A stretch of 64,000 nt of DNA from Lichina pygmaea (Eukaryota > Ascomycota > Lichinomycetes > Lichinales > Lichinaceae). How positions within the stretch are numbered: position 1 is the stretch's first letter; each line of letters starts with the position of its first letter. Under the pieces are notes generated by a model, which searched no databases, was not told where the DNA came from, and was given only the letters and a program-made list of their open reading frames with translations. The DNA lies in the NCBI GenBank assembly GCA_963422465.1, contig OY730174.1:3064914-3128913 (forward strand), written 5' to 3'. Position numbers and translations under genes: made by a program. Below, piece after piece: positions 1 through 64,000 of the stretch.

Positions 1-2495
1 GCATATGATAAGAGAGGAAATATTAGAGGATTTTCTGAGTGGGTTGAACCAAATTCCCACTGCATAGCTCAGTACAGATCTGAGTATTGCAGTGTACACA
101 AGGCGTGCTGTGAGAACTGGAAAGCCCCAGGTGGAGTAAGAGGTTCTAGAAAGAGAAGATAGTGCTTTTTGTGCTTTTTGAAGAATAATTCTCTGGTGTT
201 TGTGCCAGTGGAGTTTGGCATCCAGGTACACTCCCAATACTCGCACTTCTTCTTTTGGTTTTAGAATCACATTCCCAAGTCTAAGCTTGAGCTGCAGATT
301 GTCTGATCTTCTTCTGGAAAAATAAAGTATTTTATATTTCTCAGGAGAAGACTATTCCATGTCTTGCAGCTCAAGATAGATATTTAAGATGTGTATTCTT
401 CAACTTCAGAAGGTTGCTTTTAAGAGAGTGTCCAAATGCAAGCAGATTTGTATCATCTGCAAATCCCAGAGCAGAAACACCAGTAGTAGAAGAATGTACA
501 GTCTCATGAAGTTCAGAAATATAGAATAGAAAAAGAATAGGAGACAAAGGGAAACCTTGGGGGACTCCACAGTGAATAGGAATAGAAGAGAACTCAGAGT
601 CATCAAAAACTAGGGTGGTGGTACGTCTGGTACAGAAAGAGAAGATCCAAGAAGTTAGCCAGAGAGGGATTTCTTTTCTCTCCAGAATCTTTTGAAGAAT
701 CTCTGGGAGAACTCTGTCATATGCTCCTGAGATGTCCAGAGAAAGTAGAGATGCAACCATGCCTTCTTTCCAGACTTTTTCCACTTGGGAAGTTAGAAGG
801 AAAAGTGCTGATTCGGTTGATCTGCCTTTCCTGAACCCCATCTGGATTTCTGGCAAGAGTTTAGCCTCTTCTGCTACCTTGCTTAGTCTGGCTGCTGTAA
901 TAGCTTCCATCAGCTTGCCAGTTGTGTTTAGCAGAGCTATAGGGTGCCAGGCTTTAGCTTGGTTATAGATTCCCTTGCCAGGTTTTCTTAGACAGACTGT
1001 TTTGGCATTCTTGAATCTCTCTGGAAAGTATTCCAGTCTCCAGCATGTTGATGTGAGAACAGCTATAGCTTGGCAGAACTTGGGACCCAGAGCTTTCAGA
1101 AATCTATTTGGCAGCTTGTCTTTTCCTCCTGCTGTAAAAGGTTTCTTCTTGTTCAGAATTTGCTCCACTTCTTCAGTGGTAACCTCCTGAGAAAGCTGGA
1201 TATCTGGGGTACTCTGGTGACTTTCTGTACTTGGTTCTGGAACACGTGCTTCTGGAAAGAATTGAGCTGAGAAAGATTTTGTCTTCTCCTCAAAGCTTTT
1301 GGCTAGTCCTTCTTGAGTCTCCAGATCAGGGACCAGAGGAAGATCAGAGGTCTTGTTAGCTTTTGATTTTCCCCACTTTGCAAGCTTCCAGAATTTTGAG
1401 GAACTGGCTAGCTCATGAACTTGTTTTCTGAAGGTGTTCTGTTTGCCTTCTCTGACAGCTTTCTTCTTGAGCTTAGTTGCTTCTTCTAGCTCTTCTTGGC
1501 TTGCCTGTCCTCTGAGCACTTGTCTTCTTATTCTTCTTTCCTGCTTAACTTTAGTTTGGATCTCTTGGTTCCACCAGGGGACTGAGTGGCTAGATTGCTT
1601 CTGGAGTTCTGTGCATTTCTCTGCTATTTCTTGGAGAAAGTGGTTAAGATATTCCAAGTACTCATCCACTTCATGTTTATCTTGAAAGTGGAAGGGCAGC
1701 TGCAAATTATTGCACTCTTGTTTTGCCAGGTTTGTGTCCAGTGTTTTCCAGTTTCTTTCTGGCTTCCAGGTTTTTCTTGGTGAGTCCAGGTCCAGGCTAG
1801 TTAGCACAGGTCTGTGGTCAGACCCATGAAAGAACTGCAAAGCAATTTTAGAAAAGATTAGAGAGTTAGAAAGAGAAGAAGATATAAAGGAAAGATCAAT
1901 AGGTGAACAGGGTTTGTGGGAAAGAGATCTAGCTCTTGTGGGTGTAAAAGGTGCAATAGCTAACTCCAGATTTGAGTTTTTCATTAGAGTTTGGAACTTG
2001 TGTGCAGTGTCAGAATATAGTCTTCTTTTCTTTGACCAGTCAGGGTGGTGAAGATTTGAGTCTGTAAGAAGAATATGCTGCCCTTTTGCTTGTAAAGCAT
2101 TTTGGAGTAGACAGAGAAGAGCTTCTGATGCTTGTAGGTAGTTCTCTTGACTTGAGGGAGTGAAGTATAGATTATGCACTCACAGAGAAGTAGAAGTGTT
2201 TTCCAGATGAATTTCAAGAGAAACAAAGTCTTTACTCCAGAAAATAGGGTGGAGAGATGACAGTTTCAGGTTTTTGTTAATAAGAAAAAGAGTTCTGCCA
2301 ATCTCTGGAGAATATAAAGAAAGAAAAGAAGAAAAAAACAGTTGAGGTGCTGGTTTGAAGGTGAGGATTCTTCCAGAGTTCTTGAAGTGCAATAATATCT
2401 ACTTCTTGAGGAGTTGGGGTTGCTAGAAGTAGCTCTTGGACTGATTGGCTTTTCTGCACATTGTATTGAAGAAGTGTGAACTTTGTATTCTTCAT
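1..2495 (-). pseudogene. LINE A ORF2: endonuclease-reverse transcriptase, broken and partial
   Basis: ORF2 starts at ATG 2495 with the AP-endonuclease-like start (LLQYNVQKSQS, then DIIALQELW) and runs through the endonuclease (to about 1750), a basic linker and the RT. RT motifs include KAWHPIALLNTTGK, MGFRKGRSTESALF, the LDISGAYDRV block and the catalytic GFADDTNLL. The enzyme would nick target DNA and prime cDNA synthesis there. Breaks: a stop after the TSL residues near 2177 where sister copies read SLWVHN, another near 372 where they read LSWAARHG, and a frame change near 2280. The longest open block is 371-2179. The C-terminal zinc-finger region lies outside the window. It is not functional as read. 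Confidence 0.85.
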
Positions 2496-2511
2496 GTAGA
2501 CATTTCATCTT

Positions 2512-3667
2512 TACCTAGATCCAAAGCTCCACTGGCACAAACACCAGAGGATTATTCTTCAAAAAGCACAGAAAGCACTCTCTTCTCTTTCTAGAACTTT
2601 CTATTCTACTTGGGGCTTTCCAGTTCACACATCACGTCTGGTGTACACTGCTATACTGAGATCTCTACTGAGCTATGCAGTGGGGATCTGGTTTAACCCT
2701 CTAAGAAAATCCTCCAATATCTCTTCTCTTGTTTCATTTCAAAACAGATGCCTAAGACTTATTGGGGGTGCCTTCAAAGCCACTCCTTCTTTTCTATTAG
2801 AGAGTGAGCTTTTTCTTCTACCTCTAGACCTATACTTTAAATTTCGCACTGCCTGTTTTCTTTCTTCTATTCAAAACTCCCCTCTCAAATACTTTCTTGA
2901 CAGTATCTTTTCCACTATTTCCAGCTATACCTCTCTCTTGAAGAAACCTTTAAAGGAATCCTCAACTATCTCTCCTAAGTGGAAATTCACTTGGTTAAGT
3001 CAAATAACTACTAACCAGGCTAGTTCAAAGAAAGAACTACAAAAGCTCTTTACTAAAGAGTGGGAAGACCAATGGGAAGAGAAGAAAAGAAGAAGCTATC
3101 CAGGCTGGCAGACTTTCTGTCAAAAGCCACACAAAAACAATCTGAAGCTCTACAAAGAGTTACAGAAAGCTGAGGCAAGTCTGCTACTGCAAATCAGGAC
3201 TGGAAGAATTGGTCTGGCAAGTTTTCTTTTCAGAGCTGGAGTTCCTGACTTCCCTACCCCACTATGTGTGTGTGGCCAAGCAGAAGAAACTGCAAAACAT
3301 ATCACCTCTTCATGCTCTCTTTATTCAAGACAAAAACAACAAGTCTCTTTTAATCCCCAAGACTTCACCACTATTATTTCAAACTCAGAGCTACTACAGA
3401 AGTTCTTGTACTGGTTTATGTCTTTGAAAAGACTAAACCAGTTTAATCTAGCTTTCAAACTCCACTATTCCCAATCCAATACCTAGATTCTCTTCTCTTA
3501 CCAGAAACTTCAAGATTCCTTTTGTTACATTCGCTAGTCACACCCTGCCTTCAGATTTTATCCCTTCAAAGGTTTTCTGAAGGAGTTCACTATTAGCTAG
3601 AAGATCTGCATGGCTGTAAAGCTACTACCAGTGTAAGAATCAAATAAAATAAAATAAAATAAAAAGA
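2512..3667 (+). mobile_element. LINE B, 5'-truncated copy inserted between ORF1 and ORF2 of LINE A
   Basis: This is the last 1.15 kb of the LINE family in opposite orientation to LINE A, ending in the family's 3' tail of AAATAAAAT repeats. The 12-bp sequence ACATTTCATCTT occurs at 2500-2511 and again at 3668-3679, a perfect target-site duplication. Removing the insert restores the ORF1/ORF2 junction of LINE A, which matches the junction of LINE F at 43390-43410. The 5' truncation and TSD fit target-primed reverse transcription. Confidence 0.93.
2513..3486 (+). pseudogene. LINE B ORF2 C-terminal part (thumb region and Cys-rich finger)
   Basis: Open from the truncation point; the first ATG is at 2641. 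It encodes the region downstream of the RT palm and ends with the family's C-terminal finger (CVCGQAEETAKHITSSC, a C-x-C...H...C arrangement). It stops 180 bp before the A-rich tail. It is nearly identical to the same region of LINEs D, F and K. It lacks the endonuclease and the RT catalytic motif, so it is not autonomous. Confidence 0.85.
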
Positions 3668-5102
3668 ACATTTCATCTTCAAAGATCTTGAAGAGGTTGA
3701 CTGACTGCTTTCTCCCTGTGTTTGTTGATCTTGTAGACAGAATTTGCACTTTTGGAGACCCTCCTCTGAGTCTCTCTGAGTTTCTAGTTGGCTCTGTGGT
3801 TTTCTGTCTTTTTCCCCCTGGAAGAGTCTGTATGAAGGGGAAAGTAACTGGAGACTGTGTGACTGGGACAGTGGTAGCAGTGGAGATCTCATACTTCCCT
3901 GGGCGGGAAATCCATACCTCTCTTGCCTTCTTGACTGCTTCTTGGCGTACTGGGCATGTGCTAGCCCAGGCTGGGTGAGCTCCTTTGCAGTTGCTGCATT
4001 TTGGCTTTAGCAGTTGCTCAGAGATTTGGCAGGTTCTTCTTTCATGCTGGCCTCCACAGGCACCACATACAGCTTGATTCCTGCACGGGCGAGCATGGTG
4101 TCCATACTCAAAGCACTTGAAGCATTGTGCCACCACTGTGTTAGCCAGAAAAGACTCTGCCTCATGCAATCTGTGGCCCAGCACTACTCCACTCTCAATT
4201 AGAAGATTAGGCTGTTCCAGGGTGGCCAGATCCAGGTGGAGTGAAGTAACTGGTTTCTTTTGAGCTATAGCCTTCTTTGACCAGTAGGCTCTTAGAATAG
4301 TGATTTGCTTGCTCAGGGATAGGTTGCTGTTCTGGATAGTCTGGCGAGTTTTTTCCAGGTTTTCTGGCTGGATGTCTGTGGTTCTGACTCCATGAATCAA
4401 CACTGGGAATCTCTTGGGTTGGATAGTTGCTTCCTTGGTAAAAATAGCTGATATCCAGGCAGAGTCTTTCTTCAGAAAACTCTCAGTCTCTCGGGTTTCA
4501 GTGTTAATAAGAATATCCCCTGAGGGAAGTTTTCTCACTGCTCTGACTTGTTTATTATAGGGACTGGGGAGTCTGTCTTGGAGAGCTTGAAAAAGCTGGA
4601 TGTGGGTCCTGTTGGCCATATCAGGTGTCTGGTTACCAGGGTGGACAAGAACTTCCTTCAGAATTCTTGGAGCTAGAGGGATTTGAGCTGGGATATGTTT
4701 CTGAACAGCCTGGGCATATGATGGCTTAGATTCTTGCTTGTCTAGCCGCTTGTTAATATTCTCCAGCTTCTGGAAAATCTTGTTGGTCAGACCAGTGGGG
4801 AGAGACTGGGTTTTGGTGGACTGGGCTTCATTAGTACAAGAGTTTTTCTTAATATTCTCCCAGCTTTTCAGTACAGATTCTGGGGTAGCTTGAGTCTTGA
4901 GCCATGAGTCCAGTAGGTTGTAGTCATTCTGGAGAGCTGGATAGAGGGTAGAAGAATTAGGCTGAGTACCAGCAGAACTGGGAGCTGGCATTGTTGGAGA
5001 AGGTGTTGTTTTTCTGGTAGTGTTCTGGGAGGAGTCTGGTTTCTTCTTTTTGACAGGTATAGGGTAAGTAACCTGCACAGTGGGTTGTTCACAAAGGGTC
5101 AC

Positions 5103-5692
5103 CTGGTTCCTAGCAGTAATTGCACAATCCTGGGACCACTCCCCAAGACTGTACTTTTCTGGGCAGTCTTTTCCAACTAGACTCTAGGGAAATCTGGCTG
5201 TATTAACTCAAGCTGGAGACCACACCCCCTGCCTGAGCTTTCCTAGAGTTTTTCAACTCTACCAGCACTAGAGGCAAGCTCTAAACTATTTCTCTTATCC
5301 TGGGAGCTCTGATCTCCTTGATACTAGATGTTTCTCTTAAGAGAAGTTTGAGCTGTTATCTCTGTCTGACTGGGAGTACTTGCTCAATCCTGGGACCACA
5401 CCTCAAGACTGAGTGTTCCTAGGTAACTGGGGCCTGTCCCCAGTCTTTCAGAATCCCACTGGCCACTCTCTGCCTTGTTATAGGTAGTCTGTTGGTTGTT
5501 GAAGTTGAAGATCGAAGATTCGGAGATCACAACTTTTGACAAACAGACTGGGTTACCCAAAGTGATGGGTTTTCACCTTAAGGTTTTGGTGGTTCCCAAC
5601 AGATACTCGCTTTCTTTCCAGAACTTCTTACAAAGTCAGGTGAATATCAGAAGTGATAGTTCTTGAACATAGTGGTACTGGGAAGAGTTGTC
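5103..5692 (-). promoter_or_regulatory. LINE A 5' UTR with degenerate internal repeats
   Basis: About 590 bp without an ORF upstream of ORF1. A motif like ATCCTGGGACCA followed by CAAGACTG recurs near 5128-5150 and 5386-5410, with a weaker copy near 5210. Tad-type LINEs carry internal promoters in the 5' UTR, so this is the likely promoter region (inference). No other copy in the window retains this part. Confidence 0.55.
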
Positions 5693-5693
5693 A

Positions 5694-8590
5694 AGGTAGA
5701 CTTTATCCCCCTTCTTTAGCTGAGGTGCTATTTTCAATTTTTTGTCTATTTGGTGTTACATCTTTTCTGAGATCTTTTGAAGGTAATACCTCATCATCAT
5801 GTGTGTTTGTCGTAGGAGCTTGTTATGTTGGAGTGCTATCTCCATGTTTGGTGAAGCTCTGCTTGGCATTCTGATGTTTGCGTGTTACCCAAAATTGGCA
5901 AAGAATAGTGATTCCTTTGTTAAGTCTGATCTGTGCTGGTTAATTGCCAGCTGTGCCACTGGTAATAGCTGTACCTAATTACTATGGGTCTGGTTGATGT
6001 AATACCGCAAATAAGTCTCCAGGACTTGGTTTACTCACTCTGTCTGGCTGTCAGTTTGTGGGTGATAGACTGTAGACATTTTAGGTTTTGTTCCCATGGC
6101 TGCACTGATTGTTTTCTAGTAGTTGGATGTGAAGAGCTTGTCTCTGTCAGTAATAACTATGATTAGAACTCTGTGGTCCCTGACCAATCTGTCCAGTAGG
6201 AGGTGTCCCAACTGCTCTACTGTGTGGGTTTTCTTGAATAGTACCACTATTAGGTATTTTGTGAATCTGTCCACAATCACCATAATTAAGTTGTAGGTGA
6301 TTCTGGTGACTGGGTCTTTGGACTTGGGTAGCTTTGTGATAAAGTCCATTGACACATCTTCCCAAGGGCCTCTTGGTATTCTGTTCAGGTATCCTTCTCT
6401 GTATAGCTTATGTCTTCCATGTTTGTTTTTCTGGCATAGTAGACACTTGCTGATGTAGCTTGTGACATATTGTCAAAGGTCAATAATATTGTTCCCTGTC
6501 TATTGGATAAGGTCTATGGTTTTGGTGATTCCTGGGTGACTATGTGCTGGATTATTGTGGTAGTTTCTTATTAGTTCTTCAGTGTCTTCTGCTGTGAGCT
6601 TGTTGATCTGTGGTTGAGGTACCAGGTTTCCTTGCTGGTCCTACTGCAAGATTGTTCCTTGGTGTTCATCATCTTCCATGTGGTTTTTTTGTTGGCTTAG
6701 TGTGTCTGCTCTTCTGTTGTCTTGTCTGGAGGTGTACAAGATCTTGAACTTGTGTTGCCCTAGAAGTTCAGCCTATCTGACTTGTTGTCTGTTCAGCTTC
6801 TTGGTTGTTGTGAATGTTGTCAGATTCTTGTGGTCTGTGAGAATAGTGAGTTCAGAACTGCTTTCTGCGTACACTCTCCAGTGTTTGAGTATGTTGACAA
6901 CTGCCAGTAGCTCTTTGTCATAGATATCATAGTTCTGTTCCACTTGTGATATTTTGTGTGAGTAGTAGGCAACTGGGTGCCACTTGCTATCTGCCTGTTG
7001 GCATAGACATACTCCCACCACTTGGTCTGAAGTATCTGTTTTGATTTGTGTTGGCTGGCCTATCTTGAAGTTGAGGAGAACTGGTTCCTTGGCGCAAGTG
7101 TTCTTGAGCTGTTAGAATACTTTTTGTTATCTCTCGGTCTACCAGTACTCCACGTCCTTCTTTGTGAGTTCTGTCAGTGGTGTTGCTATCTGTGAGTAGT
7201 TCTTGATGAACTGTCAGTTGAAGTTGGTAAATCCTAGGAAGACTTGTACTTTCTTGACTGATGTCAGTGTTGGCTATTGCTGAATTAGTTTGACTTTCTC
7301 AGAGTCAATCTTGATCTCTTCAATTCCTATGATGTATCTGAGGAATTCAACCTCCAGTTTGTTGAACTTGTATTTCTTCAGGTTGAGCTTGAGCTCTACC
7401 TCTTGTAGGTATTGTAGAACATCCTTCACATGTTTGGTATGTTCCTGTTGTGTTTTCAAGTAGACAAGAATGTTGTCCAGGTAGATGATAGCTGTTTAGT
7501 CCAGGTGTGCTCTGATAATATTGTTGATCAATGCTTGACATGTTGCTGGTGTGTTTGTGAGTCTGAATAGCATAACCAGATACTTGTAGTGTCTGTATCA
7601 GGTTCTGAAAGCTGTCTTCTATTCTTCTCTCTTTTTCATGTGTATCAGGTTGTATGCTTCTTTCAAGTCCAGCTTGGTGAAGATTGTGGCTTGGCTGATC
7701 CTGTCTCACAATTTGTTTGCATTTGGCAACAGATATTGGTTTTTGATGGTATTGTTGTTGAGTTTCCTGTAATCCACACAAAGTTGAAGACTTCTGTCTT
7801 TCTTTGGTGTAAATAGTATCAGGTATTCTGCTGGCGATTGAGATTCTTGAATAAAACTCTTTTTCAGGTTTTCCTCCAGGTACTCACAAAGTACTTGGAG
7901 CTCTTTCTCTGATAACTGGTAAATTAGTCTAAATTCTGACTCTGTCCCTGGTTGCAACTTGATCTCATAATCTCAAGGTTAGTGCTTAGGTAACACTGCT
8001 GTTGTTGTCTCTTCCTGAAAGAGGTTATTATACCCAGGTCAGTACTCTTCAGGGATCTCCAGAAGGTTAACAACTTCCTCTCTCTTTATCTCTGACTGTT
8101 TGGCCACCTGGTTCTGGGGTGTGCCTGTCAAGGCAGACCTCTTCTCTTGAGAGTTGTCCTTTCTGTTGGTGAGGTTCCACTGAGGACTTCTTCCCTTATC
8201 TGTCCACACCTTCTGCAGCTGGTAACAGGTCTGAGCTGTGTTGTTAGTGCAGTTTCTAAACATAAGTACTCCTGTCCTCCAGTTAACAACTGGGTTGTAC
8301 TTCTTTAGCCAAGGTATCCCCAAATAGATATCCTGAGTGGCCAACTTGACAATATCAAGGTAGATTCTTTCAGCATAGTGTCCAGTAACTATTTCCATTA
8401 GCTGTGTCTTATAGCAGACTAGCTCTGTCTGTCTATTTGCCATCGCAAGCTGGTAGAGCTGCTGCTTGTGTTTCTTTCCAGTGCTGAGAGTGTTGTAGAG
8501 TTGTCTTGAAATGTAGTTTCCACTGGCTCCAGAATCAACAAGTGTGTATGTCTGTACTGGCGTGTTGGTGTGTAGTGATACAGGTAATCA
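5694..8590 (-). pseudogene. G1-a pol: protease, RT, RNase H, integrase remnants
   Basis: Recognisable fragments in order: protease part (YLGIPWLKKYNPVVNW, 8443-8039), RT ([12 protein letters not shown] near 7760; catalytic box YLDN at 7483-7472), RNase H (CLCQQADSKWHPVAYYS and ILTDHKNLTTF, 7021-6773) and integrase core (MDFITKLPKSKDP, VDRFTKYL and ITDRDKLFTSNY, 6355-6116). Numerous stops and frame breaks separate them. The second RT catalytic residue is Asn rather than Asp, as in G1-b and G1-c. The gene is non-functional. The 3' part continues only to the LINE A junction. Confidence 0.85.
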
Positions 8591-10154
8591 CAGGTGTTTT
8601 GTGTTGCTAGGGGTTATGTGGTTGAGCTCCTGATATTACCCCTTGACAAGAGAGTTCAGTCTTTTCCTGATTGAAGTATTTTTCCGCTGACTGGGCAATA
8701 GGTCCAGCTATTCCCATCAGTCCTAAGGAATCTATTTATGAATTTGTCTTGCTGATGCTTGTCACATCTGGGTTTAAGGCAGTACTGCCAATTGTTGATG
8801 TAGCAGTTGTTGTTGTTGCCTTGCTGTAGGAACATGAGGTGTTCATGCCAATCATGTGTGTGCCCAGGGAATGTGGTGTGTTTGTGTTTGTCCCAAAAGT
8901 GAATCTCACACACATTCTTCTTGCAATTAACCCAATACTTGTGGCAGGTGGTGTGGTAGGGTGAAGGTTCTCCATACTTTCATAGTTATTCGTGGTAGGT
9001 GTAGTAGTGTTTTGTGCAGAATCTCCACTGTAGTTCACTGTGCTGTAAGTTTTGTGGGTCCATGCTGTAAGTATAGCTTCCTTGTAGTATTTCTTCTTTG
9101 ATAGACACAGGTTTGTCTCAGTCTCCATCAGAGGTGGTTAAGGGCTTCTGTCCCTTGTCCTGACCTGTCTGTTCTGGTAGGTCCTTGCCTCCTGATGTTG
9201 CCAGTTGGTGGGCTGCTTTGAGTGTTTGATTGTAATCATCCTATTATTCAAGAGATAGCTGGGTCTCTCCTGGTGGGTCCTCTGGCTTGATGACATTCCA
9301 GTCTCTGTCAAGTGTATTAAGTTGCTGTCAGTACACCTTGTTCTTTGAAAAACAGTCTTTTGCTATGTGGCCTAGCTTGCCACAGGCATAGCACTTCAGT
9401 ACTTTTCTTTTTTTGTTATTTCTTCCCTTTGTGAAACTTCCCCTGTGGTAGACTGCATCCAGTTCCATGGGTGTATAGCTATATAGATCATGTGGTGGTG
9501 CCTTGTTAGGTGGCTTGTAGTGGTTGCTCACATACTATGCAGGGTGGCTGTATCCTCTGTTGTGGCACTTCTCCATCACTTACTCAAATAACTTGGTGTT
9601 GATGTTGATTGCTTGTGCGATAAGTTTGTCCAGTGTGTTGACTGCTTGTCTGTTGAAGGTGATCTTATTCTTCATGTTTTCCTTGAGTCCACATCAGTAC
9701 ATAACTATCAGAGTGTTGTTATCCCAGTCAGTCAGTACTGAGTATTGTTTAAACTGTGTGGTATACTCTGTGGCTGAGTGTTGTTGCTTAATGTGCTGGA
9801 TTATTTGTATAGCCACTTTATCTTTATTAGATAGTCCAAGGATTCTTTTGATCTTGTCCTTGAATCATGTCTATTTTGTCATCTATTCTGATATACTGTT
9901 GTGATCTCTGTTTCCTGAGAGATGTTTGTTAATATAAGACTTGATCTATTAGTGGGTATTACCTCTTATGTAAGTGGTTGCAAAGAGTGGCCACTTTTCT
10001 TTAGGCAGCCTTGTCTCTGGTTGGAATTAAAAGTAGACTTGAAGTTGCATAAGCCAGTCGTCAACCTTGTTCCTTTCACTGTAGAACAGGTCTGGCTTGG
10101 CAACACTAATCTTTCCATCTGGGAAGTTGGGGTTGGTTACTCCTGAGGTACTTA
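8591..10154 (-). pseudogene. G1-a gag remnant with CCHC knuckle
   Basis: The start codon is ATA at 10154, where G1-c and G1-d have ATG. Capsid-like sequence is followed by a knuckle CYACGKLGHIAKDC at about 9400-9340, then a spacer encoding His/Thr/Asn-rich sequence (9128-8656) seen in the other G1 copies. It shares in-frame stops with the sister copies. Gag would form the virus-like particle core; here it is dead. Confidence 0.8.
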
Positions 10155-10173
10155 TTCTTGAGAGTCTTCAAAG

Positions 10174-10735
10174 TATTGTAGTCTGTACTGTGCTGTCCTA
10201 ACTGAGTATAGGATTAAGGGTGAGATATGGAAGGTGGGTTGGTTCTTGCAGGAGAGGAGTGTCAAGGAGTGTGAAGGGGTTTGGTGGAACATGGTGGTGG
10301 TGACACCTGATCAATAGCTTTGTACAAAAGGATTGTATTGAAGTAGATCTAGTTGTCTGGATCACAACATAAGTTGAAGATGATTGTTCCATAAAGGAAC
10401 TATCACTAGACTATATAGTGCTGGCCTGTCAAGATGATCAAGATTGTCTTGACAGTCTCAACATCAAGACAGGTGAGATTGTCTTGACAGTCCCACCATG
10501 TTATGCACCCTGCGTCAAGACTGGTGAGATTGTCTTGACACTTCATGCACTCTGTGTCAAGACAGGTGAGATTGTCTTGATGCTTCCTGCATGCTGTGTC
10601 AAGCCACCCGTGTTTGTCTCGACAGTCATATAACCCTTTGTCAGTTTGGTCACTTGACTCTCCATGGTGTCCTCTTGTCTGGCCTGCAGTCTGATTGCTT
10701 ATAAATGAGTGGCTTCTATCCCAGGGATTGTAACA
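10174..10735 (-). repeat. 5' LTR of G1-a
   Basis: 562 bp from TGTTAC-type start (10735) to CAATA end (10174; CAACA in better copies). It contains tandem units around 10430-10620 based on CAAGACAATCTCACC and its complement, a TATATAG box near 10415, and the family's conserved end. No TSD can be tested because the partner LTR lies beyond LINE A. Confidence 0.85.
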
Positions 10736-10744
10736 TTGTCAGAG

Positions 10745-13044
10745 GACAGTGTTAATAAGTGATTGGAATATCGCTGGTGTATTCGTAAGACTGAATGGCA
10801 TCACAGTATACTTGTAGTGCCTGTACCTCGTACGAAAAGCTGTCTTCTATTCCTTGCTGTCTTTCATCCTAACCAGGTTGAAAGTACCTTGAATATCAAA
10901 CTTGGTAAACTATTTGGCTTCTTGGATCCAGTCTTGGATTTCTGATATCAATGGCAGCAGGTAGCAGTTTTTCACTGTGATCATATTTAGCCGCTGATAA
11001 TCAACACACAGTTGAAGTTTGCCATCTTTCTTTAGCACAAACAATATCAGGTATCCAGCTGGTGATGTTGAAAGTTTTATGAACTCTTTCGCTAGGTTCT
11101 TATCCAGGTAATCTCTCAGGGCCTCAAGCTTTTTTGCTGACAGAGTATAGATAGAGCTATGTGTGGGTTTTTTTCCATCTTCCAGTGGAATCTTGTGGTC
11201 CCACTCCTGATGTTCTGGTAGCATCATGATCACTGTTTCTTCAAACATCTCCTGGTATTCTTTATACTCACTTGGCAACTGCGGTGCCTGAGTCTTGCCC
11301 ACAGTATCTTACGTAGTGCAAAGTTGTTGAGTTTGGGGTTTTATCCAGACCACACAGGTCTGCCTATAGTGGTGGTATTTCTTCCAACATGTCAGTGAGA
11401 TTTCTTTAATTGTCACCCGTGGTTCTGACATGACTAGTGTTTTGTCCAGAAAGACTAGTTACTTTCTTCTCCAGTCAATCCTTGAGTTTTGTTTTTCCAA
11501 CCACAGAAGTCCCAATATAACTTTGTGTAGTATTCGGACCAAGTCGAATTTCTCTGTTCTGATTGTTGTGCTATGGACACTCAGTCTCAGACTCTTGGTC
11601 TCCTTCATCGCTTGTCTCTTGTCTTTGGAGAGTGGTGTTCCATCCACCACTGTCAACTGGTAGGGGTCTTTCTTGCCTTCGACTGGAACTTTGTTTCTTC
11701 TGGCAAAGCTTTCTGACATGAAGTTGCCAGTTGCACCAGAGTTGATCATGGCCTTAGCCAACCACCTATTGACTCTGATCTTGATGTGAAAGTGCAGGCT
11801 GCAGGCTGTCACATCAAGGCTCAGCTTGACTTCTTCCTCCCAGGGTGTTGTCTTGCCTGCTCTTCTGACCCCAGTTTTGGAGAGCACTGCTAGTTTTTTG
11901 AGCTGCCTAGGCCCTGGGCCTGACACTCTACCACGTGTTGTTTGCATTGTGTGGTGAGGCATTGTTCCCACAGATCTTGGTTGCAATTGTCTTGTTCAGG
12001 GTTAACCCTTTGGATGTACATATTCCATCACACTTCCACCTCAGACTCTGGGAACCACATCTTCTTTCTTTTCTCTAGAAGGTGTTCCTTGCAGTGGTTG
12101 TCTTCGCACACCTTCCAATAAGGTTATCCGCAGGCTGCTGTTGTAGTCTGGTGTAGGTCCACTTGTGTGGTGATGTCTCTGACCTGTGTGTTGCTGAGGG
12201 TATTGTCAACTCATCATGATACTTGTGTCTCCTCTATTTCTGATAGGGTCACATCCTGTCATCAAAGGACAGGTTTGTCAGAGACTGGTGGTGGCTTGAC
12301 TTTCTTGTTGTCAGCCAGTTCCTCTATATAGCTGGTTGCATCAAACTCGGAGATTAGGTCTTCCTCCCAGTGGATTCTGTCAACCTTTCTCTAGACCTTG
12401 TTGAGGTGATCCAAGGTTTCCTGAAGTATGTTCTTGAGTTTTTTGGTGTTTTGTCAGAGGTTGTTCTTCTCTCTGAGGAGTGCCACCTCAGAGTGATTGT
12501 GGGGCAGTGTGCCTTGGGGAACTCTCTGGAGCTTCTCTATCTCCTTGCCTTTCCAGGCACTTGTGGTGTTCAACTGCTTCCCTTTGCCCTTCTTGTTCTT
12601 CTTCTTGCTCCTGCAGTTCACCGCAAGATGGCCCACTTTCTGACAGTTGTAACACTTCTGTGTCTTCTTTTTTTGTAGTTCTGCCATGTTGATTTCTATG
12701 GGTACCAAGCTGTAGTTATCTTTGGTGAGTGTTGGCTTTTTCTTCAGCCATGGTTTTGTCTGCTTGCCTCACTTCTCAAGCTCTCTCTCAAACTGTCAGT
12801 CATCAATGTGAGCTGCAGTCTTGATTATTTCATAGAGCTTGGTGGGTTGGTCTTCTCGCATGATGTCATCCTTGACTTGTTCCTTAAGGTCTTAGTAGAA
12901 TAGTGCTGTTAGTGTGCTATCCCCCCACTAGGTTCTTACTGCTAGTTGTTGGAACTTTGCTGCGAATTCTGATACTGATCCAGTTTGCTGTAGTGCTTGG
13001 AGCTTTTGTTCCACATCTCTTTCCTTATCAAGAATCCTGAACAT
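10745..13044 (-). pseudogene. G2c gag-pol remnant
   Basis: Gag C-terminal half with knuckle CYNCQKVGHLAVNC (about 12665-12620), protease with INSGATGNFMSESF (Asp of the DSG motif replaced by Asn, near 11740), and the RT N-terminal part (QLCVDYQRLN, near 11000) up to about 10745. It shares two in-frame TGA codons with intact G2: after ELEK at the gag break, and before VDDT/VDNT. It retains the A AAA AAC heptamer (11899-11893) followed by TAG. Confidence 0.82.
11893..11899 (-). promoter_or_regulatory. Slippery heptamer A AAA AAC at the gag/pol overlap of G2c
   Basis: Same heptamer, frame and adjacent TAG stop as in G2 at 33611-33605, kept despite heavy decay around it. Confidence 0.6.
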
Positions 13045-13640
13045 TGTTACAACCCCTGGGACAGGAGACACTTATTTATAGGCAATCAGACTATGGGCCA
13101 GGCAAGAGGACACCATGGAAGTCAAGTGACTAACCAACAAGGGGTCACGTGACTGTCGAGACACACGGGTGGCTTGACGCAGTATACATGAAGTATCAAG
13201 ACAATCTCACCAGTCTTGATGCAGGATGCAGGAAGTATCAAGACAGCCTCACCAGTCTTGACGCAGGATGCATAAAGCATCAAGACAATCTCACCTGTCT
13301 TGACACAGGGTGTATAACATGGTGGGACTGTCAAGACAATCTCACCTGTCTCAACATCAAGACTGTCAAGACAATCTTGATTGTCTTGACTGGCCAGTAC
13401 TATATAGTCTGGTGATAGTTCCCTTATGGAATGATCATCTTCAACTCATGTTGTGATCCAGACAACTAGATCTACTTCAATACAATCTTGTATGAAGCCA
13501 CTGATCAGGTGTCATCACCACCACATTCTACCAAACCCCTTCACACTCCTTGACACTTCTCTCCTGCGAGAACCAACCTGCCTTCCACCTCTCACCCTAA
13601 TCCTATACTTGGATAGGACAGTACAGTACAGACCACAACA
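13045..13640 (+). repeat. 5' LTR of G1-b
   Basis: 596 bp, TGTTACAACC to CCACAACA. Units of about 40-50 bp built from CAAGACAATCTCACC and its complement fill 13150-13350, followed by a 26-nt near-perfect palindrome at 13365-13390 (12-bp arms GTCAAGACAATC, TT loop). A TATATAG box lies at 13401-13407. The sister 3' LTR starts at 22426. Confidence 0.9.
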
Positions 13641-13642
13641 CT

Positions 13643-13650
13643 TTGAAGAC
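13643..13650 (+). promoter_or_regulatory. Putative self-priming primer-binding site of G1
   Basis: TTGAAGAC lies two bases after the LTR end and only 8 bp before the gag start. No tRNA-type TGG start is present. Its complement GTCTTCAA lies in the LTR about 36 nt downstream of TATATAG (22818-22825 in the 3' LTR; one transition in the 5' LTR at 13437-13444). Role inferred from the Tf1 mechanism. Confidence 0.5.
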
Positions 13651-14571
13651 CCTCAAGGATAAGTACCTCAGAAGCAACCAACCTCAACTTCCCAGATAGA
13701 AAGATTAGTGTTGCCAAGCCAGACCTGTTCTACAGCAAAAGAAACAAGGTTGACAACTGGCTCATGCAACTCCAAGTCTACTTCCAATTCCAACCAGAGA
13801 CAAAGCTGCCTAAGAAGAAGTGGCCCCTCTTCGCAGCCACTTACATAAGAGGTAATGCTTATTGATGGATCAAGCCCTACATCAACAGACACCTCTCAGG
13901 AAACAGAGACCACAACAGCACAACAGAATGGATGACAAAATAGACACAATTCAAGGACAAGATCAAGAGAATCCTTGGACTATCTAACAAAGACAAAGTA
14001 GCTATACAAATGATCCAGCACATCAAACAACAACACTCAGCCGCAGAGTACACCACACAGTTCAAACAATACTCAGTACTGACTGATTAGGACAACAACA
14101 CCCTGATGGTCATGTACCAACATGGACTCAAGGAAAACATGAAGGATGAAATCACCTTTGACAGACAAGCGGTTGATACACTGGACAAACTCATCACACA
14201 AGCAATCAACATCAATAACAAACTGTTCAAGCGAGTGATAGAGAAACACCACGACAGAGGATACAGCCACCCCGCATAGTATGTGAGCAACCACTACAAG
14301 CTGCCTAACAAGGTGCTACCACATAATCTATATAGCTATGCACCCATGGAACTGGATGCAGTCCACCACAAGAGAAAGTTCACAAAGGGAAGAAACAACA
14401 AAAAAGGGAAAGCACTGAAGTGCTATACTTGTGGCAAGCTAGGCCACATAGTGAAAGACTGTTGTTCAAAAAACAAGGTGCACTGACAGCAACTTAATAC
14501 ACTTGATGGAGACTGCAATATCATCAAGCCAGAGGACTCACCAGGAGAGGCTCAGCTATCCCTTGAACAAT

Positions 14572-16205
14572 TTATTTATTTATTTGATTCTTACACTGGT
14601 AGTAGCTTTACAGCTATGCAGTTCTTCTAGCTAATAGTGAACTCCTTCAGAAAACCTTTGAAGGGATAAAAACTGAAGGCAGGGTGTGACTAGGGAATGT
14701 AACAAAAGAAATCTTGAAGTTTCTGGTAAGAGAACAGAATCTAGGTATTGGATTGGGAATAGTGGAGTTTGAAAGCTAGATTAAACTGGTTTAGTCTTTT
14801 CAAAGACATAAACCAGTACAAGAACTTCTGTAGTAGGTCTGGGTTTGAAATAATAGTGGTGAAGTCTTGGGGATTAAAAGAGACTTGTTGTCTTTGTCTT
14901 GAATAAAGAGAGCATGAAGAGGTGATATGTTTTGCAGTTTCTTCTGCTTGGCCACACACACATAGTGGGGTAGGGAAGTCAGGAACTCCAGCTCTGAAAA
15001 GAAAACTTGCCAGACCAATTCTTCCAGTCCTGATTTGCAGTAGTAGACTTGCCTCAGCTTTCTGTAACTCTTTGTAGAGCTTCAGATTGTTTTTGTGTAG
15101 CTTTTGACAGAAAGTCTGCCAGCCTGGATAGCTTCTTCTTTTCTTCTCTTCCTATTGGTCTTCTCACTCTTTAGTAAAGAGCTTTTGTAGTTCTTTCTTT
15201 GAACTAGCCTGGTTAGTAGTTATTTGACTTAACCAAGTGAATTTCCACTTAGGAGAGATAGTTGAGGATTCCTTTAAAGGTTTCTTCAAGAGAGAGGCAT
15301 AGCTGGAAATAGTGGAAAAGATACTGTCAAGAAAGTATTTGAGAGGGGAGTTTTGAATAGAAGAAAGAAAACAGGCAGTGTGAAATTTAAAGTATAGGTC
15401 TAGAGGTAAAAGAAAAAGCTCACTCTCTAATAGAAAAGAAGGAGTGGCTTTGAAGACACCCCCAATAAGTCTTAGGCATCTGTTTTGAAATGAAACAAGA
15501 GAAGAGATATTGGAGGATTTTCTTAGAGAGTTAAACCAGATCCCCACTGCATAGCTCAGTAGAGATCTCAGTATAGCAGTGTACACCAGACGTGATATGT
15601 GAACTGGAAAGCCCCAAGTAGAATAGGAAGTTCTAGAAAGAGAAGAGAGTGCTTTCTGTGCTTTTTGAAGAATAATCCTCTGGTGTTTGTGCCAGTGGAG
15701 CTTTGCATCTAGGTACACTCCAAGTACTCACACTTCTTCTTTTGGTTTGAGAATCATATTCCCCAGTCTGAGCTTGAGCTGAAGATTGTCTGATCTTCTT
15801 CTGGAAAAATGAAGTATTTTATATTTCTCAGGAGAGAAGACTATTCCATGTCTTGCAGCCCATGATAGACATTTGAGGTATGTGTTCTTTAACTTCAGAA
15901 GGTTACTTTTCAAGGAGTGACCAAAAGCAAGCAGATTTGTATCATCTGCAAACCCCAGGGCAGATACACCAGAAGAGGGAGTATGCACAGTCTCATGCAA
16001 TTCAGAAATGTAGAATAGAAAAAGAATAGGGGATAATGGAGAACCTTGAGGAACTCCACAATGAATAGGAATTGAACAAGACTCAGAATCATCAAAGACA
16101 AGAGTGGTAGAGCGCTTATCACAGAAGGAGTAGATCCAGGAAGCTAGCTAGGCAGGTATTCCTTTTCTTTTCAGAATTTGCTGTAGTATCTTGGGGAGAA
16201 CATCT
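14572..16205 (-). mobile_element. LINE C, 5'-truncated, inserted in G1-b gag
   Basis: 3' part of the LINE, from RT to the A/T-rich tail (14572-14581). CTTGAACAAT flanks it at 14562-14571 and 16206-16215 as the TSD. The uninterrupted site is visible in G1-c near 39390-39430, confirming that nothing else was lost. Confidence 0.92.
14741..16200 (-). pseudogene. LINE C ORF2 partial: RT to C-terminal finger
   Basis: Open blocks 16000-15728 (RT with GFADDTNLLAFG), 15718-15164 and 14959-14741 (CGQAEETAKHITSSC finger). Breaks include CGA to TGA after KPKEEV at about 15727, where LINE D, H and K keep CGA, and a stop inside the EEKKRRSYPGW region. It is not functional. Confidence 0.83.
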
Positions 16206-19075
16206 CTTGAACAATAGGACAACTACAATCAGATATTGGAAGCAGCCCACCAACTGGCAACATCAGGAGGCAAGAACCTACCAGAACAGACAGGTCAGGA
16301 CAAGAGACAGGAGCTCTTAACCACCTCTGATAGGGACCAAGACAAACCCACGTCTATCAAAGAAGAAATACTGCGAGGAAGCTATGCTTACAGCATGGAC
16401 TCACAAAACCTACAGCACAGCGAACTACAGTGGAGGTTTTGCACAAAGCACTACTGCACTTACCACAAACAACTACAAAGGTACATGGGACATTCACCTT
16501 ACCGCACCATCTGCCACAAACATTGGGTCAATTGCAAGAAGGATGTGTGTGAAACCCATCTCTGGGACAAACACCAACACACTATATTCCCTGGGCACAC
16601 ACATGATTCACACAAACACCTCATGTTCCTACAGTAAGGCAATAACCACAACTGCTATGTCAACAATTGGCAGTACTGCCTCAGGCCTGGATGTGACAAC
16701 TATCAGCAAGACAAATTCATGAACAGATTTCTCAGAACTGATAGGAATAGCTGAACCTATTGCCCAGTCAGTGGAAAGATACTTCAATCAGGAAAAGACT
16801 GAACTCTCTTGTCAAGGGGTGACATTGGGAGCTCAACAACATGACCCCTAGCAACACAAAGCACCTGCGATTGCCTGTGTCACTACACGCCAACATGCTG
16901 ATACAGACATACACACTTGTTGACTCTGGAGCCAGTGGAAACTATATCTCAAGACAACTTTATAATACCCTCAGCACTGGAAAGAGACATAAGCGACAGC
17001 CCTATCACCTTGTGATAGCAAATGGACAGACAGAGCTAGTCTGCCATGAGACACAGCCAATGGAAATAGTTACCAGACACTATGCTGAAAGAATCCACCT
17101 TGATATTGTTGAGTTAGCCACTCAGGATATCTATTTGGGGATGCCTTGGCTAAAGAAGTATAACCCAGTTGTTAACTGGAAGACAGAAGTACTCACATTT
17201 AGGAACTGCACTAACAACACAGCTCAGACCTGTTACCAGCCGCAGAAGGTGTAGACAGATGAGGGAAGAAGTTCTTAGTGGAACCTCACTAACAGAAAGG
17301 ACAACTCTCAAGAGAAGAGGTCTGCCTTGACAGGCACACCCCAGAATCAGGTGGCCAAACAGTCAGAGATGAACAGAGAGGAAGTTGTTAACTCTCTGGA
17401 GATCCCTGAAGAGTACTGACCTGGGTATGATAACCTTTTTCAGGAAGAGACAACAACAGTAGTGTTGCCTAAACACTAACCTTGGGATCATGAGATCAAG
17501 TTGCAACCAGGGACAGAGCCAGAATTTAGACCAATTTACCAGTTATCAGAGAAAGAGCTCCAAGTACTTTGTGAGTACCTGGAGGAAAACCTGAAAAAGA
17601 GTTTCATTCAAGAATCTCAATCACCAGCAGGATACCCAATACTATTTACACTAAAGAAAGACAGAAGTCTTCAACTTTGTGTGGACTACAGGAAACTCAA
17701 CAACATTACTATCAAAAACTGATATCTGTTGCCAAATGTGAACAAATTGCGAGACAGGATCAGCCAAGCCACAATCTTTACCAAGCTGGACTTGAAAGGA
17801 GTATACAACCTGATACGCATGAAAGAAGGAGAAGAATGGAAAACAGTCTTCAGAACCTGATATGGACACTACAAGTATCTGGTTATGCCATTCAGACTCA
17901 CGAACACACTAGCAACATGTCAAGTATTGATCAACAATGTCATCAGAGCACACCTGGACTAAACAGCTATCACCTACTTGGACAACATTCTTGTCTACTT
18001 GAACACACAACAGGAACATACCAAACATGTGAAGAATGTTCTACGATGCCTACAAAAGGTAGGGCTCAAGCTCAACCTAAAGAAATACAAGTTCAACAAA
18101 CTGGAAGTTGAATTCCTCAGATATATCATAGGAATCAAAGGGATCAAGATCAACCCTGAGAAAATCAAAGTGATTCAGCAATAGCCAACACCAACATCAG
18201 TTAAGGAAGTACAAGCCTTCCTAGAATTTACCAACTTCAACTGACAGTTCATGAAGAACTACTCACAGATAGCAACACCACTGACAGAACTCACAAAGAA
18301 GAATATGGAGTACCAGTGGATGGAGAGACAACAAAAAGTATTCCAGCAGCTCAAGGACACTTGCACCAAGGAACCAGTTCTCCTCAACTTCAAGACAGGC
18401 CAACCAACACAAATCAAGACAGACACTTCAGATCAGGCAGTAGGAGTATGTCTATGCCAACAGGCAGACAGCAAGTGGCACCCAGTTGCCTACTACTCAC
18501 GAAAAATGACACAAGTAGAACAAAACTATAATATCCACAACAAAGAGCTACTGGCAGTCATCAACACACTTGAACACTGGAGAGTGTACGTGGAAAGCAG
18601 TTCTGAACTCACTGTTCTCACAGACCACAAGAATCTGACAATGTTCACAACAACCAAGAAGCTGAACAGATGGCAAGTTAGATAGGCTGAACTTCTAGGG
18701 CAATACAAGTTCAAGATCTTGTACACCCCCAGACAAGACAACAGGAGAGCAGACACACTAAGCTGATGAAAAGACCACATGGAAGATAATGAACACCAAG
18801 GAACAATCTTACAGCAGGACCAGCAAGGAAACCTGGTGCCTTGACCACAGATCAACAAGCTTACAGCAGAAGATACTGAAGAATTAATAAGGAACTACCA
18901 TGACAACCCAGCACATAGTCACCCAGGAATCACCAAGACTACAGACCTTATCCAACAGGCAGGGAATAATATCATCAACCTCTAACAAAATGTCACAAGC
19001 TACATCAGCAAATGTCTACTGTGCCAGAAAAACAAACACAGAAGACACAAGCCATATAGAGAAGGACACCTGAAC

Positions 19076-20983
19076 ATGATACTGAGAGGACTGTGGGAAG
19101 ATGTGTCAATAGACTTTATCACAAAGTTACCCAAGTCCAAAGACCCAGTCACAGGAATCACCTACAACTTGATTATAGTGATAGTGGACAGATTCACAAA
19201 ATATCTAATAGTGGTACCATTCAAGAAGACCCACACAGCAGAACAGTTGGGACACCTCTTACTGGACAGATTGGTCAGAGACCACAGAGTTCCAATCATG
19301 ATTATTACAGACAGAGACAAACTCTTCATGTCCAACTACTGGAAGACAATCAGTGCAGCTATGGGAACAAAACCTGGACTATTGCCAGATATCCAGATGG
19401 GCTTTAGGAAAGGAAGATCCACAGAAGCAGCACTTTTCCTTCTAACCTCCCAAGTGGAAAAAGTCTGGAAGGAAGGCATGGTTGCATCCCTACTCTCACT
19501 GGATATCTTAGAAGCCTATGACAGAGTTCTCCCCAAGATACTACAGCAAATTCTGAAAAGAAAAGGAATACCTGCCTGGCTAGCTTCCTGGATCTACTCC
19601 TTCTGTGATAAGCGCTCTACCACTCTTGTCTTTGATGATTCTGAGTCTTATTCTATTCCTATTCATTGTGGAGTTTCTCAAGATTCTCCATTATCCCCTA
19701 TTCTTTTTCTATTCTACATTTCTGAATTGCATAAGACTGTGCATACTCCCTCTTCTGGTGTATCTGCCCTGGGGTTTGCAGATGATACAAATCTGCTTGC
19801 TTTTAGTCACTCCTTGAAAAGTAACCTTCTGAAGTTAAAGAACACACACCACAAATGTCTATCCTGGGCTGCAAGACATGGAATAGTCTTCTCACCTGAG
19901 AAATATGAAATACTTCATTTTTCCAGAAGATCAGACAATCTTCAGCTCAAGCTCAGACTGGGGAATGTGATTCTCAAACCAAAAGAAGAAGTGCGAGTAC
20001 TTGGAGTGTACCTAGATGCAAAGCTCCACTGGCACAAACACCAGAGGATTATTCTTCAAAAAGCACAGAAAGCACTCTCTTCTTTTTCTAGAACTTCCTA
20101 TTCTACTTGGGGCTTTCCAGTTCACACATCATGTCTGGTGTACACTGCTATACTGAGATCTCTACTGAGCTATGCAGTGGGGATCTGGTTTAACTCTCTA
20201 AGAAAATCCTCCAATATCTCTTCTCTTGTTTCATTTCAAAACAGATGCCTAAGACTTATTCAGGGTGCCTTCAAAGCCACTCCTTCTTTTCTATTAGAGA
20301 GTGAGCTTTTTCTTCTACCTCTAGACCTATACTTTAAATTTCGCACTGCCTGTTTTCTTTCTTCTATTCAAAACTCCCCTCTCAAATACTTTCTTGACAG
20401 TATCTTTTCCACTATTTCCAGCTATACCTCTCTCTTGAAGAAACCTTTAAAGGAATCCTCAACTATCTCTTCTAAGTGGAAATTCACTTGGTTAAGTCAA
20501 ATAACTACTAACCAGGCTAGTTCAAAGAAAGAACTACAAAAGCTCTTTACTAAAGAGTGGGAAGACCAATGGGAAGAGAAGAAAAGAAGAAGCTATCCAG
20601 GCTGGCAGACTTTCTGTCAAAAGCCACACAAAAACAATCTGAAGCTCTACAAAGAGTTACAGAAAGCTGAGGCAAGTCTGCTACTGCAAATCAGGACTGG
20701 AAGAATTGGTCTGGCAAGTTTTCTTTTCAGAGCTGGAGTTCCTGACTTCCCTACCCCACTATGTGTGTGTGGCCAAGCAGAAGAAACTGCAAAACATATC
20801 ACCTCTTCATGCTCTCTTTATTCAAGACAAAGACAACAAGTCTCTTTTAATCCCCAAGACTTCACCACTATTATTTCAAACCCAGAGCTACTACAGAAGT
20901 TCTTGTACTGGTTTATGTCTTTGAAAAGACTAAACCAGTTTAATCTAGCTTTCAAACTCCACTATTCCCAATCCAATACCTAG
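19076..20983 (+). pseudogene. Chimeric ORF: G1 integrase core fused in frame to LINE D RT
   Basis: 635 codons: about 100 residues of gypsy integrase (first Asp in DFITKLP, second in ITDRDKLFM, no catalytic Glu), then LINE RT from GLLPDIQMGF through GFADDTNLLAF to the C-terminal CVCGQAEETAKHITSSC finger. It arose because LINE D inserted in the same frame. The LINE half lacks RT motifs upstream of the FRKGRS block, so no enzyme activity is expected. It is an accident of nesting, but any gene caller will report it. Confidence 0.85.
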
Positions 20984-21162
20984 ATTCTCTTCTCTTACCA
21001 GAAACTTCAAGATTCCTTTTGTTACATTCCCTAGTCACACCCTGCCTTCAGTTTTTATCCCTTCAAAGGTTTTCTGAAGGAGTTCACTATTAGCTAGAAG
21101 ATCTGCATGGCTGTAAAGCTACTACCAGTGTAAGAATCAAATAAAATAAAAAAAATAAAATA
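19375..21162 (+). mobile_element. LINE D, 5'-truncated, inserted in G1-b integrase
   Basis: Begins inside RT (LLPDIQMGFRKGRSTEAALF) and ends with the family 3' tail. The TSD GGAACAAAACC lies at 19364-19374 and 21163-21173. It keeps an open frame through RT and the C-terminal finger to the stop at 20983, so it is a relatively young copy. Confidence 0.93.
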
Positions 21163-21456
21163 GGAACAAAACCCAAAATGTCTACAGCCTATCACCCACA
21201 AACTGACAGCCAGACAGAGTGAGCAAACCAAGTCCTGGAGACTTACTTACAGTATTACATCAACCAGACCCACAGCAATTGGGTACAGTTATTACTGGTG
21301 GCACAGCTGGCAATCAACCAGTACAGATCAGACTCAACAAAGGAATCACTATTCTTTGCTAATTTTGGACAACATGCAAACATCAGAATACCAAGTAGAG
21401 CTTCACCAAACATGGAGAAAGCACTCCAACATAACAAGCTCCTATGACAAACACAC

Positions 21457-21939
21457 ATGATGATGAGGCACTATCTTCAAGAAACCTCAGAAAAAATGCA
21501 GCACCAAATAGACAAGAAATTGAAAATGGCACCTCAGCTAAAGAAGGGGGATAAAGTCTACCTCCTCACAAAAAATTGGAAAGTCAAGAAACCAAGAACA
21601 AAGAAACTGGACCATGTCAAGGTCAGACTATTTTCAATCAAAGAAAGAACTGGACCAGTCAACATCAGACTGCGACTACTGAGAGACGCTCAGGTACACC
21701 CAAACTTTCACATCTCAATGATTGAATTAGCTGACCAGAGCACACCCTTGCAGGAAACATTTCATTACCAACCAGAGGAAGAACAGGAATTCAAGGTCAA
21801 ACAGATCTTGAAGAAAAAAGGTCAGCAATACCTTGTCAAGTGGAAAAACTACCCAGACTCAGAAAATACCTGGGAACCACTCAGGAATCTTGCAAACTGC
21901 CAGCTTCTCCTGCAGCAGTTCTGGCAGGAGCAGGACTGA
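21457..21939 (+). pseudogene. G1-b integrase C-terminal region and chromodomain block
   Basis: 160-codon open block: KKGDKVYLLTKNWK, the GPY-like segment, VHPNFHISMIE, then chromodomain EEEQEFKVKQILKKKGQQY and YLVKWKNYPDSENTWEPLRN. It ends QFWQEQD at the pol stop. Its last part overlaps the end of the antisense ORF. It is the best-preserved part of G1 pol. Confidence 0.85.
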
Positions 21940-22381
21940 ACAGCTTGGCCTGCAGCACAGACATGTCAATGACTGTTGCTGACAAGTCTTCACTATCTGC
22001 CTCTATTTCAGCAACAAGGCACTGGAGCTTCTTCTTTGCTTGACCCTCAGCACCTTTGAGAACCTTCCACTTTCAGGACACACAAGCCTGCAGCTTGGCA
22101 AGCTACTCAACAAGAGTATCCCGCTTGGCCTTGTCAACAGCCAAATCCTCACAAAGGTTATCTTGGGTCATGTTCAGTGACTCCCAAGAAAGTGACACAC
22201 AGGACTTCCCACGACAAGTGCACTCAGCGCACTTCAACTTATTGTTGTTGTCAGATATTTGGAAGCAGGGCTTGTGGTTCAAAACACAGAAGTCACACAG
22301 AGCAAGTGACACAAAGTTATAATCACAGATCTGGGCTGCCAGTTGTTTTTGGTAAGCAGAGGCACGTGATTTTGCAGACAT
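21880..22381 (-). pseudogene. Antisense accessory ORF of G1-b, Zn(II)2Cys6-like
   Basis: Starts at ATG 22381 (MSAKSRASAYQKQ), 45 bp from the 3' LTR, and reads toward pol. Six cysteines have spacing C-x2-C-x6-C-x11-C-x2-C-x6-C (CDFCVLNHKPC, then CAECTCRGKSC), the fungal Zn(II)2Cys6 pattern. A helical Lys/Gln/Leu-rich region follows. In-frame stops after DTLVE (about 22103) and once more downstream break it. The frame ends near the chromodomain, overlapping pol antisense. G1-c carries the same ORF and G2 a divergent equivalent. A DNA-binding role is inferred from the Cys pattern alone. Confidence 0.65.
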
Positions 22382-22410
22382 ACTCAAGAATTCATCAGGA
22401 CAATGAATAA

Positions 22411-22425
22411 AGGAGAGGAGGGTAG
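22411..22425 (+). promoter_or_regulatory. Polypurine tract of G1-b
   Basis: AGGAGAGGAGGGTAG directly abuts the 3' LTR start at 22426, the position where plus-strand cDNA synthesis is primed. Confidence 0.75.
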
Positions 22426-22996
22426 TGTTACAACCTCTGGGACAGGAGACACTTATTTATAGGCAATCAGGCTACAGGCCAGGTAAGAGGACACTATGGA
22501 AGTCAAGTGACCAACCAACAAGGGGTCACGTGACTGTCGAGACACACAGGCAGCTTGACACAGCATGCATGAAGCATCAAGATAATCTCACCAGTCTTGA
22601 TGCAGGATGCAGGAAGTATCAAGACAGCCTCACCAGTCTTGACACAGCATACATGAAGCATCAAGACAATCTCACCTATCTCAACGCAGGGTGCATAATA
22701 TAGTGGGACTGTCAAGACAATCTCAACTGTCTTGACATTGAGACTGTCAAGACAATCTTGATTGTCTTGACTGGCCAGCACTATATAGTCTGGCAATAGT
22801 TCCCTTATGGAACAATTGTCTTCAACTCATGTTGTGATCCAGACAACTAGATCTACTTCAATACAATCTTGTACAAAGCCACTGATCAGGTGTTATCACC
22901 ACCACATTCCACCAAACCCCTTCACACTTCTTGACACTCCTCTCCTGCGAGAACCAACCCACCTTCCACCTCTCACCCTAATCCTATACTCGGATA
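22426..22996 (+). repeat. 3' LTR of G1-b, truncated by LINE I
   Basis: Same architecture as 13045-13640: tandem CAAGACAATC units, TATATAG at 22782-22788 and GTCTTCAA at 22818-22825. It ends at CTCGGATA, where about 25-30 bp of LTR is missing and LINE I begins. Confidence 0.88.
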
Positions 22997-23246
22997 TTTT
23001 ATTTTATTTTATTTGATTCTTACACTGGTAGTAGCTTTACAGCCATGCAGATCTTCTAGCTAATAGTGAACTCCTTCAGAAAACCTTTGAAGGGATAAAA
23101 ACTGAAGGCAGGGTGTGACTAGGGAATGTAACAAATGAAATCTTGAAGTTTCTGGTAAGAGAAGAGAATCTAGGTATTGGATTGGGAATAGTGGAGTTTG
23201 AAAGCTAGATTAAACTGGTTTAGTCTTTTCAAAGACATAAACCAGT
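22997..23246 (-). mobile_element. LINE I, 3'-terminal fragment
   Basis: 250 bp of the LINE 3' end (A/T tail at 22997-23020, ORF2 C-terminus FNLAFKLHYS region). It stops abruptly at 23246 against LTR sequence. No TSD is found, so its right end was probably reshaped by deletion or recombination. Confidence 0.85.
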
Positions 23247-23624
23247 CCAGGGACTTGATAGGTGAATAGACAGGTGGGTAGCTCTCCCTGTGCTATTGTT
23301 CTAATACAATGTTCAGCCTGGAGAGCTAATCCCTCTAGGCTTTTGGGGTAGTCTTTATACTGATGCCCAAGGGCGGGGGTCTTTCTTGAGGGGTATTGTC
23401 CTTTCACGTGGTCAAGCTTCTCGCTTAGCTCCTGCTCATCCTCTGGTCAAGCTCCTCGCTTAGCTCCTGCTCATCCTCCAGTCAAGCTCCTCGCTTAGCT
23501 TCTGCTTGTCCTCCAGTCAAGCTTCTCGCTTAGCTCCTGCTCATCCTCCAGTTGGTCGGACGTTGTTCTGTGTGACTAACACACCTCCCTCACTTACCTA
23601 GACTGTTCCGGCCTAGGTCTTAAC
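23247..23624. repeat. Truncated G2-type LTR
   Basis: Homologous to the G2 LTR from the GGGACT...AATAG segment to the TTAACA end, lacking roughly the first 90 bp. It holds four decayed 35-36-bp units (TCAAGCTCCTCGCTTAGC type) at 23410-23555. Many transitions relative to G2 indicate an older insertion. Confidence 0.8.
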
Positions 23625-24817
23625 AATTATAAAGATCTGAAATATAGAAAAGAAATAAAATAGGAGAGAGAGGTGAACTTTGAGAGACTCCACAGTGTAC
23701 TGGAAAAAGAGAAGACTCTGAATCATCAAAAACAAGAGAGGTTTTTGTTTGGGTAGTGAAAGAAAAGATCTAGTCAACAAACCAGCTGGGAATTCCTTTT
23801 CTCTCTAGAATTTTCTTGAGAATTTCTGGCAGAACTCTATCATAAGCTCCTGAGATATCCAGAGAAAGAAGACTGGCTACTATTTCTTCCTTCCAGACTT
23901 TTTCAACTTGGGAAGTGAGTAGAAATAGTGCAGACTCAGTTCATCTTCCTTTTCTGAAGTCTATCTGGATTTCTGGTAGTAGATTTTCTTTCTCAGCCAG
24001 TTCACTTAGCTTTATGGCTGCCAGAGCTTCCATCAGCTTCCCAATTATGTTGAGAAGTGCTATTGGCCTCCAAGCTTTGGCATAGTAATAGGATCCTTTG
24101 CTAGACTTTCTCAAGCATATTGTTCTCGCTGCTTTGTATCTGTCAGGGAAATATTCTAGCTTCCAGCAGACCTCCAGAACTTTGGCTATCTTTTTATTGA
24201 AAGAGTCTCCTAATACCTTTAGAAATCTATTGGGTAGAGTATCTTTCCCAGAGGCTGTAAAAGGTTTTTTCTTTTTCAGAATATTGTGAATATCTTCTTT
24301 GGAGATTTCCTGAGATAGCTGGTGTTGTTGGTGGTTGGCTGGCTGGTCCTGGGATTCTGGTGCTGGTTGGAGAGATAGAGAGAAGAACTGGGTTTTGAAT
24401 ACTTCTACCTTTTCTGTGAAAGTTCTGGTAGTTTCTCCATCTTGCTTTGTGAGTTCTGGAACAATTGGGAGTTCTGGTGGTTTGCCAGCTTTTTCTTTAC
24501 CCCACTTGACTATTTTCCAGTGTTTTTGTGTTTCAGCCAGGTTCTGGAGATGTTCTCTGAATATCTTTCTTTTAGTATTCTTGATCAGGTATTTCTTTTC
24601 CTTTATTACTTTCTCAAGTTTGTAGACTGGTTCTTGGTTTTGGAAGACTTTTCTTCTTAGTTTTCTTTCCTCTTTAATTTTCTCTTTAATCTCTTGGTTC
24701 TACCAGGGAACAGTGTACTTTAAGTTTCTCAGAAGTCTTGTTATCTTGTCAGCCAGTTCTTGAAGAGCTTTGTCCAGATTCTCCAGATAGTTGTCCACTT
24801 CCTCTCTGTTAAGTAGT
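23625..24817 (-). mobile_element. LINE J, divergent relative of the main LINE family, internal ORF2 fragment
   Basis: The minus strand encodes RT and the upstream linker, collinear with LINE H (SQVEKVWKE, LLSLDISGAYDRVLPE, SPLSPILFLFYIS) but much more divergent than other copies are from each other. It is cut on the left by an LTR end and on the right by the 3' tail of LINE H. Stops are frequent. It is the oldest layer in this stack. Confidence 0.75.
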
Positions 24818-27632
24818 AGTGGAATTTATTTTTTTTATTTGATCCTTACACTGATAGTAGCTTTTCAGCCATGCAGATCTTCTAGCTAAGAGTGATTTTC
24901 TTCAGAAAACCTTGAGAGGAATAAAAACTGAAGACTGGGGGTGACTAGAGGATGTAGCAAAAGGAAATCTTGTAGTGACTGGTAGAAAGAAGACTTCTAG
25001 ATATTAGATTGTGAATAGTGGAGTTTGAAAGCCAGATTAAACTGGTTCAGTCTTTTCAAAGACATGAACCAGTATAGAAACTTCTGTAGAAGCTCTGGGT
25101 TTGAAATAATAGAAGTGAAATCTTGAGAATTAAAAGGAGCTTGCTGTCTTTGACTTGAATAAAGAGAGCATGAAGAGGTGATATGTTTCACTGTCTCTTC
25201 TGCTTGACCACAGACACATAAAGAGGTAGGAAAATCTGGAACTCCAGCTCTGAATAGAAAACTTGCCAGGCCAATTCTCCCAGTTCTGGTTTGTAGTAGT
25301 AGACTTGCCTCAGCTTTCTGTAGCTTTTTATAGAGCTTCAGATTGTTGTGGTGAGGCTTTTGACAAAACACCTGCCACTCAGAGTAGCTTCTTCTTTTCT
25401 TCTCCTCCCATTGGTTTTCCCACCCTTTAACAAAAAGTTTCTGTAGTTCTTTCTTTAAACTAGCCTGGTTAGTATTTAATTAGTTTAACCAAGTGAACTT
25501 CCAATAGGGAGAGATAGTTGAGGATTCCTTTAAAGATTTCTTCACAGAAGAGGCATAGTGGGAGATATTGGAAAAGATATTGTCCAGAAGTGTTTTCATA
25601 GAGGAGGTTTGAATAGAAGAGAGAAAACAGGCTGTGCAAAATTTGAAATAGAGATCTAGAGGTAAAAGAAAAAGCTCACTCTCTAATAAGAAAGATAGAG
25701 TGGCTTTGAAGACACCTCCAATAAGTCTCAGGCATTTGTTCGGGAATGTGCTAAGAGAAGAGATATTAGAAGATTTTCTTAGAGGATTGAACCAGATCCC
25801 CACAGTATAACTCAGTAAAGATCTGAGTATTGCAGTGTACACAAGACGTGATGTGAGTACTGGGAAACCCCAAGTAGAATATGAAGTTCTAGAAAGAGAG
25901 GAAAGTGCTTTCTGAGCTTTTTGAAGAATAGTTCTCTGGTGCTTATGCCAGTGGAGTTTTGCATCCAGGTACACTCCTAATACTCGCACTTCTTCTTTTG
26001 GTCTTAGAATCACATTCCCCAGTCTGAGCTTAAGCTGAAGATTGTCTGATCTTCTTCTGGAAAAATGAAGTATTTTATATTTCTCAGAAGAGAAGACTAT
26101 TCCATGTCTTGCAGTCCATGATAGACATTTGAGGTGTGTGTTCTTTAACTTCAGAAGGTTGCTTTTTAGAGAGTGTCCAAATACAAGCAGATTTGTATCA
26201 TCTGCAAATCCCAGAGCAGAAACACCAGTGGAAGAAGAGTGTACAGTTTCATGAAGTTCAGAAATGTAAAATAGAAACAGAATAGGAGATAAAAAGGAAT
26301 CTTGGGGAACTCCACAGTGAATAGGAATAGTAGAAGACTCAGAGTCATCAAACACAAGAGTGGTAGAACAACTGGTGCAGAAAGAGAGAATCCAGGAAGA
26401 TAGCCAGAGAGAAATTCCTTTTCTCTCTAGGATTTGTTGGAGGATCTTAGGTAGAACTCTGTCATAAGCTCCTGAGATATCCAGAGAAAGTAGAGATGCA
26501 ACCATGCCTTCCTTCCAGACTTTTTCCACTTGGGAAGTTAGTAGGAAGAGTGCTGATTCAGTTGATCTTTCTTTTCTAAAGTCCATCTGGATTTCTGGCA
26601 AAAGTCTAGCTTCTTCTGCTATCTTGCTTAGCCTGGTTGCTGTAATAGCTTCCATCAGCTTGCCAGTTGTGTTTAGCAAAGCTATAGAGTGCCAGGCTTT
26701 AGCTTGGTTCTAGTATCCTTTACCAGGTTTTCTTAGACAGACTGTCTTTGCATTCTTGAACCTCTCTGGAAAGTATTCCAGTCTCCAGTATGTTGATGTG
26801 AGAACAGCCATAGCTTGGCAGAACTTGGAACCCAGAGCTTTCAGAAATCCATTTGGCAGCTTATCTTTTCCCTCTGCTGTGAAAGGTTTCTTTTTGTTCA
26901 GGATTTGTTCCACTTCTTCAGCAGTAACTTCCTGAGAGAGCTGGATCTCTGGAGTACTCTGGGAACTCTCTGTACTTGGTTCTGGAACAAGTGCTTTGGG
27001 GAAGAACTGGGCTGAGAATAGTTTTGTCTTCTCCTCAAAGGTTTTAGCTAGTCCTTCTTGTGTTTCCAAATCTGGGACAAGGGGAAGATCAGGAGTCCTG
27101 TTGGCTTTTGTTTTTCCCCACTTTGCAAGCTTCCAGAATTTTGAAGAACTGGCTAGCTCATGGACTTGTTGTCTGAAGGTGGTCTGCTTTCCCTCTCTGA
27201 CTACTTTTTTCTTGTTCTTAGTTGCTTGCTCAAGGTCTTCTTGAGATGCCTGTCCTCTGAGAACTTGTCTTCTTACTCTTCTTTCCTCTCTAACCTTGTT
27301 TTGGATGTCTTAGTTCCACCGGGGAACTGAGTGACCAGATTGCTTCTGGAGCTGTGTACATTTGCTTACCACTTCTTGGAGAAAGTTGTCCAGGTACTCC
27401 AAGTACTTGTCCACTTTATTTTTGTCTTGAAAGTGGGAAGGTAGCTGTAGCTTCTCACACTCTACTCTTGCAAGGTTTGAGTCCAGTGTCTTCCAGTTTC
27501 TTTCTGGCTTCCAGGTTTTCCTTGGAGGATCCAGGCCCAGGCTAGTTAGTATAGGTCTGTGGTCAGACCCATGAAAGAACTGGAGAGCCACTTTAGAGAA
27601 AATCAGAGAGTTAGAAAGAGAAGAAGAAATTT
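24818..27632 (-). mobile_element. LINE H, ORF2-containing copy, 5' part displaced
   Basis: 3' tail at 24818-24845, inserted in LINE J. It runs up to the endonuclease (ISSSLSNSLIF) at 27632, where LINE E begins. The remainder of ORF2 and ORF1 is not found in the expected orientation beyond LINE E. Confidence 0.87.
24997..27632 (-). pseudogene. LINE H ORF2: endonuclease part, RT, C-terminal finger; broken
   Basis: Open blocks: 27591-27310 (endonuclease end, FFHGSDHRPILTSL), 27069-26710 (linker, KPFTAEGKDKLPNGFLKALG), 26679-25480 (RT with FRKERSTESALF, LDISGAYDRV and GFADDTNLLVFG) and 25371-24997 (CVCGQAEETVKHITSSC finger). Stops separate them at about 27307, 26709 and 25477, the middle one between GKGY and NQAKAWH. 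RT catalytic FADD is intact, but the gene cannot make a full protein. Confidence 0.83.
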
Positions 27633-28256
27633 TTTGATTTTGATTTGATTCTTACACTGGTAGTAGCTTTACAGCCATGCAGATCTTCTAGCTAATAGTG
27701 AACTCCTTCAGAAAACCTTTGAAAGAATAAAAACTGAAGGCAGAGTGTGACTAGAGAATGTAACAAAAGAAATCTTGAAGTTTCTGGTAAGAGAAGAGAA
27801 TCTAGGTATTAAATTGGGAATAGTGGAGTTTGAAAGCTAGATTAAACTGGTTTAGTCTTTTCAAAAACATAAACCAGTACAAGAACTTCTGTAGTAGCTC
27901 TGGGTTTGAAATAATAGTGGTGAAGTCTTGGGGATTAAAAGAGACTTGTTGTCTTTGTCTTAAATAAAGAGAGCATGAAGAGGTGATATATTTTGCAGTT
28001 TCTTCTGCTTGGCCACACACACATAGTGGGGTAGGGAAGTCAGAAACTCCAGCTCTGAAAAGAAAACTTGCCAGACCAATTCTTCCAGTCCTGATTTGCA
28101 GTAGCAGACTTGCCTCAGCTTTCTGTAACTCTTTGTAGAGCTTCAGATTATTTTTGTGTAGCTTTTGACAGAAAGTCTGCCAGTCTGGATAGCTTCTTCT
28201 TTTCTTCTCTTCCTATTGGTCTTCCCACTCTTTAGTAAAGAGCTTTTGTAGTTCTT
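27633..28256 (-). mobile_element. LINE E, 3' part (left of the G1-c insertion)
   Basis: The A/T-rich tail starts at 27633 and the ORF2 C-terminus reads leftwards (finger CGQAEETAKYITSSC, 28020-27802). It is interrupted at 28256 and continues at 40974-41815. The TTCTT duplication (28252-28256 and 40974-40978) shows G1-c integrated here. LINE E itself lies within the endonuclease sequence of LINE H. Confidence 0.9.
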
Positions 28257-28925
28257 TGTTGTGGCCTGTACTGTACTGTCCTATCCGAGTATAGGATTAG
28301 GGCGAGAGGTGGAAGGTGGGTTGGTTCTCGCAGGAGAGGAGTGTCAAGGAGTGTGAAGGGGTTTGGTGGAACATGGTGGTGATGACACCTGATCAGTGGC
28401 TTTGTACAAGATTGTATTGAAGTAGATCTAGTTGTCTGGATCACAACATGAGTTGAAGACAATTATTCTATATGGGAACTATCACCAGACTATATAGTGC
28501 TCAGTCTGTGAGCTCAGTGAGCTCTGCTCACTTTGCTCACTTGGTGAGATCGGTGAGCTCTGCTCACTTTGCTCACTTGTTCATGTATACTGCAGTGAGC
28601 TGGGTGAGCTCTGCTCACTTTGCTCACTGTTCATGCACACTGCGGTGAGCTGGGCGAGCTCTGCTCACTCTGCTCACTTGTCTATGCATGCTGCAGTGAG
28701 CTGGGCAAGCTCTGCTCACTTTGCTCACTGTTCATGCACACTGTGGTGAGCTGGGTGAGCTCTGCTCACTCTGCTCACGTATATGCATGCTGCGGTGAGC
28801 ACCCCCTGGTCAGTCTCACCAGTCACATGACTGTTTCCTGTGTTATGCTGCCTGGTACTTCTGTCCAGTATCCTGTCTGCTGCTTCCTGTGAGTATAAAG
28901 ACTATGTCTCTTCTGGGTCATAACA
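28257..28925 (-). repeat. 3' LTR of G1-c (GAGCTC-type core)
   Basis: 669 bp. Its end near 28257-28500 matches other G1 LTRs, but the core (28505-28800) consists of about 50-bp units with GTGAGCTGGG...GCTCAC arms instead of CAAGAC units, and the TGTTA-proximal segment also differs. A TATATAG-like box lies near 28490. Confidence 0.88.
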
Positions 28926-29195
28926 CTATCCTCCTCTCCATCTTTCATTGTCCTGATGAAATCTGGTCATACCTCCAAAGTCATGTGTGACTGTTAGCCA
29001 AACTCAGCTTACTGCTCAAATCCGCAATCAGAGTTTTGTTTCACATACACTCTGCGACTTTTGTGTTCTCTGTGGTCATCTATGCTTCCAGATGCCAGGA
29101 GAAGACAATAAGTTGAAATGTGCTGTGTGCACTTAGTGTGGAAGGTCTTTTGTCTCTGTGTCCTGGGAATCTTTGAACATATCCCAGGACAACCT
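28926..29195 (+). pseudogene. Antisense Zn(II)2Cys6-like ORF of G1-c, first part
   Basis: Aligned with the G1-b antisense ORF, starting at 28977 where the start codon has become ATA. Cysteines CDFCVLCGHLC and CAVC are kept, but the third part has a stop and the last Cys is replaced. It is interrupted at 29195 by G2 (TSD AACCT) and resumes at 35626. Confidence 0.6.
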
Positions 29196-29601
29196 TGTTA
29201 AAGGCCAGTCCACGTTCACACAGAATGTGGGTGGTCCTGTCTTCGACCGAGGAGGGCAGGGACTCAATAGATGAATAGCAAGTGGGGTAACTCTCTTGCT
29301 ATTGTCGCTCGTAATGTGCGTTCAGCCTGGAGAGCTATTCTCTCCGGCTATCTGGGTTCTTATATACAGGAGCCTGAGGGGGGGGGGGGGTCCTCCCGAG
29401 GGGTATCAGCTTTCTGCGTGGACGAGCTCCTCGCTTAGCTCCTGCTCGTCCACCGGACGAGCTCCTCGCTTAGCTCCTGCTCGTCCACCGGACGAGCTCC
29501 TCGCTTAGCTCTTGCTCGTCCACCGGATCGGTCGGATGTTGTTCCGCATGACTAACACCTCTCCCTCGCTTACCTGGGCTGTTCTGGCCTAGGCCTTAAC
29601 A
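29196..29601 (-). repeat. 3' LTR of G2
   Basis: 406 bp, TGTTAAAGG...CCTTAACA. Three 35-bp units at 29421-29525, each with arms GACGAGC and GCTCGTC. A run of about 13 G near 29378 and TATATAAG on the minus strand near 29360. Confidence 0.93.
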
Positions 29602-29616
29602 CTATCCCCTCTCTCC
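29602..29616 (-). promoter_or_regulatory. Polypurine tract of G2
   Basis: GGAGAGAGGGGATAG on the minus strand directly precedes the 3' LTR. Confidence 0.75.
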
Positions 29617-29662
29617 AAGGGTTCTGTCCCCAGATCCTTTTTGTTCCTGCTCCTCTTTTGCC

Positions 29663-30235
29663 ATGAACCAAAGCCAGACAACTCGAACTCGTCGCCGTGG
29701 TTTTCTCTCTTGTCGTGTTGGCAAAATGGGCAAGGAATCAAAGATCGCATGCGGTGCTTGTCGTCGTGACCACGCCAAGTGTGTCGTGAGTTCCGCATCG
29801 TCTTTTTGTCGTCGGTGCATCGAGAAGGGTTGTCGCTGTGACCTTCATCTCTCGGAATCGGAATGGAAGAAGATGGAGCTTGAGCGCGAGCAGCTCGAGG
29901 CTCAGCTGCGGGAGACCGATGACCAACTGTCAAAACTGCTTCCCCGGCAGATCTGCCTCCGCCGGCAGCTGGGTTGTCTCTCACAGAAGGAGGCCGATGC
30001 CATCTGTTGTGAGCTGTCGGCTATCAAGGATCAAGAGTCCCTTGATGCTCAGGAACAAGAGGCCCTCCGCGTTATCCGCGAACGGGAGGCCCGTCAAGCT
30101 GCTGCTCCACCGTCCTTTGAGGACGTCTTCTCTTCGGAGGCTTTGGCTTCTCTCGAGCCGTTGTCTCCGTCGGACCTGGTCGCTGCGGATTTGCTCGGTG
30201 GTAATCCACCAGTTTCTGGTTCATCGCAGAGCTGA
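29663..30235 (+). CDS. Antisense accessory protein of G2, Zn(II)2Cys6-like with coiled coil
   Basis: 190 aa, uninterrupted, starting at ATG 29663, 61 bp inside the 3' LTR. The pyrimidine-rich leader before it resembles a fungal promoter. Residues about 33-60 have C-x2-C-x6-C-x8-C-x2-C-x6-C (CGACRRDHAKC, then CRRCIEKGCRC), the spacing of the Gal4-type zinc cluster. A basic N-terminus precedes it and a charged heptad-like helix (EREQLEAQLRETDDQLSKLL) follows. The C-terminal part is acidic and Ser/Pro-rich. The last 164 bp overlap the 3' end of pol antisense. Cluster, coiled coil and acidic tail are the layout of fungal transcription factors, but the protein is short and has no Fungal_trans domain. 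Alternative: a nucleic-acid chaperone. Family equivalents lie in G1-b and G1-c. Confidence 0.72.
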   Translation: MNQSQTTRTRRRGFLSCRVGKMGKESKIACGACRRDHAKCVVSSASSFCRRCIEKGCRCDLHLSESEWKKMELEREQLEAQLRETDDQLSKLLPRQICLRRQLGCLSQKEADAICCELSAIKDQESLDAQEQEALRVIREREARQAAAPPSFEDVFSSEALASLEPLSPSDLVAADLLGGNPPVSGSSQS

Positions 30236-33200
30236 AGTTCTCGGTTGGTTCCCACGAATTCTCCTCTTCGTCAAATCCTAACCACTTCACCAGGTACTTG
30301 ATTTTCCGTCCGCTTCTCCGACTGTCTAGGATCCTTTCGACATCGTACTCTTCTTCATCGTCCTTGAAGTGCCATTCTGTTTCGATTGCTGCGTCGCTGG
30401 GTGCTGGCTCGAGCAGCAAGACATGGAATACTCGGTGTATCCGTGCCTTTTTTGGCAGTCTCAGTCGGTAGTTGACTTCTCCAGTGCGCTTCTCAATCTC
30501 AAACAGTCCGATTCGTACATGATCCAGCTTTTTGCTCGGTCGCTTCGAGCGCAGGTTTTTTGTTGACAAATAGACCTTATCCCCCCTCTCCAGGGTTGGT
30601 CCCTTCAACCTTTTGCTGTTTAGGCGGTGGCTTGTTGTCTTTTGTGTGGATTCAATTGCAGTCTTCATTTCCTCATGCATAGCAGTGAGTTTTTCGACGT
30701 TCGTTGAAGTGCCACTTCCAGCCGCCATCGCTTCCCAGCGGGGGTTTCTGCCGTAGTTCGCAAAGAACAGCGTCATGCCCGTCACGCTGTGTTGTTGATC
30801 ATTGTACGCAAACTGAGCCATTGGTAGCAGTTCTACCCAATCGTCCTGTCGGTGGTTGACGTAGTGGCGTAGGTACTGTTCCATCGTCTGGTTTGTTCTC
30901 TCAGTTTGTCCGTCTGTTTGTGGATGGTAGGTAGTAGACATCCTCGTGTCTATCCCTAGCTGTCTTGTCCACGTGTTCCAGAATTTCGAGGTGAAGAGTT
31001 TGTCTTGATCCGAGATAATCTTCGTGGGTAGCCCTCGCTGGCTAACCAATTCTTTGAGCAGGACATTGGCGAGTTCGCTCGCTGTTCCTGTCTCTCGCCA
31101 CAGGATCAGGTGAGCGTATTTGGTGAGTTTGTCAACAACCACCAAGATACTGTCATATTTCACCTTTGTTACCGGGTCCTCTGACCTCGGCAGCTTCACC
31201 ACAAAATCCATTGTGATAGTATCCCAAGCCACTTCTGGGAGGTCTATTTGTTGACTCTCTCCATAGGGTTTGTGGTGTGACGGTTTGTTTTTCGCACACT
31301 CTTCGCAGTTGCGAATAAATTCCGTCACTTTCCACTTCATTCTGTTGAAGTGGTAACGTCTCCGGATCTTTTCCAGGGTCTTGTCTCGCCCAGGATGTCC
31401 GTGTAGAGGTCCATCGTGATGTTGTCGAATCACGTCCTCTTGTGCGCTCTCTGGCACTTCTTCCTTGTTCGTGGCCGCAACGTTGTGGCCTAGGGTCAGG
31501 AGTGCACCCATTTCTTCAGTTCTCGCTAACTGAGGTTGAGCATAGACCAGAGTTTGTCCTTTTGTCACTAGGATTGGGCGCTCTTCTGTCGTGTCGTCTG
31601 TCGTCATATCAGGCCGTCTGCTAAGCGCGTCCGCTCGTGTGTTTTCTGATCCTTTTCGATAGAAGATCTGGAAGTCGTATGAAGCTAAAAGCTCTGCCCA
31701 TCGGACTTGTCGTCTGTTTAGCTTCTTCGTTGTCGTGAAGTAAGCCAAATTCTTGTGGTCTGAGTACATGTCCACTGTGTACTTTGCTCCTTCCAGGTAA
31801 GGTCTCCACTCCTGGAATGCGTCGACAATCGCTAACAACTCCTTGTCGTGAACATCGTACCTGAGTTCTGGGCCAGAGAACTTTCTCGATCAGTATGCAA
31901 CAGGGTGTAGGCGGTTTTCGGCGTCTGGTTGACACAAGCAAGATCCAAGTGCTTGGTCCGAGGCATCTGTCTCCATGATGATCCGCCGTCCGGGATCAAA
32001 TGATGCCAGTATGGGTGCGGAGGTGAACTTCTCTTTCAGCTCCTGGAACACTCTTTCTTGGCTGTTCCCCCATGTGAAGGTTTCTTCCTTCTTTGTTAGT
32101 TCAGTCAAGGGTGCTGCTGTCCTCGAGTACTCCTTGATGAATCGTCGGTAGAAGTTTGCAAATCCCAGGAAGGATTGGACTTCTTTGAGGTTTTTGGGTG
32201 TTGGCCAGTCTCGTACTGCTGTGGTTTTTGTATCGTCCATACGGATTCCTTCTGTCGTCAGGATCGATCCCAAATATTCCACTTCTTTCACGTGGAAGAC
32301 ACTCTTATCAAGGCGTAACCTTATTCCTGCTTCTTGGAGCGCATGTAGGATCTTCTTGACATGCTGTTTGTGCTCCTCCAGGGTTCCATTGGTGTAAACC
32401 AAGACATCGTCGATATAAGCGGTAACAAATATATCCAGGTATTGTCGGAGGATGGTGTTAATGAGCGATTGGAACATCGCTGGTGCATTCGTAAGGCCGA
32501 ATGGCATAACAGTATACTTGTAATGCCCGTACCTTGTACGAAAGGCTGTCTTCCATTCTTCGCCATCTTTCATCCTAACCAGGTTGAAAGTGCCTCGGAT
32601 GTCGAATTTGGTAAACCACTTGGCTCCTTGGATTCAGTCCTGGATTTCCGATATTAACGGTAGCGGGTAGCGATTCTTAATCGTGATCGCATTGAGCTGC
32701 CGGTAGTCGATACACAGTCGTAATTTGCTGTCTTTCTTTGGCACAAACAATATCGGGTATCCGGCCGGTGATGTTGAAGGTCTTATGAACCCTTTCGCTA
32801 GGTTCTCGTCCAGGTAATCTCTTAAGGCCTCAAGCTTCTTTGCTGATAGAGCGTAAATAGGGCTATGTGTGGGTTTCTTTCCGTCTTCCAGCAGAATTTC
32901 GTGATCCCACTCTTGGTGTTCTGGTAGCGTCGCGACTGCTTCCTCACCAAACATCTCCTGGTAGTCTTTATACTCACTTGGCAGCTGCGGTGCCTGAGTC
33001 TCGCCCACGGCGTCATGCGTGGTGCAAAGTTGATGGTTTCGGGGCTTCATCCAAGCCACATAGGCTCGCCCTCACCGGTGGTGCTTCTTCCACCCTGCAT
33101 ATAAGATCTCTTTGATTCTCACTTTCTCTGGCTCTGCTCGAGTTGCCAGACTCCTCTTCGGAAAGACTAGGTGCCTTCTTTTCCAGTCGATCCTTGGGTT

Positions 33201-33660
33201 TTGACTTTCCAACCACGGAAGACCCAATATAACTTCATGTGGTATCTGGACCAAGTCGAATTCTTCTGATCCGATTGTCGTACTGTCGACACACAGTCGT
33301 AGGTTCTTGGTCTCCTTCGTCACTTGTCCTTGGTTGTTGGAGAGTGGTGTCCTGTCCACTACCGTTAGTTGGTATGGATTCCTCTTTTCCTGAGTCGGGA
33401 TCTTGTGCTTCCTGGCGAAACTTTCTGACATGAAGTTGCCAGTAGCTCCAGAGTCGATCATGGCGTTTGTCAGATGCCCGTTGACTCTCATCCTGATGCG
33501 AAAATGCGGACTGCAGGCTGTCGCGTCAAGGCTCTGCTCGACCCCTTCTCTCCGGAGTGTTGTCTTGCCTGCTCTTCCGACTCCGGATTTGAAGAGCACT
33601 GCTAGTTTTTTGAACAACCAAGGCCCTGAGCCTGGCGTTCTGCCGCGTGTCTTTCGCATT
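30072..33660 (-). pseudogene. G2 pol: protease, RT, RNase H, integrase, chromodomain
   Basis: Reached from gag by a -1 shift; the pol frame opens before 33659. Protease IDSGATGNFMSESFA near 33450. RT 33059-31890 with [11 protein letters not shown] and catalytic YIDDVLVYT (32410). RNase H (ETDASDQALGSC, DKELLAIV, SDHKNLAYF). Integrase with HHCC (H-x-H near 31420, CEEC at 31300), DD(35)E residues in TMDFVVKL, IISDQDKLFTSKFW and HPQTDGQTERTNQ. GPY-like segment, then chromodomain KYLVKWLGFDEEENSWEP and a basic tail. In-frame TGA codons lie at about 33072, 32634 (sister copy reads DWIQ) and 31884. All catalytic residues seen are intact, so only the stops disable it. Confidence 0.9.
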
Positions 33661-35146
33661 TTTCAGTGAAGCATAGCTCCCATGCGTCTTCTCCGCAATC
33701 ATCGTGTTCTTTCCCTTGCTGGCTTAGCTGGTGCTTGATGCTCCAGGCTTTCTTGTGGTATTCTGGGCCAGGGAAGTAGTGCCTTCTCCTTTTCTCTAGG
33801 AGATGTTCCTTGCAGTGGTGGTCCTCACATCCTTTCCAATAAGGACGTCTGCAGGCTGGTGTCGTAGCCTGGTGATAGTCCACTTGCGCTGCGATGTCTC
33901 GGGGCTGTGAGATGCTGATGGTGTCGTCCACCCATCACGTCACTCTTGCTTCGCCGTCCTCCGACAAGGTCGCATCCTGTCGTCGGAGTAGTGGTGTCTC
34001 GGGAACTGGTGGCATGCCGGTTATGTCAATCTCGTAGTCTGTTGTGTTGAATTCAGAGATCAGGTCATCCTCCCAATGAACCTTATCGATCTGGTCTTGG
34101 ATTGTGTGCAGGTCCTCCAGTGACCTCTGCAGATCGTTCTCCAGTCTTTCGATGTGCTGTCTGAGATTGTCCTCCTGTCCGAGGAGTGTTGCTTCTGACC
34201 GGTTCATGGGTAGCGTGCCTCTGGGGGCCCTCGGTGGCTCCTGAATACCCTTGCCTTTCCAGGCACCGGTGGCATTCAACTGCTTACCCTTGCCTTCTTT
34301 CTTCTTCTTGCTTTGGCAGTTGGCTGCGAGGTGTCCTACCTTCTGGCAATTGTAACACTTCCGTGTTTCTTTCTTCTTTGTTGCCTGTGGTGTTGTTGCA
34401 TCGATCTCCATGGGTGTCAAGCTGTACTTGTCTTGTGCTGGTGCTGTCTTTTTGCCCCATGGCCTTGCATGCTTGCCTCACTTCTCGAGTTCTCGTTCGA
34501 ATTGTCGGTCGTCGATGCGTACCGCTGTGTCGATCATATCCTCAAGGTCGGTGGGTCGGTCTCCTCGTGCGATGTCATCCTTGACTTGTTCCTTGAGAGC
34601 TTGGTAGAATAGTGCCGTCAAGGCACTGTCTCCCCATTGTGTCCTCACTGATAACTGTTGGAACTTCGCCGTGAAGTCTGATGCTGACCCTGTCTGCCGT
34701 AGTGCTTGGAGCTTTCGTTCCGCATCTTGTTCTTCATCAATGACCCCGAAGGTCTTCTTCATCTGGGTCTTGAAGGTAGAGAATCTCCCAATGATCTGCC
34801 GTGTCATGGTCTCCATGCTAGAGGGATCTTCCTTGTTGTTGAGGAAGTCTCGTAGGTAGACATTAAACCAGGCAAATGTCGGTCCGTCCAGGTAGGAAGC
34901 TGCGAACAGCACCTTCTCCTGTTCCGTAGGGAATTGTGCGGTGTTGAATCCGTAGTAAAGCTCAAGCTGAGAGAAGAATAATTCCAATCCCCCTCGTGAT
35001 CCATCGTACCTCTTCGGCGTACCTACCTTCAACGGCTTTGGAGGTAAGGTGAGGGTGGTAGGGACAGGTGGTTCCTGGGCTTGCGCCTGAGGCGCAGCCC
35101 GGGCTTGGCCTGCCTGCGAAGGGGTAGGGCTGCGTGGATCTGCCAT
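33602..35146 (-). pseudogene. G2 gag: capsid-like domain and CCHC knuckle, two in-frame TGA
   Basis: ATG 35146 (MADPRSPTPSQAG). A Pro/Gln-rich start leads into a retrotransposon gag domain (VGTPKRYDGSRGGLELFF, FAASYLDGPTFAWF, RFSTFKTQMKK) to 34478, where TGA follows ELEK. The frame continues with MTPMEIDATTPQ, the knuckle CYNCQKVGHLAANC (34355-34314) and an acidic segment to a second TGA at 33935, then to TAG 33604-33602 just after the slippery heptamer. Both TGA codons recur in G2c, so they predate the split of these copies. Gag builds the particle and binds the genomic RNA. Confidence 0.85.
33605..33611 (-). promoter_or_regulatory. -1 ribosomal frameshift heptamer A AAA AAC
   Basis: In gag frame the codons read TCA AAA AAC TAG. 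A -1 slip on A AAA AAC enters exactly the pol frame (continuing CTA GCA GTG), which has been open since before 33659. The heptamer is one of the canonical -1 slippery sites. It is conserved in G2c. Confidence 0.78.
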
Positions 35147-35174
35147 CGTATTGAGCTGGTGTCCTATGTGTTAG

Positions 35175-35184
35175 AGGCTGAAAC
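35175..35184 (-). promoter_or_regulatory. Putative self-priming primer-binding site of G2
   Basis: GTTTCAGCCT directly follows the 5' LTR. It does not begin with TGG as tRNA-primed sites do. TTCAGCCT is complementary to AGGCTGAA at 35317-35310 in the LTR, about 38 nt downstream of TATATAAG, close to the expected transcript start. Confidence 0.55.
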
Positions 35185-35625
35185 TGTTAAAGGCCAGTCC
35201 ACGTTCACACAGAATGTGGGTGGTCCTGTCTTTGACCGAGGAGGGCAGGGACTCAATAGATGAATAGCAAGTGGGGTAACTCTCTTGCTATTGTCGCTCG
35301 TAATGTGTGTTCAGCCTGGAGAGCTATTCTCTCCGGCTATCTGGGTTCTTATATACAGGAGCCTGAGGGGGGGGGGGGGTCCTCCCGAGGGGTATCAGCT
35401 TTCTGCGTGGACAAGCTCCTCGCTTAGCTCCTGCTCGTCCACCGGACGAGCTCCTCGCTTAGCTCCTGCTCGTCCACCGGACGAGCTCCTCGCTTAGCTC
35501 TTGCTCGTCCACTGGACGAGCTCCTCGCTTAGCTCTTGCTTGTCCACCGGATCGGTCGGATGTTGTTCCGCATGACTAACACCTCTCCCTCGCTTACCTG
35601 GGCTGTTCTGGCCTAGGCCTTAACA
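35185..35625 (-). repeat. 5' LTR of G2
   Basis: 441 bp. Four 35-bp units at about 35410-35549 (three in the partner LTR). TATA box TATATAAG at 35355-35348. Between units the sequence GCTCGTCC ACC GGACGAGC forms an 8-bp dyad. A few C/T differences from the 3' LTR. Confidence 0.93.
35348..35355 (-). promoter_or_regulatory. TATA box of the G2 5' LTR
   Basis: TATATAAG on the minus strand, downstream of the hairpin units and about 200 nt upstream of gag. It is conserved in every G2-type LTR here. Confidence 0.65.
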
Positions 35626-35910
35626 AACCTCTGTGAGGATGTAGCCACTGACAAGGCAACACACGACACACTTTTCAAACAACTTGCTGTAGTGCAGGCT
35701 TGTCTGTCTCAGAAGTGAAAGGTGTTGGAGGGTGCTGAGGTCTGTGCAAGGCAGAAGCTTCAGTGCCTGGTGAAAGAGATAGAGTTGGATGGTGAGGATT
35801 TGACTTGATCAGTCATTGACACATCCCTCCTGCAGGCCAAGCTGTTCAGTCCTGCTCCTGCTGAAACTGTCGCAGAAGAAGCTGGCAGTTCACAAGATTC
35901 TTGAGTGGTT
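35626..35910 (+). pseudogene. Antisense ORF of G1-c, second part
   Basis: Continuation of 28926-29195 after the TSD AACCT. It encodes the helical region (LCEDVATDKATHDTLFKQL and similar) with stops near 35718 and 35806. It aligns with G1-b 22170-21900 in reverse. Confidence 0.6.
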
Positions 35911-38820
35911 CCCAGGTATTTTCTGAGTCTGGGTATCCTTTTGTTAAGGCCCAGGCCGGAACGGCTGAGCTGACCGAAGCGAGTGTACAGAGGTACACGG
36001 AACAATGTTCACCCGACCCGGTGGACGAGGTGGACGATGTGTAACCAGCTCGTCCAGCTCGTCCACAGGAACAATGTTCACCCGACCCGGTGGACAAGGT
36101 GGACGATGTGTAACCAGCTCGTCCAGCTTGTCCACGCAGAAAGCTGATACCCCTCGGGAGGACCCCCCCCCCCTCAGGCTCCTGTATATAAGAACCCAGA
36201 TAGCCGGAGAGAATAGCTCTCCAGGCTGAACGCACATTACGAGCGACAATAGCAAGAGAGTTACCCCACTTGCTATTCATCTATTGAGTCCCTGCCCTCC
36301 TCGGTCGAAGACAGGACCACCCATATTCTGTGTGAACGTGGACTGGCCTTTAACACCTTTCCACTTGACAAGGTATTGCTGACCTTTCTTAGCCAGGATC
36401 TGTTCAACTTCAAACTCTTGTTCCTCTTCAGGTTGATAATAAAATGTTTTCTGCAAGGGTGTGCTCTGGTCGGCTGGTTCAATCATTGATATGTGAAAGT
36501 TTGGATGGACTCTGGCATCCCTTGGTAGTTGTATCTTGATGTTGACTGGTCCTGTTTTCTTTTCGACTGAAAATAGTCCAACCTTGATGTTGTCAAGTTT
36601 CTTTGTTTTTGGCTTTTTTGTTTTCCAATTTCTTGTGAGGAGGTAGACTTTATCCCCCTTCTTTAGCTGAGGTGCCATTTTCGATTTCTTGCCTATTTGA
36701 CATTGCATTTTTTCTGAGCTTTCTTGAAGATAGTGCCTCATCATCATGTGTGTTTGTTGTAGGAGCTTGTTGATCTGTGGTCGAGGCACCAGGTTCCCTT
36801 GCTGGTCCTGCTGTAAGATTGTTTCTTGGTGTTCATCATCTTCCATGTGGTCTTTTCATCAGCTTAGTGTGTCTGCTCTCCTGTTGTCTTGTCTGGGGGT
36901 GTACAAGATCTTGAACTTGTGTTGCCTTAGGAGTTCAGCCTATCTGACTTGCTGTCTGTTCAGCTTCTTGGTTGTCGTGAATGTTGTCAGATTCTTGTGG
37001 TCTGTGAGAACAGTGAGTTCAGAACTACTTTCCACGTACACTCTCCAGTGTTTGAGTGTGTTGACAACTGCCAATAGCTCTTTGTTGTGGATATCATAGT
37101 TTTGCTCTGCTTATGTCATTTTTCGTGAGTAGTAGGCAACTGGGTGCCACTTGCTGTCTGCCTGTTGGTATAGACATGCTCCTACTGCCTGATCTGAAGT
37201 GTCTGTCTTGATTCATGTCAGTTGGCCTGTCTTGAAGTTGAGGAGAACTGGTTTCTTGGTGCAAGTATCCTTGAGCTGCTGGAATACTTTTTATTGTCTC
37301 TCTGTCCACCAGTACTCCATATCCTTCTTTGTGAGTTCTGTCAGTGGTGTTGCCATCTGTGAGTAGTTCTTGATAAACTGTCAGTTGAAGTTGGCAAATC
37401 CTAGGAAGGCTTGTACTTCCTTAACTGATGTCAGTGTTGGCTATTGCTAAATCACTTTGATTTTCTCAGGGTTGATCTTGATCCCTTTGATTCCTATGAT
37501 ATATCTGAGGAGTTCAACTTCCAGTTTGTTGAACTTGCATTTCTTTGGGTTGAGCTTGAGCCCTACCTTTTGTAGGCATCGTAGAACATCCTTCACATGT
37601 TTGGTATGTTCCTGTTGTGTATTCGAGTAGACAAGAATGTTGTCTAAGTAGGCAATAGCTGTTTGGTCTAGGTGTGCTCTGATGATGTTGTTGATCAATA
37701 CTTGACATGTTGCTGGTGTGTTTGTGAGTCTGAATAGCATAACCAGATACTTGTAGTGTCTGTATCAGGTTCTGAAGGCTGTTTTCCATTCTTCTCCTTC
37801 TTTCATGCGTATCAGGTTGTATGCTCCTTTCAAGTCCAGCTTGGTAAAGATTGCGGCTTGGCTGATCCTGTCTTGCAATTTGTTTGCATTTGGCAACAGA
37901 TATTGGTTTTTGATGGTAATGTTGTTGAGTTTTCTGTAATCTACACAAAGTCGAAGACTTCTGTCTTTCTTTGGTGCAAATAGTATCTGGTATCCTGCTG
38001 GCAATTGAGATTCTTGAATGAAACCCTTTTTCAGGTTTTCCTCCAGGTACTCGCGAAGTACTTAGAGCTCTTTCTCTGATAACTGGTAAATTGGTCCAAA
38101 TTCTGGCTCTGTCCCTGGTTGCAACTTGATCTTATAATCGCAAGGTTGGTGCTTAGGCAACACTGCTGTTGTTGTCTCTTCCTGAAAGAGGTTATCATAC
38201 TCAGGTCAGTACTTTTCAGGGATCTCCAGAGGGTTAACAACTTTCTCTCTCTTCATCTCTGACTGTTTGGCCACCTGGTTCTGGGGTGTGTCTGTCAAGG
38301 TGGACCTCTTCTCTTGAGAGTTGTCCTTTCTGTCAGTGAGGTTCCACTGAGAACTCCTTCCCTTATCTGTCCATGTCTTCTATGGCTGGTAACAGGTCTG
38401 AGCTGTGTTGTTAGTGTAGTTCCTAAACGTGAGTACTTCTGTCTTCCAGTTAACAACTGGGTTGTGCTTCTTTAGCCAAGGCATCCCCAAATAGATATCC
38501 TGAGTGGCCAACTCAACAATATCAAGGTGGATCCTTTCAGCATGGTGTCTGGTAACTATTTCCATTGACTACATCTCATGGCAGACTAGCTCTGTCTGTC
38601 TATTTGCCATCGCAAGCTGATAGGGCTGTTGCTTGCATCTTTTTCCAGTGCTGAGAGTATTGTAAAGTTGTCTCAAGATGTAGTTTCCACTGGCTCCAGA
38701 GTCAACAAGTGTGTATATCTGTATCAGCGTGTTGGTGTGTAGTGACACAGGTAATCACAGGTGCTTTACGTTGCTAGGGGTCATGTTGTTGAGCTCCTGA
38801 TGTCACCCCTTGACAAGGGA
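35846..38820 (-). pseudogene. G1-c pol with integrase-core deletion, split by solo LTR
   Basis: Protease (YLGMPWLKKHNPVVNW) near 38470; RT 38000-37447 ([20 protein letters not shown] at 37650-37639); RNase H 37310-36900. Then the block 36846-36360 (MEDDEHQETILQQDQQG...INKLLQQTHMMMRHYL) joins the end of RNase H/linker directly to the integrase C-terminal region (KKGDKVYLLTRNWKTKK). The HHCC and DDE core present in G1-a and G1-b is missing. The chromodomain (QYLVKWKG / YPDSENTWEPLKN) is interrupted by the solo LTR. The element could not integrate by itself. Confidence 0.85.
35942..36355 (-). repeat. Solo G2-related LTR inside the G1-c chromodomain
   Basis: 414 bp, TGTTAAGGCC...CTTTAACA, with TSD CCTTT at 35937-35941 and 36356-36360. 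TATATAAG is retained. Its core differs from G2: arms GTGGACGAG and CTCGTCCAC enclosing a GTGTAACC-type spacer, repeated. A solo LTR arises by recombination between the two LTRs of a former full element. Confidence 0.92.
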
Positions 38821-40322
38821 GTTCAGTCTTTTCCTGATTGAAGTGTCTTTCCACTGACTGGGCAATAGTTCCAGCCATTCCCATCAGTTCTGAAGAATCT
38901 GTTCATGAATTTGTTTTGCTGATGCTTGTCACATCCAGGCTTGAGGCAGTACTGCCAATTGTTGACATAGCAGTTGTGGTTGTTACCTTGCTGTAGGAAC
39001 ATGAGGTGTTTGTACCAATTATGTGTGTGCCCAGGGAATGCAGTGTGTTGGTGTTTGTCCCAGAGATAGGTCTCACACACATCCTTCTTGCAATTGACCC
39101 AATGTTCATGGCAGGTGGTGTGGTAGGGTGAATGTCCTCTATGCTTTTGTAGTTGTTTGTGGTAGGTGCAGTAGTGCTTCATGCAAAATCTCCACTGTAG
39201 TTTGCTGTGCTGTAGGTTTTGTGAGTCTATGCTGTAAGTATAGCTTTCTTGTAGTATTTCTTCTTTGATAGATGTAGGTTTATCTCAGTCTCCATCAGAG
39301 GTGGTTAAGGACTCCTGTCCCTTGTCCTGACCTGTCTGTTCTGGTAGGTCCTTGCCTCCTGATGTTGCCAGTTGGTGGGCTGCTTCCAATATCTGATTGT
39401 AGTCATTCTATTGTTTGAGAGATAGCTGAGCCTTTCCTGGTGAGTCCTCTGGCTTGATGACATTCCAGTCTCTGTCAAGTGTATTAAGTTGCTGTCAGTG
39501 CACCTTGTTCTTTGAACAACAGTGTTTCACTATGTGGCCTAGCTTGCCACAGACATAGCACTTCAGTGCTTTTTCTTTTTTGTTGTTCCTTCCCTTCGTG
39601 AACCTTCCTTTGTGGTAGACTGCATCCAGTTCCATGGGTGCATAGCTATATGGATCATGTGGCGGTGCCTTGTTAGGCAGCTTGTAGTGGTTGCTCACAT
39701 GCTATGTGGGGTGACTGTATCCTCTGTTATAGTATTTCTCTATCACTCACTTAAACAGTTTGTTATTGATGTTGATTGCTTGTGTGATGAGTTTGTCCAG
39801 TGTGTTGACCGCTCATCCATCAAAGGTGATTTCATCCTTCATGTTTTCCTTGAGTCCACATCAGTACATGACTATCAGGGTGTTGTTGTCCCAATCAGTC
39901 AGTACTGAGTACTGTTTGAACTGCGTGGTGTACTCTGCAGCTGAGTGTTGTTGTTTAATGTGCTGGATCATTTGTATAGCCACTTTGTCTTTGTTAGATA
40001 GTCCAAGGATCCTCTTGATCTTGTCCTTGAATCACGTCTATTTCATCATCCATTCTGTCATGCTGTTGTGGTCTCTGTTTCCTCAGAGATGTTTGTTGAT
40101 GTAGGGCTTGATCCATCAATAAGCATTGCCTCTTATGTAAGTGGTTGTGAAGAGGGGCCACTTCTCTTTAGGCAGCTTTGTCTCTGGTTGGAATTGGAAG
40201 TAGACTTGGAGTTGCATAAGCCAGTTGTCAACCTTGTTTCTTTTGCTGTAGAACAGGTCTGGCTTGGTGACACTAATCTTTCCATCTGGGAAGTTGGGGT
40301 TGGTTGCTCCTGAGGTACTCAT
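38821..40322 (-). pseudogene. G1-c gag
   Basis: ATG 40322 is kept (MSTSGATNPNFPDGKISVT). An open N-terminal block to 40116 ends GNAY then TGA TGG, as in the sister copies. Knuckle CYVCGKLGHIVKHC at about 39570-39530, then the His/Asn/Thr-rich spacer (39182-38823) with further His/Cys motifs. Stops are distributed throughout. Confidence 0.83.
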
Positions 40323-40340
40323 CCTTGAGGGTCTTCAAAG

Positions 40341-40973
40341 TGTTGCAGTCTGTACTGTACTATCCTATCCAAGTATAGGATTAGGGTGAGCGGTGGAAGG
40401 CAGGTTGGTTCTCGCAGGAGAGGAGTGTCAAGGAGTGTGAAGGGGTTTGGTGGAACATGGTGGTGATGACACCTGATCAGTGGCTTCGTACAAGATTGTA
40501 TTGAAGTAGATCTAGTTGTCTGGATCACAACATAAGTTGAAGATGAATGTTCTATAAGGGAACTATCACCAGACTATATAGTGCTCAGTCTGTGAGCTCA
40601 GTGAGCTCTGCTCACTTTGCTCACTTGTTCATGCATGCTGCAGCAAGCTGGGTGAGCTCTGCTCACTTTGCTCACTGTTCATGCATGCTGTGGCAAGCTG
40701 GGTGAGCCCTGCTCACTCTGCTCACTTGTCTATGCATGCTGCAGTGAGCTAGGCAAGCTCTGCTCACTTTGCTCACTGTTCATGCACACTGCTGCAAGCT
40801 GGGCAAGCTCTGCTCACTCTGCTCACACATATGCATGCTGCGGCAAGCACCCCCTGGTCAGTCTCACCAGTCACGTGACTGTTTCCCGTGTTATGCCACC
40901 TGGTACTTCTGTCCAGTATTCTGTCTGCTGCTTCCTGTGAGTATAAAGACTGTGTCCCTCCTGGGTTGTAACA
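40341..40973 (-). repeat. 5' LTR of G1-c (GAGCTC-type core)
   Basis: 633 bp, TGTTACAACC start at 40973, TGCAACA end at 40341. Units with GTGAGCTGGG-like and GCTCAC arms at 40585-40850. TATATAG-like box near 40577. It matches 28257-28925. Confidence 0.9.
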
Positions 40974-41815
40974 TTCTTTCTTTGAACTAGCCTGGTTAGT
41001 AGTTATTTGACTTAACCAAGTGAATTTCCACTTAGGAGAGATAGTTGAGGATTCCTTTAAAGGTTGCTTCAAGAGAGAGGTATAGCTGGAAATAGTGGAA
41101 AAGATACTGTCAAGAAAGTATTTGAGAGGGGAGTTTTGAATAGAAGAAAGAAAACAGGTAGTGCAAAATTTAAAGTAGAGGTCTAGAGGTAGAAGAAAAA
41201 GCTCACTCTCTAATAGAAAAGAAGGAGTGGCTTTGAAAGCACCCCCAATAAGTCTTAGGCATCTGTTTTGAAATGAAACAAGAGAAGAGATATTGGAGGA
41301 TTTTCTTAGAGAGTTAAACCAGATCCCCACTGCATAGCTCAGTAGAGATCTCAGTATAGCAGTGTACACCAGACATGATGTGTAAACTGGAATGCCCCAA
41401 GTAGAATAGGAAGTTCTAGAAAGAGAAAAGAGTGCTTTCTGTGCTTTTTGAAGAATAATCCTCTGGTGTTTGTGCCAGTGGAGCTTTGCATCTAGGTACA
41501 CTCCAAGTACTCACACTTCTTCTTTTGGTTTGAGAATCACATTCCCCAGTCTGAGCTTGACCTGAAGATTGTCTGATCTTCTTCTGGAAAAATGAAGTAT
41601 TTCATATTTCTTAGGAGAGAAGACTATTCCATGTCTTGCAGCTCATGATAGATATTTGAGGTGTGTGTTCTTTAACTTCAGAAGGTTACTTTTCAAGGAG
41701 TGACTAAAAGCAAGCAGATTTGTATCATCTGCAAACCCCAGGGCAGATACACCAGAAGAAGGAGTATGCACAGTCTCATGCAATTCAGAAATGTAGAATA
41801 GAAAAAGAATAGGGG
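40974..41815 (-). mobile_element. LINE E, 5' remainder (right of G1-c)
   Basis: Continues ORF2 from the TTCTT duplication, through MYLDAKLHWHKHQRI (41501) to the RT SPILFLFYISELHE region at 41815, where it stops against a plus-strand LINE fragment. CGA to TGA is seen before VLGVYLDAK at about 41510. The block 41501-40773 reads across the LTR boundary as a spurious extension. Confidence 0.88.
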
Positions 41816-42266
41816 ATCCTTTTTACTGTTCAGAGATTGGTAGAACACTTTTTCTTATTAATAAAAACCTGAAACTCTCTTCTCTTCATCCTACTTTCTG
41901 GAGTAAAGACTTTATTTCTCTTGAAATATACTTGGAAAACTCTTCTACTTCTCTTTAGGTGCATAATCTTTACTTTACCCCATCAAGTCAAGAAAACTAT
42001 ACAGAGGTATCAGAAGCTCTTCTCTGTTTACTCCAAAATACTTTACAAGCACAAGGACAACATATTCTTCTCACAGATTCAAACTTCCACCACCCAGACT
42101 GGTCAAAGAAAAGAAGACTGTACTCTGACACTGCAAACAAGTTCCAAAGTCTAATGAAAGATTTAAATCTGGATTTAGCTATTGCACCTTTTACTCTCAC
42201 CAGAGCAAGGTCTCTTTCAGAAAAACCATGTTCTGCAATTGATCTGTCTTTTATTTCTTCTTCTTC
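41816..42266 (+). mobile_element. LINE endonuclease fragment (LINE G)
   Basis: Plus-strand ORF2 sequence from SEIGRTLFLINKNLKL to SSIDLSFISSS-type endonuclease residues, closely matching LINE F 43585-44030. It is joined tail-to-5' to a LINE E RT segment in the opposite orientation and in frame to ORF1 of LINE F. It could be a 5' inversion product of LINE E, a template-switch product, or a recombination scar. Confidence 0.75.
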
Positions 42267-43410
42267 TACTGGCCTCACCAACAGAATCTTCCAGAAGCTG
42301 GAGAATATCAACAAGCAGCTGGACAAACAAGAAGCCAAGCCATCATATGCCCAGGCTGTCCAAAAATCTATTCCAGCACAAATCCCTCTACCTGCAAGAA
42401 TTCTCAAAGAAGTTCTTGTACATCCTGGTATCCAGCCACCTGACATGGCTAATAGAACTCACATCCAGCTTTTCCAGGCTCTTCAAGACAGACTACCCAG
42501 CCTCTACAACAAGCAGATCAGAGCAGTAAGGAAACTTCCTTCAGGGGATATTCTTATTAACACAGAAAGCCAAGAGACTAAAGTCTTCCTAGAGAAAAAC
42601 CCTGCCTGGGTATCAGCTATCTTCACAAAGGAAGCAACCATCCAGCCCAAGAGATTCCCAGTTCTGATCCATGGAGTCAGAACAGAAGATATCCAACCTG
42701 AAGACCTGGAGAAAACCTGCCAGATAATCCAGAACAGCAACCTATCTTTGAGCAAACAAATCACCATCCTGAGAGCCTACTGGTCTAAGAAGGCTATAGC
42801 TCAAAAGAAGCCAGTTACCTCTCTCCACCTGGATCTGGCTACCCCTGAACAAGCCAATCTTTTGATTGAGAGTGGGCTAGTGCTGGGGCACAGGATGCAT
42901 GAAGCAGAACCTTTCCTGGCAGACACAGTTATTGCACAATGTTTCAAGTGCTTTGGCTATGGGCACCAAGCACGCTTCTGCAAGAACAAAGCTGTGTGTG
43001 GTGTCTGTGGAGGCCAGCATGAAAGGAGAGCCTGCCAAGTTCCTGAACAGCTTCTCAAGCCAAAATACTGCAACTGCAGAGGAGCTCACCCAGCCTGGGC
43101 CAGTGTCTGTCCAGTACGCCAGGAAGCAGCCAAGAAGGCAAGAGAAGCATGGAACACACGCCCAGGAAAATATGAGATCCCAACAGCTACCTCTGTTCCA
43201 GCTCTACAACCCCCCCCAGTTATGTCTTTCCCTCTCTCTCAGTCTCTACCAGGGGGGAAAAAATATAAAACAGCTGAGCCAAGCAGAAGCTCAGAGCGAC
43301 TCAGAGGTGCACTCCCAGAAGTGCAAATTCTTTCTTCAAGATCAGCCAACTCTGGAGGAAAGCTACCAGCTAACTCCTTCAAGATCTTTGATGCTGAGAT
43401 GTCTGCATGA
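41959..43410 (+). pseudogene. Chimeric ORF: LINE endonuclease fragment fused to ORF1
   Basis: 483 codons. Residues 1-103 come from the ORF2 endonuclease (HNLYFTPSSQENY, LLTDSNFHHPDWSKKR). From about 104 on it is ORF1 (TGLTNRIFQKLENINKQLDK), with knuckles CFKCFGYGHQARFC, CGVCGGQHERRAC and CNCRGAHPAWASVC. It ends KIFDAEMSA. Its stop overlaps the ORF2 start as ATGA (43407-43410). The fusion frame is open by chance. Confidence 0.82.
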
Positions 43411-46400
43411 AAGACACATAGCTGACACTTCTCCAGTATAATGTGCAAAAAAGCCAATCAGTCCAAGAGCTACTGCTAGCAACCTCAGCTCTCCAAGAGG
43501 TGGACATTATTGCACTTCAAGAGCTCTGGAAAAACCCTCACCTAGAAACAAGCACTTCAACTGTTTTCTCTTCCTTTCTTCCTCTCTACTGTTCAGAGAT
43601 TGGCAGAACACTTTTTCTTATTAATAAAAATCTGAAACTCTCTTCTCTTCATCCTACCTTCTGGAATAAAGACTTTGTTTCTCTTGAAATCTACTTGGAA
43701 AACTCTCCTACTTCTCTTTGGGTACATAATCTCTACTTCACCCCATCAAGTCAAGAAAACTACACAGAGGCATCAGAAGCTCTTCTCTGTTTACTCCAAA
43801 ATGCTTTACAAGAACAAGGACAACATATTCTTCTCACAGACTCAAATCTTCACCACCCAGACTGGTCAAAGAAAAGAAGACTGTACTCTGAGACTGCAAA
43901 CAAGTTTCAAGACCTAATGAAAGATTTAAATCTGGATTTAGCTATTGCACCTTTCACCCCTACCAGAGCAAGATCTCTTTCTGAAAAACCATGTTCTTCT
44001 ATTGATCTGTCTTTTATTTCTTCTTCTCTTTCTAACTCTCTGATTTTCTCTAAAGTGGCTCTTCAGTTCTTTCATGGGTCTGACCACAGACCTGTACTAA
44101 CCTGCCTGGACCTGGATCCTCCAAGGAAAATCTGGAAACCAGAAAGAAACTGGAGAACACTGGACTCAAACCTTGCAAGAGTAGAGTGTGAGAAGCTACA
44201 CCTGCCCTTCCACTTCCAAGACAAATATGAAGTGGATGAGTACTTGGAGTATCTTGACAACTTTCTCCAAGAAATAGCAAGCAAATCCACACAGCTCCAG
44301 AAGCAATCTGGCCACTCAGTTCCCTGGTGGAATCAAGAGATCCAAAACAAGGTTAAAGAAGAAAGAAGAGTAAGAAGAAAAGTGCAAAAAAGGCAAGCAA
44401 GTCAAGAGGAACTTGAGCAAGCAACTAAGCTCAAGAAAAAGGCAGTCAGAGATAGAAAACAGAACACTTTCAGACACCAAATCCATGAGCTGGCCAGCTC
44501 TTCAAAGTTCTGGAAGCTTGCAAAGTGGGGAAAGTCCAAAGCCAACAAGACTCCTGATCTTCCTCTGGTTCCTGACCTGGAAACACAAGAAGGGATAGCC
44601 AAAACCTTTGAGGAAAAGACTAAAGCCTTCTCACAGCAGTTCTTTCCAAAAGCTCTAGTTCCAGAACCAGGCTCAGAAAGCTCCCAGACTATCTCTGAGA
44701 TACAGCTCTCCCAGGAGGTAACATGTGAAGAAGTGGAGTGAATTCTGGCCAAGAAGAAACCTTTCACAGCAGGAGGGAGAGATAAGCTGCCAAATGGATT
44801 TCTGAGAGCTCTGGAGTCTAGGTTCTGCCAAGCTCTAGCTATTCTGACTTCAACATGCTGGAAACTGGAGTACTTCCCTGAAAGATTTAAGAGTGCAAAA
44901 ACAGTCTGCTTGAGGAAACCTGGCAAGAGAACCTACAATCAAGCTAAAGCCTGGCACCCTATAGCTCTGCTAAACACAACAGGCAAGCTGATGGAAGCTA
45001 TTGCTGCAGCCAGACTAAGCAAGATAGCAGAAGAAGCTGGACTATTGCCAGATATCCAGATGGGCTTTAGGAAAGGAAGATCCACAGAAGCAGCACTTTT
45101 CCTTCTAACCTCTCAAGTGGAAAAAGTCTGGAAGGAAGGCATGGTTGCATCCCTACTCTCACTGGATATCTCAGGAGTCTATGACAGAGTTCTCCCCAAG
45201 ATACTACAGCAAATTCTGAAAAGAAAAGGAATACCTGCCTGGCTAGCTTCCTGGATCTACTTCTTCTGTGATAAGTGCTCTACCACTCTTGTCTTTGATG
45301 ATTCTGAGTCTTGTTCAATTCCTATTCATTGTGGAGTTCCTCAAGGTTCTTCATTATCCCCTATTCTTTTTCTATTCTACATTTCTGAATTGCATGAGAC
45401 TGTGCATACTCCCTCTTCTGGTGTATCTGCCCTGGGGTTTGTAGATGATACAAATCTGCTTGCTTTTGGTCACTCCTTGAAAAGTAACCTTCTGAAGTTA
45501 AAGAACACACACCTCAAATGTCTATCATGGGCTGCAAGACATGGAATGGTCTTCTCTCCTGAGAAATATGAAATACTTTATTTTTCCAGAAGAAGATCAG
45601 ACAATCTTCAGGTCAAGCTCAGACTGGGGAATGTGATTCTCAAACCAAAAGAAGAAGTGTGAGTACTTGGAGTGTACCTAGATGCAAAGCTCCACTGGCA
45701 CAAACACCAGAGGATTATTCTTCAAAAAGCACAGAAAGCACTCTCTTCTCTTTCTAGAACTTCCTATTCTACTTGGGGCTTTCCAGTTCACACATCACGT
45801 CTGGTGTACACTGCTATACTGAGATCTCTACTGAGCTATGCAGTGGGGATCTGGTTTAACTCTCTAAGAAAATCCTCCAATATCTCTTCTCTTGTTTCAT
45901 TTCAAAACAGATGCCTAAGACTTATTGGGGGTGCCTTCAAAGCCACTCCTTCTTTTCTATTAGAGAGTGAGCTTTTTCTTCTACCTCTAGACCTATACTT
46001 TAAATTTCACACTGCCTGTTTTCTTTCTTCTATTCAAAACTCCCCTCTCAAATACTTTCTTGACAGTATCTTTTCCACTATTTCCAGCTATGCCTCTCTC
46101 TTGAAGAAACCTTTAAAGGAATCCTCAACTATCTCTCCTAAGTGGAAATTCACTTGGTTAAGTCAAATAACTACTAACCAGGCTAGTTCAAAGAAAGAAC
46201 TACAAAAGCTCTTTACTAAAGAGTGGGAAGACCAATGGGAAGAGAAGAAAAGAAGAAGCTATCCAGGCTGGCAGACTTTCTGTCAAAAGCCACACAAAAA
46301 CAATCTGAAGCTCTACAAAGAGTTACAGAAAGCTGAGGCAAGTCTGCTACTGCAAATCAGGACTGGAAGAATTGGTCTGGCAAGTTTTCTTTTCAGAGCT

Positions 46401-46819
46401 GGAGTTCCTGACTTCCCTACCCCACTATGTGTGTGTGGCCAAGCAGAAGAAACTGCAAAACATATCACCTCTTCATGCTCTCTTTATTCAAGACAAAGAC
46501 AACAAGTCTCTTTTAATCCCCAAGACTTCACCACTATTATTTCAAACTCAGAGCTACTACAGAAGTTCTTGTACTGGTTTATGTCTTTGAAAAGACTAAA
46601 CCAGTTTAATCTAGCTTTCAAACTCCACTATTCCCAATCCAATACCTAGATTCTCTTCTCTTACCAGAAACTTCAAGATTTCTTTTGTTACATTCCCTAG
46701 TCACACCCTGCCTTCAGTTTTTATCCCTTCAAAGGTTTTCTGAAGGAGTTCACTATTAGCTAGAAGATCTGCATGGCTGTAAAGCTACTACCAGTGTAAG
46801 AATCAAATAAAATAAAAAA
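42267..46819 (+). mobile_element. LINE F, almost full coding length, truncated in ORF1
   Basis: ORF1 from TGLTNRIFQKLENIN, ORF2 from ATG 43407 to 46649, 3' UTR and A-rich tail to about 46819. The right flank is G1-d gag, but the left flank is not, and no TSD was found. The 5' end was therefore rearranged after or during insertion. Confidence 0.9.
43407..46649 (+). pseudogene. LINE F ORF2: endonuclease, RT, C-terminal finger
   Basis: All domains are present: endonuclease (QEVDIIALQELWKNPH; TDSNLHHPDWSKKR; FFHGSDHRPVLT), basic linker, RT (MGFRKGRSTEAALF, YDRVLPKILQ, GFVDDTNLL) and finger CVCGQAEETAKHITSSC. Interruptions: TAG at codon 5 (43419), TGA after EEVE (44739), a break at about 44810-44905, and TGA after KPKEEV (45660) where LINE D, H and K read CGA. 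The RT box has Val before the Asp pair (FVDD instead of FADD). It is the most complete ORF2 in the window but not functional. Confidence 0.86.
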
Positions 46820-47007
46820 AAATACTCTGCGGCTGAGTGTTGTTGCTTGATGTGCTGGATCATTCGTATAGCTACTTTGTCTTTGTTAGATAGTCCAAGG
46901 ATCCTTTTGATCTTGTCCTTGAATTGTGTCTATTTTGTCATCCATTCTGATGTGCCATCATGGTCTCTGTTTCCTGAGAGGTGTTTGTTGATGTAAGGCT
47001 TAATCCA

Positions 47008-47214
47008 TCAGTGGGCATTACCTCTCATGTAAGTGGTTGCAAAGAGTGGCCACTTTTCTTTAGGCAGCCTTGTTTCTGGTTGGAATTGAAAGTAGACTTG
47101 AAGTTGCATAAGCCAGTCATCAACCTTGTTCCTTTCACCGTAGAACAGGTCTGGCTTGGTGATGCTAATCTTTCCATCTGGGGAGTTGGGGTTGGTTACT
47201 CCTGAGGTACTCAT
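47008..47214 (-). pseudogene. G1-d gag N-terminal block
   Basis: Intact ATG and 68 codons (KPDLFYGERNKVDDWLMQL, LPKEKWPLFATTYMRG), closed by the TGA found in all G1 copies. The rest of gag continues with stops to 46820. Confidence 0.75.
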
Positions 47215-47232
47215 CCTTGAGGGTCTTCAAAG

Positions 47233-47879
47233 TGTTGCAGTCTGTACTGTGCTATCCTAACTGAGTATAGGATTAAGGGTGAGATGCAGAAGGCGGGTTG
47301 GTTTTCGCAGGAGAGGAGTGTCAAGGAGCACGAAGGGGTTTGGTGGAATATAGTGGTGGTGACACCTGATCAATAGCTTCATACAAAAGGATTGTATTGA
47401 AGTAGATCTAGTTGTCTGGATCACAACATGAGTTGAAGACGATTGTTCCATAAGGGAACTATCACCAGACTATATAGTGCTGGCCTGTCAAGATGATCAA
47501 GATTGTCTTGACAGTCTTGATGTGAAGACAGGTAAGATTGTCTCAACACATCATACACTCTGTGTCGAGATAGTTGAGATTGTCTTAACAGTCCCACCAT
47601 CTTATGCACTCTGTGTCAAGACTTGTGAGATTGTCTCAACACATCATGTATACTGTGTTCAGACAGGTGAGATTGTCTTGATGCTTCCTGCACTCTGCAT
47701 CAAGACTGGTGAGACTGTCTTGATGCTTCATGCATGCTGCGTCAAGCCACCCGTGTTTGTTTTGACAGTCACGTAACCTTTTGTCAGTTTGGTCACTTGA
47801 CTTTTCCATGGTGTCCTCTTGTCTGGCCAGTGGCCTGTCTGCTTATAAATAAGTGACTCTCTTCCCAGGGATCATAACA
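47233..47879 (-). repeat. 5' LTR of G1-d (CAAGAC-type core)
   Basis: 647 bp with tandem CAAGACAATC-type units at 47490-47770, TATATAG near 47471, and GTCTTCAA on the minus strand at 47439-47432, matching the complement of the post-LTR sequence at 47230-47223 exactly over 8 nt. Confidence 0.88.
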
Positions 47880-47938
47880 CTCCCCTACCCACACACATTG
47901 TGATTGTTCAATGGCAAGATGTCACAAACCACACATCT
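47880..47938 (+). mobile_element. G3b, left piece (protease region)
   Basis: 59 bp homologous to G3a 51700-51760 in reverse, ending in ACATC, the duplicated target of G3a. It continues at 53256. Confidence 0.85.
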
Positions 47939-48208
47939 GTGACGAGGCAATGGCAGAGCAGAACTCAAGCCTAACTGATTTGGTAACCTTGACCTGACTT
48001 GGCTTGAGACTTGAGACTTGGATTGATGTACAAGGCGAAAGACGAGGAAGGAAAAGAGAAAAGAAGAGAAGAAGCTGGGGGAGCAGGAGAAGTTCTTATA
48101 GGCAGGGGATCAGGCAACAGCGGAGCAAACAGGCAAACAGTGCAGATGGGACTTCCCGGCAAGGTGCGTGGCTTGTGCCAGATATGCAACTGGGCCAGAA
48201 CCGTGACA
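47939..48208 (-). repeat. 3' LTR of G3a
   Basis: 270 bp, TGTCACGG...CGTCACA. TATAAG at 48100-48095 and GTCTTTCGC at 48043-48035 on the minus strand. No tandem units, unlike G1 and G2. Confidence 0.92.
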
Positions 48209-48223
48209 TTACCCCCCTCCTTC
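48209..48223 (-). promoter_or_regulatory. Polypurine tract of G3a overlapping the pol stop
   Basis: GAAGGAGGGGGGTAA: the purine run encodes the last residues of pol (EGGG) and TAA is the stop, directly followed by the LTR. Confidence 0.75.
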
Positions 48224-51200
48224 ACATAGTGAACTCCTGTGAGCCTCAGGCCGCTCGTGGGTGTAGTTCTGTGGCTGTGGTTTCCTTGGGTATTTCTCAT
48301 GGAAGTTGTAGATGGCGTCTTTGGCGTTGTCAAGATGCTCAATAGGCTCTTCAGTGGTATCTTCGATTGGCCATCCAGACTATTTGACCAGGTACTTGAA
48401 CTTCTGTCAAGATGTTGCTGGCTTGGAGTCAAGGATTTCTTCAACCTGGAACTCTTCATCTGTGTCTTGACCAATGACAGGGCCAGGGTGTTCATTTGAT
48501 TGGCCAGGGATAGGATTAGCAGGTGTCAGACGTAGAAGGGAAACGTGAAAGACAGGGTGGATCTTGAGAGTGTGTGGAAGCTCCAGATGGCAGGCACGGC
48601 TTCCGACTGTCTTCAACACCTTGAATGGTCCAATCCACTTGTTGTCAAGCTTTTTGCATGGGTGGCGTGTCCTGATGTTCTTGGTATTCAGCCAAACAAG
48701 ATCTCCAGTTTGATAGGATGGTGACAGGACTTGATGCAAATTGGCGGTGTGAGCTTGAGCTTCCTGGGATAGTCGGAGTTCAGCTTGCAACTGTTCCAGA
48801 ATCTGCGTCATTTCTCCAGAGATTTCCATAGCATCTTGGTTGCAGGCTTCACCCATGGGTGTGATGCTGAGCTGTGGATGGAACCCTTTGTTGGCAAAGA
48901 ACGGTGACATGCCAGAGGAATCAGACTGGGAGTTGTTCTGCGTGAACTCTGCCAGAGGAAGCCATTGGACCCAGTCATCTTGGAGATAGTTGACATAGGA
49001 TCTCAGGTAGTGTTCAAGCTCCTGATTCTCTTGTTCTGTCTGACCATCTGTCTCTGGGTGGTGTCCTGAGGATAGTCGTAGCATGACGTCAAGATGGGCA
49101 CAGAGTGCTTTCCAGAATAAGCTGACAAACTGACCTCCTCTGTCTGAGACAATGCTCCTGGGCAAGCCATGGGTACAGACAACAAACTGGATGAACATCC
49201 AGACAAGATGCGAGGTTGTCATCTCAGCACATGGCACAAAGTGGCGTTCTTTGGTGAGACAGTCAGTGATGACCCAGATGTGCTTGGCACCAGGGAAGCA
49301 GGCATCTCTTGACTTGGGCAAGTCAGTAATGAAATCCATAGCCAGATCCTGCCAACGTTGCTGAGGCACAGGAAGAGACAGCAGCTCTCCTTGGCGATCA
49401 CGGGCAGGCTTTGCTCGAGAGCAGACATGACAATTCCTGATGTACTGCCGTATGATGTTCACCATCTTTGGCCAATAGTACCAACAAGACAGAAGATTGT
49501 GAGTCTTGGCAATCCCAGTGTGGCCAGCCATTGCTTGGTCATGGGCTTCTTGGAACAGGCGTAGGCATAGCTCATTGTTCTCAGGGATCCAGAGTCAGTT
49601 CTTGTAGAAGAGACAGTCATTTTCCAAGCTGCAGTCTGAGAGAGACACTTCTCGACTGTGCCTGACACCATCCCTTAGCATCTGTGACACTGTTGCCACT
49701 GGATCACCTTCAGCAAGGTTGTTATAGGCAGCTTGGATAATGTCTGAAAGAGGTGTAGCATCAGGTTCAGTGTCAACTGGTGCAGCTTCTGAACATCTCA
49801 GGATCTGGATGGGCTTGACTTGAACCTCTGAATGTGCAAGATTCTTGGGCTTGAGGATGACTTGCTCCATGAAGTCTTGACAGGGATCACTGTCTGACGG
49901 GAGGTCTTGGGAACATCGAGTGAGAGTGTCAGCCTTGCACTGACTGCCTGGACAGTAGCTGATCTTGAAATTGAAGTGTGACAAGAACTCACTCCAACGG
50001 GCTTGACAGCGGGAAAGGCGCTTTGACAACATGAAGTACTCCAAGTTCTTGTGATCAGAGATCACTTTGACAGGTTCTGGAGATCCTTCAAGCTCTGCTC
50101 GCCATTCTTCAAAGGCACGGACAATTGCCAGCAACTCTTTGTTGTAGATTTCGTAGTTGCATTCTGCCAGCAGGTGGCAGTGTGACAAGAAGGCAACAGG
50201 GCGTAGAACTCCTTCATGGTCTGGCTGTGACAGGACAGCACCAGAGACATAGTCAGAAGTGTCAGTCTCAACAACACACTCCTTCTCCAGATCAAAGTGC
50301 TGCAGGATGGGTGCAGTGCTGAACACCTTCTTGATGCTTTCAAACAAGTACTGCTCTGGGGTTTCCCACTTGAAGGCAACATTCTTCTTGGTCAGAGCTG
50401 TGAGCGGGGATGCAAGCTTGGCAAAGTCTTTGATGAACCGGCGGTAGAAGTTTGCAAAGGCAATGAAGCTCTGCACTTCCTTGAGACTGGCAGGAGGCTT
50501 CCACTCCTTGATGGTGTCAGTCTTGGCTGGGTCCATACTCACAGATCCAGGTCGGCTGTCTTCAGTGGCAGACTGAATGATGAGGCCAAGGTACTTGACT
50601 TGATGGACTTCAAAGTCACACTTGGAGATGTCAACTTGCAGGCTTGCATCTCGTAGTTGACTGAGAACAAGCTTGACATGCTTCCGGTGTTCCTTGAGTG
50701 TCTGACTGTAGATAAGGATGTCATCCACATAGGCAGTGCCAAAGATGTCAAGGATGTCAGGTCCCAAAACATCATTGATGTAGTTCTGGAACATGCTTGG
50801 AGTATTGGCAAGACCAAAGGGCATGACAAGGTATTCGTAGAGGCCTGAGCGTGTGCGGAACACAGTCTTCCATTCTTCACCTTCCTTCATCTGGATACGG
50901 TTGAAGGCACCAACAATGTCAAGCTTGGTGTACCACACAGCTTTGCAAAGCTGGTCCAACGTCTCCCGGATCAGTGGTAGGGGGTAACAGTTCTTGATGG
51001 TGATAGTGTTGAGTGCTCTGTAGTCTACACAGAAACACAATCCACCTCCTGGCTTCTTGACAAAGAGGACTGGTGCAGCAGCAGGTGATGAAGATGCTTG
51101 AATGAAGCCCTTGTTCAGGTTCTCTGTCAGGTATTTCTTGAGAACTTCAAGTTCTTCTCTGCTCATGCTGTACAGAGGTCCAGAGGGTGCCTGGGTTCCT

Positions 51201-51860
51201 GGTTCCATCTTGATCTTGTGGTCAACTCCTGGGTGTAGAGGAGGAAGCTTGTCAGCGTCATCCTTGCTGAAGACGTCCAGGAACTTGTGGTACTGAGCAG
51301 GGAGAAGTGTGGCAGGGTCCACACACTTCTTTGGCTTCAACGCCTGCTCAATGTCTCTCAGAGAAACACTGAACACCTGGTGATCTGGCTTGGCAGCAAG
51401 GAGAGAAAATGCGGCAGCATTGATGGAGATTGGCGTGGCAGAAAGAGGCTTGGGATCCTGAGGCTTTCCAGCAGACGTCTTGGCTTCAAGATCCAAAGAG
51501 ATTGGATAGCCATTGTTTGACTTGAGGCATGCAGATCGGCAGTGATCTGACTTGAACATGATTGAGGTGTTTGCCCAATCAATGTGTGGCCCGTGCTTCT
51601 GGAGCCATGGCATCCCCAGAATCACATCATAGTGAAGACCAGGAGACACAAAGAGAGAGACTTCTTCCTTGTGCACACCATGTGCTGTGGTCATGATTGT
51701 CTTGGTGAGATGCGTGGTTTGTGATGTCTTGCCATCGAACAATCACAATGTGTGTGGGTAGGGGAGAGGTTCTTGGTGAAGAGATTGCACAAAGGAAGCA
51801 CCAATGCAGCCAAATGCTGAACAGCCAGAGTCAATAAGAGCATTGCACTTGAATTTCCCA
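48209..51860 (-). pseudogene. G3a pol: protease, RT, RNase H, integrase, chromodomain
   Basis: Protease LIDSGCSAFGCIG (51850-51810), then a 715-codon open block (51742-49595). This block contains LHYDVILGMPWLQKHGPHIDW, RT with LCFCVDYRALN and YVDDILIYS, and RNase H ([37 protein letters not shown]). Integrase 49531-48407: HTGIAKT, CHVC, MDFITDLP, VSDRGGQFVSLFW, HHPETDGQTEQENQELE. The chromodomain (EEFQVEEILDSK ... FKYLVK, then SGWPIEDTTEEP) is cut by TGA and TAG. Other stops: 51743 and TGA 49595 (shared with G3b). Catalytic residues look intact. Confidence 0.88.
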
Positions 51861-51949
51861 TCTAGGATACAAGGAAGAAACAAGCACTTGCTGTCCAATT
51901 GCTGGTCTGGAGACAGATAGCCAACATGGAGATCCTTTTCATGTCCTTG

Positions 51950-52926
51950 GGTGCGATGATGACCAAGGACTACTTGTTTTCCAACTCTGGAGTAGTCTCA
52001 ACAGTGGCAGACTTGGTGGTGGTCGTGGTGGTGGCAACAACAGGCATGCTTTTCACTGGACAGAAGGTTGAGACGTGACCTTGGTTCCCACAGTAGAAGC
52101 AGAGGCCTTTGCTTCAGCGATGTTCTCACTCTTCTGGCGTCAGCTTAGAGTGGCTGAGATCCATAGTAGGACTTGGTGGCTGTGGCGTGAAGGCTGGCTT
52201 GATGAACCCTGGACGCAGAACTGAAGCTCCTGACCGTGGAACTGAGGCTTGGGTGGGAGGTGCTTGACGTGGACAGCAAGAGTTGGCAGAAGTGGCACAC
52301 AACTGGTTGTCCTGCAGCTGGCATTCCTCAACAAGCTTCTGATAGCTGATGTCCTTGAGGTTGATGCTGACAAGCTGCTTGGCAAGCTCTTCAGAGACAG
52401 CGCATCGAAGATGGCACTTCAAGGCCTTGTCGTTGAAGCCTGTGCGTGGAGCATACCGATTGAACTCTGTGAAGAACTCGGCAAAGGAATAGTTGGCCTG
52501 ACGTAAGGTGATGAGCTTTCTCTGAGCTAGGAACTCTGGGTCTGGGTCGGAGAAGGTGTTCCGGAGATCTTGGACAATGTCATGCCAGTCAATGTACTGG
52601 CCAGCCGTGATCTTAGCTGAGATGTAGGACTGCGCAGTGCCAGTCGTGCGTGAAAAGACATACACAATCCACGATGTTTCCGTGGGGTACCAGTCAGCGT
52701 TGAGTGTCATCTTGAGTGACAGTGACGTGATGAAGCTCTCAAGCTTCTCATGCGTGATTTCCGTGTTTCCACCATCGCCACTGAAGATCTCTGGGTCAGC
52801 AGTGCGTTCGGACTTGGACTTGGGAGTAGTGTTAGTAGCTTGAATTCACATGAACTCTGCAAACATGTTGCGAAGGAACTCGTCATTTCCAGCAACTGGC
52901 ATGGCTTGGTCTGGTTGTTGAGACAT
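51950..52926 (-). pseudogene. G3a gag with CCHC knuckle
   Basis: ATG 52926 (MSQQPDQAMPVAGNDEF). TGA at about 52848 lies where G3c reads Gln (FMQIQA). The main open block is 52710-52126 (ADWYPTETSWIVYVFSRTTG, WHDIVQDLRNTFSDPD, FAEFFTEFNRYAPRTGF), ending TPEE before another TGA. The knuckle CFYCGNQGHVSTFC follows at about 52110-52070. It is collinear with chromovirus gag. Confidence 0.85.
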
Positions 52927-52973
52927 GACAAGGACATGAACGTGGCTTGGTGAAGTGTGTTATGGTTGGGTAG

Positions 52974-52982
52974 GTCTTTCGC
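52974..52982 (-). promoter_or_regulatory. Putative self-priming primer-binding site of G3a
   Basis: GCGAAAGAC begins two bases after the 5' LTR. The 3' LTR carries the exact complement GTCTTTCGC (48043-48035); the 5' LTR has one transition. It is 57 nt downstream of TATAAG. Confidence 0.55.
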
Positions 52983-52984
52983 AG

Positions 52985-53255
52985 TGTGACAAGGCAATGG
53001 CAGAGCAGAACTCAAGCCTAACTGATTTGGTAACCTTGACCTGACTTGGCTTGAGACTTGAGACTTGGATTGATGTACAAGGTGAAAGACGAGGAAGGAA
53101 AAGAGAAAAGAAGAGAAGAAGCTGGGGGAGCAGGAGAAGTTCTTATAGGCAGGGGATCAGGCAACAGCGGAGCAAACAGGCAAACAGTGCAGATGGGACT
53201 TCCCGGCAAGGTGCGTGGCTTGTGCCAGATATGCAACTGGGCCAGAACCGTGACA
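52985..53255 (-). repeat. 5' LTR of G3a
   Basis: 271 bp, nearly identical to 47939-48208. TG...CA ends and adjacent ACATC duplication. Confidence 0.92.
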
Positions 53256-55972
53256 ACATCTTGCCAAGACAATCATGACCACAGCACATAGTGTGCACCA
53301 GAAGGAAGTCTTTCTTTTTGTGTTTCCTGGTCTTCACTATAATGTGATTCTGGGGATGCCATAGCTCCAGAAGCACAGGCCACACATTGATTAGACAAAC
53401 ACCTCAATCATGTTCAAGTCAGATCACTGCTGATCTGCATACTTCAAGTCAAACAATAGCTATCTAATCTCTTTGGATCTTGAAGCCAAGATGTCTGCTG
53501 GAAAGTCTCAGGATCCTAAGCCTTTTTCTGCCACACCAATCTCCATCAATGCTGCCGCATTTTCTCTCCTTGCTGCCAAGCCAGATCACCAGATGTTCAG
53601 TGTTTCTCTGAAAGACATTGAGCAGGTGTTGAAGCCAAAGAAGTGTGTGGATTCTACCACACTTCTCCCTGCTCAGTACCACAAGTTCCTGGACATCTTC
53701 AGCAAGGATAACGCTGACAAGCTTCCTTCTCTACACCCAGGAGTTGACCACAAGATCAAGATAGAACCAGGAACCCAGGCACCCTCTGGACCTCTGTACA
53801 GCATGAGCAGAGAAGAACTCAAAGTTCTCAAGAAGTACCTGACAGAGAACCTGAACAAGAGCTTTATTCAAGTATCTTCATCACCTACTGCTGCACCAGT
53901 CCTTTTTGTCAAGAAGCCAGAAGGTGGATTATGTTTCTGTGTAGATTACAGAGTACTCAACACTATCACCATCAAGAACTGTTACCCCCTGCCACTGATC
54001 CAGGAGATATTGGACCAGCTTTGCAAAGCTGTGTGGTACACCAAGCTTGACATTGTTGGTGTCTTCAACTGTATCCAGATGAAGGAAGGTGAAGAATAGA
54101 AGACTGCATTCTGTATATGCTCAGGCCTCTACGAATACCTTGTTATACTCTTTGGTCTTGCCAATACTCCAAGCATGTTCCAGAACTACATCAATAATGT
54201 TTTGGGACCTGACATCCTTGATGTCTTTGGCACTGCCTATGTGGATGACATCCTTGTCTACAGTCAGACACTCAAGGAACACCAGAAGTATATCAAGCTT
54301 GTTCTCAGTTGACTACAAGATGCAAGTCTGCAAGTTGACATCTCCAAGTACAACTTTGAAATACATCAAGTCAAGTATCTTGGCCTCATCATTCAGTCTG
54401 CCACTGAAGATAGCCAACCCAGATCTGTGAGTATAGACCCAGCTAAGACGAATGCTATCAAGGAGTGGAATCCTCCTACCAGTCTCAAGGAAGTGCAGAG
54501 CTTTATTACCTTTGCAAACTTCTACTGCCAGTTCATCAAAGACTTTGCCAAGCTTGTATCCCCACTCACAGCTCTGACCAAGAAGAATATTGCCTTCAAG
54601 TGGGAAACCCCAGAGTAGTGCTTGTTTGAAAGTATCAAGAAGGTGTTCAGCACTACACCTATCCTGCAGTACTTTGATCTGGAGAAAGAGTGTGTTGTTG
54701 AGACTGACACTTCTGACTATGTCTCTGGTGCTGTCCTGTCACAGCCAGACCATGAACAAGTTCTACACCCTGTTACCTTCTTGTCACACCACCACCTGCC
54801 AGTAGAATACAACTACAAGATCTACAACAAAGAGTTGCTGGCAATTGTCTGTGTCTTTGAAGAATGGTGAGCAGAGCTTGAAGAATCTCCAGAACCTGTC
54901 AAGGTGATCTCTGATCACAAGAACTTGGAGTACTTCATGTTGTCAAAATGCTTTTTCTGCTGTCAAGCCTGTTGGAGCAAGTTCTTGTCACACTTTAATT
55001 TCAAGATTAGCTACTGTCCAGGCAGTCAGTGCAAGGCTGACACTCTCACTTGACATTCCCAAGACCTCCTGTCAGACAGTGATCTCTGTCAAGACTTCAT
55101 AGAGCAAGTTGTTCTCAAGCCCAAGAATCTTGTACATTCAGAGATTCAAGTCAAGCTCATCCAGATCCTGAGATGTTCAGAAGCTGCACCAGTTGACACT
55201 GAAGCTGATACTGCACCTTTTTCAGACATCATCCAAGCTGCCTATAACAACCTTGCTGAAGGTGATCCAGTAGCAACAGTATCACAGATGCTAAGGGATA
55301 GTGTCAGCCACAGTCAAGAAGTGTCTCTCTCAGACTGCAGCTTGGAAAATAACTATCTCTTCTACAAGAACTGACTCTGGATCCCTGAGAAGAATGAACT
55401 ACACCTACACCTGTTCCAAGAAGTCCATGACCAAGCAATGGCTGGCCACACTGGGATTACCAAGATCCACAATCTTCTGTCTTATTAGTACTATTGGCCA
55501 AAGATGGTGAATATCATACAGTAGTACATCAGGAATCGTCATGTCTACTCTCAAGCAAAGCCTGCCTGTGATCACCAAGGAGAGCTACTATCTCTTCCTG
55601 TACCTCAGCAACATTGGTAGGATCTGGCTATAGATTTTATTACTGACTTGCCCAAGTCAAGAGATACCTGCTTCTCTGGTGCCAAGCACATCTGGGTCAT
55701 CACTGACTGTCTCACCAAAGAACACCACTTTGTGCTATGTGCTGAGATGACAACCTCACATCTTGTCTGGATGTTCATCCAGTTTGTTGTCTGTACCTAT
55801 GGCTTGCCCAGGAGTATTGTCTCAGACAGAGGAGGTCAGTTTGTCAGCTCATTCTGGAAAACACTCTGTGCCTATCTTGACATCATGCTACAACTATCCT
55901 CAGAACACCACCCAGAGACAGATAGTCAGATAGAACAAGAGAATCAGGAGCTTGAACACTACCTGAGATCCT
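53256..55972 (+). mobile_element. G3b, right piece (protease to integrase), decayed
   Basis: Collinear in reverse with G3a from 51700 to about 48990. It ends in integrase (LEHYLRSY) where LINE K begins. Many transitions relative to G3a show it is older. Confidence 0.9.
53261..55972 (+). pseudogene. G3b pol remnant
   Basis: Open blocks 53473-54099 (RT N-terminal part, LCFCVDYRVLN), 54089-54430 in another frame, 54427-54618, 54622-54870 (RNase H, VETDTSDYVSGAVL) and 55648-56004 (integrase, VSDRGGQFVSSFW and HHPETDSQIEQENQ). Stops fall at Trp, Arg and Gln codons. It shares TGA after FYKN (about 55372) with G3a. The last codons of the integrase block run into the LINE K tail. Confidence 0.86.
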
Positions 55973-58046
55973 ATTTTTATTTTATTTTTATTTTTTTTAT
56001 TTGATTCTTACACTGGTAGTAGCTTTACAGCCATGCAGATCTTCTAGCTAATAGTGAACTCCTTCAGAAAACCTTTGAAGGGATAAAAACTGAAGGCAGG
56101 GTGTGACTAAGGAATGTAACAAAAGGAATCTTGAAGTTTCTGATAAGAGAAGAGAATCTAGGTATTGGATTGGGAATAGTGGAGTTTGAAAGCTAGATTA
56201 AACTGGTTTAGTCTTTTCAAAGACATAAACCAGTACAAGAACTTCTGTAGTAGCTCTGAGTTTGAAATAATAGTGGTGAAGTCTTGGGGATTAAAAAAGA
56301 CTTGTTGTCTTTGTCTTGAATAAAGAGAGCATGAAGAGGTGATATGTTTTGCAGTTTCTTCTGCTTGGCCACACACACATAGTGGGGTAGGGAAGTCAGG
56401 AACTCCAGCTCTGAAAAGAAAACTTGCCAGACCAATTCTTCCAGTCCTGATTTGCAGTAGCAGACTTGCCTCAGCTTTCTGTAACTCTTTGTAGAGCTTC
56501 AGATTGTTTTTGTGTGGCTTTTGACAGAAAGTCTGCCAGCCTGGATAGCTTCTTCTTTTCTTCTCTTCCCATTGGTCTTCCCACTCTTTAGTAAAGAGCT
56601 TTTGTAGTTCTTTCTTTGAACTAGCCTGGTTAGTAGTTATTTGACTTAACCAAGTGAATTTCCACTTAGGAGAGATAGTTGAGGATTCCTTTAAAGGTTT
56701 CTTCAAGAGAGAGGCATAGCTGGAAATAGTGGAAAAGATACTGTCAAGAAAGTATTTGAGAGGGGAGTTTTGAATAGAAGAAAGAAAACAGGCAGTGTGA
56801 AATTTAAAGTATAGGTCTAGAGGTAGAAGAAAAAGCTCACTCTCTAATAGAAAAGAAGGAGTGGCTTTGAAGACACCCCCAATAAGTCTTAGGCATCTGT
56901 TTTGAAATGAAACAAGAGAAGAGATATTGGAGGATTTTCTTAGAGAGTTAAACCAGATCCCCACTGCATAGCTCAGTAGAGATCTCAGTATAGCAGTGTA
57001 CACCAGACATGATGTGTGAACTGGAAAGCCCCAAGTAGAATAGGAAGTTCTAGAAAGAGAAGAGAGTGCTTTCTGTGCTTTTTGAAGAATAATCCTCTGG
57101 TGTTTGTGCCAGTGGAGCTTTGCATCTAGGTACACTCCAAGTACTCGCACTTCTTCTTTTGGTTTGAGAATCACATTCCCCAGTCTGAGCTTGAGCTGAA
57201 GATTGTCTGATCTTCTTCTGGAAAAATGAAGTATTTCATATTTCTCAGGAGAGAAGACTATTCCATGTCTTGCAGTCCATGATAGACATTTGAGGTGTGT
57301 GTTCTTTAACTTCAGAAGGTTACTTTTCAAGGAGTGACCAAAAGCAAGCAGATTTGTATCATCTGCAAACCCCAGGGCAGATACACCAGAAGAGGGAGTA
57401 TGCACAGTCTCATGCAATTCAGAAATGTAGAATAGAAAAAGAATAGGGGATAATGGAGAACCTTGAGGAACTCCACAATGAATAGGAATTGAACAAGACT
57501 CAGAATCATCAAAGACAAGAGTGGTAGAGCGCTTATCACAGAAGGAGTAGATCCAGGAAGCTAGCCAGGCAGGTATTCCTTTTCTTTTCAGAATTTGCTG
57601 TAGTATCTTGGGGAGAACTCTGTCATAGGCTCCTGAGATATCCAGTGAGAGTAGGGATGCAACCATGCCTTCCTTCCAGACTTTTTCCACTTGGGAGGTT
57701 AGAAGGAAAAGTGCTGCTTCTGTGGATCTTCCTTTCCTAAAGCCCATCTGGATATCTGGCAATAGTCCAGCTTCTTCTGCTATCTTGCTTAGTCTGGCTG
57801 CAGCAATAGCTTCCATCAGCTTGCCTGTTGTGTTTAGCAGAGCTATAGGGCGCCAGGCTTTAGCTTGATTGTAGGTTCCCTTGCCAGGTTTCCTCAAGCA
57901 GACTGTTTTTGCACTCTTAAATCTTTCAGGGAAGTACTCCAGTTTCCAGCATGTTGAAGTCAGAATAGCTAGAGCTTGGCAGAACCTAGGCCCCAGAGCT
58001 CTCAGAAATCCATTTGGCAGCTTATCTCTCCCTCCTGCTGTGAAAG
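55973..58046 (-). mobile_element. LINE K, 5'-truncated copy with open RT frame
   Basis: A/T-rich tail at 55973-56004, ORF2 from KPFTAGGRDKLPNG to its stop at 56158 without interruption. Its 3' junction lies in G3b integrase. The 5' junction (58046) meets GC-rich DNA instead of the rest of G3b, and no TSD was found. Confidence 0.92.
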
Positions 58047-58203
58047 GCCACAGTTGAGCTATGCCGAGGCATAGCGCAGAGTCGACATCCCGTGCAGGGT
58101 CTCTGCCACGCTTCCCCGCAGTCCTGAGGTCTTTTGCGCTCCGCCGTGTACGCTCACCCCTAGGTCCTGCTTCGGAGCGCCGGGTTGCCAGCCCGGAGCC
58201 CAC
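56158..58203 (-). pseudogene. LINE K RT ORF with a short GC-rich in-frame extension
   Basis: 681 codons. About 53 N-terminal residues come from the GC-rich segment (GTG start; SEAGPRGERTRRSAKDL). The rest is LINE ORF2: RPIALLNTTGK, MGFRKGRSTEAALF, LDISGAYDRVLPK, GFADDTNLLAFG, KPKEEVRVLGVYLDAK (CGA kept) and the finger CVCGQAEETAKHITSSC. It lacks the endonuclease and early linker. It is the longest intact LINE frame here and a good reference for repairing annotation of the others. Confidence 0.87.
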
Positions 58204-59171
58204 GCTCCAACTGCAGTTTGCTCCTTGAGCCTGTTATTTGCAGCCTGAGCCTGCACTCTGTACGGACCGGCATACGCTTCTGTCCTCTCGGGCCATATAG
58301 ACAGTCTCGTAGTAGGCCCAGACCCTACTGCCGTCACTGCCATTATATGCCACACCCCGCAGCTCTCGCTGTTTCGCGTTATCTCTGTAGATCTCTCGTA
58401 CAGAGGCCGACCATGCCTCGCAGGCTCTACGGACCCTGCAGGCCATGCCAGCACCTGCAGGACCGCCTTTCCAGCCCACTAACCAAGTAGGGAGAAGTCT
58501 CTGTCTGCCCGCTGTCGCCTGTGAGACCCCGGATGTACGTGGTGGCCCACTGGAGAACCTCCAGTGCCCTAGCCCCGGTCCGTAGGTGGCCCGAAGAGAA
58601 TCCGTGGCAAGACCTTAGGCAAAACCATCAAGCCAGCACTTTGACTATCACACAGCCCTTAGGTACTGGAGCGGCGGAAACCCTTCGTGCCACCTGCTCG
58701 CCTTCTTTAACACGTAGTCCCCGTTCGATTAACAACGCCACGGTACAGACATCGCTCCCCTCCTAGAACAAGATCCTCGATGCATCAGCTGCTGGAGACT
58801 CTGCCAGAAGGGGGGTGTGCGATAGGAACTCCTCTCGTCTACTCCAGAGGTGCCCTGTCGGGTGTCTAGACTTCACATCCACCAGTTGCAAGGCTGGCTT
58901 CGGGCCGTAGCGTACACGGTAGACATCTGTCGGGTGGTTTTCATAACCAGTTTGGTCGAAGTCCTCTGTTCTGCTGATATCGCTTCACGGGGGCGTCCAG
59001 GGTGCCTGCACGACACCTCCGGTGGCCCGTCGCTCCACGGGCACTAGCAGCTCGACCGGTGACTCAATTAGCTCTCGGTGCAGCGACTACAAGCAGCTTG
59101 GGAGACTGCCTGCCATCGCTGCCCCGAGGTTCCCAGCCTGCACCGCGTGGAGGTTTGAGTCTTCGCAGGCC
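58047..59171. other. Unidentified GC-rich segment between LINE K and G3c
   Basis: About 1.1 kb, visibly richer in GC and CpG than the flanking transposons. No long ORF: the best are 58234-58479 (-) (REIYRDNAKQRELRGVAYNG and onwards) and 58059-58454 (-), in overlapping frames. No LTR, A-rich tail, clear terminal inverted repeat, tRNA or 5S-like sequence was recognised. It may be unmutated host DNA or an element type not otherwise present here. Confidence 0.6.
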
Positions 59172-59336
59172 AAGATCTCTGGGTTAGCAGTACGTTCAGA
59201 CTTGGACTTGGGAGTGGTGTTGGTAGCTTGAATTTGCATGAACTCTGCAAACATGTTGTGAAGGAACTCGTCATTTCCAGCAACTGGCTTGCCTTGGTCT
59301 GGTTGTTGAGACATGACAAGGATGTGAACATGGCTT
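59172..59336 (-). pseudogene. G3c gag N-terminus
   Basis: Encodes MSQQPDQGKPVAGNDEF through KSKSERTANPEI. It keeps CAA (Gln) where G3a has TGA. It is cut at 59171 by the GC-rich segment, giving a short chimeric frame to 59087. Confidence 0.8.
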
Positions 59337-59372
59337 GGTGAAGTGTGTTATGGTTGAGTTAGTCTTTCGTAG

Positions 59373-59649
59373 TGTGACAAGGCAATAGCAGAGCAGAACT
59401 CAAGCCTAACTGATCCAGTAACCTTGACCTGACTTGGCTTGAGACTTGAGACTTGGATTGATGTACAAGACGAAAGACAAGAAAAGAAGAAAAAAAGAAA
59501 AGAAGAAGAGAAGAAGCTGGGGGAGCAGGAGAAGTTCTTATAGGCAGGGGATCAGGCAACAGTGGAGCAAGCAGGCAACAGTGCAGATGGGACTTCCCGG
59601 CAAGGTGCGTGACTTGTGCCAGATATGCAACTGGGCCAGAACTGTGACA
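59373..59649 (-). repeat. 5' LTR of G3c
   Basis: 277 bp, TGTCACAG...TTGTCACA. It contains GTCTTTCGT, and the sequence after the LTR (59371-59361) reads CTACGAAAGACT-like, giving the matching complement ACGAAAGAC. The element sits in G2b gag. Confidence 0.88.
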
Positions 59650-60126
59650 GTAGTGGCAGGTAGTTCCTGGGCTTGTGCCTGAGGTGTAGTCTGGGCATAT
59701 CCTGCCTGCAAAGGGGTAGAGCTATATGGATCTGCCATCATATTGAGCTGGTGTCCTATACATTAGAGACTGAAACTGTTAAGGGCCAGTCCATATTCAC
59801 ACAGAATGTGGGTGGTCTGTGTGTCTAAGTAAGAAGAGTAGGGACTTAATAGATGAATAGCAAGTAGAGTAACTCTCTTACTATTGTTGCTAGTATCTTG
59901 TGTGTTTAGCCTGGAGAGCTATTCTCCCTGGCTATCTGGGTTCTCTTATATACAGGAGCCTGAGGGGGGGGAGTCCTCCCTGAGGGGTATCAGCTTTCTG
60001 TGTGGTAGAGTTGGCAGAGATGGTTACATCTCTGCCACCTATGCCACCGGGTCGGGTGAACATTGTTCCGTGTACCTCTGTACACTCGCTTAGGTCGGCT
60101 CAGCCGTTCCGGCCTGGGCCTTAACA
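59650..60126 (-). mobile_element. G2b, gag start and 5' LTR
   Basis: Gag leader and first codons (ADPYSSTPLQAGYAQTTPQA) at 59741-59650, and LTR 60126-59777 (350 bp, TGTTAAGGCCC...CCTTAACA). The LTR carries TATATAAG and a 10-bp-arm hairpin GGCAGAGATG / CATCTCTGCC with loop GTTA at about 60012-60035 in place of the G2 units. The rest of the element is missing. Confidence 0.85.
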
Positions 60127-60167
60127 CAATGATTCTCCGAAGCCGAGCTGCAAGGTGGACGAGCTGC

Positions 60168-60474
60168 TGTTAAAAGCCAGGCTAGGCTCACACAGAAAAT
60201 AGCTAGGACTGGTCTTCAGGAACGAGGATGATGGGTACTTGTTAACATTTGATGTTCAGTCTGGAGAGCTAATCTCCCCGGGCATCTGGGTGTCTTATAT
60301 ACAGGAGCCCGGGGGGGGTCCCACCCGAGGGGTATCAGCACTTTGCGTGGACGAGGTGGACGAGCTTGCTGCAGCTCGTCCACGTCGTCCACCGGCTCGG
60401 GCGAACAATGTTCCGTGTACCTCTGTACACTCGCTTACGTAGTCGGCTCAGCCGTTCCGGCCTGGGCCTTAACA
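60168..60474. repeat. Solo G2-related LTR
   Basis: 307 bp, TGTTAAAAGCC...CCTTAACA, with a TATATA core at about 60296-60301. The core is a long hairpin: arms TGGACGAGC and GCTCGTCCA around TTGCTGCA, extended outward by GTGGACGA / TCGTCCAC. The flanks GCTGC and CTGAG do not match, so no TSD is visible. The 41 bp before it (60127-60166) shows nothing recognisable except an LTR-like GTGGACGAGC. Confidence 0.82.
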
Positions 60475-60779
60475 CTGAGGCATGGGTAGTGTAAGTAGTG
60501 TGACCTCCTGCATGCTGATCTAGATGTGACACTCTTCTTATTGGATGCTGGATGTTGTGGGTGTGGAGCCCAGAGCTCCAAGCATTGTCATGTTTGCTCT
60601 TCCCCCATGTATTTAGGGCAGTCACAAAAACCCTAGCTAGTTCTTCTCAACAACAACAATAACAACAACAACAAACAACATTATTGTCATCCTCTTCTGC
60701 TGTGCCTCCACAATTGATCACTCCTCACTACTCTAAATAAACACTTTTATATAAAACCTCAGATCTACTTACACAGGAG
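60475..60779. other. Unique spacer with CAA-rich tract
   Basis: No ORF. It contains a CAACAACAACAATAACAACA-type tract near 60647-60680 and an AT-rich TTTATATAAAA near 60747. It could be the end of an unrecognised element or host intergenic DNA. Confidence 0.4.
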
Positions 60780-61210
60780 TGGATTTGTTTAGAGATTGAT
60801 TTAGATAGATAGATGTGGTAGATGAATGGCAGATTGGTGCAGGGTAGTTGACTGTGTGCAAATTGATGATTGTGTGAGGGGGAGTGGATGGGTAGATACT
60901 TAGATGGACAGGTGTGTAGATGCATAGATGGATAAGTGGAGTGATGGAATGATGGATGGATGGATGGGCTGGTACAGTGATGTGTCTGTGGACAGATATA
61001 GTTATAGACAGACCGACAGACCGACAGACCGACAGGCGGACAGACGGATAGACGGGCAGATGGGCAGATGGACAGATGGAGTGCTGGAGCAATGCATGGA
61101 CAGACGGACAGATGAAGCAATGAGTCAAAGGACCCCTTACACAACCCCCTACTTACACAAACAGACCATCCATCTATCCAGACATTCAACAGGCTCAAAA
61201 ACAAGCTAAG
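60780..61210. repeat. GATA/GACA-type degenerate tetranucleotide repeat
   Basis: AGATAGATAGATG near 60806, GATGGATGGATGG near 60950 and GACAGACCGACAGACCGACA near 61010, grading into GACAGATGG. The long frames here are low-complexity artefacts. Confidence 0.85.
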
Positions 61211-61345
61211 CACAATCAACTGGCTAGAAACAGGCTAAACAGATGGACAAGATGGACGAGTAGATAGGCAAAGCAACTTGTCAACAGACTGGGGATTTAT
61301 CCAAAGCAGTCGCAGACGCTCAGCCTTCTAGAAGGGGGAGAGAGA

Positions 61346-61370
61346 GGGGGGGGGGGGGGGGGGGGGGGGG
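61346..61370. repeat. Homopolymer of 25 G
   Basis: An uninterrupted G run preceded by GGGGGAGAGAGA. Its exact length is likely unreliable in an assembly. Confidence 0.9.
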
Positions 61371-61531
61371 AGGGAAGAGCAAGAACAAGAGAGCGGCGAA
61401 ATCTTTTCTAAATATGGTCCACTGCACAGCGAGTAGATGACGGGTGCAGCAGAACCTCGTCACGGACGGATGGACGGACCGTCGTCGCCGTCGTCCCCTG
61501 TAGATCACTTTTAGGAAACAGCTTCGGATGC

Positions 61532-61549
61532 TCAGACACTCGGTGCGCT

Positions 61550-61582
<33 letters not shown>

Positions 61583-63955
61583 GTCGTCACCATTGTCGTC
61601 TTCATCGTCCTGCTCGCACTCGCTCTCGTCGTCATCCTCGTCCTGGCTCGCCGACGGATTCTCGTCGTGGCTGGCCTCGTCGCCGGAATACTGGAAGGTG
61701 TCGTCGAACGCGTCGTCCTCTACCCCGTTCTGCTCGGCGGAAGCGGGCACGTCTCCGACGCCTTCCCAGACGTCGTGATCGGGATGGTCGTTGGTGTGGC
61801 TTGCGCCGATGCCCTCGGAGCTGTTGACGCCGCCGCCGATTCCGCTGGGCCTGTTGTAGTGTTCCCGACCTTCGTCGATGACGGGCCCGCTGTGCGGCGT
61901 GGCGTACGCGAACTGGGTGCCGCCCGTCTTGGCGTTCGACGTAGCCGTCGCTTGGCTCCGTCCGTCGCCGGCTGCGATCTCGGAGAAGAACGGGCTCGGA
62001 GGGGCCGACCTCCTGGGCGTCGCGGCCCAGACGAAAGCCGGCGCCGACGACTCGTACGTCGGTGATCGAGAGATGCGGAGCTTCTTCGCCGTCGGTCTCG
62101 TCGACGAAGACAAAGAGGCCTCATGGCGGGCAGCCGAACGCTGTGGCTGCGACACTGGTCGGGCGTCGCTCTGCATGGACATCCTCGGACCGAGCCGGCT
62201 CGCGTCCCGCCGTCTCTTTGGCTGCGACACACGGTTCGACAGGGGAGAGACCGGGAGTATAGGCGCCGCTGGCACTGGAGATGCCGATCTGAGCCGAGCT
62301 GCGGACGGCTGACTTGCGCGTTCTGGGACGTGACGTGCCCCTGCCGGACCGCTGCTCCCCACCGCGGCCGATCGAGAGGGCGCGTCGTGTGTGAAGGAAG
62401 AGCGGGTACTCGTTGATGCGTCGAGACGTGGGTCCCACTCCCAGCAGGGCTCCCGCGCGTCGGCTCCGGCAGCATTCGTTGCGTGGCCGTCGGGGCGGCG
62501 TCTCTGCGCGACGGACGTTGGCAACTGCTTCAGCTTCGGCCAAGTCCAGTCGGCCCGATCCCGTTGAGAGTCCTGCAAGTAGCCATCTCGATGGGTGACG
62601 AACAGCCTATGCGGCCCGTTTCTCGGCTTCATGACCACGGACGATTCGAGGAACTCGGCATTCCACATGGCCGACGTGACCATCTCCGCGGGACTGAGGA
62701 AGCGCAGCCGGGAATCGCGGTGGATCTTCCGCAACGGTACGTACGGCGAGCGAAGCCCCAGCGCTCCACAGTCGCCGGGAACGTGGCCCGAGTCCCGCGA
62801 CGGCGAGCGTCCGTCGGCCCAGACGCCAGGGTCTCCGCTTATCGCCTCGAGCGTTCCGCCGAAAGCGTCCAGGACGGCATCCTCAAGGTCCTTGGCGCTC
62901 CCGCCGGTGACGTGAACATCCCGAACCAGCCCTCGGCTCTTGAGGCGCCGGTACACCCGACTTCTCGTGCCGCACGCTCGCGCAGACTTCCACAGGTCCG
63001 CGTCCTGAGCCCACTGGGCAATCGAACGGCCGGTCCAGACGGCTCCGTCGTCGCCATCCTGATGGAACGAGTTCGTCCGCGAGCCGCCGGCGACGTCCCG
63101 CGACTGCGTCCACTCGGCGGTCCCCGAAGTGGTGTCCGCCGCGTTGTCGGCGAGGAACCAGATCCCACGCAGGTCTCGGCCCCAGGGTAGCATGACGACC
63201 TCGACGAGCCACGGGCTCTCGGCCGACGGTGGAAGCGTCTGCTCGACGTCATCGAGCCTGGCCTCGACCGCGGCCAATCGCGAGCGGACTTCGGCGAGGT
63301 CGTGGGTCGCGGCCACCAAAGCTGTCGAGTGCGATTTCGACGTGTGGGTGCAGCCTGATCCGGTCGAAAGGAACGAACCGTCGCGCCCGAGACGATCGCA
63401 TGCCGCGTCCCCGCATCTTCGGTGGCCGAGGGCGTTCTCCAGGCTCTGCTCCTCTTCGTCGCACGCCGCTCGCCAGTTTTCGAGATCTTCGGCCCTCACC
63501 TCGACGTGGGTCACGCGGCCGTCCATGAGGTCGATGCGATCCCACACGTCCTCGAACGGCGCGTTCGAGATGGAGGCGTTCTCAAGCGCGTCGAGGCGGC
63601 TCGCGTGCATCTCTAGAGCTCTGACGAGGCCGGGGTAGGCCGTCGTCCGCGTCACCAACACGTCGAGCCGGGGCAGCAGGCGCCGGAGCGTCTGGGACAC
63701 AGTCGGACGGTCCTGGGCATGCTGGCTGTACGGAAAGTCGAACAGCGGGACGGTCGACGACTGCTGCACCTCGGAGTCGGCCGTCTCGCCGCGCTCGCCC
63801 GCGTCTTGCACACCCGGCAGGCGTGCGCGTCCGAGCGGAGGGCCCGACCCACCGCCGTTCATCGCGCCGTGACGCTCGTCGACTTGGTCAAGCTCGTGGA
63901 TGATGGCGGTGAGCTCGCTCATGGAGACACGTGACTCGGCTCCCAAGTCCGCCAT
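61532..63955 (-). CDS. Hypothetical fungal protein, probable nuclear, acidic C-terminal tail
   Basis: 807 aa from ATG 63955 (MADLGAESRVSMSELTAII); the frame also opens upstream at GTG 63988, but ATG is preferred in a fungus. No intron is needed. N-terminal 1-260: Leu/Glu-rich coiled-coil-like stretches (LAAVEARLDDVEQ). Middle, about 270-500: the most protein-like part (AQDADLWKSARACGTRSR, VYRRLKSRGLVRDVHVTG, RKIHRDSRLRFLSPAEM). C-terminal third: Ser/Pro/Arg-rich with basic clusters (QPKRRRDAS, AKKLRIS) suggesting nuclear import. It ends in a Glu/Asp-rich tail with 11 consecutive Asp from a GAC repeat (61551-61590). GC-rich third positions contrast sharply with the transposons. I do not recognise a named family; function unknown. 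Confidence 0.75.
61551..61590 (-). repeat. GAC trinucleotide repeat encoding poly-Asp
   Basis: Tandem GTC on the plus strand (GAC on the coding strand) inside the 3' end of the hypothetical gene. Length variation would change the acidic tail without shifting frame. Confidence 0.85.
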
Positions 63956-64000
63956 CCCGGCACGACGGGGTGTTCCCGGCTCGGTCACAGTCTGACCGGC

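What the first reader, a model, noticed from the sequence alone, without database searches (positions are those of the whole stretch)
29663..30235. Antisense Zn(II)2Cys6-like gene inside a gypsy retrotransposon (G2)
Seen: a 190-aa open frame on the strand opposite gag-pol, starting 61 bp from the 3' LTR and overlapping the pol end by 164 bp. Its cysteines are spaced C-x2-C-x6-C-x8-C-x2-C-x6-C and are followed by a charged heptad-like helix. Known: this is the spacing of the fungal Zn(II)2Cys6 (Gal4-type) domain, usually followed by a coiled-coil dimerisation helix. Inference: the element encodes its own DNA-binding regulator, expressed from the 3' LTR in reverse. It is the only G2 frame without a single stop, although gag-pol has five.
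Basis: partly seen in the sequence, partly recalled or inferred. Interest (0 to 1): 0.88.

Follow-up and report, generated by a model that had tools for sequence, protein, structure and literature searches.

The report
Antisense zinc-cluster gene in fungal retrotransposon
A family of jumping genes in this fungal genome carries, on the strand opposite its own replication genes, a small conserved gene that looks like a Gal4-type gene switch and may control the element's own activity.

Summary
The 190-codon frame is real and not a chance frame. It lies on the + strand, 61 bp inside the 3' LTR of a complete gypsy element (29196-35625, 5-bp TSD), opposite gag-pol. The 100 genomic copies fetched (the most similar of 150 scored) keep it there, 99 without a gap; 83 of 99 are open over codons 22-190. 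Against subfamily B, dN/dS is 0.145 (zinc part 0.075; the other five frames 0.37-2.3). Codons 3-21 show no clear constraint, so ATG at codon 22 (29726) is the likelier start. Six cysteines are each kept in 96-99 of 99 copies. Weak but concordant sequence and fold comparisons point to Zn2Cys6 proteins (Hap1, Leu3, Ppr1, Gal4), followed by a long helix and an acidic tail; Pfam scores stay below the cut-off. U3 of the LTR holds tandem repeats with inverted GGACGAG/CTCGTCC half-sites, also in two subfamily B LTRs: candidate self-binding sites. A second gypsy family in the window has an analogous antisense gene with the six-cysteine pattern. Antisense ORFs in gypsy elements are known (Boty brtn, Grande, RIRE2); my limited literature search showed no zinc-cluster one. 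Antisense transcription and DNA binding are untested.

The parts
29196..35625 (-). Ty3/gypsy chromodomain (chromovirus-type) LTR element G2, subfamily A
   Evidence: LTR pair, TSD, gag/PR/RT/RH/INT/chromodomain ORFs
29196..29601 (-). 3' LTR (TGTTAA...TTAACA)
   Evidence: 402 of 406 bases identical to the other LTR outside one 35-bp gap
35185..35625 (-). 5' LTR, one more 35-bp repeat unit
29191..29195 (.). target site duplication AACCT (left)
35626..35630 (.). target site duplication AACCT (right)
29663..30235 (+). antisense ORF, 190 codons as found
29726..30235 (+). likely real coding part (169 aa, from ATG at codon 22)
   Evidence: constraint is seen from codon 22 on, not clearly in codons 3-21
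29750..29839 (+). Zn2Cys6-like six-cysteine cluster (codons 30-59)
29855..30103 (+). long helix, probable coiled-coil dimerisation segment (codons 65-147)
   Evidence: AlphaFold2 helix 44-126 of the 169-aa model, block pLDDT 93-98 over residues 51-120
30104..30232 (+). conserved C-terminal tail, 6 D/E and no K/R in 43 residues; activation-domain-like (inference)
30072..30235 (.). overlap of the antisense gene with the 3' end of pol, present in subfamilies A and B; here the antisense frame is constrained, the pol frame not detectably
   Evidence: A versus B: antisense frame 0.43, pol frame 1.10 (interval 0.50-2.54 for one pair); the unused mirror frame is 0.33
29420..29527 (.). 35-bp tandem repeats in U3 with inverted half-sites GGACGAG/CTCGTCC; candidate binding sites
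35409..35551 (.). same repeat array in the 5' LTR (4.1 units)
29361..29366 (-). TATATA, reads TATATAAG on the sense strand of the element; likely TATA box
   Evidence: motif recalled
29602..29625 (-). polypurine-tract-like stretch next to the 3' LTR; CT-rich leader of the antisense gene on +
   Evidence: sequence; reading from recall
21881..22381 (-). analogous antisense gene of a second gypsy family (G3), six-cysteine pattern with x11 linker, two in-frame stops in this copy
28999..29196 (+). part of the antisense gene of another G3 copy, split by the insertion of G2 (goes on after 35625)
   Evidence: tblastn

Best explanation
G2 and its relatives carry, antisense to gag-pol between pol and the 3' LTR, their own small transcription factor: an N-terminal Zn2Cys6-like DNA-binding cluster, a helical (probably coiled-coil) dimerisation segment and an acidic C-terminal tail. 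Shown: the gene belongs to the family at a fixed place, is old (seen in three subfamilies) and is kept by purifying selection. Supported by weak but concordant comparisons: the Zn2Cys6-type fold. Inferred: the antisense mRNA starts in or next to U3 of the 3' LTR; the dimer returns to the inverted GGACGAG/CTCGTCC half-sites repeated in U3, upstream of the sense TATA box, and controls transcription from the LTR (activation seems likelier than repression because of the tail).
For: At least 150 copies (150 scored of 276 candidates). Of the 100 most similar copies, fetched, all have the frame near the LTR end (61 bp, +-1, in 99; one outlier), 99 align ungapped over all 573 bp, and 83 of 99 are open over codons 22-190. 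A versus B, 40 pairs: dN/dS 0.145 for codons 22-127, 0.075 in the zinc part; the other five frames give 0.37-2.3, and the 0.37 one, a mirror of this frame, is closed by stops in 99 of 99 copies. Bootstrap upper bounds for three pairs reach 0.29 and 0.19. Shared non-CpG transitions are N6:S17 against N33:S24 for rare ones. The six cysteines are kept in 97, 99, 98, 96, 96 and 98 of 99; cysteines 57, 98, 105, 115 and 116 in 25-64. Zn2Cys6 proteins make up 9 of 12 PDB sequence matches, 14 of 16 Foldseek matches, 13 of 14 rows and 10 of 10 rows. U3 arrays: 1-7 units within 500 bp in 100 of 100 A copies; a 47-bp unit with the same half-sites in the two B LTRs read.
Against: No transcript or protein data. 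Pfam Zn_clus 14.8 bits against a cut-off of 21; in P0005 an unrelated family scores better; a full-length profile gave only 4 Zn2Cys6 among 11 PDB matches. No single sequence or fold match is significant alone, the top row is a Mediator helix, and pLDDT of the zinc part is 53-65. Cysteine 17, outside the cluster and before the likely start, is kept in 98 of 99 as well, so the contrast between cysteines partly reflects CpG decay; CpG transitions show no shift with frequency (N44:S19 shared, N10:S6 rare). In the pol overlap the antisense frame (0.43) is not lower than its mirror (0.33). 33 of 99 copies have both an upstream stop and ATA at codon 22 with the rest open, so the start is not settled. 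The half-site is not the CGG triplet usual for this class (recalled), and one C LTR (L115) has another inverted half-site. Linked changes of both repeat arms (odds ratio 2.6) are no stronger than between unpaired positions 5 and 13 (3.4).
Confidence: 0.55

Rival explanations
1. The protein is a genuine Zn2Cys6-like DNA-binding protein but acts elsewhere: on host promoters, on chromatin or nuclear entry, or on choice of integration site, not on its own LTR.
For: Same conservation evidence; the U3 link rests on pattern only; many Zn2Cys6 proteins act on metabolic genes (recalled). The U3 palindromes could instead be RNA stem-loops.
Against: Inverted half-sites sit in U3 upstream of the TATA box in subfamily A, in the two B LTRs read and, as TGGACAAG/CTTGTCCA, in one of two C LTRs read, with different repeat units.
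Confidence: 0.25
2. The zinc part is another small zinc fold (RING- or treble-clef-like) or a protein-interaction module of an accessory protein, not a DNA-binding binuclear cluster.
For: Pfam below cut-off; low pLDDT there; RING finger 141 and Midline-1 chains are among the weak PDB hits.
Against: Spacing fits Zn2Cys6; helices begin at each CxxC in two models; nearly all fold matches are Zn2Cys6.
Confidence: 0.12
3. What is selected is antisense RNA (double-stranded RNA, silencing) and not a protein.
For: Antisense transcripts of LTR elements can feed silencing (PMC7264820, passages).
Against: dN/dS far below 1 outside pol in this frame; ungapped in 99 of 100 copies.
Confidence: 0.04
4. Chance open frame or by-product of pol coding on the other strand.
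For: 164 bp do overlap pol.
Against: Most of the gene lies outside pol, where this frame is open in 83 of 99 copies and the next best in 15 of 99, and where it has the lowest dN/dS. In the overlap the pol frame shows no detectable constraint, 1.10.
Confidence: 0.01

Closest known systems
brtn of Boty-like gypsy elements (Botrytis cinerea, Sclerotinia; Zhao et al. 2011, known here only through citing papers)
   Same: Antisense gene between pol and 3' LTR of a fungal gypsy element (PMC7264820, section 5 read; PMC8365987, passages).
   Different: I could not see the BRTN sequence, so neither homology nor a zinc cluster could be tested. It may resemble the G3 gene more than G2 (guess).
aORF-3R of plant gypsy elements (Grande gene23, RIRE2, Retand, PvRetro13)
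   Same: Position, orientation, presence in most copies; the Grande protein is nuclear (PMC7264820, passages).
   Different: That review reports no clear similarity to other proteins, apart from an SMC domain in PvRetro13; no zinc cluster is mentioned in the text seen ('zinc' 0 times).
HBZ of HTLV-1
   Same: Antisense gene of the provirus, coding for a bZIP factor that acts at the virus's own LTR (starts of abstracts in the listing); dimerising (recalled).
   Different: bZIP, no common descent; a retrovirus; described there as blocking LTR activation.
Zn2Cys6 factors Hap1/CYP1, Leu3, Ppr1, Put3, Gal4
   Same: Six-cysteine spacing, helix topology, helix after the cluster.
   Different: Host genes of far larger proteins (recalled); here a 169-aa protein inside a retrotransposon, no proline in the middle loop.

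Membership tests
Zn2Cys6 (Gal4-type) binuclear cluster proteins | C-x2-C-x6-C-x5-12-C-x2-C-x6-8-C (pattern recalled) | tested here: met
   all six cysteines in 89 of 99 copies
Zn2Cys6 (Gal4-type) binuclear cluster proteins | Pfam Zn_clus PF00172 at or above its curated cut-off | tested here: not met
   14.8 bits against 21 for P0001; 15.8, 14.9 and 11.4 for P0005, P0077 and P0078, not listed for P0037 and P0040; 3 of 10 members of A1 listed, best E 0.00076, its score not shown
Zn2Cys6 (Gal4-type) binuclear cluster proteins | fold of two short helices, each starting at a CxxC | tested here: inconclusive
Zn2Cys6 (Gal4-type) binuclear cluster proteins | coiled-coil dimerisation helix after the cluster | tested here: inconclusive
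   a long helix 44-126 is predicted with high pLDDT; dimerisation itself not tested
Zn2Cys6 (Gal4-type) binuclear cluster proteins | binds two zinc ions and specific DNA | not testable with these tools
   needs the protein
antisense additional ORF of gypsy elements (aORF-3R) | antisense to gag-pol, between pol and 3' LTR | tested here: met
   its end overlaps pol by 164 bp
antisense additional ORF of gypsy elements (aORF-3R) | kept in most copies of the family | tested here: met
   83 of 99 open over codons 22-190 (the best of 150 scored); 53 of 61 subfamily B rows at 84% identity or more without stops
antisense additional ORF of gypsy elements (aORF-3R) | antisense transcript | not testable with these tools
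   no RNA data
BRTN (Boty) | sequence similarity to BRTN | not tested
   no BRTN sequence was at hand
Ty3/gypsy chromovirus | gag, PR, RT, RNaseH, integrase, chromodomain, LTRs with TSD | tested here: met

The most novel reading that the evidence does not exclude
Some fungal gypsy elements carry their own Gal4-type transcription factor on the antisense strand together with matching operator arrays in U3: a self-contained regulatory circuit, like HBZ in HTLV-1 but built from a fungal protein fold. In this genome two gypsy families, whose proteins show no demonstrable common descent, each carry such a gene in at least 150 scored copies, so such genes may be widespread and hidden among fungal 'hypothetical proteins'.
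Probability: 0.35. Interest if true: 0.8.

Novelty: new variant of a known kind. Interest (0 to 1): 0.66.

Why it matters
Antisense genes of LTR retrotransposons have been known for years without a function (PMC7264820, passages). Here one can be read: a conserved, transcription-factor-like protein with candidate binding sites in the same element. That makes the old question directly testable, suggests that a retrotransposon and a retrovirus may have reached the same solution independently, and offers a way in which hundreds of dispersed LTRs could respond to one element-encoded regulator and affect neighbouring host genes.

Tried and rejected
Chance ORF or shadow of pol: rejected. Host gene captured recently in one copy: rejected, it is in subfamilies A, B and C. 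Two coding frames both under selection in the overlap with pol: I first read that way, but the low frame there is the mirror of the antisense frame, not pol; the pol frame gives 1.10, so this claim is dropped. ATG at codon 1 as the start: disfavoured but not excluded; codon 1 is ATG in 97 of 99 while codon 22 is ATG in 50 and ATA in 49. Compensating changes between repeat arms as proof of a palindromic site: not decisive. Homology between the G2 and G3 proteins: hhalign probability 8%, P 0.004, out of register for the cysteines, not shown. G3 protein as Zn2Cys6 by profile: no support (0 families) or among the 7 PDB hits; one weak 12.8-bit Zn_clus row among 5 proteins; spacing only. More distant relatives of G2: a profile search scored 8000 candidates and gave 79 proteins, all at 53% identity or more. 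NCBIfam gave nothing relevant. Papers: of the searches for a zinc-cluster antisense gene in a retrotransposon, one search listed 3 papers and one search listed 12 of 248 (titles and starts of abstracts seen, none on this), searches found 0, one search found 1 (PMC3207942, passages, not on this). This covers open PMC text only. Species not established: 32.47 Mb in 8 contigs fits the Histoplasma WU24 assembly (32 Mb, 7 chromosomes plus mitochondrial contig; PMC8725592, passages), no more.

Biases: the 100 copies fetched are the 100 most similar of the 150 scored (50 left out), so stop counts are flattering; L056 was dropped from the counts of 99. The 10 A copies used for dN/dS were picked by hand from these, the 4 B copies from the top. 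In the 20 most similar copies this frame had 1 stop in 20 x 169 codons, pol 30075-31838 had 32 and PR-RT 54, with the same bias. Fold rows are a second look at Foldseek's own list.

Full report
What is there. The frame at 29663-30235 is on the + strand, the pol genes opposite it on the - strand. It lies in a complete Ty3/gypsy element of the chromodomain type: LTRs 29196-29601 and 35185-35625, ends TGTTAA...TTAACA, target duplication AACCT, four substitutions and one 35-bp unit between the LTRs. The copy is therefore fairly young, although its gag-pol has several stops.

It belongs to the family. The genome (32.47 Mb, 8 contigs) has at least 150 copies of the protein (150 scored of 276 candidates). 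I fetched the 100 most similar. The motif that ends the LTR lies at -67 from ATG1 in 93, -66 in 4, -68 in 2 and -61 in 1. In 99 the alignment covers all 573 bp without a gap. Of 99 examined, 83 have no stop in codons 22-190; 37 are open from ATG1. A second subfamily, B, gives 61 rows at 84% identity or more to its own protein P0040, 53 of them without stops. A third, older and decayed one, C, was read in three places (L115-L117) and has the same layout.

It is a protein gene. Between A and B (10 A copies by 4 B copies, 40 pairs) dN/dS is 0.145 over codons 22-127, 0.075 over the zinc part and 0.19 over codons 63-127. The same block in the other five frames gives 0.37 to 2.3. The 0.37 frame is the mirror of this one on the other strand and has stops in 99 of 99 copies. 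Bootstrap intervals for three pairs: 0.04-0.29 for codons 22-127 and 0.015-0.19 for the zinc part. In the overlap with pol the antisense frame gives 0.43 (interval 0.21-0.83 for one pair), its mirror 0.33 and the pol frame 1.10 (0.50-2.54); the tail of pol is thus not detectably constrained, and the overlap alone would not tell the antisense frame from its mirror. pol ends at about the same place in A and B. Codons 3-21 give about 1, with a wide interval (0.22-5.5), so the start is probably ATG at codon 22 (29726). Within subfamily A, non-CpG transitions in the part outside pol are N33:S24 when found in 1-4 copies but N6:S17 when found in 5 or more, as expected if old shared changes passed selection. 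CpG transitions show no such shift (N10:S6 against N44:S19).

How it may work. U3 holds 1-7 tandem 35-bp units within 500 bp of the gene in 100 of 100 A copies, with an inverted pair GGACGAG/CTCGTCC in the unit; between units these form CTCGTCC-ACC-GGACGAG. One CpG base in each arm varies (57% and 53% kept of 339 units). The two B LTRs that I read have another, 47-bp unit with the same half-sites in another spacing. One C LTR has TGGACAAG/CTTGTCCA, another GTGGTAGAG/CTCTGCCAC. The arrays lie upstream of TATATAAG of the sense promoter and just ahead of the antisense gene. My model, by inference: a dimer of the antisense protein binds these sites and sets the output of the LTR, perhaps in both directions. 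The acidic tail (6 D/E, no K/R in 43 residues) suggests activation. HBZ of HTLV-1 is the nearest analogue in logic (starts of abstracts).

A second case. The generic six-cysteine pattern occurs once more in the window, at 22297 on -. It lies in the antisense gene of another gypsy family, G3, directly after pol (pol end 21939, gene 22381-21881, two stops in this copy). That family has at least 150 copies here (150 scored of 495 candidates), many with about 190 open codons, and more distant database relatives (P0089 57%, P0091 56%, P0123 51%). P0089 matches this genome at no more than 66% and so probably comes from another species. The spacing is C-x2-C-x6-C-x10/11-C-x2-C-x6-C, but profile searches do not support Zn2Cys6 and homology with the G2 protein is not shown. 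G2 itself is inserted in the antisense gene of another G3 copy.

Known and new. [quoted passage not shown] PMC8365987, PMC4227169 and PMC5987419, passages). The 2011 brtn paper was not read here; if BRTN proves to be a zinc-cluster protein, the novelty falls. In four papers on LTR elements of related or other fungi the word 'antisense' occurs 0 times (PMC11540331, PMC13334192, PMC4427930, PMC3248453). PMC3207942 left repeats out of its arrays, and in PMC8725592 I did not search for the word. From recall, not from a call: G3-like proteins look like hypothetical proteins seen in many ascomycetes.

Open point. 33 of 99 copies have both a stop upstream and ATA at codon 22, yet an open body. These may be decayed copies, or the true start may lie upstream through an intron. 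Only transcripts can tell.

Noticed in passing
window 21881-22381 (-): A second gypsy family (G3) has its own antisense gene after pol with a six-cysteine pattern; at least 150 copies in the genome.
   Followed up: partly
window 28999-29196 and 35626-35667 (+): G2 is inserted inside the antisense gene of another G3 copy, TSD AACCT.
   Followed up: yes
window 36355 down to about 35936: What looks like a solo LTR of subfamily B type (69-bp period repeats) sits in the chromodomain region of a gypsy pol, in the opposite orientation.
   Followed up: partly
G2 subfamily A copies, codons 8 and 22: CGA/TGA at codon 8 and ATG/ATA at codon 22 vary between copies, with 19 (any stop in codons 1-21) and 21 changes on a tree; 50% ATA at a non-CpG site is unusual.
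   Followed up: partly
window 28543-28800: A tandem array of 50/101-bp units next to the neighbouring element.
   Followed up: no
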